A DNA stretch of 34,477 nucleotides from Planctomycetota bacterium (GTDB taxonomy: Bacteria > Planctomycetota > Planctomycetia > Gemmatales > Gemmataceae). Below the pieces are notes generated by a model. The model had not been told where the DNA came from. It saw nothing but the letters and a program-made list of their open reading frames with translations, and did no database searches. Below are positions 1 to 34,477 of this stretch, one piece after another. The translations under genes were made by a program, and so were the position numbers. The stretch is taken from positions 1-34,477 of the forward strand of contig JAKBCS010000049.1 of the NCBI GenBank assembly GCA_021807595.1, in the 5' to 3' direction. Positions within the stretch are counted from its first letter, which is position 1. Each line of letters begins with the position of its first letter.

Positions 1-1502
1 GAACAAAACACGTCGCGGAGTTCGCGGAGGCGGCGTGCCCTACTTTCTCGACGCTCCCGCACCAGAGCGCGCAAACTCTCCTGCAAACGAGGGATTCCAC
101 TCTGCTCGGCAGTTGTGATGAATGGACGAAATTGGGGATCTTCGGTCAGCAGATCGCGATATTGAAGGGCGGAAAGCGGATGAACGCGAAGCCCATTCGC
201 CAATCGATCAACGATCTCGCGGCGGACGTTATCGGGATGAGTGTCATCTGGAGGCCAGATACGTGCCAGTTCGGTCCGAACCTCATCGCGGCGGAGACCT
301 ACCGCTTCCTGACACACATCGGCGAAATGGTCGGCCAAGGGCCGATCGCAATGTTGGTAGTAGCATTCCTTCGCGGTGTCATCCATGCGCGTGCAGGCGA
401 TTAGTAGAATCACATGATCGGCGGTAGGATCGTCGGCGGCATAGACGAGTCGGTTGAGGAAGCCCGATGACCGTAGCAGTTCGGCATCGGTTTCTTGTAA
501 GCCGCGGTTGCCAACCACAAGAACGATACCGCGAGCGCGCTCCCGGACCCAATTGAAAGTCACCCGCCGATAGGAGTCATCGACAACCCCCACTCCGGGT
601 AGGTCAACCAGTTCTATCCCGTCGCGGAGCAACGGCGAGGGCCAGGAAACTGTTAGCGTTTTGATGAGCGGCGCAAGAAAGCCTGCCGCGTGGGCGTGCA
701 AATCATCTCGGAACGCTCTAGTGTCCTCGGCGGCGGTGCGACGGTAGGTCTCGCCCTTCCGGGCTGCGACTTGGAGTGCCTTACCCAGTCTCTCTAGTCG
801 TGGCTCGTCCTCCGGATTAGGCTTGGTTCCGTGTTTGCGTTCCTGGCCGAGTACGGCACGCAAACTGTCGAGGAGATAAGGAAGTTGAGCCTGACTTTTC
901 TGTTTGCCGGTAACAAGGAGACTGGCCGTTCGCTGGCTCTGATCCTTTTCGGCGGAATCCTGATCGGCGTTAGCCACTCCAGACTCCGCGGTGGCCGCCC
1001 TTTTGGACTGCTGCTCCAGTCCGAACACCAGTTGATTGAGGCGGTCGCCACCGTGATACTCGACCTCGAAATGAGGAACGTCGCCGTAACGCACTCGCAG
1101 CGCCTGAGCGGTCAGCGGGCCGACGCCGCCAGCCGGAAGAATAACTTCCTTCCCAGCGACCAAGGCATTGATGAGCGTGCTTTTCCCGATGCCCGCGTTG
1201 CCCAGAAAGCATACTTCGAGATCGCCCTCGTCCACCGTGAGAGCCTTGTTGATCCGTTCAACGTCCGCGTCCAGTTCGCGCGCTTTATCCGCGTCCAACC
1301 GAAGCAGTAAAGGTTTGACTTTGCCGTTATACCACTCAAGGACCGCGCGTACGCGGCTTGCTTCATCGGTATCGGGCCGAGCTGGCGGATGTAACCCGGT
1401 GAACTCTGTGCGACAGTGAGGACAGCAAACTCGCCGGTCGCGCCACTCATCCCGGATCGTAAAGTTCAGTCCGAAGACAGGACATCTCATGGAGGTAGGC
1501 AT
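1..1502 (-). CDS. Dynamin-like GTPase with N-terminal zinc-ribbon remnant (3' end missing)
   Basis: The frame is open from an ATG at 1502 to the window edge, giving about 500 visible residues with no stop. It has a Walker A/G1 motif GNAGIGKST (residues 102-109, Lys107), a G3-type DLPG at 300-303 and a TRMD at about 371-374 in the G4 place. The wide G1-G3 spacing and the LINAL stretch after the P-loop fit dynamin-like or large GTPases rather than small Ras-type ones. The N-terminus has CCPHC at 26-30 and a lone Cys7 followed by PVF where a second Cys would be expected, so the zinc ribbon looks incomplete. In-frame stop TGA lies just upstream (about 1556-1558). A second ATG at 1490 is possible, and neither start has a clear ribosome-binding site. 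Cellular role and C-terminal domain are unknown. Confidence 0.8.
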   Translation of the reverse strand, partial: MPTSMRCPVFGLNFTIRDEWRDRRVCCPHCRTEFTGLHPPARPDTDEASRVRAVLEWYNGKVKPLLLRLDADKARELDADVERINKALTVDEGDLEVCFLGNAGIGKSTLINALVAGKEVILPAGGVGPLTAQALRVRYGDVPHFEVEYHGGDRLNQLVFGLEQQSKRAATAESGVANADQDSAEKDQSQRTASLLVTGKQKSQAQLPYLLDSLRAVLGQERKHGTKPNPEDEPRLERLGKALQVAARKGETYRRTAAEDTRAFRDDLHAHAAGFLAPLIKTLTVSWPSPLLRDGIELVDLPGVGVVDDSYRRVTFNWVRERARGIVLVVGNRGLQETDAELLRSSGFLNRLVYAADDPTADHVILLIACTRMDDTAKECYYQHCDRPLADHFADVCQEAVGLRRDEVRTELARIWPPDDTHPDNVRREIVDRLANGLRVHPLSALQYRDLLTEDPQFRPFITTAEQSGIPRLQESLRALVRERRESRARRLRELRDVFC

Positions 1503-1644
1503 GGTAGAGTGGTCGCTTTCCGAAAATCGACTGCGCCAGGACTTTCCATGGCAATTTCAGGCGCAGCTGCAACATTTCGGGCATCGTCGGCCGTGACTCC
1601 AGTGGTTCAGGCTACCACCGCAGAGCATCGGTTGCAACGATTTT

Positions 1645-2505
1645 TCAAGGTCGATTTTCTTCCGCGTTCATCAATCCACGCAATGTGGCCAGGTTCACGG
1701 CGTCCATGTCGTCTTCTTTCGGTGTCTCCAAGATCATCGGTCGATTGCGAAAGCGACGGTCGTTAACCAGAAGGCGAAACGGTTCCAGTCCCATTTCGCC
1801 GCGTCCGATGTGAGCGTGGCGATCTACGCGGCTGCCTTGCGGCTTACGGCTGTCGTTGACATGGAAGGCGCGCAAACGCGCAAGTCCGATGGTGCGGTCG
1901 AACGATCGCAGGGTGGCTCGATACTCGGCCTCGGGTGCCAGTGCGTAGCCGGCTGCGAAAACGTGGCAGGTATCGAAACACACGCCCAGACGATCCGGCT
2001 CTTTCACCAGCGAGAGAATGCGCGCCAGATGCTCGAAGCGATGGCCTAGCGTGCTGCCCTGGCCGGCGGTCGTCTCCAGAAGTATCCGCACTTTACAGCG
2101 GGGCGCTCGACCCTGGATTTCATCGAGCGCCGAGGCAATGCGGCCCAAACCCGAATCTTCACCGCTATCGAGATGCGCCCCCGGGTGCATCACCAGAAAG
2201 TTCAGCCCCAGGCGCTCGACCCGCAAAAGCTCGTTCAGAAACGTCTCGACGGATCGACGATACAATGCCTCTTCGGGAGAAGCAAGATTTGTCAGATAGC
2301 AATCGTGCGCCATTGACCGACGCAACCGACTTTGCCGCAGGGTGCGGCGAAAGAGGCGCACTTCGTCCTCGCCGAGCTCGCGCCCGCTCCACTGGCCAGG
2401 CGAGCGCGTAAACATTTGCATCGAATCGCAGCCGAGCCGCTGGGCTTCCAGAAGTGCATGGTGGCAGCCTCCAGCAATGGAAAAGTGCGCGCCGAATCGC
2501 GGCAT
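1645..2505 (-). CDS. nfo: Endonuclease IV (AP endonuclease)
   Basis: This 286-residue protein has the normal length of Nfo, a zinc-dependent TIM-barrel enzyme that cuts DNA 5' of abasic sites in base-excision repair. The N-terminus GAHFSIAGGCHHAL, the central GVCFDTCHVFAAGY and the C-terminal HVNDSRKPQGSRVDRHAHIG block (metal-ligand His and Asp residues) are family signatures. The ATG at 2505 follows a purine-rich AAGGGG about 4 bases upstream. A good promoter (TATAAT at 2552-2557) lies just behind it, so the gene is probably transcribed on its own although the upstream membrane gene is on the same strand. No defect is visible. Confidence 0.95.
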   Translation of the reverse strand: MPRFGAHFSIAGGCHHALLEAQRLGCDSMQMFTRSPGQWSGRELGEDEVRLFRRTLRQSRLRRSMAHDCYLTNLASPEEALYRRSVETFLNELLRVERLGLNFLVMHPGAHLDSGEDSGLGRIASALDEIQGRAPRCKVRILLETTAGQGSTLGHRFEHLARILSLVKEPDRLGVCFDTCHVFAAGYALAPEAEYRATLRSFDRTIGLARLRAFHVNDSRKPQGSRVDRHAHIGRGEMGLEPFRLLVNDRRFRNRPMILETPKEDDMDAVNLATLRGLMNAEENRP

Positions 2506-2551
2506 AAAACCCCTTCACAGTATGCGACCATCCTAGCATTCCCACGGAGCC

Positions 2552-2581
2552 ATTATATCGCAACTTATTTTCCGAAGTCGA
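2552..2581 (-). promoter_or_regulatory. Predicted sigma-70-type promoter of nfo
   Basis: On the minus strand TCGACT (2576-2581) and a perfect TATAAT (2552-2557) are separated by 18 bases. This would give a leader of about 40 bases before the nfo ATG. The -35 box lies inside the last codons of the upstream membrane gene. Assigned by consensus only. Confidence 0.5.
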
Positions 2582-3599
2582 GATAATCCTGAAGGGAAGG
2601 CTCACTGCTTGAGGTGGGAGCGAATCGCGTCGAGTCGCGGACGAATTGTTGATAGGCGAGTGCCAACACCACTGCGATAGGCACGGTTGTAAGCACCAAG
2701 CGGCTGACGCCGCGTCCCGTCGAGCCGAAGCGGTTGAGAGGAGACCATTCGGGCAACCAACTCAACAGAGGCGCGAACAAAAGCGCAACGGCATGGCCAA
2801 GATCTAAGTTGCCGAAGTAGCGTCCCACGACAACGAGTGCAAAGAGTCCGACCACACTCAGTGAGACGGCGGTATCGAGATCGGGAGAATTCCTCGAGAT
2901 TCGAGCGGCCAGCGCACACCCCGTCACGGCTGCCGCCAACGCGACCCCGACCCCCGCGATGCTGGCGTAGCCTGAAAGCGCGACGGTCGCCGCCGCGCCG
3001 AGACAACTGAGAGCAACGGCCAACGGTACGACTTGGCTTTGCGTCTGACGTTGTAACTTGGACAGCAAACGCCATACGGTCGAGAGCGCCAGCCCCAGCA
3101 TAAAGAAGACCAAAACTGCCTGATAAGGCGTCCATCTGCGCGTGCCGGGTCCGGCCGAGTCGGAGACATAAACACTGCCGTACAAAAGTATCGGAGCGAC
3201 GCCGCCAGCCAGGAGAAGTCGCAAGCTCCAAATGAGCAAAGGGCGCATATGAAACGCCGCCGTCATTTCAACGCAAAACAACGAGGGCAATAAAACGAAC
3301 AAGAAGCGATCTTGATCGACACGCGGGGGCCAATGGGGTCGAACCATCAAGAGGCGACAGGCGACCGCCATCGCACTCGCCATGCCCAACAGATACCCAA
3401 GCGTACTCCGCCACCGATGTGGGGCATTCCAGGGCCAAGCCAGGAGCCAGACCACGATCGCCGCCGTCAACGCGCTCGCGGCAAACGCCTGCGCCAACAA
3501 TACCGGATCGGGAATGGCGTTCTCTCCTTCGGCGAACCGGCAGCGTAAGCTGCTGGGTAATTTGCCCGCACCTCGCGGCTTACGCTGCTGGTTCACCAT
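2565..3599 (-). CDS. Polytopic membrane protein of unknown function
   Basis: I do not recognise the family. The protein is about 345 residues with roughly nine hydrophobic segments (for example AFAASALTAAIVVWLLAWPW, FLFVLLPSLFCVEMTA, AVSLSVVGLFALVVVGRYFG), short loops and no catalytic motif, ending in a short soluble tail. The start is uncertain. ATG 3599 lies one base after the stop of the YceI gene, and an upstream ATG at 3626 would overlap that gene. The first roughly 25 residues from 3599 are encoded by a REP-like palindrome (3534-3594), which makes them doubtful. A GGAGAG site precedes an ATT codon at 3515, so a shorter protein starting after the palindrome is possible. Confidence 0.65.
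   Translation of the reverse strand: MVNQQRKPRGAGKLPSSLRCRFAEGENAIPDPVLLAQAFAASALTAAIVVWLLAWPWNAPHRWRSTLGYLLGMASAMAVACRLLMVRPHWPPRVDQDRFLFVLLPSLFCVEMTAAFHMRPLLIWSLRLLLAGGVAPILLYGSVYVSDSAGPGTRRWTPYQAVLVFFMLGLALSTVWRLLSKLQRQTQSQVVPLAVALSCLGAAATVALSGYASIAGVGVALAAAVTGCALAARISRNSPDLDTAVSLSVVGLFALVVVGRYFGNLDLGHAVALLFAPLLSWLPEWSPLNRFGSTGRGVSRLVLTTVPIAVVLALAYQQFVRDSTRFAPTSSSEPSLQDYLDFGK
3534..3594. repeat. REP-like palindromic element, 25-base arms
   Basis: The arms at 3534-3558 and 3570-3594 are inverted copies that match at 21 of 25 positions, around an 11-base loop. The conserved core is GCAGCGTAAGC. It lies directly downstream of the YceI stop and could fold in RNA from either strand. The shape and position resemble dispersed intergenic palindromes found in many copies in bacterial genomes. 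Only one copy is in this window, so dispersal is inferred. Confidence 0.6.
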
Positions 3600-3600
3600 A

Positions 3601-4179
3601 TTAGTGCGCTTTCTCGATGCCTTCAAAACTGATGGTGATATGCACGTCGTCGCCGATCGCTTCTTTCATTTTGTCCATCTCGAACTCCGAACGCTTCAAT
3701 ACCAACTCGGTGGTATACCCCGTGCGGCGGATGCCCTTGGGAAACTCGGCCTTGCGACCGCCAACGAGAACGAACTTGACCGCTTTGGTTGCGCCGTGCA
3801 TCGTCAGATCGCCGGTCACCGCGTAGCCCTCCTTGACCGCTTCGACGGCCGTACTCTTGAAGCTAAGAAGTGGAAATTGCTTGACGTTGAAGAAATCGGG
3901 GCTGCGCAAATGATCGTCGCGCTTGGTGTTGCCGGTGTCGATGCTCTCGGTTTTGATCGCCACTTGGAAGGCGCATTTGCCGGCGTCGGCGGGATCGATG
4001 CGGAACGCTCCGGACACGTCGTTGAAGCGGCCAAACGTCCAACTCAAGCCCAGATGCGACACGCGGAAGTTGACGCTGGTGTGCATGGCGTCCAACTCGT
4101 AAATCTGTGCCCGCGACAACGAGGGGAACGATCCGGCCAGGAGAAGGGCGACGGCAAACCGAACTACAGACTGGCGCAT
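3601..4179 (-). CDS. YceI-family secreted lipocalin-like protein
   Basis: The protein is 192 residues. An N-terminal signal peptide (MRQSVVRFAVALLLAGSF, likely cleaved after SRA) is followed by a full YceI domain. Family marks include YELDAMHTSVNFRVSHLG at its start, DDHLRSPDFFNVKQFP in the middle, GDLTMHGATKAV, and a closing strand region HITISFEGIEK. YceI proteins are periplasmic eight-stranded barrels that bind isoprenoid or other amphiphilic ligands, but the ligand here cannot be read from sequence. It follows csrA on the same strand with a 124-base gap holding an inverted repeat, so separate transcription is likely. Confidence 0.92.
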   Translation of the reverse strand: MRQSVVRFAVALLLAGSFPSLSRAQIYELDAMHTSVNFRVSHLGLSWTFGRFNDVSGAFRIDPADAGKCAFQVAIKTESIDTGNTKRDDHLRSPDFFNVKQFPLLSFKSTAVEAVKEGYAVTGDLTMHGATKAVKFVLVGGRKAEFPKGIRRTGYTTELVLKRSEFEMDKMKEAIGDDVHITISFEGIEKAH

Positions 4180-4219
4180 GACTTGGCTCCGTGCGAGAAG
4201 CGGGTTCCTATGGGAAAGA

Positions 4220-4258
4220 CCACCAGCGAACGGGGAACGCCGGACCGTTCGCGAGTGG
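4220..4258 (-). terminator. Hairpin between csrA and the YceI gene, possible csrA terminator
   Basis: A perfect 8-base inverted repeat (GCGAACGG at 4226-4233, CCGTTCGC at 4245-4252) is extended by CCAC/GTGG at its base across a small internal loop. It lies about 45 bases after the csrA stop. No T-run follows, so a classical intrinsic terminator is not assured. Confidence 0.35.
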
Positions 4259-4303
4259 ACAGTGCAACTTTAGAGACGGCATTTATATTTGATTAAGGCT
4301 CGG

Positions 4304-4489
4304 CTACGCCTTTGCTTGTATCTCGTCTCGAGTGAGACGCTGCCAAAGCTCTTGGCGAAAGATGGGAACATGGGCCGGCGCGTCGATGCCAAGACGAACC
4401 ACATTGCCTCGACATTCGACAACCGTTAAGACGATCTCGCAATTGGGTATCACGATTTGCTCGCCGACTTTGCGACTGAGTACCAGCAT
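4304..4489 (-). CDS. csrA: Carbon storage regulator CsrA
   Basis: At 61 residues this is a full-length CsrA, the dimeric RNA-binding protein that blocks or alters translation by binding GGA motifs in mRNA leaders. The first strand MLVLSRKVGEQIVI and the core VRLGIDAPAHVPIFRQE match the family, including the RNA-contact arginines Arg6 and Arg45. Family members usually have His before Arg45, and here it is Phe. A strong AAGGAGG (4496-4502) sits 6 bases before the ATG. The leader has further GGA motifs, one in a small hairpin, suggesting autoregulation. A palindrome shared with the marR promoter lies about 62 bases upstream. Confidence 0.97.
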   Translation of the reverse strand: MLVLSRKVGEQIVIPNCEIVLTVVECRGNVVRLGIDAPAHVPIFRQELWQRLTRDEIQAKA

Positions 4490-4495
4490 GGCCTA

Positions 4496-4522
4496 CCTCC
4501 TTGGCGTTGTCTCTCCGCGACA
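4496..4522 (-). promoter_or_regulatory. csrA leader: GGA-loop hairpin plus ribosome-binding site
   Basis: On the minus strand TGTC (4519-4522) and GACA (4508-4511) pair around the loop GCGGAGA, which shows GGA at 4514-4516. Just downstream AAGGAGG (4496-4502) provides the ribosome-binding site and a second GGA. A third GGA is at 4543-4545. CsrA is known to bind GGA in hairpin loops and at Shine-Dalgarno sites. That this site is bound is inferred, and the stem has only four base pairs. Confidence 0.4.
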
Positions 4523-4550
4523 GACCGGTCGAAGAACGAAACTCCTTTTT

Positions 4551-4573
4551 GTTGACACGATCTTTGTGGCAAC
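4551..4573. promoter_or_regulatory. Predicted MarR operator upstream of csrA
   Basis: This is an imperfect palindrome GTTGACAC-N7-GTGGCAAC. It matches the reverse complement of the element over the marR promoter (5134-5156) at 19 of 23 positions. It lies between the marR 3' end and csrA, about 62 bases before the csrA ATG. MarR proteins bind such palindromes as dimers. Confidence 0.5.
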
Positions 4574-4616
4574 AAACAATTCTGCAAACAAAAAGACTCA
4601 CGCTCTCTGTCCGTTA

Positions 4617-5090
4617 TCACTTGTCGGCACGACGAGCCTTGACGAGCAGTCGATTGAGTTCGGTCAGTTCCGCAGTCGTCAGGTGCCCAAGCTGCTTTTT
4701 GTGCAACTCCACAACCGGGCGATCCATACGAGCCAGCAACTCGAGTCCGGCACGAGTGATGGATACCCGGACAACGCGGCGGTCGTCCGCCGCTCGGGTG
4801 CGCTCGACCAGGCCCGCTTCCTCCAAACGATCGACTAAACGGGTAATGTCGGGCATTCGCGTGATCATTTGCGCGGTGATTTCACAACACGGCAGGCCGT
4901 TGCCGCCGTGGCCGCGCAGAATGCGGAGTACGTTGTATTGGGGAGCGGAGAGATTGTGTTCCTGGAATAGTTGTTGGCATTGCTGATGGAGATGATCCAT
5001 CGTTCGACAGAGATTCAGAGCGGTTTCCTGTTCGAGAGAATCGAACGGGTTTTTCTTGCAGATTTCCTCTTGCAACACCGATTTCGCCAT
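4617..5090 (-). CDS. MarR-family transcriptional regulator, cysteine-rich
   Basis: The 157-residue protein has MarR architecture: N-terminal dimerisation helix, winged helix (recognition region near MPDITRLVDRLEEAGLVER and wing DDRRVVRVSIT, about residues 79-112) and C-terminal helices. MarR repressors release DNA on binding small ligands or on oxidation. Five cysteines are visible (11, 28, 38, 68, 69), more than usual, so thiol-based sensing is possible but unproven. Its promoter overlaps a palindrome at 5134-5156, fitting self-repression. It is followed by csrA on the same strand and is divergent from the enolase-superfamily gene. A GGGAGAG site precedes the ATG. The ligand is unknown. Confidence 0.92.
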   Translation of the reverse strand: MAKSVLQEEICKKNPFDSLEQETALNLCRTMDHLHQQCQQLFQEHNLSAPQYNVLRILRGHGGNGLPCCEITAQMITRMPDITRLVDRLEEAGLVERTRAADDRRVVRVSITRAGLELLARMDRPVVELHKKQLGHLTTAELTELNRLLVKARRADK

Positions 5091-5126
5091 TCGGACACTC
5101 TCCCTTGCTCATCCGTGACAGAAACA

Positions 5127-5155
5127 CTTATACGTTGCAACAGATATTGTGTCAA
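5127..5155 (-). promoter_or_regulatory. marR promoter
   Basis: On the minus strand a perfect -35 TTGACA (5150-5155) and a -10 TATAAG (5127-5132) are separated by exactly 17 bases, giving a leader of roughly 30 bases. The -35 box and most of the spacer lie within the operator-like palindrome. Confidence 0.7.
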
Positions 5156-5156
5156 C
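5134..5156. promoter_or_regulatory. Predicted MarR operator over the marR promoter
   Basis: The element reads GTTGCAAC-N7-GTGTCAAC on the plus strand, with 6 of 8 arm positions symmetric. It covers the -35 box and spacer of the marR promoter, where bound repressor would block RNA polymerase. It resembles the element at 4551-4573. The short sequence AGATATTGT seen here recurs once at 5182-5190 in the same intergenic region. Confidence 0.55.
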
Positions 5157-5332
5157 ATCAAATCGCCCTACCGTCGACGATAGATATTGTAAAAGATCGC
5201 TAATATGCAAATCCACGGGTGGAGCGCGATGCAATCGTTGAACCCCGTTCCATCGTCGTCCACTCTACAAACGCCGGCCGGTTCGTGATAAAACGGAGGT
5301 CATCGTCATCGTCCTCAAGGAGAATGAACGCC

Positions 5333-6580
5333 ATGACCGCTTCCACTCGTCGCTTGGTCCACAATCGTCGCGCCTTTCTTGCCGGAGCCGCAGCCGGGCT
5401 GGGTTTCTCGGTTTTGTCCGGTGCCGAACGGGTCGAGGAGCGTGCCAAAGACGCTCCCGTTGCCCGCAAAGATCCATTGAAGATCACAAAACTCGAAACC
5501 TTTCTCGTCAAACCGCGCTGGCTTTTTTTGAAGATTCACACCAACGCCGGCATCACCGGCTTGGGCGAGCCGATTCTCGAAGGGCGGGCCAAAACGTGCG
5601 CCGAGGCCGTCAAGGAGATCGAACCGTATCTCATCGGCAAAGATCCGCGCCAGGTCGTGCATCACTGGCAGGCCATCTATCGCCACGCCTTCTATCGGGG
5701 CGGACCGATCCTCACCAGCGCGCTCAGCGGCATCGACATCGCCTTATGGGACATCAAGGGCAAAGCGCTGGGCGTGCCGGTTTACGAACTGCTGGGCGGG
5801 CCGACGCGGCAGCGCGTGCGCGTCTATGCCCATGCCAAAACGCCGGAGAAGCTCACGGAGATGAAGGCGAAAGGCTTCACCGCGTTCAAGACGGGACCGG
5901 CCAAGAAACGACCGGCGCGCTATGTGGAAACACCTTCGGCGATCCGCCATGTCGCCGATTCCTTCGCCGAGCTGCGCAAGGCCGGCGGCGACGAGGTAGA
6001 CATCGCCATCGACTTTCATGGAGCCATCAGCCCGGCGACGGCCAAGCTGCTCATCAAGGCGCTGGAGCCGTATCAGCCGATGTTTATCGAGGAGCCGTGC
6101 CAGGCGCAAAATCACGACATCATGGCCGAGATCGCGCGCGGCACGCATCTGCCGATCGCCACCGGAGAGCGCGTGTTTACCAAGTGGGGCTTTCGCGAAG
6201 TGCTGGAAAAGAAGGCGGCGACGATCTTGCAGCCGGACTTGTGCCACGCGGGCGGCATCACGGAATGCCGACTGATCGCCGGCATGGCCGAGGCGTATTA
6301 CGCTGCCATCGCGCCGCATTGTCCGCTCGGTCCCATTGCGCTGGCTGCCGGCGTTCAGTTGGCGGCGTCCATTCCGAACTTTCTCGCCCAAGAGCAGGTG
6401 ACGCTCGGCGAAGGCTATCTGAAGCAACCCTTCAAGGTACACAAGGGCTATGTCGATCTGCCGACGGGACCGGGACTGGGCATCGAACTGGACGAGCATG
6501 CGCTGGCGAACAAGATCGATCACGATTGGAGAAACCGCGAGGAATACGACGCCGACGATGGGTCGGTGGTCGATTGGTGA
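5333..6580 (+). CDS. D-galactonate dehydratase-like enolase-superfamily enzyme with Tat-type leader
   Basis: From ATG 5333 the protein is 415 residues. AAGGAG ends 10 bases upstream. An ATG at 5324 is too close to that site. The N-terminus HNRRAFLAGAAAGLGFSVLSG has the twin arginine and hydrophobic stretch of a Tat or Tat-like leader. The body is a mandelate racemase/enolase fold. DFHG (Asp227, His229), FIEEP (251-255), TGER (Glu279), QPDLCHAGGITEC and APHCPLGPIALAA (His329) match the metal ligands and acid/base residues of DgoD, as does the ending WRN...DGSVVDW. DgoD removes water from D-galactonate to give 2-keto-3-deoxygalactonate. The sequence strongly supports the DgoD branch, but the true sugar acid and export are inferred. 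Confidence 0.85.
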   Translation: MTASTRRLVHNRRAFLAGAAAGLGFSVLSGAERVEERAKDAPVARKDPLKITKLETFLVKPRWLFLKIHTNAGITGLGEPILEGRAKTCAEAVKEIEPYLIGKDPRQVVHHWQAIYRHAFYRGGPILTSALSGIDIALWDIKGKALGVPVYELLGGPTRQRVRVYAHAKTPEKLTEMKAKGFTAFKTGPAKKRPARYVETPSAIRHVADSFAELRKAGGDEVDIAIDFHGAISPATAKLLIKALEPYQPMFIEEPCQAQNHDIMAEIARGTHLPIATGERVFTKWGFREVLEKKAATILQPDLCHAGGITECRLIAGMAEAYYAAIAPHCPLGPIALAAGVQLAASIPNFLAQEQVTLGEGYLKQPFKVHKGYVDLPTGPGLGIELDEHALANKIDHDWRNREEYDADDGSVVDW

Positions 6581-6621
6581 CGGATGGAGCAAGTGGCGTA
6601 TCGCGCGAGGCGACCCTGTTG

Positions 6622-7482
6622 TCACCAACTCTCTTCTGGACGGATTCCATCGCTGGCGCGAATTTCGTCTTGCGGGCGCAGTATGTATTCGGAGGCGCGT
6701 TGCTCGTCAACGGAAGGCGACGCGCCCTCACTCTTGCGCGTGAGGGGTTCACCGCCGCGCTGGAGATAGAGTTCGTAGAGTTGATATTCGAGGTGATGTT
6801 GAGCGTAGTGAAGGAGAGCCATGGCTGGGAACATGCCGAAATAGCACATGAGAGCGCCGACCAAATAAAGGGGGGGACTGACCAGCGCGAGAAAGAACTG
6901 CGACAACACGACTTCCTTGCCGACGCGCTGCATGAAGTCGCGGTAGAACTTCAGCGAAAACGCGGCGGCGAACTCACCCGTCAACCCGGCGTGCAAGTAG
7001 ATCGGCAGGGTCACCATTCCGACGATCAGCATCAAAGATAAATAAACCAGCCAAAAGGAAACGTACATAGCGGCGAATTTCAAGTCCGCATTCGGCGTCC
7101 CCGCCACCGTCGCGCCGGCAAGGATCATGCCCCCAATAAAGAAGATGATGGCCAGCACGAAGACAATCAGATGGATGATGAATCCAACCAGGAACGGCCA
7201 GATGCCGCGCGACAGATACTCGCCGAAGCGATCGAACTGAAAATTGGGATAAGTCTCGGCGACATAGTCGTCCACAGGCAGCGCGTTCAGCGCGCCTTCA
7301 TCGGAACCATCGAGCCTTTTGGCCTTTAGAAGACCCAAAAAGGAGTCGATCATCTCGAAAAAGTATCCGATCAGCACGATGGGTCCGACAATGGGAATGA
7401 GCGAACAAACGCAGACCAGCAACAAGTTCATCGCCCAACGGGGACTTTTGAACGCGAAGCGAAGCGAATGAATATAGTGCAT
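6622..7482 (-). CDS. DUF4013-type membrane protein
   Basis: This 286-residue polytopic protein has about five or six hydrophobic segments, including WAMNLLLVCVCSLIPIVGPIV near the start, FLVGFIIHLIVFVLAIIFFI, and two more before residue 240. The early segment followed by GYFFEMIDSFL resembles the DUF4013 family, which is of unknown function. The last 50 residues are charged and hydrophilic (GGEPLTRKSEGASPSVDEQR) and probably cytoplasmic. It converges on the upstream enzyme gene, 41 bases apart, and diverges from the kinase gene. No enzymatic motif is visible. Confidence 0.75.
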   Translation of the reverse strand: MHYIHSLRFAFKSPRWAMNLLLVCVCSLIPIVGPIVLIGYFFEMIDSFLGLLKAKRLDGSDEGALNALPVDDYVAETYPNFQFDRFGEYLSRGIWPFLVGFIIHLIVFVLAIIFFIGGMILAGATVAGTPNADLKFAAMYVSFWLVYLSLMLIVGMVTLPIYLHAGLTGEFAAAFSLKFYRDFMQRVGKEVVLSQFFLALVSPPLYLVGALMCYFGMFPAMALLHYAQHHLEYQLYELYLQRGGEPLTRKSEGASPSVDEQRASEYILRPQDEIRASDGIRPEESW

Positions 7483-7651
7483 GTGTCCAAACTCGGTATG
7501 CCGTTTGATTTCATCTCGAGTGAAGAATAATATCTCGAAGCTATCGAATATGTTAGTCTAATGGGTGGTTTCGGCACCCCCACGTTTCGGCCCATTCGAC
7601 GGCGAGGGTTTGCTTGAGAGATGGGTTGTTTCTCGTTTCGAGGACACCGTT

Positions 7652-10600
7652 ATGACTCGGCGACTGACCTGTCCCCAAGGCCACGACTGGGAAGCCCCGG
7701 ACTTGCCGACCGATCCGTCCGACGACTCGGCGACGCGCTGTCCCGTGTGCGGGACGCTCGCAGATACCTTGGTCCAGACGACGCGGCCGGATGCGGCGGC
7801 ATCCCAGGATCCCTCGACGACGCGGAGGACGACAACAACCTCGGACGACTCCTGCTCGGCCTTTTTTCCGTCGATACCCGGTTACGAGATTCTCGCCGAA
7901 CTGGGGCGCGGCGGGGCGGGCGTGGTTTACAAGGCCAGACAGTCGGCGCTCGATCGCATCGTCGCATTGAAAGTGCTGGCGTCCGGCCCCAGCGCCGGCC
8001 CCATCGAATTGAGACGCTTCCAAAGCGAAGCCGAAGCCGTGGCGCGCTTGCGCCATCCCCATATCGTACCGATCCACGAAGTGGGACAAGCGGCAGGACG
8101 GCCCTATTTTGTGCTGGAATATCTGCCGGGCGGCAGCCTGGCGGCTCGGTTGGAGAGGCAACCGGCACAACCGAGACAGGCTGCGGACATGGTGCGGACG
8201 CTGGCCAGGGCCATCCACTACGCCCATCAAAACGGCATCATTCATCGCGATCTCAAACCGGGGAATATCCTGCTCGACGCCGACGGCACGCCGAAAGTGG
8301 CGGACTTCGGTCTGGCTCGCCGTCTCGATCTCGAAGAGGCCGCGCTGCGCGATCGCCTTACCCCGAGCGGCGTCATCATGGGCACTCCCAGTTATATGGC
8401 CCCCGAACAGGCCGACGGTCGAACAAGGCATCTCGGACCCGCCGCCGACATCTACGCCCTCGGCGGCATTCTCTATGAGATGCTCACTGGCAAACCGCCG
8501 TTTCTGGGCGTCTCGCTCACGGAAACGCTGCTGCAGGTTCTTGAGGCGGAGCCGATTGCGCCGCGCCGCCTTTCTCCGCACGTCCCGCGCGATTTGGAGA
8601 CGATCTGCCTGCGTTGCCTTCAGAAACATCCGCCCAGCCGTTATTCCAACGCCGAGGCGTTGGCCGATGACTTGGGGCGATTCCTCGCCGGCCAGCCCAT
8701 TCTCGCGCGGCCGGTCGGCAGGGGCGAACGCTTCCTCAAGTGGACCAGGCGACGGCCCGCTCAAGCCGCGCTCCTGTTCGTCGTCGCGCTCTCCTCATTA
8801 CTTGGATCGGCGGGAGTGGTTTGGCACCAAACCCAATTGGGATATAAAAATGAGTCGTTACGCCAGGCGTTGGCCGACGAAGAACGCCAACGGCGGCGCA
8901 ACCTGGAGTTGTTGCGTCTCACGCTCGAAGTCGAGGAAGACTACGGTAATTATCTCGATGAGAAACTTCAACCGCTCTCCCATCTGACGGAGTTGCGACG
9001 CCAGCTTCTGGAAAGACGGCTCGCCTACTATCGGCCGATTCTCGAACGCGAACCCAACGATTCCGAGATGCGGCAAATCCAAGGAATGGCTCATCTTGCC
9101 GTCGGGATCATGCAACAGAAACTGGAGCAATTCGATGAGGCCGAGCAATCGTACCGGGCGGCCCTGAAACAGCTCGACCTGCCGGGAGAGGAAGCCTCGG
9201 TCAAAAGTCGTCGCTCCCACGCGCTGGCGTGCGTGCAATACGGAAACCTGCTCAACGCGCGAAGGCAAGACGAGGAGGCCGCGCGGTTTCTGCAAGACGG
9301 AGAAAAACAACTCGACGAACTGACGGACGCATCGCCGGATGCAGAAAACCGACACGCCTTGGCCTTGGCCTCACACAATCGAGCAACTTTCTCGTCCAGA
9401 GTCGGCCAAACGGAAATGGCGCGGCAAGGCTACGAACGGGCCATTCGCATCAGGCGACATCTGATGGAAGACTATCCCGACGAGGAGCGCTATCCGCGCG
9501 AATTGGCGGGCAGTTACATCAATCTCGCTGCGCTTGAGATGAGGCTCCATGGCTACCCTCGAGCGCGCGAGGAACTGCTGCGCGCCGAAGCATTGCTTCG
9601 CGCTCTACCGCGGGACGTGGAGAATCGCTATCTCCTGGCCGGCGTTTATCTCAACCTCGGAATCGTCGATAAAACCCTCGAACCGGGACGCGCGGAAGAA
9701 TCTTGGGGGCAATCGCTGGCCTTATGGACGAAGCTCGTGGAGGAGTTCCCAGAAGTGGCGGCCTATCGTCGGGGCGAGGCGTCGGCGGCCTTCCAACTCG
9801 GATCGCACCACAAAAGCAAGGGAGCGATCCGCGCAGCGCTGCCCTTGCTTCGTCGGTCGCTTGCCCTTTCGCAACAATTGCACCAACAAACACCCGATTC
9901 GCCGACGTATCGGAACGACGTACTCCAATCGCTGGATCAACTCGCGGAGGTTCAACTCGCCGTCAAGAACGAGGTGGAGGCCGAGACGCTGTGGCGTCAA
10001 CAGCTCGATATGTCGGATGCGATTCTCCAACAGGAACCGCATCAACCTACTTTGCGGCAGAAATTATCGCTTACTCTTGCGAATCTCGGTGAAATGGATG
10101 CGCGGCGCGGCCTATTCCTTCAAACCAGACGACCGCTCCCGCTGATTCCCACAACCTCGGCCTTCACAATCGCCCTTCACGACGCGGCCAATCTCTATTA
10201 TCCGGAGGCATACCTGCAACGCGCGCGGGACTCGTTTCGTCGCGGCGCGCGCGAGCAGGAGGCGTTACTGAACCTCGATTCTCCACCGTCCATCGCGCAT
10301 CTCGTTCTCAGCAGGCACGCGCGGGGACTTGGCTTACTTGCCTGGAACGCGGGCAACCTCGAAGACATGCTCGAAGCCGTCCGCGCGGCCGAGCGAGCCG
10401 CCCCCGCATTGGCCCAAGACGGCGATGGTGGTTTCGGCTATCGCGCCGCGTCGGTGGGGCACTCTCTATGCGTCGCGCTGACTGCCAAGGCAGGCAACCT
10501 CTCGAACCAAGACAAAATCAGCGCGTCAAACCGGCACGCTGCTTCCGCCATCGAATGTCTGAGGAAAGCAGCCGCGCTGGCCCCCCTCAAAGCCGCCGAT

Positions 10601-10687
10601 CTCGAAACGGCGGCCGAGTTCGCGCCGATCCGTGCGCGGCCGGACTTTGTGACATTGCTGCGCGAATTGAAAGAGAAGAAGCAGTAG
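7652..10687 (+). CDS. Receptor-like Ser/Thr protein kinase with zinc ribbon and TPR-like domain
   Basis: From ATG 7652 the protein is 1011 residues. A GTG at 7565 would add 29 unlikely residues, and CPQGHDW right after ATG 7652 supports the later start. A zinc ribbon (Cys7 and CPVC at 30-33) is followed by a Hanks-type kinase at about 77-345: glycine loop GRGGAGVVY, Lys107, HRDLKPGN (198-205), DFG (218-220), GTPSYMAPEQA. A membrane segment follows at about 373-392, then a long helical, TPR-like region to the C-terminus. Key catalytic residues are intact, so it should be active. The tail, presumably on the far side of the membrane, is a likely sensor or protein-binding part. Substrate and signal are unknown. 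Confidence 0.93.
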   Translation: MTRRLTCPQGHDWEAPDLPTDPSDDSATRCPVCGTLADTLVQTTRPDAAASQDPSTTRRTTTTSDDSCSAFFPSIPGYEILAELGRGGAGVVYKARQSALDRIVALKVLASGPSAGPIELRRFQSEAEAVARLRHPHIVPIHEVGQAAGRPYFVLEYLPGGSLAARLERQPAQPRQAADMVRTLARAIHYAHQNGIIHRDLKPGNILLDADGTPKVADFGLARRLDLEEAALRDRLTPSGVIMGTPSYMAPEQADGRTRHLGPAADIYALGGILYEMLTGKPPFLGVSLTETLLQVLEAEPIAPRRLSPHVPRDLETICLRCLQKHPPSRYSNAEALADDLGRFLAGQPILARPVGRGERFLKWTRRRPAQAALLFVVALSSLLGSAGVVWHQTQLGYKNESLRQALADEERQRRRNLELLRLTLEVEEDYGNYLDEKLQPLSHLTELRRQLLERRLAYYRPILEREPNDSEMRQIQGMAHLAVGIMQQKLEQFDEAEQSYRAALKQLDLPGEEASVKSRRSHALACVQYGNLLNARRQDEEAARFLQDGEKQLDELTDASPDAENRHALALASHNRATFSSRVGQTEMARQGYERAIRIRRHLMEDYPDEERYPRELAGSYINLAALEMRLHGYPRAREELLRAEALLRALPRDVENRYLLAGVYLNLGIVDKTLEPGRAEESWGQSLALWTKLVEEFPEVAAYRRGEASAAFQLGSHHKSKGAIRAALPLLRRSLALSQQLHQQTPDSPTYRNDVLQSLDQLAEVQLAVKNEVEAETLWRQQLDMSDAILQQEPHQPTLRQKLSLTLANLGEMDARRGLFLQTRRPLPLIPTTSAFTIALHDAANLYYPEAYLQRARDSFRRGAREQEALLNLDSPPSIAHLVLSRHARGLGLLAWNAGNLEDMLEAVRAAERAAPALAQDGDGGFGYRAASVGHSLCVALTAKAGNLSNQDKISASNRHAASAIECLRKAAALAPLKAADLETAAEFAPIRARPDFVTLLRELKEKKQ

Positions 10688-10741
10688 CTCCGTCGCCGTC
10701 TATCCGACGAATCATCGTGCTTCTCTCTCTCGACCAAATCA

Positions 10742-13700
10742 TCACTTCTCGTAGCGCAGCAACAGATCGCCGGCATCGACTTGGGTTCCGGGATGCACCA
10801 ATACTTGAGCGATGGTTCCGGCGCGTTCGGCATAGATGGTCGTTTCCATCTTCATGGCTTCGAGGGTACACAACTTCTGTCCGGCGGCCACTTGCTCGTC
10901 GGCTTCGACGGCGACGCGCACCAGTAGGCCGGGCATGGGCGCGCCGACGTGCAGAGGATTGCCCGGCTCGGCTTTCGGATGTGCCGCCACTTTGCCGCTC
11001 AGACTACGATCGACGACGACGATCTCGCGCGGCTGGCCGTTTAGCTCGAAGAAGACCGTGCGGCTGCCGTCTTCGTGCGCTTCGCCGACCGTGAGGAATT
11101 TCAGGATCAACGTTTTGCCGCGCTCGATGTCGATGGACGCTTCCTCGCCGGGTTCCATGCCGTAAAAGAAAACCGGCGTCGGCAGCACGCTCGTGTCGGA
11201 GTATTTGGCCTGATGCGCGGCCAAATCGGGGAAAACGCGCGGATATAAGAGATAGCTTAATAGTTCTCGGTCGTTGACGCTTCGACCAATTTGTTGCTCC
11301 AGCGTCGTGCGCGCGGCCGCGAAATCGAGCGGTGGGAGCGTCGCGCCAGGTCTACCCGTCATCGGCTGTCGTCCGCGCAGCACGCGCTTTTGCAGTTCCG
11401 CTGGGAAGCCGCCCGGCGGTTCGCCAAGGCGACCCTCGAAGAACTCGACCACCGATTCTGGGAACGACAATTCGCGGGTCCCGTGCCGAACATCGTCCGG
11501 CTTCAAGTTGTTGCCCACCATGAAGAGCGCCATGTCGCCGACGACCTTGGAAGTTGGCGTCACCTTGATGATGTCGCCGAACATGCGGTTGACTTCGGCG
11601 TACATTCGGCACACTTCACGCCAGCGCGATTCCAGGCCGAGCGCTTGCGCTTGGTGATACAGGTTCGTGTACTGTCCGCCGGGCATCTCGTTCAGATACA
11701 CGTCCGCCGTCGGTGCCAGTTGGCCGGTCTCGAACGAGGAGTAGAGGCGGCGCACCCCGGTCCAGTAGTCGGCGACATCTTGCAAGGCATCGCTGTCGAG
11801 TTGCGGATCGCGCGGTTGGAACCGCAGCGCTTCGACGAGGGCATGAAGACTCGGTTGACTCGTCATGCTCGAAAGGGGAGCCATGGCACAATCGACGATG
11901 GACCCCCCTTCTTGGGCGGCCGTGAGATAGGAAGCAATCTGTCCGCCGGCGCAATCGTGGGTGTGAAAGTGGATGGGAAGGCCGACTTCCTGGCGCAGCG
12001 CGCGGACGAGAGCCTGCGCCGCATGAGGCTTGCACAGCCCGGCCATATCCTTGATGGCCAAGAGATTCGCGCCGCGTCTTTCCAACTGTTTGGCCAACTC
12101 GACGTAGTAGGCGAGATTGTATTTCGTTCTTGAAAGATCGAGAATATCGCCGGTGTAGCAGATGGCCGCCTCGCACAACATACCGGTGTCGCGTACCGCT
12201 TCGATAGCCAATTGCAGATTCGGCAGACCGTTGAGGGCGTCGAAAACACGGAAAAGATCGATGCCCGCCTGTGCCGACTCCTTGACGAATGCCTTGACAA
12301 CGTTATCGGGATAGTTCGTATAGCCGACGGCGCTGGCCGAGCGAAGCAACATTTGGAAGAGCAGATTTGGCACGCGCGAACGCAGATCGACGAGCCGCTG
12401 CCACGGCGATTCCTTCAGGAAGCGCATCGCGGTGTCAAACGTCGCGCCTCCCCACATCTCCAGCGAGAACAAGCCCGACAAACGCATGGCATAGAAGGGT
12501 GCGATGCGCGCCATATCGTGGCTGCGCATGCGCGTCGCCAACAGCGATTGATGCGCGTCGCGGAAGGTCGTATCCGTTATCAGCAAGCGCGGCTGTTCGA
12601 GTATCCACCGGGAGAACTTTTCCGCCCCGAGTTCGCGCAATTTATCTCGCGTTCCCGAAGGGTATCCTGCGGTCGGCTTGCCCACATCGGGAACGGCGAC
12701 GGGTTCGCGCGGGACGCCGGCTGGCTTGTGGGGAACCTGGGGATGCCCGTTGACGATCACATCGGCGATGTAGGCGAGCAGGCGCGTGGCCCGATCTTGA
12801 CGGCGAACGAATTGGAACAGGGACGGAGTTTCGTCGATGAAGCGCGTGGTGCAACCGCCGGCCAGAAAAGACGAATTCGTCACCAGATTGACGAGGAAGG
12901 GGATATTCGTCTTCACGCCGCGAACGCGGAATTCTTGAAGGCTACGCAACATGCGTCGGGCCGCATCGACGAAACGGAGACCGTGAGATGTCACCTTGAC
13001 CAGCATCGAATCGTAGAACGGCGTGATGACCGCGCCGGTGAAGGCCGAGCCGGCGTCGAGGCGAATGCCCATACCGCTGGCCGAACGATAGTTGCTTAAT
13101 TTGCCGTAGTCCGGGAGGAAATTGTTCGCCGGGTCTTCGGTGGTGACGCGGCATTGCAAGGCGTAGCCGTGCGTAATCACCTGACTCTGATCGCCCAAGC
13201 CAATTTCCGGATCGCTTAACAGTTTGTTTTGAGCGATGAGTATCTGGGTCTTCACGACGTCGTAACCCGTCACTTCCTCGGTGACAGTGTGTTCGACCTG
13301 AATACGAGGATTGACCTCGATAAAGTAGAAATTGCCGCCGTCCGCATCGACGAGGAACTCGACGGTTCCGGCATTGTCGAGGCGGACGGCGCGGCCCACC
13401 GCCAGCGCGGCATCGAGAATGCGCTGGCGAAGCCCAGGATCGAGGTTGACCGCCGGGGCGATCTCGACGATTTTTTGATGGCGGCGCTGAAGCGAACAAT
13501 CGCGCTCGAACAGATGGACGAGATTGCCGTGCCGGTCGCCGATGAGCTGCACTTCGATGTGGCGCGCGCGCGCGATGTATTTCTCGAGAAAGACGTCGGG
13601 AATGCCGAACGCGGTACCGGCCTCGCGCCGCGCTTGGTCGAGCGCGTCGTCGAGTTTGCCGGCACTTAGAGCCACGCGCATGCCGCGCCCGCCGCCGCCC

Positions 13701-14212
13701 ATCGCAGCCTTCACCATTACCGGAAAGCCAAGTTTGGCGGCCACCCGCTGCGCCTCTTCGTTCGTCTTGACGGAGTTGCTGCCGGCCAAGATCGGCACGT
13801 TCGCCTTCTGTGCGATGTCGCGAGCCACGACCTTGTCGCCGAGTTGTTCGAGAATCTCGACGCGCGGGCCAACAAAGCTAATGCCCGCGTCCTGACAGGC
13901 GCGAGCGAACGCGGCATTCTCGGAAAGGAAGCCATAGCCGGGATGAATGGCATCGACATCGTGGTGCTTTGCCAAGGCGACGATGCCGGGAATGTCCAGA
14001 TAGGCTCGGATCGGCTCGCCGGGCTTGCCGACCCGATAGGCTTCATCCGCCTTAAATCGATGCAGCGCGAAGCGGTCTTCGTGCGAATAAATGGCCACGG
14101 TGCGGATGCCCAATTCCGTGGCGGTGCGAAAGACGCGAATGGCGATCTCGCTGCGATTGGCCACGAGCAACTTGCGAATTGGGCGAGGCGCTAATTGTGA
14201 CTCCTCCGGCAT
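10742..14212 (-). CDS. pyc: Pyruvate carboxylase
   Basis: At 1156 residues this is a complete single-chain pyruvate carboxylase, which makes oxaloacetate from pyruvate, bicarbonate and ATP to refill the citric-acid cycle. The biotin carboxylase part (about 12-460) has the ATP-grasp loop KAAMGGGGRGMRVA and the EVNPRIQVEHTVTEE block. The carboxyltransferase part begins near LLITDTTFRDAHQSLLATRM and has metal-site HFHTHD. The C-terminal biotinyl domain carries EAMKMET, with Lys1121 as the expected biotin site. The ATG at 14212 is preceded by GAGGAA. It converges on the kinase gene, 54 bases apart, and diverges from the BON gene. Confidence 0.97.
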   Translation of the reverse strand: MPEESQLAPRPIRKLLVANRSEIAIRVFRTATELGIRTVAIYSHEDRFALHRFKADEAYRVGKPGEPIRAYLDIPGIVALAKHHDVDAIHPGYGFLSENAAFARACQDAGISFVGPRVEILEQLGDKVVARDIAQKANVPILAGSNSVKTNEEAQRVAAKLGFPVMVKAAMGGGGRGMRVALSAGKLDDALDQARREAGTAFGIPDVFLEKYIARARHIEVQLIGDRHGNLVHLFERDCSLQRRHQKIVEIAPAVNLDPGLRQRILDAALAVGRAVRLDNAGTVEFLVDADGGNFYFIEVNPRIQVEHTVTEEVTGYDVVKTQILIAQNKLLSDPEIGLGDQSQVITHGYALQCRVTTEDPANNFLPDYGKLSNYRSASGMGIRLDAGSAFTGAVITPFYDSMLVKVTSHGLRFVDAARRMLRSLQEFRVRGVKTNIPFLVNLVTNSSFLAGGCTTRFIDETPSLFQFVRRQDRATRLLAYIADVIVNGHPQVPHKPAGVPREPVAVPDVGKPTAGYPSGTRDKLRELGAEKFSRWILEQPRLLITDTTFRDAHQSLLATRMRSHDMARIAPFYAMRLSGLFSLEMWGGATFDTAMRFLKESPWQRLVDLRSRVPNLLFQMLLRSASAVGYTNYPDNVVKAFVKESAQAGIDLFRVFDALNGLPNLQLAIEAVRDTGMLCEAAICYTGDILDLSRTKYNLAYYVELAKQLERRGANLLAIKDMAGLCKPHAAQALVRALRQEVGLPIHFHTHDCAGGQIASYLTAAQEGGSIVDCAMAPLSSMTSQPSLHALVEALRFQPRDPQLDSDALQDVADYWTGVRRLYSSFETGQLAPTADVYLNEMPGGQYTNLYHQAQALGLESRWREVCRMYAEVNRMFGDIIKVTPTSKVVGDMALFMVGNNLKPDDVRHGTRELSFPESVVEFFEGRLGEPPGGFPAELQKRVLRGRQPMTGRPGATLPPLDFAAARTTLEQQIGRSVNDRELLSYLLYPRVFPDLAAHQAKYSDTSVLPTPVFFYGMEPGEEASIDIERGKTLILKFLTVGEAHEDGSRTVFFELNGQPREIVVVDRSLSGKVAAHPKAEPGNPLHVGAPMPGLLVRVAVEADEQVAAGQKLCTLEAMKMETTIYAERAGTIAQVLVHPGTQVDAGDLLLRYEK

Positions 14213-14602
14213 GGCGGCTCAATTCCTCTTATGGTTTCGTTCACCTAGTCAATGCAGCTATCCTAGCGATTCCTCGCGGCGATTCCCACGCTCTCCGAGG
14301 AAGACCACGATACGCACGATACACCAACCGGCCGATAATTCGCGTCGCTGCGAAAGTCGGAAAAAGGAAGCGTGGATGGCCGAGGCTCTTTCCACGGGCA
14401 ACGGAGGCTTCGACGCCTGCGGCCGACATAAGCTGGGCAAACTTTGCGTTGTATTTCCGAAACGTGCGATGCGCCAACGGCGACGGACGCGAGCCGCTCG
14501 GCGCGGCGAAGAAATTGCGCGAGTCATTTGACGCGAGGCGGAAGGTGGGCAATAGTAGTTCATCGTCTGCTTGCCTTGCGCTTACATCAGGAGGATGTTG
14601 AC
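14213..14602. other. 390-base intergenic region between pyc and the BON gene
   Basis: This divergent region must hold promoters for both neighbours. Short open frames exist on both strands, but none has a plausible ribosome-binding site or recognisable protein. I see no clear consensus promoter, RNA gene or long repeat. AGGAGG at 14589-14594 belongs to the downstream BON gene. Confidence 0.5.
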
Positions 14603-15340
14603 GTGACCGTGCCTGTCCGATTTTCCTTGGCCTTGACGCTGGGCTTGTCGATCTTGCCCCGCGCCTTCGGAGGAGCGACGGACGCGGTTCCCCCGGAACC
14701 CGTGCCGCTCGCCCTTAATCTCACCAATCAACAGATCGCCGAATCCATTGCCGCTCGACTGCGTCAGAGCGGAATGCTTCAGCATTACGACATCGACGTT
14801 CGCTACCGCGACGGTTCAGCCGAGTTGAGCGGTTCGGTGGCCGACGCCGCACAACGCGATCGGGTGTTGCGTCTGGTTCGCGACGTGGCGGGCGTGCGCC
14901 AAGTGGTCGATCGGTTGAGCGTGGCCGGTGCCATCGTCCCGGTCCAAGCCGCCGCCGTGCCGGAAGCACTTCCTCCCGTCTCGGCGCTCACCGCCCCGCC
15001 GCCGGCCGTCGCGCCTTTGGCTCCGCCCGCTGCCGGCGCGAATGCCGCGCCGCCGGAAGCGACGCCGATCTTCCAAGCTCCCGGCGTCGCGCCCAATACC
15101 GCCAACCCGCCGCGCATGCCGCCCTACGCTTGGCCCACCTACGCGCCCTACAATAACTATTCGCGCGTCGCCACTCCCCTGGCGTATCCTTACAACAGTT
15201 TCCCGTTCATCGGCCCCGTCTATCCGTTCCCGAAGGTGCCTCTCGGCTGGCGTTCGGTGAAGCTGGAATGGGACGATGGCTACTGGTGGTTCAGCAAGAC
15301 GGCCTCGCACTGGGACTGGTGGAAGCTGCGATACTATTAA
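14603..15340 (+). CDS. Secreted BON-domain protein
   Basis: The GTG at 14603 is chosen because AGGAGG ends 8 bases upstream and a signal peptide begins at once (TVPVRFSLALTLGLSILPRA). The product is 245 residues. After the leader, residues about 40-110 form a BON domain (QIAESIAARLRQSGMLQHYD, then GSAELSGSVADAAQRDRVLR and VAGVRQVVDRL), a fold found in periplasmic and envelope proteins that associate with lipid or partner proteins. A Pro/Ala-rich linker and a Tyr/Pro/Trp-rich C-terminus (ending HWDWWKLRYY) follow. The C-terminal part is unrecognised and may be a surface or wall-associated tail. A convergent hairpin follows. Confidence 0.85.
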   Translation: MTVPVRFSLALTLGLSILPRAFGGATDAVPPEPVPLALNLTNQQIAESIAARLRQSGMLQHYDIDVRYRDGSAELSGSVADAAQRDRVLRLVRDVAGVRQVVDRLSVAGAIVPVQAAAVPEALPPVSALTAPPPAVAPLAPPAAGANAAPPEATPIFQAPGVAPNTANPPRMPPYAWPTYAPYNNYSRVATPLAYPYNSFPFIGPVYPFPKVPLGWRSVKLEWDDGYWWFSKTASHWDWWKLRYY

Positions 15341-15346
15341 TCGACA

Positions 15347-15386
15347 GTCGGCTCTCATTCATGGGCATTCGTTGCCGAGAGCCGAC
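15347..15386. terminator. Perfect 10-base inverted repeat at the BON/pdeM convergent junction
   Basis: GTCGGCTCTC (15347-15356) and GAGAGCCGAC (15377-15386) pair around a 20-base loop. The hairpin starts 7 bases after the BON stop and covers the last codons of the opposite pdeM gene. The placement suggests a two-way terminator, although no T-run follows on either strand. Confidence 0.45.
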
Positions 15387-16059
15387 GGTTGAGAGTCGAA
15401 ACTTCGCCCAGATCGACGACGCGATCGCCCGCGATGGCGTGACAGCGAAACGAATGCCAACGACGCGAGGAGAGGACGTTGACTCCGGCTGCCTCTTGCG
15501 AATAAGCCGGTAATATCAATCGTCTGGAGTCGCTCAGATAACACGATGCGTCGATCGTTCCCGAAGCGATCCGGCTGCGTGTCGAACGCAGTCGGATCGT
15601 TCTTCTTTTGGGAGACCAGCGCACGCACGGATGTACATGGCCTTGCACCGAGAGACCATCGGGTAGCGGTGCCTCTCCGTGTACCACCTGCCATTCGGCC
15701 ACGCGCGCGCCTTGGGAATGGATCGTCACGGGACTATCGGACGCGAGATAGGCTTGAAGACCCTCATCGTGATTTCCAGGCACAAGAGCGATCTGTTGAA
15801 GCGCCTTCTCTCGACACCATTTCTCGAACAAGGCCAGGGCATCGCGGCAATTCGCCTCTTCCAAGAGATCGCCGGCGAGAACGAGATAGCCGATCCGATA
15901 TTCGCACAGAATCCTGCCCAGTGGCTCCAACTGGGCGAGCATCGATTCCTCTGGAACCGCTTCGCCTCGCCTTCGGCGCGCTTCGTCGTAGCCGAGGTGC
16001 AGGTCGGCGACGACGGCGGTGCGACTCGGCCAATGAACGGCCACACGCTCCGCAGTCAA
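15355..16059 (-). CDS. pdeM: PdeM-type metallophosphoesterase (ligase-associated DNA damage response family)
   Basis: The 234-residue protein has the calcineurin-like metal sites in order: DLHLGY near the N-terminus, GDLLEE, GNHDE and GHVHP. The region after the first site (EARRRRGEAVPEES) is typical of PdeM, a manganese-dependent phosphodiesterase found in operons with an Lhr-type helicase, an MBL exonuclease and an ATP-dependent ligase. Here the gene directly follows a large Lhr-type helicase, 7 bases apart on the same strand, which supports the call. The C-terminal half after GHVHP is arginine-rich and less conserved. Biochemical role (endonuclease or phosphatase) is inferred from family knowledge. 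Confidence 0.85.
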   Translation of the reverse strand: MTAERVAVHWPSRTAVVADLHLGYDEARRRRGEAVPEESMLAQLEPLGRILCEYRIGYLVLAGDLLEEANCRDALALFEKWCREKALQQIALVPGNHDEGLQAYLASDSPVTIHSQGARVAEWQVVHGEAPLPDGLSVQGHVHPCVRWSPKRRTIRLRSTRSRIASGTIDASCYLSDSRRLILPAYSQEAAGVNVLSSRRWHSFRCHAIAGDRVVDLGEVSTLNRRLSATNAHE

Positions 16060-16066
16060 CAGCCAA

Positions 16067-18652
16067 TCAAGGAAGACGCGAATCGCTCGCCTCCTCCATC
16101 AGTGCGGCGTGCAGTCGGAGTAATGTCGCGTCGGGGGTCTCGACTCGTTCGGTTGCCCCCTCTCCCCGCTGCGTCCAACTCTCGACGAAGGGCGACGGAG
16201 ATGCGACGCGCCGACAGCGTAGGGGCATCCGCTCCCATTGCCGTACATACCGGCTCGCCGCGGCGACATCGCACCACTCGCTCAGTAGTTCGCGGCGGGC
16301 TTGTCGCAGCAGGACGAAATCGCGGTCGCGGGACTGGATTTTGTCGAACAGCCGTCGCGCTCCCCAATCGGCTCCACCGACGCGCCGCTTCTGTCCGAGC
16401 GGTTGGCGCGGCAACATCATTCCCGTCTGTACCACGCACTGAAAGCGTGCCCGCAGCGCGACGCTGCCTTGCACCGCCGCGTCCAGATCGGTCTCAAAGT
16501 TCGACGCGCCGAGAATCTGTCGCAGGATGCTTACCAACTGCGACGACTCCACGAGTTGGCCGTGGATCAGCAGGGCGAAGCCAAGATCGGCGGCGAGCGA
16601 ATCGGCGGAGCGGTGGTGGTCGCGGGCCAAGCGATGCACGGCCACGCGCGCCAGCGCATCGTTGCCCAGGCGATTCAGCGGCGTATGAAAGTAGCAATCG
16701 ACGCCGTCTTCCCCAGGAATACTCTCTACCAAACTACTCGCGGCATCGGGAATTTCCGCGATGGACTCTTGGCGTTGAAAGAAGCCGACGAGTTTGAGGA
16801 CGGCCTCATTTTCCAAGTTGTACTCGCACCGCAACAAGCGGGACAGAGCGTCGCTCCCCTCGCGGAGTGCCTCGGCCGCGCGAACGCGCAGAAGATACAA
16901 TCGCTGAGCCAATTCGGTCGAAAGCGGCCAGTCTTCGCCGCCCCAACGTGGAATCATGGGCCGACCGGCGACTTCCTCGACGCGCACCACACTCTCTTCG
17001 GGCAGTAGCAAGCGCACTTGGAGACAACGACCGTCGAGAAGAAAGCGATCGCCCGAATGCAGACGTTCGGCAAAAGCGCGATCGACTTCGCCGACGACCT
17101 TGTCTTCGTCGTCCGGTTCGCGCGCTTTCAAAGTCACCGAGTAGACCGGCTCGGCGAGGATCGTGCCGAGGTTTCGGCGCACCAAGCGCGCCGTGCGCTG
17201 ATTGAGGATCGTAAACTTCTCCGAATCGCCGCGCAGCCGCGCGGGTAACTGTAGGGCGGGGCGAACGCCATCGGACATGCCGCAACCGAGATACGCCAGG
17301 CAATCGTCGAAATCGAGGCGCGACAGTCGACGGTAAGGCGCGGCCCGGCGCGCCAAGGCATACATGGCATCGGCGGACCAGGTTCGCGCCGCAGCCATGC
17401 CGAGGATGTGTTGGCACAGCACATCGAGCGGATGCACGGGGATGCGCAGCGGCTCGCATTGCTCGGACTGGCCGGATGCGGACGTGACGACAGCTTCCAG
17501 TAGCTCCGCCTCCGTGGCCGTTAGCACCAGACCGCGACGGATGCCTCCGGGACCGTGACCGGAGCGACCGACGCGCTGAAGCAAACGAACCACATCGCCG
17601 GGAGGATGGATCAGCACCGCCAAGTCGATGCAACCGATGTCGATGCCTAATTCCAAACTCGTGCTGCTAATTACGGCACGGAGTTGACCGCTTTTGAAAT
17701 GCTCCTCAACCTCGCGCCGGCGCTGAGCGGAGAGCGAGGAATGATGAACGGCTATTTCTCCTTCTATCTCCGGCAAATTGCGCCGCAGCGCCCAGCCGAG
17801 TTGCTCCGCCAGTCGCCGACTGTTGGTGAATATCAGCGTTGCCCGATTCCCGCGCACTTCGGGCATGAGGCGATCGACGAGATGGGCGAGAAAATTTCCC
17901 CTTTCATCGAGAGGAAAAAGCGTCATTTCCAGAGGCGTCGCCTCCCGGCTTTGACCGATGGCACAGGGTTCGTCGGTCAGCCAGCGCGCCGCCTCGGTCA
18001 ACGGCGTCGCCGTCGCCGACAGGCCGATGCGCTGAAGCCGTCCCCGTACCAGCGCCGAAAGCCGTTCCAGACTCAGTGCGAGATCCGCTCCCCGCTTATT
18101 CGCCGCCAGCGCGTGTACCTCATCGACCACGACCCATCGCAGGTCGGCGAACCAATCCTCGGCCATCGATTGACTGAGCAACACGGCCAAACTTTCCGGA
18201 GTCGTCAACAAAATGTCCGGCGGATGGCGTCGCATCCGCCGTCGCTGCGCCGCCGTCGAATCGCCGTCTCGCACCGCCACGCGGAGGAGATTCGCGTCCG
18301 GGCAGATTGCCCCCAACTCCTGCAAGTTCACCGTCAGCGTGCGCTCGCAATCCGCGCTGAGCGCTTTCAAAGGCGACACATAAAGACAGCGCAAACGGGG
18401 GGATGGTTGCGGTGGCTTTTCGAGGAGCCACGTCAAAAGGGGCAAAAAGGCGGCCAGCGTCTTGCCCGTCCCGGTCGGAGCGCTCAGAAGCAGATGCCGT
18501 CCGGAGGGAAGGACCGACCACGCCGCGCGCTGAATGGCCGTCGGTTCACCGTAGCGCCGACGAAACCAATCGGCGATCGTCGGCATTCGCTCCAGCCAAG
18601 TGGAAACGTGAGGAGGATCGACAAATGCGAGTCCTTCGAGTGCGGTCTCCAT
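16067..18652 (-). CDS. lhr: Lhr-type DEXH helicase
   Basis: From ATG 18652 the protein is 861 residues. An ATG at 18742 would add 30 unlikely residues. Superfamily-2 motifs are intact: Walker A SAPTGTGKT (57-65), PTREL-equivalent VSPLKAL, DEVH (177-180), SAT (212-214), FTNSRR and QRVGRSGH (359-366). The long C-terminal region after the helicase core, with further winged-helix-like and Lhr-specific parts, matches the Lhr family of ATP-dependent DNA or DNA-RNA helicases used in repair. It is upstream of and nearly touching pdeM, so the two probably share one transcript. A perfect -10 box lies only 9 bases before the ATG. Confidence 0.9.
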   Translation of the reverse strand: METALEGLAFVDPPHVSTWLERMPTIADWFRRRYGEPTAIQRAAWSVLPSGRHLLLSAPTGTGKTLAAFLPLLTWLLEKPPQPSPRLRCLYVSPLKALSADCERTLTVNLQELGAICPDANLLRVAVRDGDSTAAQRRRMRRHPPDILLTTPESLAVLLSQSMAEDWFADLRWVVVDEVHALAANKRGADLALSLERLSALVRGRLQRIGLSATATPLTEAARWLTDEPCAIGQSREATPLEMTLFPLDERGNFLAHLVDRLMPEVRGNRATLIFTNSRRLAEQLGWALRRNLPEIEGEIAVHHSSLSAQRRREVEEHFKSGQLRAVISSTSLELGIDIGCIDLAVLIHPPGDVVRLLQRVGRSGHGPGGIRRGLVLTATEAELLEAVVTSASGQSEQCEPLRIPVHPLDVLCQHILGMAAARTWSADAMYALARRAAPYRRLSRLDFDDCLAYLGCGMSDGVRPALQLPARLRGDSEKFTILNQRTARLVRRNLGTILAEPVYSVTLKAREPDDEDKVVGEVDRAFAERLHSGDRFLLDGRCLQVRLLLPEESVVRVEEVAGRPMIPRWGGEDWPLSTELAQRLYLLRVRAAEALREGSDALSRLLRCEYNLENEAVLKLVGFFQRQESIAEIPDAASSLVESIPGEDGVDCYFHTPLNRLGNDALARVAVHRLARDHHRSADSLAADLGFALLIHGQLVESSQLVSILRQILGASNFETDLDAAVQGSVALRARFQCVVQTGMMLPRQPLGQKRRVGGADWGARRLFDKIQSRDRDFVLLRQARRELLSEWCDVAAASRYVRQWERMPLRCRRVASPSPFVESWTQRGEGATERVETPDATLLRLHAALMEEASDSRLP

Positions 18653-18661
18653 GATGCGATT

Positions 18662-18667
18662 ATTATA
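18662..18667 (-). promoter_or_regulatory. -10 box of lhr-pdeM, suggesting a nearly leaderless mRNA
   Basis: A perfect TATAAT ends 9 bases before the lhr ATG, so transcription would start about 1-4 bases before the start codon. No Shine-Dalgarno site is visible. I see no convincing -35 box. Confidence 0.4.
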
Positions 18668-18809
18668 GGATCTGACCGCGCGGATGAATCCCCAACGGCA
18701 AGCGAAAGCGCGGAGTAAGCCATGAGCCACGGCTCGATGCACCCGAACTCTCTCCGAAGCGATTCTTCAACGAGGCCGCACGATTACCGTCCCACCTGCA
18801 ATCGACCGA

Positions 18810-21314
18810 TCACACTAGACCCCAGCGGCGGCGGAGGAGCCATTCGAGGGAGAGGATGGAGACGAAGAAGACAAAAAAGATCATTAAAAATGACGATCTA
18901 CCAGTTGTGCGCCAATCGGGACGGAGAAGGAGCTTGGGCTTGTTGCGGGCGAGGTTCTCGCTTTCCAGTCGGCGGAGGGAGGCGGAAAGTTCCTCAATGC
19001 GATGCACCTCGCCGCCGCCGGCGCTGGAGAGTTTCTTGAGGAAGTCGGGATCGGCGGCGCGGCGTCTCATTTCCACGTCCTCGGCGTAGACGATGAAGTG
19101 AGCCGATGCCTCGCCGTCGATGGTCTCGCCCGTGCTGTTATCCATCGCCTTGCCGCGAACGGTGATGAGATACTCGCCGGGAAGATCGGTCTTGGCGAAC
19201 GTGCCGCGATCCTCGGACCCCGTGCGCGCCGTCGGCACGGGCGTTTTGACGCCATCGGGACCGGCGACTTCGACGGTATAAGTGCCGTCGGCAAGATCGA
19301 TGCCGCCGCGGCTGCGGACGCCGACGGTGAAACCGAGATCGCCGCGCACCGGCAAACGGCGCGCGTCCGGTTTGATCCAGACGCTGCCCTCGGCGTTCTC
19401 CTGTTTCGCCAGCCAGAGGACCATTTGTCTCCAAAAGCGACCGTGCATTTGCTTTTTTTGTGGATCGACGATCCAGCGGTGCGTCGTATCGCCTGCGAAA
19501 GCGAGGACGCGGCCGTTGCCGTAATTCTGAGCGATCAGAATCGGCTCTTGTTTGTCCGACTCGGCGAGTATGGTTTCGATGCCCTTGTTCGACCGCTTCA
19601 GACGCGAGATGCCTTCCAGTTCGGCCAGCGACTCCCAGGCTTTCTCCGGCTTGTCGCCGTCGGTCAATTTCAACAGATAGGCGAAGCCGCGCATGCCGCT
19701 CTGGGTCGGCAGCATTCGGCGATGCTCTTCGATTTGGCCGTTCGAAGCGGCCAAATCGACCGGCAACAACCGCTCCATCGGCGTGCCACGCCAATCGCCG
19801 TTGCCGAAGGAGGAGTAGCCGCCAAGCATCAGAAAGCCGGAGCCGTGCGAGACGAGGTTCTCGATGACCTCCAGCGATTGCGGGCCGACGGCTCTCATCT
19901 GTGCGGCAGTCACGTCGCCGAGAATGATGACATCGTAGGGCTGGCGGTCGAACTGAAAGAGATCGCCGTTGTTGGCGTCGATGAGGTTGCCTCCGCGCAG
20001 CCAAACCGGGGTCACACGGATGCGCGGATCGTTCGTCAGCGCGTCGCAAATCATCTGTGGCTCCCAGGCGCGTTGTTTGTCGACGAGCAGAACACTCACG
20101 CCTTCTTTGGTCACGGTGATGTAGGTTTCGATCTTATTGTTGTCGGGGAACAGGTCGTCCTTGGGCGCGCGGTCGGGGTTGTTGGGATCGTCCACTTGGA
20201 CGCGCAGCTTGACCTCTCCCGGCTGGGCGGGCGCGTTGCATTCGAGGGTAATGCCATTCTCGTGAGTCAGGGTCAGGGTTTCGTTGCGAGCTAACACTTC
20301 TTCGTTGTTGAGGAAAAGGCGAACGCGCACCGGACTGTTCTCCAAACCCGGAGCGTCGAGAGTGAGCTTGACGGTCAGCTTTCCCTTGCTGGGCACGAGA
20401 GCCGGTTCGGTGACGAGTGAAGTGATGGCAATATCGTTCTGTCGATCCGACGTAGTGGGATTACCGCAAGCGAACGAGTGGAGGGGACAGGGCAGGTTGC
20501 GCCAGCGCGCTGCCTCGGACAACGCCGGATTGCGGGCGCTGCCATTGTCGGCTCCGTCGCTAAGCAGAAAGAGATAGCGAGGAGGTTGTTGGCCGTCGCG
20601 CCGATCGTACAGGGCGCGCAGCATCGCTCCGGTATCGGTGCGTTTGCCGTCGGCCACTCCCGGATCGTTCGGGTCGAAGGGCGAGGTATCGTCGGCGAAC
20701 TTGAAGAAGCGAATGTCCATTTGTTGTTCGTCCCTCAGCCGATCTAGTTCCGGAGTGCATTCGCGCAGCCTTCGCAGCATGAGATCCCAGCGCGATTGTC
20801 GGTTCGACTCGTCTTGAATGGTCATGCTGGCCGAGGAATCGCAAACGATGAGCAGCAGCGAACGAAAAGGATTTGCTTCGGCAAAGGCCAACGCGGGACG
20901 GACGATGGCCAGACCGACGAGAAGGAATGCCAGCAATCGCAGGCCGAGGATGACGAGGGTACGGCGGAGCGTGGCGGCGGGGTGGGAGAGATAAGCGGCA
21001 GCGGTAAGGCCCACCATTCCAGCGGGCAAGCCGAGGAGCGCGACCATCGCCAAGCCGTGAAATCGTCCCGCCGGGGCGCTTGTGACGCTCCACGTTTGCA
21101 GCGCTACCCAGGCGAGCGGTAGTGCCAACAGCGTTCCGCCGACGCGCGCCCAACGACGCGAATTGACGCCGTTCAGATTCGCTTGCCGGAGAATCGGCAG
21201 CACGAACGCGCCCAGGCCACACAGAAGGACGGCGGCATCGACATCGGCGGATACCGAACTGAGGAACGGCGGCAGATACGACCACGGCCAGAGAGGATCG
21301 ATTGACACCGTCAT
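18810..21314 (-). CDS. Large membrane protein with von Willebrand A and amidotransferase-like domains
   Basis: ATG 21314 follows GAGGAA and gives 834 residues. N-terminal hydrophobic segments (about residues 25-45, 60-75, 88-108, 118-140) lead to a VWA domain with the MIDAS motif DSSAS at 159-163 and FLLSDGADNG farther on. A region with VSVLLVDKQRAWEP, YDVIILGDV and GSGFLMLGGYSSFG resembles a glutamine-amidotransferase-like fold without visible catalytic triad. A C-terminal membrane segment (SSFLMIFFVFFVSILSLEWLL) ends the protein. Proteins of this type sit in planctomycete BatA/MoxR-linked gene clusters. Function is not established. Its upstream neighbour is the related BatA-type gene. Confidence 0.85.
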   Translation of the reverse strand: MTVSIDPLWPWSYLPPFLSSVSADVDAAVLLCGLGAFVLPILRQANLNGVNSRRWARVGGTLLALPLAWVALQTWSVTSAPAGRFHGLAMVALLGLPAGMVGLTAAAYLSHPAATLRRTLVILGLRLLAFLLVGLAIVRPALAFAEANPFRSLLLIVCDSSASMTIQDESNRQSRWDLMLRRLRECTPELDRLRDEQQMDIRFFKFADDTSPFDPNDPGVADGKRTDTGAMLRALYDRRDGQQPPRYLFLLSDGADNGSARNPALSEAARWRNLPCPLHSFACGNPTTSDRQNDIAITSLVTEPALVPSKGKLTVKLTLDAPGLENSPVRVRLFLNNEEVLARNETLTLTHENGITLECNAPAQPGEVKLRVQVDDPNNPDRAPKDDLFPDNNKIETYITVTKEGVSVLLVDKQRAWEPQMICDALTNDPRIRVTPVWLRGGNLIDANNGDLFQFDRQPYDVIILGDVTAAQMRAVGPQSLEVIENLVSHGSGFLMLGGYSSFGNGDWRGTPMERLLPVDLAASNGQIEEHRRMLPTQSGMRGFAYLLKLTDGDKPEKAWESLAELEGISRLKRSNKGIETILAESDKQEPILIAQNYGNGRVLAFAGDTTHRWIVDPQKKQMHGRFWRQMVLWLAKQENAEGSVWIKPDARRLPVRGDLGFTVGVRSRGGIDLADGTYTVEVAGPDGVKTPVPTARTGSEDRGTFAKTDLPGEYLITVRGKAMDNSTGETIDGEASAHFIVYAEDVEMRRRAADPDFLKKLSSAGGGEVHRIEELSASLRRLESENLARNKPKLLLRPDWRTTGRSSFLMIFFVFFVSILSLEWLLRRRWGLV

Positions 21315-21408
21315 GTGGATTCCTCGGCGGTAGGCCGTAGTCTGGATGCGTTCGAAAACACAACCCTGACCGATTTTTGTCAGTCGCCTTCGGTCTATCG
21401 ACTGCTCG

Positions 21409-23634
21409 CTACTGCTGATTGCCAATTGGTTCTTCGCGGCGATAGAATCGATTGGCCAACAAACTCTCCACCGTCAGCACGAGCAGGACGGCCATCATCA
21501 GCCAGGGCAGCAATTCCAACGGAGGAGGACTCATGCCCGCGAGCGCAGCCTTCAGGCTCGTAGCGCGCCCCACTTGCACCAAAGTATCTTTGCCCAGCAC
21601 CGATTCGATGTCCTCCGGAGGCACGCGATCCAGGTCGCTCTCTTCGGGCCTGACGTTGAGGCTGCATCCGGCGACGATGCGCTTATCGGAGGCGCGGATT
21701 ACATAGTTTCCCGGCGTCGTCGCCTGCGGCAGCGACAACTGCGCGTCGCCCTCGTTGGCTTTGACGTTCGTTTCGGCGATGGCAAGTCCCGGTCCATCCA
21801 ACGTATAAGGGGGAGGAGCCAACGACGACGGCATGGGAACGCGTGGAACTTGTCCGCAGAAATAATTTAACTCCGGCCTCGTCGAATCGCCGGTCAGGTA
21901 GCGGAGGATCTGATCCTCAAGAACGAGGCCGAAGGATGAATCGGTCCAATAGTTGTGCCAGTCGCGCGTGCGATCCAAGGCGCGCGCGTCCATCGGCGTG
22001 GCGAACAACAGCACGCGGCCGCCCTCGACCGCGCGCTCCAGCAAAGCCGGGTGTTGTTCGCGGTCCTCAAATGTTGCCAACACGACGGTATCCTTGTCGA
22101 TGGGCATTGTACTCCAAAAGGCGTTGACGCCCGGCCACGATTGCGGCTTGCCAAAGTCCGGCTCCGCATTGTGAATCGCTCGATGGAAAAACGCAGGGAT
22201 GGGATGCTTCGTCGAGAAGCTCGACCAGCGAAGCAGCGGGCGATCCGGCGGATTCGTTTCGATGCGCTGCAGCGCAGCGGGCAACAATCCGGCTTTCGCC
22301 CCTTCGTCGTTGTACTGTTGGAGGCGCGGCCTCATCTCCTCGCCGCCAGGGATCAACACCAGCCCACCGCCGCCGCGAACGTAACGGGCCAGTTTTTCCC
22401 ACAAGCTCGCGCTTGGCACGAGCTGAAACACGCTGACGGCAGCATAGCCGTGCATCGCCTTGTCGTCCAGTTTCTCGACCTCGGCAGTGGTTCGGATGTC
22501 GCACTCGAAGCGATTCCCAACGCTCATGGCCATTTGCCACGCTTTCCAGGGGATCGGTCCCGCGCCGGCGGGTTTGTCCTCGACTACGGTAAGCACCTTG
22601 CGACGCGGCTGAATCTGGAAGGTGGCATAGCTCGTGTTATTAAACGGCAGTGCGTCTTCCGTCCGGTGCTTCACCGCCACTTGATAAGTCGTCGCGCCGT
22701 CGCCGATTCTGGCCTTCGGCGCTTCGCTCTCGAAAACAACGACGCGCCCCTGTCCGGCGAAGAGCTGAATCGCTTTCTTTATCGGCAAGATCTCAGCGTC
22801 GGATTCGAGTTGACAGAGGAGTTCCGTGTCGAAGTCGGCTCCGACGGCGCGGAGGGTAGCCCGCACTTGAAATCGTTCTCCTGGAGCGATAGGAAGAGGA
22901 GAGATTTCCACTTTCTCCACAGCCAAATCTTTCGGCTTCTCCGCGCCGACATCAACGAACAACGCGCGAATGCCGTGGGGCATCGTTTGAGGACCGGCAC
23001 TCCGATCCCAGCAGGCGCGCGCGCGATCGGAGAACAGATAGACAAAGCGTGGCGGCGGATCGTCGCCTTCGCCGAGTTTTTCCAGAAGCCGCGCGGCGCG
23101 GTCGAGTTGTCGGTTGAGCGCAGCGTTGGCCGGACGGACGTGCAAACCGTCGAGGCGCATCTGCGTTAGCGCCGGCGACAGCCATTCGCCGCCGCCCTCG
23201 CCGGCATCGTCGCCGCTGTCGAGCAAAGCAAGTTGACTGGCAGAATCCATCTCGTTGAGCAGTTCGCGGGCGCGCTGCTTGCCTTCTTCCAAGCGGGTAC
23301 GTCCGGCGGCGTGGTATTCCATGCTGGCACTGGTGTCGAAGATCAGGACGGCGGCAACGGGTCGTTCGTTGCCGAACAGCGCGCCCAGCCGTTCGGCGGC
23401 GACGCGGGGCCGCGCCAGCGCCAAACACAACGCCGCGATGACGGCCATGCGTAGGAGCAACAAGAGGAGATGTTGCAAACGCAGTTTTCGGCGATTGCTC
23501 AGATGGCGCTGGCGCAGAAAGCGAAAGGCGGGGAATTGCAAATGCCTCGGTTTTTGCCGCATAACTAAATGCAGCAACACCGGCAAACCGGCCAGCAGCA
23601 ATCCGCCCAGAAGATAGCCGTGGATAAAGGTCAT
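21409..23634 (-). CDS. BatA-like membrane protein with von Willebrand A domain
   Basis: ATG 23634 overlaps the stop of the upstream gene as ATGA and gives 741 residues. An N-terminal BatA-type region holds two membrane helices (about 5-25 and 54-76) with the conserved LLHLVMRQKPRHLQFPAFRF between them. A VWA domain follows with DTSAS (100-104) and VYLFSD. Middle parts are beta-rich, with an amidotransferase-like stretch GGGGLVLIPGGEEMRP, and a C-terminal membrane helix lies near PWLMMAVLLVLTVESLL. BatA-like proteins with MoxR ATPases and DUF58 proteins are thought to work in envelope protein complexes. Neither partner is in this window. Confidence 0.87.
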   Translation of the reverse strand: MTFIHGYLLGGLLLAGLPVLLHLVMRQKPRHLQFPAFRFLRQRHLSNRRKLRLQHLLLLLLRMAVIAALCLALARPRVAAERLGALFGNERPVAAVLIFDTSASMEYHAAGRTRLEEGKQRARELLNEMDSASQLALLDSGDDAGEGGGEWLSPALTQMRLDGLHVRPANAALNRQLDRAARLLEKLGEGDDPPPRFVYLFSDRARACWDRSAGPQTMPHGIRALFVDVGAEKPKDLAVEKVEISPLPIAPGERFQVRATLRAVGADFDTELLCQLESDAEILPIKKAIQLFAGQGRVVVFESEAPKARIGDGATTYQVAVKHRTEDALPFNNTSYATFQIQPRRKVLTVVEDKPAGAGPIPWKAWQMAMSVGNRFECDIRTTAEVEKLDDKAMHGYAAVSVFQLVPSASLWEKLARYVRGGGGLVLIPGGEEMRPRLQQYNDEGAKAGLLPAALQRIETNPPDRPLLRWSSFSTKHPIPAFFHRAIHNAEPDFGKPQSWPGVNAFWSTMPIDKDTVVLATFEDREQHPALLERAVEGGRVLLFATPMDARALDRTRDWHNYWTDSSFGLVLEDQILRYLTGDSTRPELNYFCGQVPRVPMPSSLAPPPYTLDGPGLAIAETNVKANEGDAQLSLPQATTPGNYVIRASDKRIVAGCSLNVRPEESDLDRVPPEDIESVLGKDTLVQVGRATSLKAALAGMSPPPLELLPWLMMAVLLVLTVESLLANRFYRREEPIGNQQ

Positions 23635-24431
23635 GCGGCGTTCGTCCCTTCGTCGGCGGAGCGGATCTGATAGACCGATTCGGATACTTCCAGGTTCCAG
23701 CACTCTTGGGGCGAGGTCGCGAAGACTTGCGAAAAGGTGCGAAAGATGCGGATGAGAAGGTGAAGAATGAAACAAAGACTAGCCGTAATGTAGACCATCG
23801 TAGCGATCGCGCCCATTCGCACGATGGCAGCCAATCCCACCCCCCAGGCAACGAGAAAGAACCAAAGCGTCATGACGATGCAGGTGAGGCCGACGAACGG
23901 CGCTCCGTTGATCCTCCCGTGGGAGGGCGGCCAAAAGCGCTCGTGGCGTGCGACGTGAGGAGCGCGACCGAGCCAGATACGAACGCCATTCCTCCGCGCC
24001 GACCACAGCGCGAGGTAGGTAGCGGGAAAGGACAGTCCGAACCCAAACATCGCTGCGGCCAGCATTCCCTCGAGAACCGGCGAGAATCCGTTGTTGACGG
24101 GCGGCCGGCGCGCGGCTTGATCCAACAACACGCCGATCAATCCCATCGCGATCATCGTCAAGGTGGCCATGATAGCCGTCTTCCACAGACCGTAACTGAT
24201 GTAAGCCCAAAAGCACGTTCGTCCGCGCCAGCGGTCGGGATCGACGCGGCGCAGCCAGAAGGCGGCGCGGACATCGACCCAGCCGAACTTGGCACAGGCG
24301 ACCAGCGCGCCGAGTCCGGGTTGCGCCGTAATCTCGTACAGCAGCCAACCGGCAGCGAACAACATCGGCCAACTTAGATGCACTCGCCCCATCCAGCCGC
24401 GCCGTTCGGAATCGTTCGTTCGCCCGTCCAT
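23631..24431 (-). CDS. Polytopic membrane protein leading the BatA/VWA cluster
   Basis: I do not recognise the family. The protein is 266 residues from ATG 24431. A GTG at 24437 is also possible, but GGAGGAGG is better spaced for the ATG. Five or so hydrophobic segments are visible, for example WPMLFAAGWLLYEITA, FGFGLSFPATYLALW, FVGLTCIVMTLWFFLVAWG and ATMVYITASLCFILHLLI. The stop overlaps the start of the BatA-like gene (ATGA), so translation is probably coupled and the product may be part of the same membrane complex. No catalytic residues are seen. Confidence 0.75.
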   Translation of the reverse strand: MDGRTNDSERRGWMGRVHLSWPMLFAAGWLLYEITAQPGLGALVACAKFGWVDVRAAFWLRRVDPDRWRGRTCFWAYISYGLWKTAIMATLTMIAMGLIGVLLDQAARRPPVNNGFSPVLEGMLAAAMFGFGLSFPATYLALWSARRNGVRIWLGRAPHVARHERFWPPSHGRINGAPFVGLTCIVMTLWFFLVAWGVGLAAIVRMGAIATMVYITASLCFILHLLIRIFRTFSQVFATSPQECWNLEVSESVYQIRSADEGTNAA

Positions 24432-24617
24432 ACCCACGCCCCTCCTCCCAACACATGGTGGAGCCGACTCCGACTGCTATTTTACTCAATGAGACGGGGA
24501 AAACGCTACGTCTTGTCGATTGCTTTCCGAACGAACCGGCAGGGGCCGAAGTCGATTCCTCTGTAGAATAGCATGGGCGGAGAATACGCCGTGTTTTTAC
24601 CCCTTAAGGAGTCCATC

Positions 24618-25091
24618 ATGTATCCGAGTCTCTCGCTCCAGGGTTTATGGGATCGCCTCGGTCGCTTGCCGGAAGACGTGCAAGAACTTGCCGCCGGCTT
24701 GGCCTCGAAGCCGCGCGAGTGGTGGCTTTACTCCTATCCATTTCCCCTCGTTAATGTGTGCGAACGAGACGAAGCCATTCACGTCGAAGCCGAAATGCCG
24801 GGAGTGGATGCCGAAAATGTCGAGGTGCTGCTGACCGCCGGAACCGACTTAACCATTCGGGGCGAACGCGCGTCCGTCGGCGACGCCTCCGGTGCTTGGC
24901 ACAATCGAGAACGCGGCGCGGGACGCTTCCATCGAACGCTGAGGCTTGCCGTCCCCGTGGAGGCGGAGAGGGCGCAAGCGCGGCTGGAAGCGGGAGTGTT
25001 GCGCCTCGTCCTTCCCAAGGCGGCACCGTTCCAAACGCATCGAATTCCAGTGCGTAGGCCCAGCGACGAAACGACCCCGCCATCCCAATAG
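24618..25091 (+). CDS. Small heat-shock protein, Hsp20/alpha-crystallin family
   Basis: The start ATG 24618 has AAGGAG 8 bases upstream. The protein is 157 residues. The alpha-crystallin domain runs from about residue 45 to 140: PLVNVCERDEAIHVEAEMPG opens it, then LTIRGER, a GRFHRTLRLAVPVEAE strand pair, and the closing ARLEAGVLRLVLPK motif. Such proteins are ATP-independent holdases that keep denatured proteins soluble. The C-terminal tail has HRIPV, close to the I-x-I/V anchor used in oligomers. No CIRCE-like or other heat-shock operator was found upstream. It converges on the FHA gene with only 7 bases between. Confidence 0.92.
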   Translation: MYPSLSLQGLWDRLGRLPEDVQELAAGLASKPREWWLYSYPFPLVNVCERDEAIHVEAEMPGVDAENVEVLLTAGTDLTIRGERASVGDASGAWHNRERGAGRFHRTLRLAVPVEAERAQARLEAGVLRLVLPKAAPFQTHRIPVRRPSDETTPPSQ

Positions 25092-25098
25092 GAACCTT

Positions 25099-25581
25099 CT
25101 ACGAACCGGCGGGGCCATCCGGATACACGTCGGGCAGTTGGTTGAGTTGCAGACGCCCATCGACGGCCGGCGGTTTGCCCGAAGAACTGCTGTCCTCGTC
25201 CTTCTTGCCCTGATCCTGCGCCTGACGGAACAGGCTTTGAACTTCTTGCGAATTGAGTTGTTGCGTGTACTCGTCGGGAGGCGCTTCCTCGACTATGTCG
25301 GGACCAAGATGAACGCCGAAGCGAAAGTGCGCGATGCCGATCTGATCGTTCGGCAACAGTGCGGCCCGACGAACGCGCGTGCCGTTCACGCGCGTGCCGT
25401 TGGTGCTGCCGAGATCGCGCAGCAAAAGAAGACCGTCCGTCTTGACGAGGACGCAGTGCATTTTCGAGACACTTTTGTGTTCGAGGCGCACGTCGCAATC
25501 TTCTTTGCGTCCCAAGATAATGAGATCTTTGTCGATGTTGATTGGTGAACCGCCCTCGAGCGGCAGCAATTGGGCACGCAT
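25099..25581 (-). CDS. FHA-domain protein
   Basis: From ATG 25581 the protein is 160 residues. A TTG at 25596 would add five. The FHA domain, a phosphothreonine-binding fold, spans about residues 12-90: IILGRKEDCDVRL, SVSKMHCVLV and LRDLGSTNGTRVNGTRV hold the usual Arg, Ser-x-x-His and Asn residues. A hydrophilic tail of about 60 residues (DQGKKDEDSSSSGKPP) follows with no second domain. FHA proteins commonly read out Ser/Thr kinase signals. The kinase at 7.6 kb is a conceivable partner, but nothing in the sequence links them directly. Confidence 0.9.
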   Translation of the reverse strand: MRAQLLPLEGGSPINIDKDLIILGRKEDCDVRLEHKSVSKMHCVLVKTDGLLLLRDLGSTNGTRVNGTRVRRAALLPNDQIGIAHFRFGVHLGPDIVEEAPPDEYTQQLNSQEVQSLFRQAQDQGKKDEDSSSSGKPPAVDGRLQLNQLPDVYPDGPAGS

Positions 25582-25669
25582 GGGATTTCCCGACAAGTTG
25601 AGCGACGAAGAGATTCTTTTTTCCCCAAACTCTATTTTATACTCACTCCGAGACGATTGGGAAAGGCAA

Positions 25670-25704
25670 GACGCGCCGAGGGACTCGATGTTCCGCGGCG
25701 CGTC
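25670..25704 (-). terminator. Hairpin after the DUF4214 surface-protein gene
   Basis: A perfect 9-base inverted repeat, GACGCGCCG (25670-25678) and CGGCGCGTC (25696-25704), surrounds a 17-base loop. It lies about 32 bases past the stop of the minus-strand surface-protein gene, in the place of a terminator. No T-run follows. Confidence 0.4.
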
Positions 25705-25735
25705 CGCGTGTCTCTCGACCCAATTGCCACAATCG

Positions 25736-28069
25736 TTACGCCGTTCCGAACTTGTTGGCGTACTCGCCGGAACCGAGCAACGTCGCCACGATCGCGTCGT
25801 TGTTCATGCTTCCGCCGGTCAAGTCCGAGACGAAGGCGCTGAGGCTGGTCGGATCGGCGGCACGTTGGAGATACGTTTGATAATCTTGTTGCACCATGTC
25901 GGTCATAAACTCCTGAGTACCGATGATGCCCAGGGCCACTTGAGTCGTGCTTTGTCCGCTGGCCAACGCCCCTCCCCAGACGGCCAAACCGGCTGCGTCA
26001 ACGGGGCGATTGAGGAAGTTTTCGTAGAGCGCGTTGAGGAAGCCGGTGTTCGTTCCGCCACCGGTAGTTTGATAGAACTCGGAAGAACCGGCGATGATGG
26101 CATCTACCGTTTGAATGTTCGTGCCCTGAGACATGAGACCGAGGAAATAGTTCAGACTGTTGGAATCGACGGCGCGCCCCAACAGCTTCTGGAAGGCGTT
26201 TTGAATCTCGACGGTGCGATAAGCGCTGGTCTGTTCGATGAGAAAGGCCACCTGAGTGCGCGAGGCGCTGGAGAGTACATTGCTCCAATAGGTAAGCCCA
26301 CTGGGATCGATGGGTCGTCCGAGCAACGCCTCGTACACTTGATTGAGCCAGATTTGATTGGCGTTTCCAGCGACCGCGCTGGTGTTTCCGTTGCTGCTGC
26401 CGAGTCCATTGCTACTGGTGTAGGTAGCGGTAATGGTGTGGCCGCCCGGCGTTAGCGTGGTACTCGTCAGCGTGGCCTGAGCTTGACCGTTGACCACGGA
26501 GACGGCAGCGCTTCCGAGGGTCGTGCCGGTGGTTGTGTCCACGAAAGTCACCGTGCCGGTGGGAACCGTCGTGCCATCGGAGGATGTAATGGTCGCCGTC
26601 AAGGTCACGGACTGGCTCGACGAGGTATTGCTAACGCTGCTGGTCAAGCTGAGGGATGAGGTCGCCGTTTCCGGCGGCGTACCCTGATATGCACCGAGAT
26701 CGAGAACATTGCCGCGTGCCACGCCGCGCTGATCGACCGAGGGCATGTTGGATACCGCCGCTCCGGCACCCAGCGCCGGACTGCCGGCCAATAGCGACAT
26801 CGTCGGCGTCGAACCGCCATTGTTGTACAGCAAGCCGAGTTGCGGATTAGCGGTCAACGGCGTCCCGTTGGTCGTCGCGCCGTCGAGGGTGCTGGTTGCC
26901 ATCACCAAATTGGTGGCGTTCAGGTTGACCGTGGCCGCGCCCGCGGTGCTGCTGTTCTCATCGTTGGTCAGATCGCTGGCGGCAATGGAGTTGGCGAGAA
27001 TACTGTTGGCAAGGTTGACGGTGGCGGGTACGCCCTGTGCCGTCGAGCCGGAAGCGGCGGTCGGTGTGCCGTAACTGAGGTTGTAGACCGCTCCACCCGC
27101 CGTAGCGGCGTTATCGGCGAGGGTACTCGCGATGACATCGACCGTGCCATCGACGTTAAAGACCGCGCCGCCGAAGCCGGACCCGCCGTTGGTCCCGCCT
27201 TGGGCAATGTTGCTGGCCAGCGTACTGTTGATGAGGGTGGTGGTGCCGTACAGATTGAAGATGGCACCGCCCGCGCCGAGTCCGCCGCCTCCGGTGGTAG
27301 TCGTCCCCGCGCCCGCGCCGAAGCCTGCCGTACCGACGGTCCCCGTGCTGCTGCCGCCTCCACCCGCGCCGAATCCTCCCGCGCCGCCGTTGCCGGTGGT
27401 CGATCCCGCGCCGCCGATGCCGAAGTTATTGGTCGGAGCTGTGGCATCGCCAAAGGTTCCGCCGGTGGTCGAGGTGCCGCTGCCGCCGCTGCCTCCCTGA
27501 GCGGCGTTCTGTTCCACCGTCACACCATTCAGCGTCAGATTGCCCTGATTGAAGATCGCGCCACCCGCCCCCAGACCTCCGCCGCCGGTACCACTGTTGC
27601 CACCCTGTGCCAATCCGCCTTCCAACGTCACATTCTCTAAGGTTAGACTGCCAACCGCCTGCCCCGTTAATTGACCGCCCGCAGCGCCGGCCACTTCACT
27701 TCCAGAGACGTAAAAGAGTCGAAAAGGAGTACTCTGCCCCAGCGACGGATCGCGCATCAACACCGCGCCGTTGCCGTCGATGGTAATGTTGCCCGTGATG
27801 GCAGGTAGAGCGTTAGGACCGAAGGTGCTGTTGTTGGCGGCGGTGAAATCATAAGTGCTTTGGGTAAGGTTGATCGTCGTGGCCGCCCCGGAGGCGTTGG
27901 CGGCGGCAATGTCGGCGATCAGGGTGGCCGTATCCCCGGCTGCCACGGTCAGCGTGTTCGCTGCCGCCGTCGGAACCAGTCGATCTTCCAAGGCTTCCAA
28001 AGTCAGTCGCACGCGCGGAGCCGCTTTGCGAGCCGATGCGATGCTTCTTCCTTGCCCAAACAGAGACAT
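25736..28069 (-). CDS. Surface or secreted beta-helix protein with Ig-like and DUF4214 domains
   Basis: ATG 28069 has GGGGAGG 5 bases upstream and gives 777 residues. An upstream ATG at 28297 would add 76 unlikely residues. The N-terminus carries RLTLEALEDRLVPT, a LExLExR-type motif common at the start of planctomycete secreted proteins. A long Gly/Ala/Thr-rich region with repeated GGAIFN units suggests a right-handed beta-helix of the polymorphic-outer-membrane-protein kind. An Ig-like domain (about 470-565) and three or four DUF4214 repeats (YEALLGRPIDPSGLTYW, FQKLLGRAVDSNSLNYF, YENFLNRPVDAAGLAVW) fill the C-terminus. The role is probably adhesion or matrix, but no direct evidence is visible. 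Confidence 0.87.
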   Translation of the reverse strand: MSLFGQGRSIASARKAAPRVRLTLEALEDRLVPTAAANTLTVAAGDTATLIADIAAANASGAATTINLTQSTYDFTAANNSTFGPNALPAITGNITIDGNGAVLMRDPSLGQSTPFRLFYVSGSEVAGAAGGQLTGQAVGSLTLENVTLEGGLAQGGNSGTGGGGLGAGGAIFNQGNLTLNGVTVEQNAAQGGSGGSGTSTTGGTFGDATAPTNNFGIGGAGSTTGNGGAGGFGAGGGGSSTGTVGTAGFGAGAGTTTTGGGGLGAGGAIFNLYGTTTLINSTLASNIAQGGTNGGSGFGGAVFNVDGTVDVIASTLADNAATAGGAVYNLSYGTPTAASGSTAQGVPATVNLANSILANSIAASDLTNDENSSTAGAATVNLNATNLVMATSTLDGATTNGTPLTANPQLGLLYNNGGSTPTMSLLAGSPALGAGAAVSNMPSVDQRGVARGNVLDLGAYQGTPPETATSSLSLTSSVSNTSSSQSVTLTATITSSDGTTVPTGTVTFVDTTTGTTLGSAAVSVVNGQAQATLTSTTLTPGGHTITATYTSSNGLGSSNGNTSAVAGNANQIWLNQVYEALLGRPIDPSGLTYWSNVLSSASRTQVAFLIEQTSAYRTVEIQNAFQKLLGRAVDSNSLNYFLGLMSQGTNIQTVDAIIAGSSEFYQTTGGGTNTGFLNALYENFLNRPVDAAGLAVWGGALASGQSTTQVALGIIGTQEFMTDMVQQDYQTYLQRAADPTSLSAFVSDLTGGSMNNDAIVATLLGSGEYANKFGTA

Positions 28070-28529
28070 GCCAACCTCCCCGCCACCTGGCGCGGTCGTG
28101 GTAAAGCCAATAAAAGCGATGAAATGGGCTGCCGCCGCAATTCGTGATGGGTGTTCGGTAAGTTGGAAGCGGCCGACGCGCTCACCACGGAATGAATTCG
28201 GTTCTTGAACGGATCTGGCTTGAATCAACTTCTCGACGAGGCCGACAAACGGGTTATGAGGACCGGGGAAGATGCGACGGCTAGGCGAAGTCGCCAAACG
28301 AGACGGAGGGCTGGATCGTCTAAGAAAGGATGTTCTCGATCTGTTGTTTGCCCTACCGCCCGCCCCCTGCTCGGCGAACGGTCAGCATAGCTGCCGGGTG
28401 AGGTATCTGCGCTGTCGGGTAAAGTCGCCTTCTTAGCCCGGCATCTAACGCCGCCGGTTCGCCGAGCGGGTGCCAAATCTGATACGCTAGGGGCTGGGAT
28501 GAGTCGGTGTGCTGAGGAGTTGGATCATC
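28070..28529. other. 460-base divergent intergenic region
   Basis: This region separates the surface-protein gene (-) from the cytochrome/WD40 gene (+) and must carry both promoters. Its right half holds the nested inverted repeats described at 28369-28467. The rest has only short frames without convincing coding signs. Confidence 0.5.
28369..28467 (+). ncRNA. Nested hairpin, candidate leader RNA of the cytochrome/WD40 gene
   Basis: An outer 11-base stem (GCTCGGCGAAC at 28369-28379, GTTCGCCGAGC at 28457-28467) encloses an inner 7-base stem, TGCCGGG (28392-28398) with CCCGGCA (28437-28443). The second arm can instead pair with TGTCGGG at 28413-28419, so two exclusive folds are possible. It ends about 60 bases before the ATG. 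It may be a regulatory leader, a terminator or a degraded repeat. Confidence 0.35.
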
Positions 28530-31151
28530 ATGCGGCACAATAAACTATGCGTTTGGGCTTTTATTGCAATGCTCGTTCTGTCGGCGAACGCTGGCCGCTC
28601 GTGTGCCGAGGCGAAACCGGCGGAACTGCCTCAGAAGGCTGAGGCCATTCTGAAAGCGAATTGTCACCGCTGCCACGGCCAGGAGGGGGCCGTGGAGGGC
28701 GGGCTAAATTACATCCTCGACCGCGACAAGCTCGTTTCCCGCAAGAAAGTATTGCCCGGACACGCGGAGCAATCGCCGCTCTTCAAACGCATCGCCGCCG
28801 GCAAGATGCCGCCGCCCGGCGAACATCCTCGCCCCAGCGCCGCCGACGTGCTGGTTCTCAAACAATGGATCGACGCCGGAGCCGCTTCGACGCGGCCGGC
28901 GAGCAAGCGCCCCCTCGTCACCGAAGCCGACGTGCAGGAACTGATCCTGGCCGACCTCGACCGGCGCGACCGGCGCGCGCGCCGTTTCACGCGCTATTTC
29001 AGTCTCGCGCCGTTGGCCAACGCCGGAGCGGGCGACGATGAGTTGGCCACCTATCGGCGCGCCTTGGGCAAGCTGCTCAACGGCCTCTCGTGGCATCCGC
29101 GCATCACGCTGCCTACCGCCCTGGACGCCTCCGGTCTGCTCTTGCGCATCGACCTGCGCGATTATCAATGGGATGCGAACTTGTGGAATCGCCTTCTCGC
29201 CGACTATCCCTACGGCGTCGTCCTCGATTCGGCGGCGGCGCGCGCGGTCCTCGTGTCCACCGCCACGCGCATGCCGTGCGTCCGCGCCGATTGGTTTGTC
29301 GCCAACGCCTCGCGCGCTCCGCTCTATTACGATCTCTTGCAGCTGCCGACCAACGCCGCCGAGCTGGAACGGCAACTGCGCGTCGATGTCGCCCAAGACG
29401 TTCTCCAAGAGCGCACGGCCCGCGCGGGTTTTAACGGCTCTGGTATATCCAAAAACAATCGCATCCTCGAACGCCACGACGCCCAGACCGGCGTCTATTG
29501 GCGAACCTACGACTTCGACGCCGTGCCGCAGAATCTGCTCGAACGCGACACGCTCCTGCCGGATCGACGCAACATCTTCGCCTATCCGCTCGGCCCCGGC
29601 TTCGGCGACGCCGGTTTCCAGCACGCCGCCGGCGAGATCATTTTCAGTCTGCCCAACGGTCTGCACGGCTACATGCTGGTCAACGCCAACAACGTCCGCC
29701 AAGAGAAAGGCCCCACGACCATCGTCAGCGATCCCAAACGCCCCGATCGCGCCGTCGAAGCCGGCATCTCGTGCATGGCCTGCCACGCCCGCGGCATCAA
29801 CTTCAAAGACGATCAGATCCGCGCGCATGCGGCCAAGAATCGCAAGGCCTTTAGCCGTAGGGACGCCGACGCGATTCGGGCGCTGTATATTCCTGTCGAA
29901 AAAATGCGATCTTTAATGGAGGAAGACGCCGAGCGCTTCCGCAAAGCCGTCGAGAAGACCGGCAATCGCGTCGAAGGCGCGGAAGTGGTGATGAGCATGA
30001 CGCTGCGCTACGAAGCGGATGTCGATCTGCCTTCGTTGGCCGCCGAGCTTGGGTTGAAGCCGGAGAGCCTGGCGGAGCGTGCGGCGGCCTCGGAGAATCT
30101 GGCGCGCAATCTCGGCGCATTAAAAGTGGCCGGCGGGACGGTGGCGCGGCAGGTGATTGTGCAAGCGTTCGCCGATCTGCTGCGCGAGCTGCGGCTGGGA
30201 ACGCCTTTCCAGGCCGGCGCGGTCGGACAGATTCTGCCGGACAACACCGGCGAAGTCGATCCGCTCGAGGCGCAGAGCTTCCCCGCCAACGCCGCCGCCG
30301 TCTCTCCCGACGGGCGATTGGCCGCCTTCGCCAGCGCCGACAAGACGGTGAGGCTCTGGGACGTGGAGAGCAACCGCGAAGTACGCCGCTGTATCGGTCA
30401 CACCGCCTCGCTGTGGTGCGTCGCCTTCTCGCCCGACGGTAAGCGTCTCCTCTCCGGCGGCAAGGATGCGACGCTACGCCTGTGGGATACGGCCACGGGA
30501 CGAGAATTACGCAAATTCGAGGGGCACGACGATCTCGTCTCGTGTCTCGCCTTTGCCCCGGACGGCAAACGCGCCCTTTCCGGCGGCTTCGACGGCGAAG
30601 TACATTTATGGGATCTGGAACGCGGCAATTTGCTCGACGACTTCCATTTCGGCGCAGCCGTCAAGCACGTTCACGGCGTCGCCTTCGCCCCGGACGGCCA
30701 GCGCGTGCTCGTCTGCGCCGATCGTTCGCTCTTCGTCCTCGACGCCGACAGCGGCAAGGTCCTGCACGAGCTGCGCGGCCACACGCAATCGGTCGTCTGC
30801 GCCGTGTTCTCGCGCGACGGCAAATCGATCCTCTCCGCCGGCGACGACGCGACGCTCCGTCTGTGGGAAGCCGACAGCGGCAAACTCGTTCGCTCCTTCA
30901 CGGGGCACGAAAGCGGCGTCCGCTTCGTCGTCCTCCGCGACGACGGCCGTTACGCGCTGTCCGGCGGCAGCGACGCCTCGCTGCGCCTCTGGGATGTATC
31001 GAGCGGCAAGGAAATCAAATCGTTCCGCAAGCACGCGCAACCCCTCGTCGCCGCGGCCTTCGTGGACAACGGCCGAGCGACCCTCTCCGTCAGCCGCGAC
31101 GGCGTGGTGCATCTGTGGTCGATTGCGAAACTGATTTCTCGTTCCAAATAA
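28530..31151 (+). CDS. Secreted c-type cytochrome fused to a seven-bladed WD40 propeller
   Basis: ATG 28530 follows GAGGAG by 10 bases and gives 873 residues. A signal peptide (LCVWAFIAMLVLSANAG) precedes a planctomycete-type cytochrome region with haem motif CHRCH (45-49). A second CxxCH, CMACH, lies at 415-419. The part between, about 130-560, is unrecognised. From about 583 to the end seven WD40 repeats (GHTASLWCVAFSPDGKRLL, GHDDLVSCLAFAPDGKRAL, and so on, with LWD endings) make a full propeller. Haem attachment implies export, so the protein probably acts outside the cytoplasm as a redox protein or scaffold. Partners are unknown. Confidence 0.88.
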   Translation: MRHNKLCVWAFIAMLVLSANAGRSCAEAKPAELPQKAEAILKANCHRCHGQEGAVEGGLNYILDRDKLVSRKKVLPGHAEQSPLFKRIAAGKMPPPGEHPRPSAADVLVLKQWIDAGAASTRPASKRPLVTEADVQELILADLDRRDRRARRFTRYFSLAPLANAGAGDDELATYRRALGKLLNGLSWHPRITLPTALDASGLLLRIDLRDYQWDANLWNRLLADYPYGVVLDSAAARAVLVSTATRMPCVRADWFVANASRAPLYYDLLQLPTNAAELERQLRVDVAQDVLQERTARAGFNGSGISKNNRILERHDAQTGVYWRTYDFDAVPQNLLERDTLLPDRRNIFAYPLGPGFGDAGFQHAAGEIIFSLPNGLHGYMLVNANNVRQEKGPTTIVSDPKRPDRAVEAGISCMACHARGINFKDDQIRAHAAKNRKAFSRRDADAIRALYIPVEKMRSLMEEDAERFRKAVEKTGNRVEGAEVVMSMTLRYEADVDLPSLAAELGLKPESLAERAAASENLARNLGALKVAGGTVARQVIVQAFADLLRELRLGTPFQAGAVGQILPDNTGEVDPLEAQSFPANAAAVSPDGRLAAFASADKTVRLWDVESNREVRRCIGHTASLWCVAFSPDGKRLLSGGKDATLRLWDTATGRELRKFEGHDDLVSCLAFAPDGKRALSGGFDGEVHLWDLERGNLLDDFHFGAAVKHVHGVAFAPDGQRVLVCADRSLFVLDADSGKVLHELRGHTQSVVCAVFSRDGKSILSAGDDATLRLWEADSGKLVRSFTGHESGVRFVVLRDDGRYALSGGSDASLRLWDVSSGKEIKSFRKHAQPLVAAAFVDNGRATLSVSRDGVVHLWSIAKLISRSK

Positions 31152-31163
31152 GCTCAACATCTA

Positions 31164-31189
31164 CCGCAAGCAACGTGCGGCGTTAGAAT
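31164..31189 (+). promoter_or_regulatory. Predicted promoter/operator of the toxin-antitoxin pair
   Basis: A small palindrome CCGCA-N7-TGCGG (31164-31180) lies just before TAGAAT (31184-31189), a -10-like hexamer ending only 6 bases before the antitoxin ATG. No Shine-Dalgarno site is present, so the mRNA may be nearly leaderless. The palindrome could be the antitoxin's own operator. Confidence 0.35.
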
Positions 31190-31195
31190 AATCGT

Positions 31196-31435
31196 ATGAG
31201 TACCATTACAGTACAAGACCTTCAGCGCGACCTCGTTACATTCCTCCGCCGCGTTGAGGCGGGAGAATCTTTTTTAGTCGTCGGCGACGAGCATCCCCTC
31301 GCGGAAGTTCGCCCTGTAGCCGCACCCCTCGCACAACGGCGTCCCTTCGGCCTCTGCGCCGGGCAGTTCACTGTGCCCGCGGATTTCAACCACCCTCTGC
31401 CGGGCGAAATTCTCAAGGAGTTCGAAGGGACGTGA
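31196..31435 (+). CDS. Phd/YefM-like antitoxin
   Basis: The 79-residue protein begins MSTITVQDLQRDLVTFLRRV, followed by EAGESFLVVGDEHPLAEVRPV, the pattern of the Phd/YefM DNA-binding N-terminal domain. The rest (from about residue 45) would wrap and inhibit the toxin. Its stop TGA overlaps the GTG start of the PIN-domain gene, so the two are translationally coupled, as is usual for type II toxin-antitoxin pairs. Antitoxins of this class repress their own promoter. Confidence 0.87.
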   Translation: MSTITVQDLQRDLVTFLRRVEAGESFLVVGDEHPLAEVRPVAAPLAQRRPFGLCAGQFTVPADFNHPLPGEILKEFEGT

Positions 31436-31824
31436 AACTTTTACTCGATACCCACGTCTTTCTTTGGTACATCAGCGCCGACCAGCAGTTGCCCATTGCT
31501 TTTCGGGATGCGATTCGCGACCCCGCCAACGAGGTGTACTTAAGTGTCGCCTCGGTATGGGAAGCGGTCATCAAATACGCTTTGGGCAAGCTTCCCCTAC
31601 CGGAAACTCCGGCGGTCTATCTACCCCAGCAGCGCGAGGCGCATCGCATAATGACCCTGCCTATCGAGGAGTCCGCATTGACGCATCTCGCCGCCCTGGC
31701 ACCGTTACATCGCGACCCCTTCGACCGCATCTTGATCGCGCAATCGCTCCAACATCGCCTAACGCTCGTTACGATGGACGATGCGATACGAGCGTACTCC
31801 ATCGCGCTCCTGCCGGCACAATAG
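31432..31824 (+). CDS. PIN-domain toxin (VapC-like ribonuclease)
   Basis: From the GTG at 31432 the protein is 130 residues, normal for a PIN toxin. The start is the only one that fits MKLLLDTHVFLW, the family N-terminus. The acidic metal-binding residues are present: Asp6, Glu44 (SVWEAVIKYALGKL), Asp95 and Asp98 in DPFDRILIAQS, and Asp116 near LVTMDD. VapC-type toxins cut RNA, often tRNA or rRNA. The exact target cannot be read from sequence. It overlaps the antitoxin gene by 4 bases. Confidence 0.92.
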   Translation: MKLLLDTHVFLWYISADQQLPIAFRDAIRDPANEVYLSVASVWEAVIKYALGKLPLPETPAVYLPQQREAHRIMTLPIEESALTHLAALAPLHRDPFDRILIAQSLQHRLTLVTMDDAIRAYSIALLPAQ

Positions 31825-31899
31825 ACGGCCTTCCTCTCCCAATCACGAGCGGGTGTTTTTCTCCCCCCGCTTGCTCTCGCGGATTGTCTTTCGTTGTCC

Positions 31900-32682
31900 T
31901 CATAGATGCCATTGCCAGTCGTTCATTTGCTCCAAAACGGGAGCTTGCGTGAGGTCGAATTGCAGCGGCGTCACGGTAATCCAGCCCTCGGCGAGGGCGG
32001 TTACGTCGGTGTCGGGATGGGGATCGGGACAAAGGAGATCGGGTTTAGACCAGAAATAGACCCGGCCGCGCGGGTCGGTGCGGCGGTCGAACGCCTCGAC
32101 ATAGGGGGCGACGTTTTGCGGCACCGTGCGAATGCCGCGCAGGGGGCCGCGCTCCGGGCTGGGAATGTTGACGTTGAACAGGCTGCCCGTTTTCGGTTTT
32201 CGCGCCAGAATCTGTTCGACGACCCGCCGCGCCAAGTCCGCGCCGCGCTGGAAATCGAGCGGTTTCAGTTTGGTATACTCTTGCGAGCAAGCGATACTGG
32301 TGACGCGGAAGAACGCCCCCTCGATGGCGGCGGCGACAGTGCCGGAATACAGCACGTTAATGCCGGCATTGGAGCCGGCGTTCAGGCCGCTGACGATCAG
32401 GTCCGGCGGCTCCGGCAGCAACTCGCGCAGCGCCAGTTTGACGCAATCGGCGGGCCGGCCTTCCACCGCCCAGCCCAATATCTGCCGATTCTCGTCGGAC
32501 ACCTCTTGTACGACTAAAGGAGTCGTCAATGTCACCGAATGCCCCACGGCGCTCTGCTCGGTCGCTGGGGCGACGACGATCACCTCGCCGAGTTTGCATA
32601 ACTCCGGCCGCAGCGCTCGCAAGCCGGGAGCGTAAATACCGTCGTCGTTCGTCAACAAAATGCGCACGCGGACCCCTTTCAT
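31900..32682 (-). CDS. surE: 5'/3'-nucleotidase SurE
   Basis: The 260-residue protein has the SurE signature at its start (ILLTNDDGIYAPG, with the metal-ligand Asp pair), then APATEQSAVGHSVTL, VEGRPADCVKLAL and the GLNAGSNAG motif in the middle. SurE is a metal-dependent phosphatase that removes phosphate from nucleoside monophosphates and polyphosphate, acting in stationary-phase survival. Its start ATG at 32682 overlaps the stop of uvrC as ATGA, so the two are probably translated together. No truncation is seen. Confidence 0.95.
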   Translation of the reverse strand: MKGVRVRILLTNDDGIYAPGLRALRPELCKLGEVIVVAPATEQSAVGHSVTLTTPLVVQEVSDENRQILGWAVEGRPADCVKLALRELLPEPPDLIVSGLNAGSNAGINVLYSGTVAAAIEGAFFRVTSIACSQEYTKLKPLDFQRGADLARRVVEQILARKPKTGSLFNVNIPSPERGPLRGIRTVPQNVAPYVEAFDRRTDPRGRVYFWSKPDLLCPDPHPDTDVTALAEGWITVTPLQFDLTQAPVLEQMNDWQWHL

Positions 32683-34037
32683 TCTTCGAGTTTCTTACGT
32701 CGCAACAGATGATGATAGTGTTGGGCGAAGCGATGGGCTTCGTCGCGGACGTATTGGCATAGTCGCAGAGCCGCCGAGTGCCGGCTCAAACGCAACGGCT
32801 CCGTCTCGCCGGGGCGATAGATCTCTTCCTCGCGCTTGGCCAACGAGATCAAGCACGGCGGTTCGACGCCCAACACGGCGAAGGCGTCCAGCGCCGCATT
32901 GAGTTGCCCCTTGCCGCCGTCGATCAGCAAAATATCGGGAAAAAACTGCTCTTCCGTGGGACCGGAGTCTCGCCGGTCTTTTCTCCGAATCGTCGAGCCG
33001 GCTTTGCGAAAACGCCGCGTCACCACTTCGCGGATCGAGGCGAAATCATCGACCCCTTCCACCGAATTGATGCGGAAGCGCCGATAGCCCGGTTTGAATG
33101 GCAAGCCGTCGATAAAGCTGACCAGCGAGGCCACCGTTTCGCTGCCGCCCAGGTGCGCGATGTCCACCCCTTCGATCGTGCGCGGCGTACTCGACAACCC
33201 CAGCACTTTGCGCAGTCCGGCCAAGCCTTTTTTCGGATCGATGGGAAACACTTCCGGCTGAGCGTCGCGTTCCACGTCGCCGCGCTGGCCGAGGCTTTGC
33301 AGCGCCGCGATGTCGTCGCGCAGCCGCGCCGCTCTTTCAAACAGCAGCGCCTTGCTCGCCGCCTCCATCTCGCGCTCCATCTCGCGCAGCAGACGCGATT
33401 TCTTTCCTTCGAGAACCAGTCGCAGCGAGCGAATCTGTTTGCGATATTCCTCTTTGGTAACTCGCAAATTGCACGGGGCGGTGCATTGGCGGATGCTGTG
33501 CAGCAGGCACGGGCGAAACCAGCGCCAACGCGGATCTTCGCCGTCAATTTCCAACGAGCAAGTGCGGAACTGAAAGATGCGCTGCAAAACGCGGATGGCG
33601 TGTCGCAGCGTGCGCGCACTGGTGAACGGGCCGTACAGCCGCACGCCGCGGCGGCGCGGACGACGGGTGAACTCGACGCGCGGGTAATCTTCGCGCATGC
33701 GAATCTGCAAATAGGGAAAGGTCTTGTCGTCTTTCAATTCGACGTTAAAGCGAGGCTGGATGTCTTTGACCAGCCTCGCTTCCAGCAGCAGAGCATCCAC
33801 TTCGCTCTCGGCGGGCACATAGTCGATATCTGCGATCAGCGGCACCAGATCGGCAGTGCGTAGATCTTCGGCGGCGGCCTTGGTGAAATAGTGGCCGGCG
33901 CGGTTGCGTAAATTCTTGGCCTTGCCGACGTACAAAACCAGTCCTTGCGCATCCTTCATAATGTAGACGCCGGGCGCGGCCGGAAACTGCTTCACTTTCT
34001 CCGCGGGCGACAAGGCCGACGAATCGTTGGCAGACAT
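32679..34037 (-). CDS. uvrC: Excinuclease subunit UvrC, lacking the C-terminal helix-hairpin-helix domain
   Basis: From ATG 34037 (AGGAGGAG about 4 bases upstream) the protein is 452 residues, against about 600 for standard UvrC. The GIY-YIG nuclease domain (FPAAPGVYIMKD, LYVGKAKNLRNR), the cysteine cluster CLLHSIRQCTAPC, the UVR motif and the RNase H-like second nuclease domain are all present. The latter has VDIAHLGG, LLIDGGKGQL and RDEAHRF, which contain its catalytic Asp and His. The protein stops at HHLLRRKKLEE, where the tandem helix-hairpin-helix part would begin. It is either a natural short form or has lost its end. It makes the dual incision in nucleotide-excision repair together with UvrAB. 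Confidence 0.9.
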   Translation of the reverse strand: MSANDSSALSPAEKVKQFPAAPGVYIMKDAQGLVLYVGKAKNLRNRAGHYFTKAAAEDLRTADLVPLIADIDYVPAESEVDALLLEARLVKDIQPRFNVELKDDKTFPYLQIRMREDYPRVEFTRRPRRRGVRLYGPFTSARTLRHAIRVLQRIFQFRTCSLEIDGEDPRWRWFRPCLLHSIRQCTAPCNLRVTKEEYRKQIRSLRLVLEGKKSRLLREMEREMEAASKALLFERAARLRDDIAALQSLGQRGDVERDAQPEVFPIDPKKGLAGLRKVLGLSSTPRTIEGVDIAHLGGSETVASLVSFIDGLPFKPGYRRFRINSVEGVDDFASIREVVTRRFRKAGSTIRRKDRRDSGPTEEQFFPDILLIDGGKGQLNAALDAFAVLGVEPPCLISLAKREEEIYRPGETEPLRLSRHSAALRLCQYVRDEAHRFAQHYHHLLRRKKLEE

Positions 34038-34148
34038 GCTCTCCTCCTGACCGCGAGACACCACGCGCTTCGCCCTCCAACGCAAAGCCTCTTCTCCCAT
34101 TTTATGCAAAGATGATCCGCGCCGCTTCGAGGCCGAACGAACGTGGTC

Positions 34149-34477
34149 CTAGCGGGGTCGTTTGAGCCGGTCGCGCACCACTTCCGGCAAGTATTTCACC
34201 GGCAGCGTACCGTGGTCGAGGACGGCCTCGTGATAGCGGCCAAGTTCAAACTTATCGCCCATCTCGCGCTGAATCTGCTGACGGAGACGATAGAACGCCA
34301 TGCGGCCCACGAAATAGGTGGACAGCTGACAGGAACTTTGTTTGGAGCGGATGATCTTGGCCAGGGCCTCGCCCTCGGATTGGAAAGCGCGTTGGGTCAA
34401 GAAGGCCAAGGCTTCGTCGTCGCTCATGTTGGCGCAGTGCATTTTGTGATCGAGAATGGCATTGGCCACGCTGCGCA
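34149..34477 (-). CDS. DUF885-like protein, C-terminal part only
   Basis: The frame is open to the right edge and ends at 34151-34149 (TAG), so only about 109 C-terminal residues are seen. DHKMHCANMSDDEALAFL, FQSEGEALAKIIR, STYFVGR and HGTLPVKYL match the end of DUF885 proteins, a family of predicted metal-dependent peptidase-like or alpha-helical secreted proteins. The main body and any catalytic motif are outside the window, so function cannot be stated. It lies upstream of uvrC on the same strand. Confidence 0.7.
   Translation of the reverse strand, partial: RSVANAILDHKMHCANMSDDEALAFLTQRAFQSEGEALAKIIRSKQSSCQLSTYFVGRMAFYRLRQQIQREMGDKFELGRYHEAVLDHGTLPVKYLPEVVRDRLKRPR

Follow-up and report, generated by a model that had tools for sequence, protein, structure and literature searches.

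MarR-family proteins bind their operators as dimers, and a ligand or thiol chemistry releases the repressor. An autorepressed MarR gene beside a detoxification gene is a familiar arrangement. Among described systems, the quinone-sensing repressors MhqR and QsrR (Staphylococcus aureus, with MhqR also in Bacillus) come close to the locus considered here: they too pair a MarR repressor with a short palindrome at the operon that encodes it, and their regulons answer electrophile stress (PMC12893000), as may be the case here. MhqR uses a 9-9 bp palindrome and has no conserved cysteine, and QsrR relies on Cys4 with Cys29 or Cys32 (PMC12893000). On the side of the regulated genes, ubiquinone is a possible cargo of YceI lipocalins, and in Burkholderia one of these proteins gives protection from lipid peroxidation (PMC9113575). 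The oxidant-induced BcnA-LcoA pair of Burkholderia and other proteobacteria likewise consists of a YceI-lipocalin gene and an adjoining membrane-protein gene (PMC9113575).

In the window (the whole stretch of DNA analysed here, 34,477 nucleotides), genes for a MarR regulator, a CsrA homologue, a YceI lipocalin and a predicted membrane protein follow one another on the minus strand. In our opinion, it is likely that the MarR protein represses its own gene and also the csrA-yceI unit, perhaps including the membrane-protein gene, through two 23-bp double-dyad operators. The steps that we infer, namely binding, repression, co-transcription and the signal, together with any RNA target of the window CsrA, would fit together as follows. 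Bound to operator 1, over the -35 element and the spacer, MarR would shut its own promoter; bound to operator 2, before csrA, it would either silence a weak promoter there or hold back passing polymerase. A ligand or electrophile, probably quinone-like or arising as oxidative stress, would free MarR from the operators, and MarR, CsrA and the YceI lipocalin would rise together. The layout of marR, gap operator and yceI is old, as the comparison below shows, and csrA would have been inserted later between operator 2 and yceI, so that an extra CsrA would have come under the MarR switch.

The marR gene (4617..5090, minus strand) encodes a protein of 157 aa, which matches the Pfam MarR domain (1.9e-11; 44 bits against a cut-off of 24.6) and for which a winged-helix (wHTH) structure is predicted, with a pLDDT of 82 for the model. 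No NCBIfam equivalog scores above its cut-off; the best is HpaR, with 53.7 of the 121.2 bits, in a library that possibly does not contain the MhqR model. As in the MarR family, a palindromic element is present at the gene's own promoter, according to both a repeat finder and a pattern search. The preliminary description had proposed a near-ideal marR promoter with a palindrome over its -35 and spacer, and we agree: TTGACA (5155-5150) and TATAAG (5132-5127) are separated by 17 bases and match 11 of 12 consensus letters, and this promoter (5127..5155, minus strand) is overlapped by operator 1.

Both palindromes are found where they had been placed. Read on the marR strand, operator 1 (5134..5156, minus strand) is GTTGACACAATATCTGTTGCAAC, and operator 2, in the marR-csrA gap (4551..4573, minus strand), is GTTGCCACAAAGATCGTGTCAAC; each is composed of two 8-bp dyads, GTTGNNAC and GTNNCAAC, with a spacing of 15 bp. 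The likeness of the two elements in opposite orientation, also part of the original claim, was recovered by the repeat finder as 24-nt arms that are 83% complementary. Operator 2 ends 61 bases before the ATG of csrA, close to the 62 or so first estimated.

It could be argued that the palindromes are no operators of MarR but fortuitous or structural repeats, such as mobile repeats or RNA elements, since inverted repeats in two copies are readily spotted by eye. We regard this as highly improbable. The pattern GTTGNNACNNNNNNNGTNNCAAC has exactly two copies in the genome of 5.67 Mb, both adjoining marR. The 12-letter pattern common to both elements, GTTGNNACN7GTNNCAAC, is expected by chance about 0.3 times per 5.7 Mb of random sequence; it occurs exactly twice in this genome and exactly twice in that of a relative from the same genus (G003, 6.5 Mb), at this locus only and with no further match elsewhere in either, and a reversed control pattern gives no matches in these genomes. 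Furthermore, the element recurs in the gaps of distant relatives, as described below. A wider regulon was considered and rejected: the remaining near-matches in the two genomes, with one mismatch to a 14-letter pattern, sit within long open frames.

Our reading of the palindromes as MarR operators can be compared with three other genomes of the same genus. Two of them are without this marR, and G003 alone retains marR-csrA-yceI. Only two genomes, G003 and that of the window, share the exact marR-csrA order, which tells against the proposal. The preliminary description expected the palindromes to be conserved in relatives that keep this order, and in G003, the sole such genome found, both are retained: each is identical at 22 of 23 positions, the one difference falling within the 7-base spacer. 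The identity between the two genomes drops to about 49% just upstream of marR, and the conserved stretch starts at about operator 1. Dyad operators are also present at the own promoters of many relatives, and these two observations strongly support the earlier claim that MarR represses its own gene.

The sequence beyond operator 1 leads toward a divergent neighbour (5333-6580, plus strand), a D-galactonate dehydratase-like enzyme (PRK14017), and it differs between the two genomes.

For operator 2, conservation in G003 by itself is weak to modest evidence: the sequences on its two sides already agree to 76% and 89% in the two genomes. MarR homologues at 120 loci, gathered from relatives and a wider genome collection, were also compared. 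A yceI gene lies beside marR in 30 of them, downstream in 27, and these loci belong to Planctomycetes, Acidobacteria, Gemmatimonadetes and others; csrA lies beside this marR only in the window genome and G003. Among the 27 loci where yceI is downstream, 14 have a near-perfect element in the marR-yceI gap (12 of 25 if the two csrA-bearing genomes are excluded), in Acidobacteria, Gemmatimonadetes and other groups, where about 0.5 loci would be expected at the threshold used (shuffle p<=0.02); examples are GTTGCAACGAATATCGTCGTAAC at L134 and GTTTAAACGAATATCGTTCAAAC at L126. The p-values are optimistic, since the pattern was relaxed to ten letters after some of the gap sequences had been viewed. 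About half of the marR-yceI loci examined are without such a gap element. Within a locus, promoter and gap sequences share on average 14.1 of 20 letters, compared with 13.4 across loci, and the best pairs reach 17-18 of 20. The layout of promoter and gap elements is thus often the same even in relatives whose operators are spelled differently.

Because the gap copies recur between marR and yceI and resemble the promoter copies of their own loci, operator 2 is best read as a long-standing operator of whichever gene follows marR, not one specific to csrA. A MarR tree, quick and with many weak forks, lends for that reason only mild support: it places the window MarR, with weak support, in a group whose members are mostly marR-yceI, and csrA is found in none of them outside the window genome and G003. 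The idea that csrA belongs to the MarR regulon stands in outline. The element is conserved in G003, and in many relatives it recurs ahead of the gene that comes next, so that membership of csrA in the same regulon as marR is supported; the second site, however, is not a csrA site in origin and belongs to the old marR-yceI pair.

A different role for operator 2 should also be weighed. It may be an auxiliary site for autoregulation, or a roadblock against readthrough, with csrA and yceI expressed mainly from constitutive promoters of their own. The candidate csrA promoter at operator 2 (4560..4588, minus strand; TTTGCA 4588-4583, N17, AAAGAT 4565-4560) is weak and was not picked up by a consensus scan, and the last 60 or so bases before yceI (4180-4240, minus strand), which are nearly identical in G003, unlike the rest of the csrA-yceI gap, could house a separate promoter. 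These conserved bases may be either a promoter or a site of RNA-level control. Nevertheless, we find an auxiliary role unlikely. Gap operators lie mostly 15-90 bp before the start of the next gene, be it yceI, DoxX or pirin, which fits an operator of that gene. The register of the csrA promoter candidate matches that in acidobacterial gap operators. An antisense promoter on the plus strand over operator 2 was dropped as a candidate; it has 10 of 12 letters by the scan and is weaker by eye in G003.

The csrA gene (4304..4489, minus strand), preceded by the Shine-Dalgarno sequence AAGGAGGT (4502-4495), encodes 61 aa and brings the number of CsrA homologues in the genome to seven; it matches Pfam CsrA (3.8e-21) and falls slightly below the TIGR00202 cut-off (65.2 of 70.1). 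CsrA proteins recognise GGA motifs in the leaders of their target RNAs, and the leaders of both csrA and yceI contain such motifs. RNA structure in either leader was rejected, as they fold no better than shuffled sequences.

Another homologue in this genome (L190, G000:C155:16335-18490; 261 aa) joins a CsrA domain and a response-regulator receiver domain in one protein (Pfam CsrA 1e-15, Response_reg 1.8e-14). Open frames of about 260-340 aa at csrA matches in several other genomes suggest that this fusion is retained there; no published description of it was found in the literature.

Where did the window csrA come from? The homologue that matches it best beyond the genus belongs to another genus (G020), where yceI and the gene for the same membrane protein come next and the whole lies beside a different, divergent MarR gene. 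A MarR of that divergent kind stands with yceI and the membrane-protein gene, but without csrA, in G055, and the window type of MarR does so in G012. The simplest account would be that csrA was acquired ahead of yceI as a lineage-specific addition, later than the marR-yceI layout; this could have been a single event accompanied by a change of MarR, or two separate events. One may then ask if csrA is a mere passenger, co-regulated with yceI by MarR while its protein has no special role in stress. We consider this possible, though it is not the reading we favour, and it is compatible with our main explanation of the DNA. Nearly all marR-yceI loci do without csrA, and there are six other csrA genes in the genome. 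On the other hand, CsrA is 90% identical in G003, and the presence of csrA-yceI beside a different MarR in the second genus means that the pairing is more than a one-off accident.

The older partner, yceI (3601..4179, minus strand; Pfam YceI 4.3e-42), is followed by the gene for the predicted membrane protein (2565..3626, minus strand), whose start codon is uncertain. The latter has no Pfam match and is conserved next to yceI in planctomycetes, being found near it in 25 of 33 planctomycete yceI loci.

As to the signal, the preliminary description had pointed to a small molecule or redox chemistry and to a cysteine-rich MarR. We accept the latter for the window protein, which has five cysteines (11, 28, 38, 68 and 69) in 157 aa where most relatives have one or two, but not for the family, in which only Cys68 is common (79 of 147 members); in the predicted structure it opens a helix of the DNA-binding domain. 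A conserved N-terminal sensing cysteine of the OhrR/QsrR type is absent from the family, C11 and C28 each occurring in 3 of 147 members. We consequently abandon redox sensing through several cysteines. In other relatives the gene after the gap encodes DoxX, pirin, a nitroreductase or a glyoxalase-superfamily protein, while in the window there is only yceI. Because these partner genes resemble electrophile-stress regulons, and in view of the YceI literature, they suggest, by analogy with MhqR and QsrR, that the switch responds to an electrophile, a quinone or oxidative stress.

The genome has a second MarR of the same family (L002, G000:C274:22500-22916), 47% identical to the first, with its own element GTGTGGACAACTATTGTTCCGAC upstream. 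Cross-talk between the two is possible.

The paired operator predicts binding sites for one MarR subfamily across several phyla. An extra csrA behind a neighbour's operator is not described in the open-access literature that we searched. We tentatively suggest that a local MarR switch recruited a dedicated CsrA, possibly repeatedly, and that an electrophile or quinone signal may thus directly set off post-transcriptional control, in which this CsrA would act on yceI mRNA or on the mRNAs of other stress genes. If so, a chemical stress signal would be tied to RNA-level control via one dedicated CsrA of several, and the locus would offer a small system for testing the role of a single CsrA homologue.

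How does this locus differ from the known ones? The closest solved sequence to the window MarR is the MarR-family protein of PDB 3u2r (E 8.7e-55), whose molecule name gives no target or ligand. NhaR of E. coli is a LysR-type regulator, not a MarR protein, and is not adjacent to csrA. It is a stress-responsive regulator that affects the Csr system (PMC6307784), as we propose for the window MarR. Compared with BcnA-LcoA, in which LcoA is a cytochrome b561, the window has a membrane protein that matches no Pfam family, together with two further genes, marR and csrA. Finally, the window MarR departs from MhqR and QsrR in its operator, which has another sequence, is a double dyad and is repeated before the next gene, and in its predicted targets, yceI and csrA.
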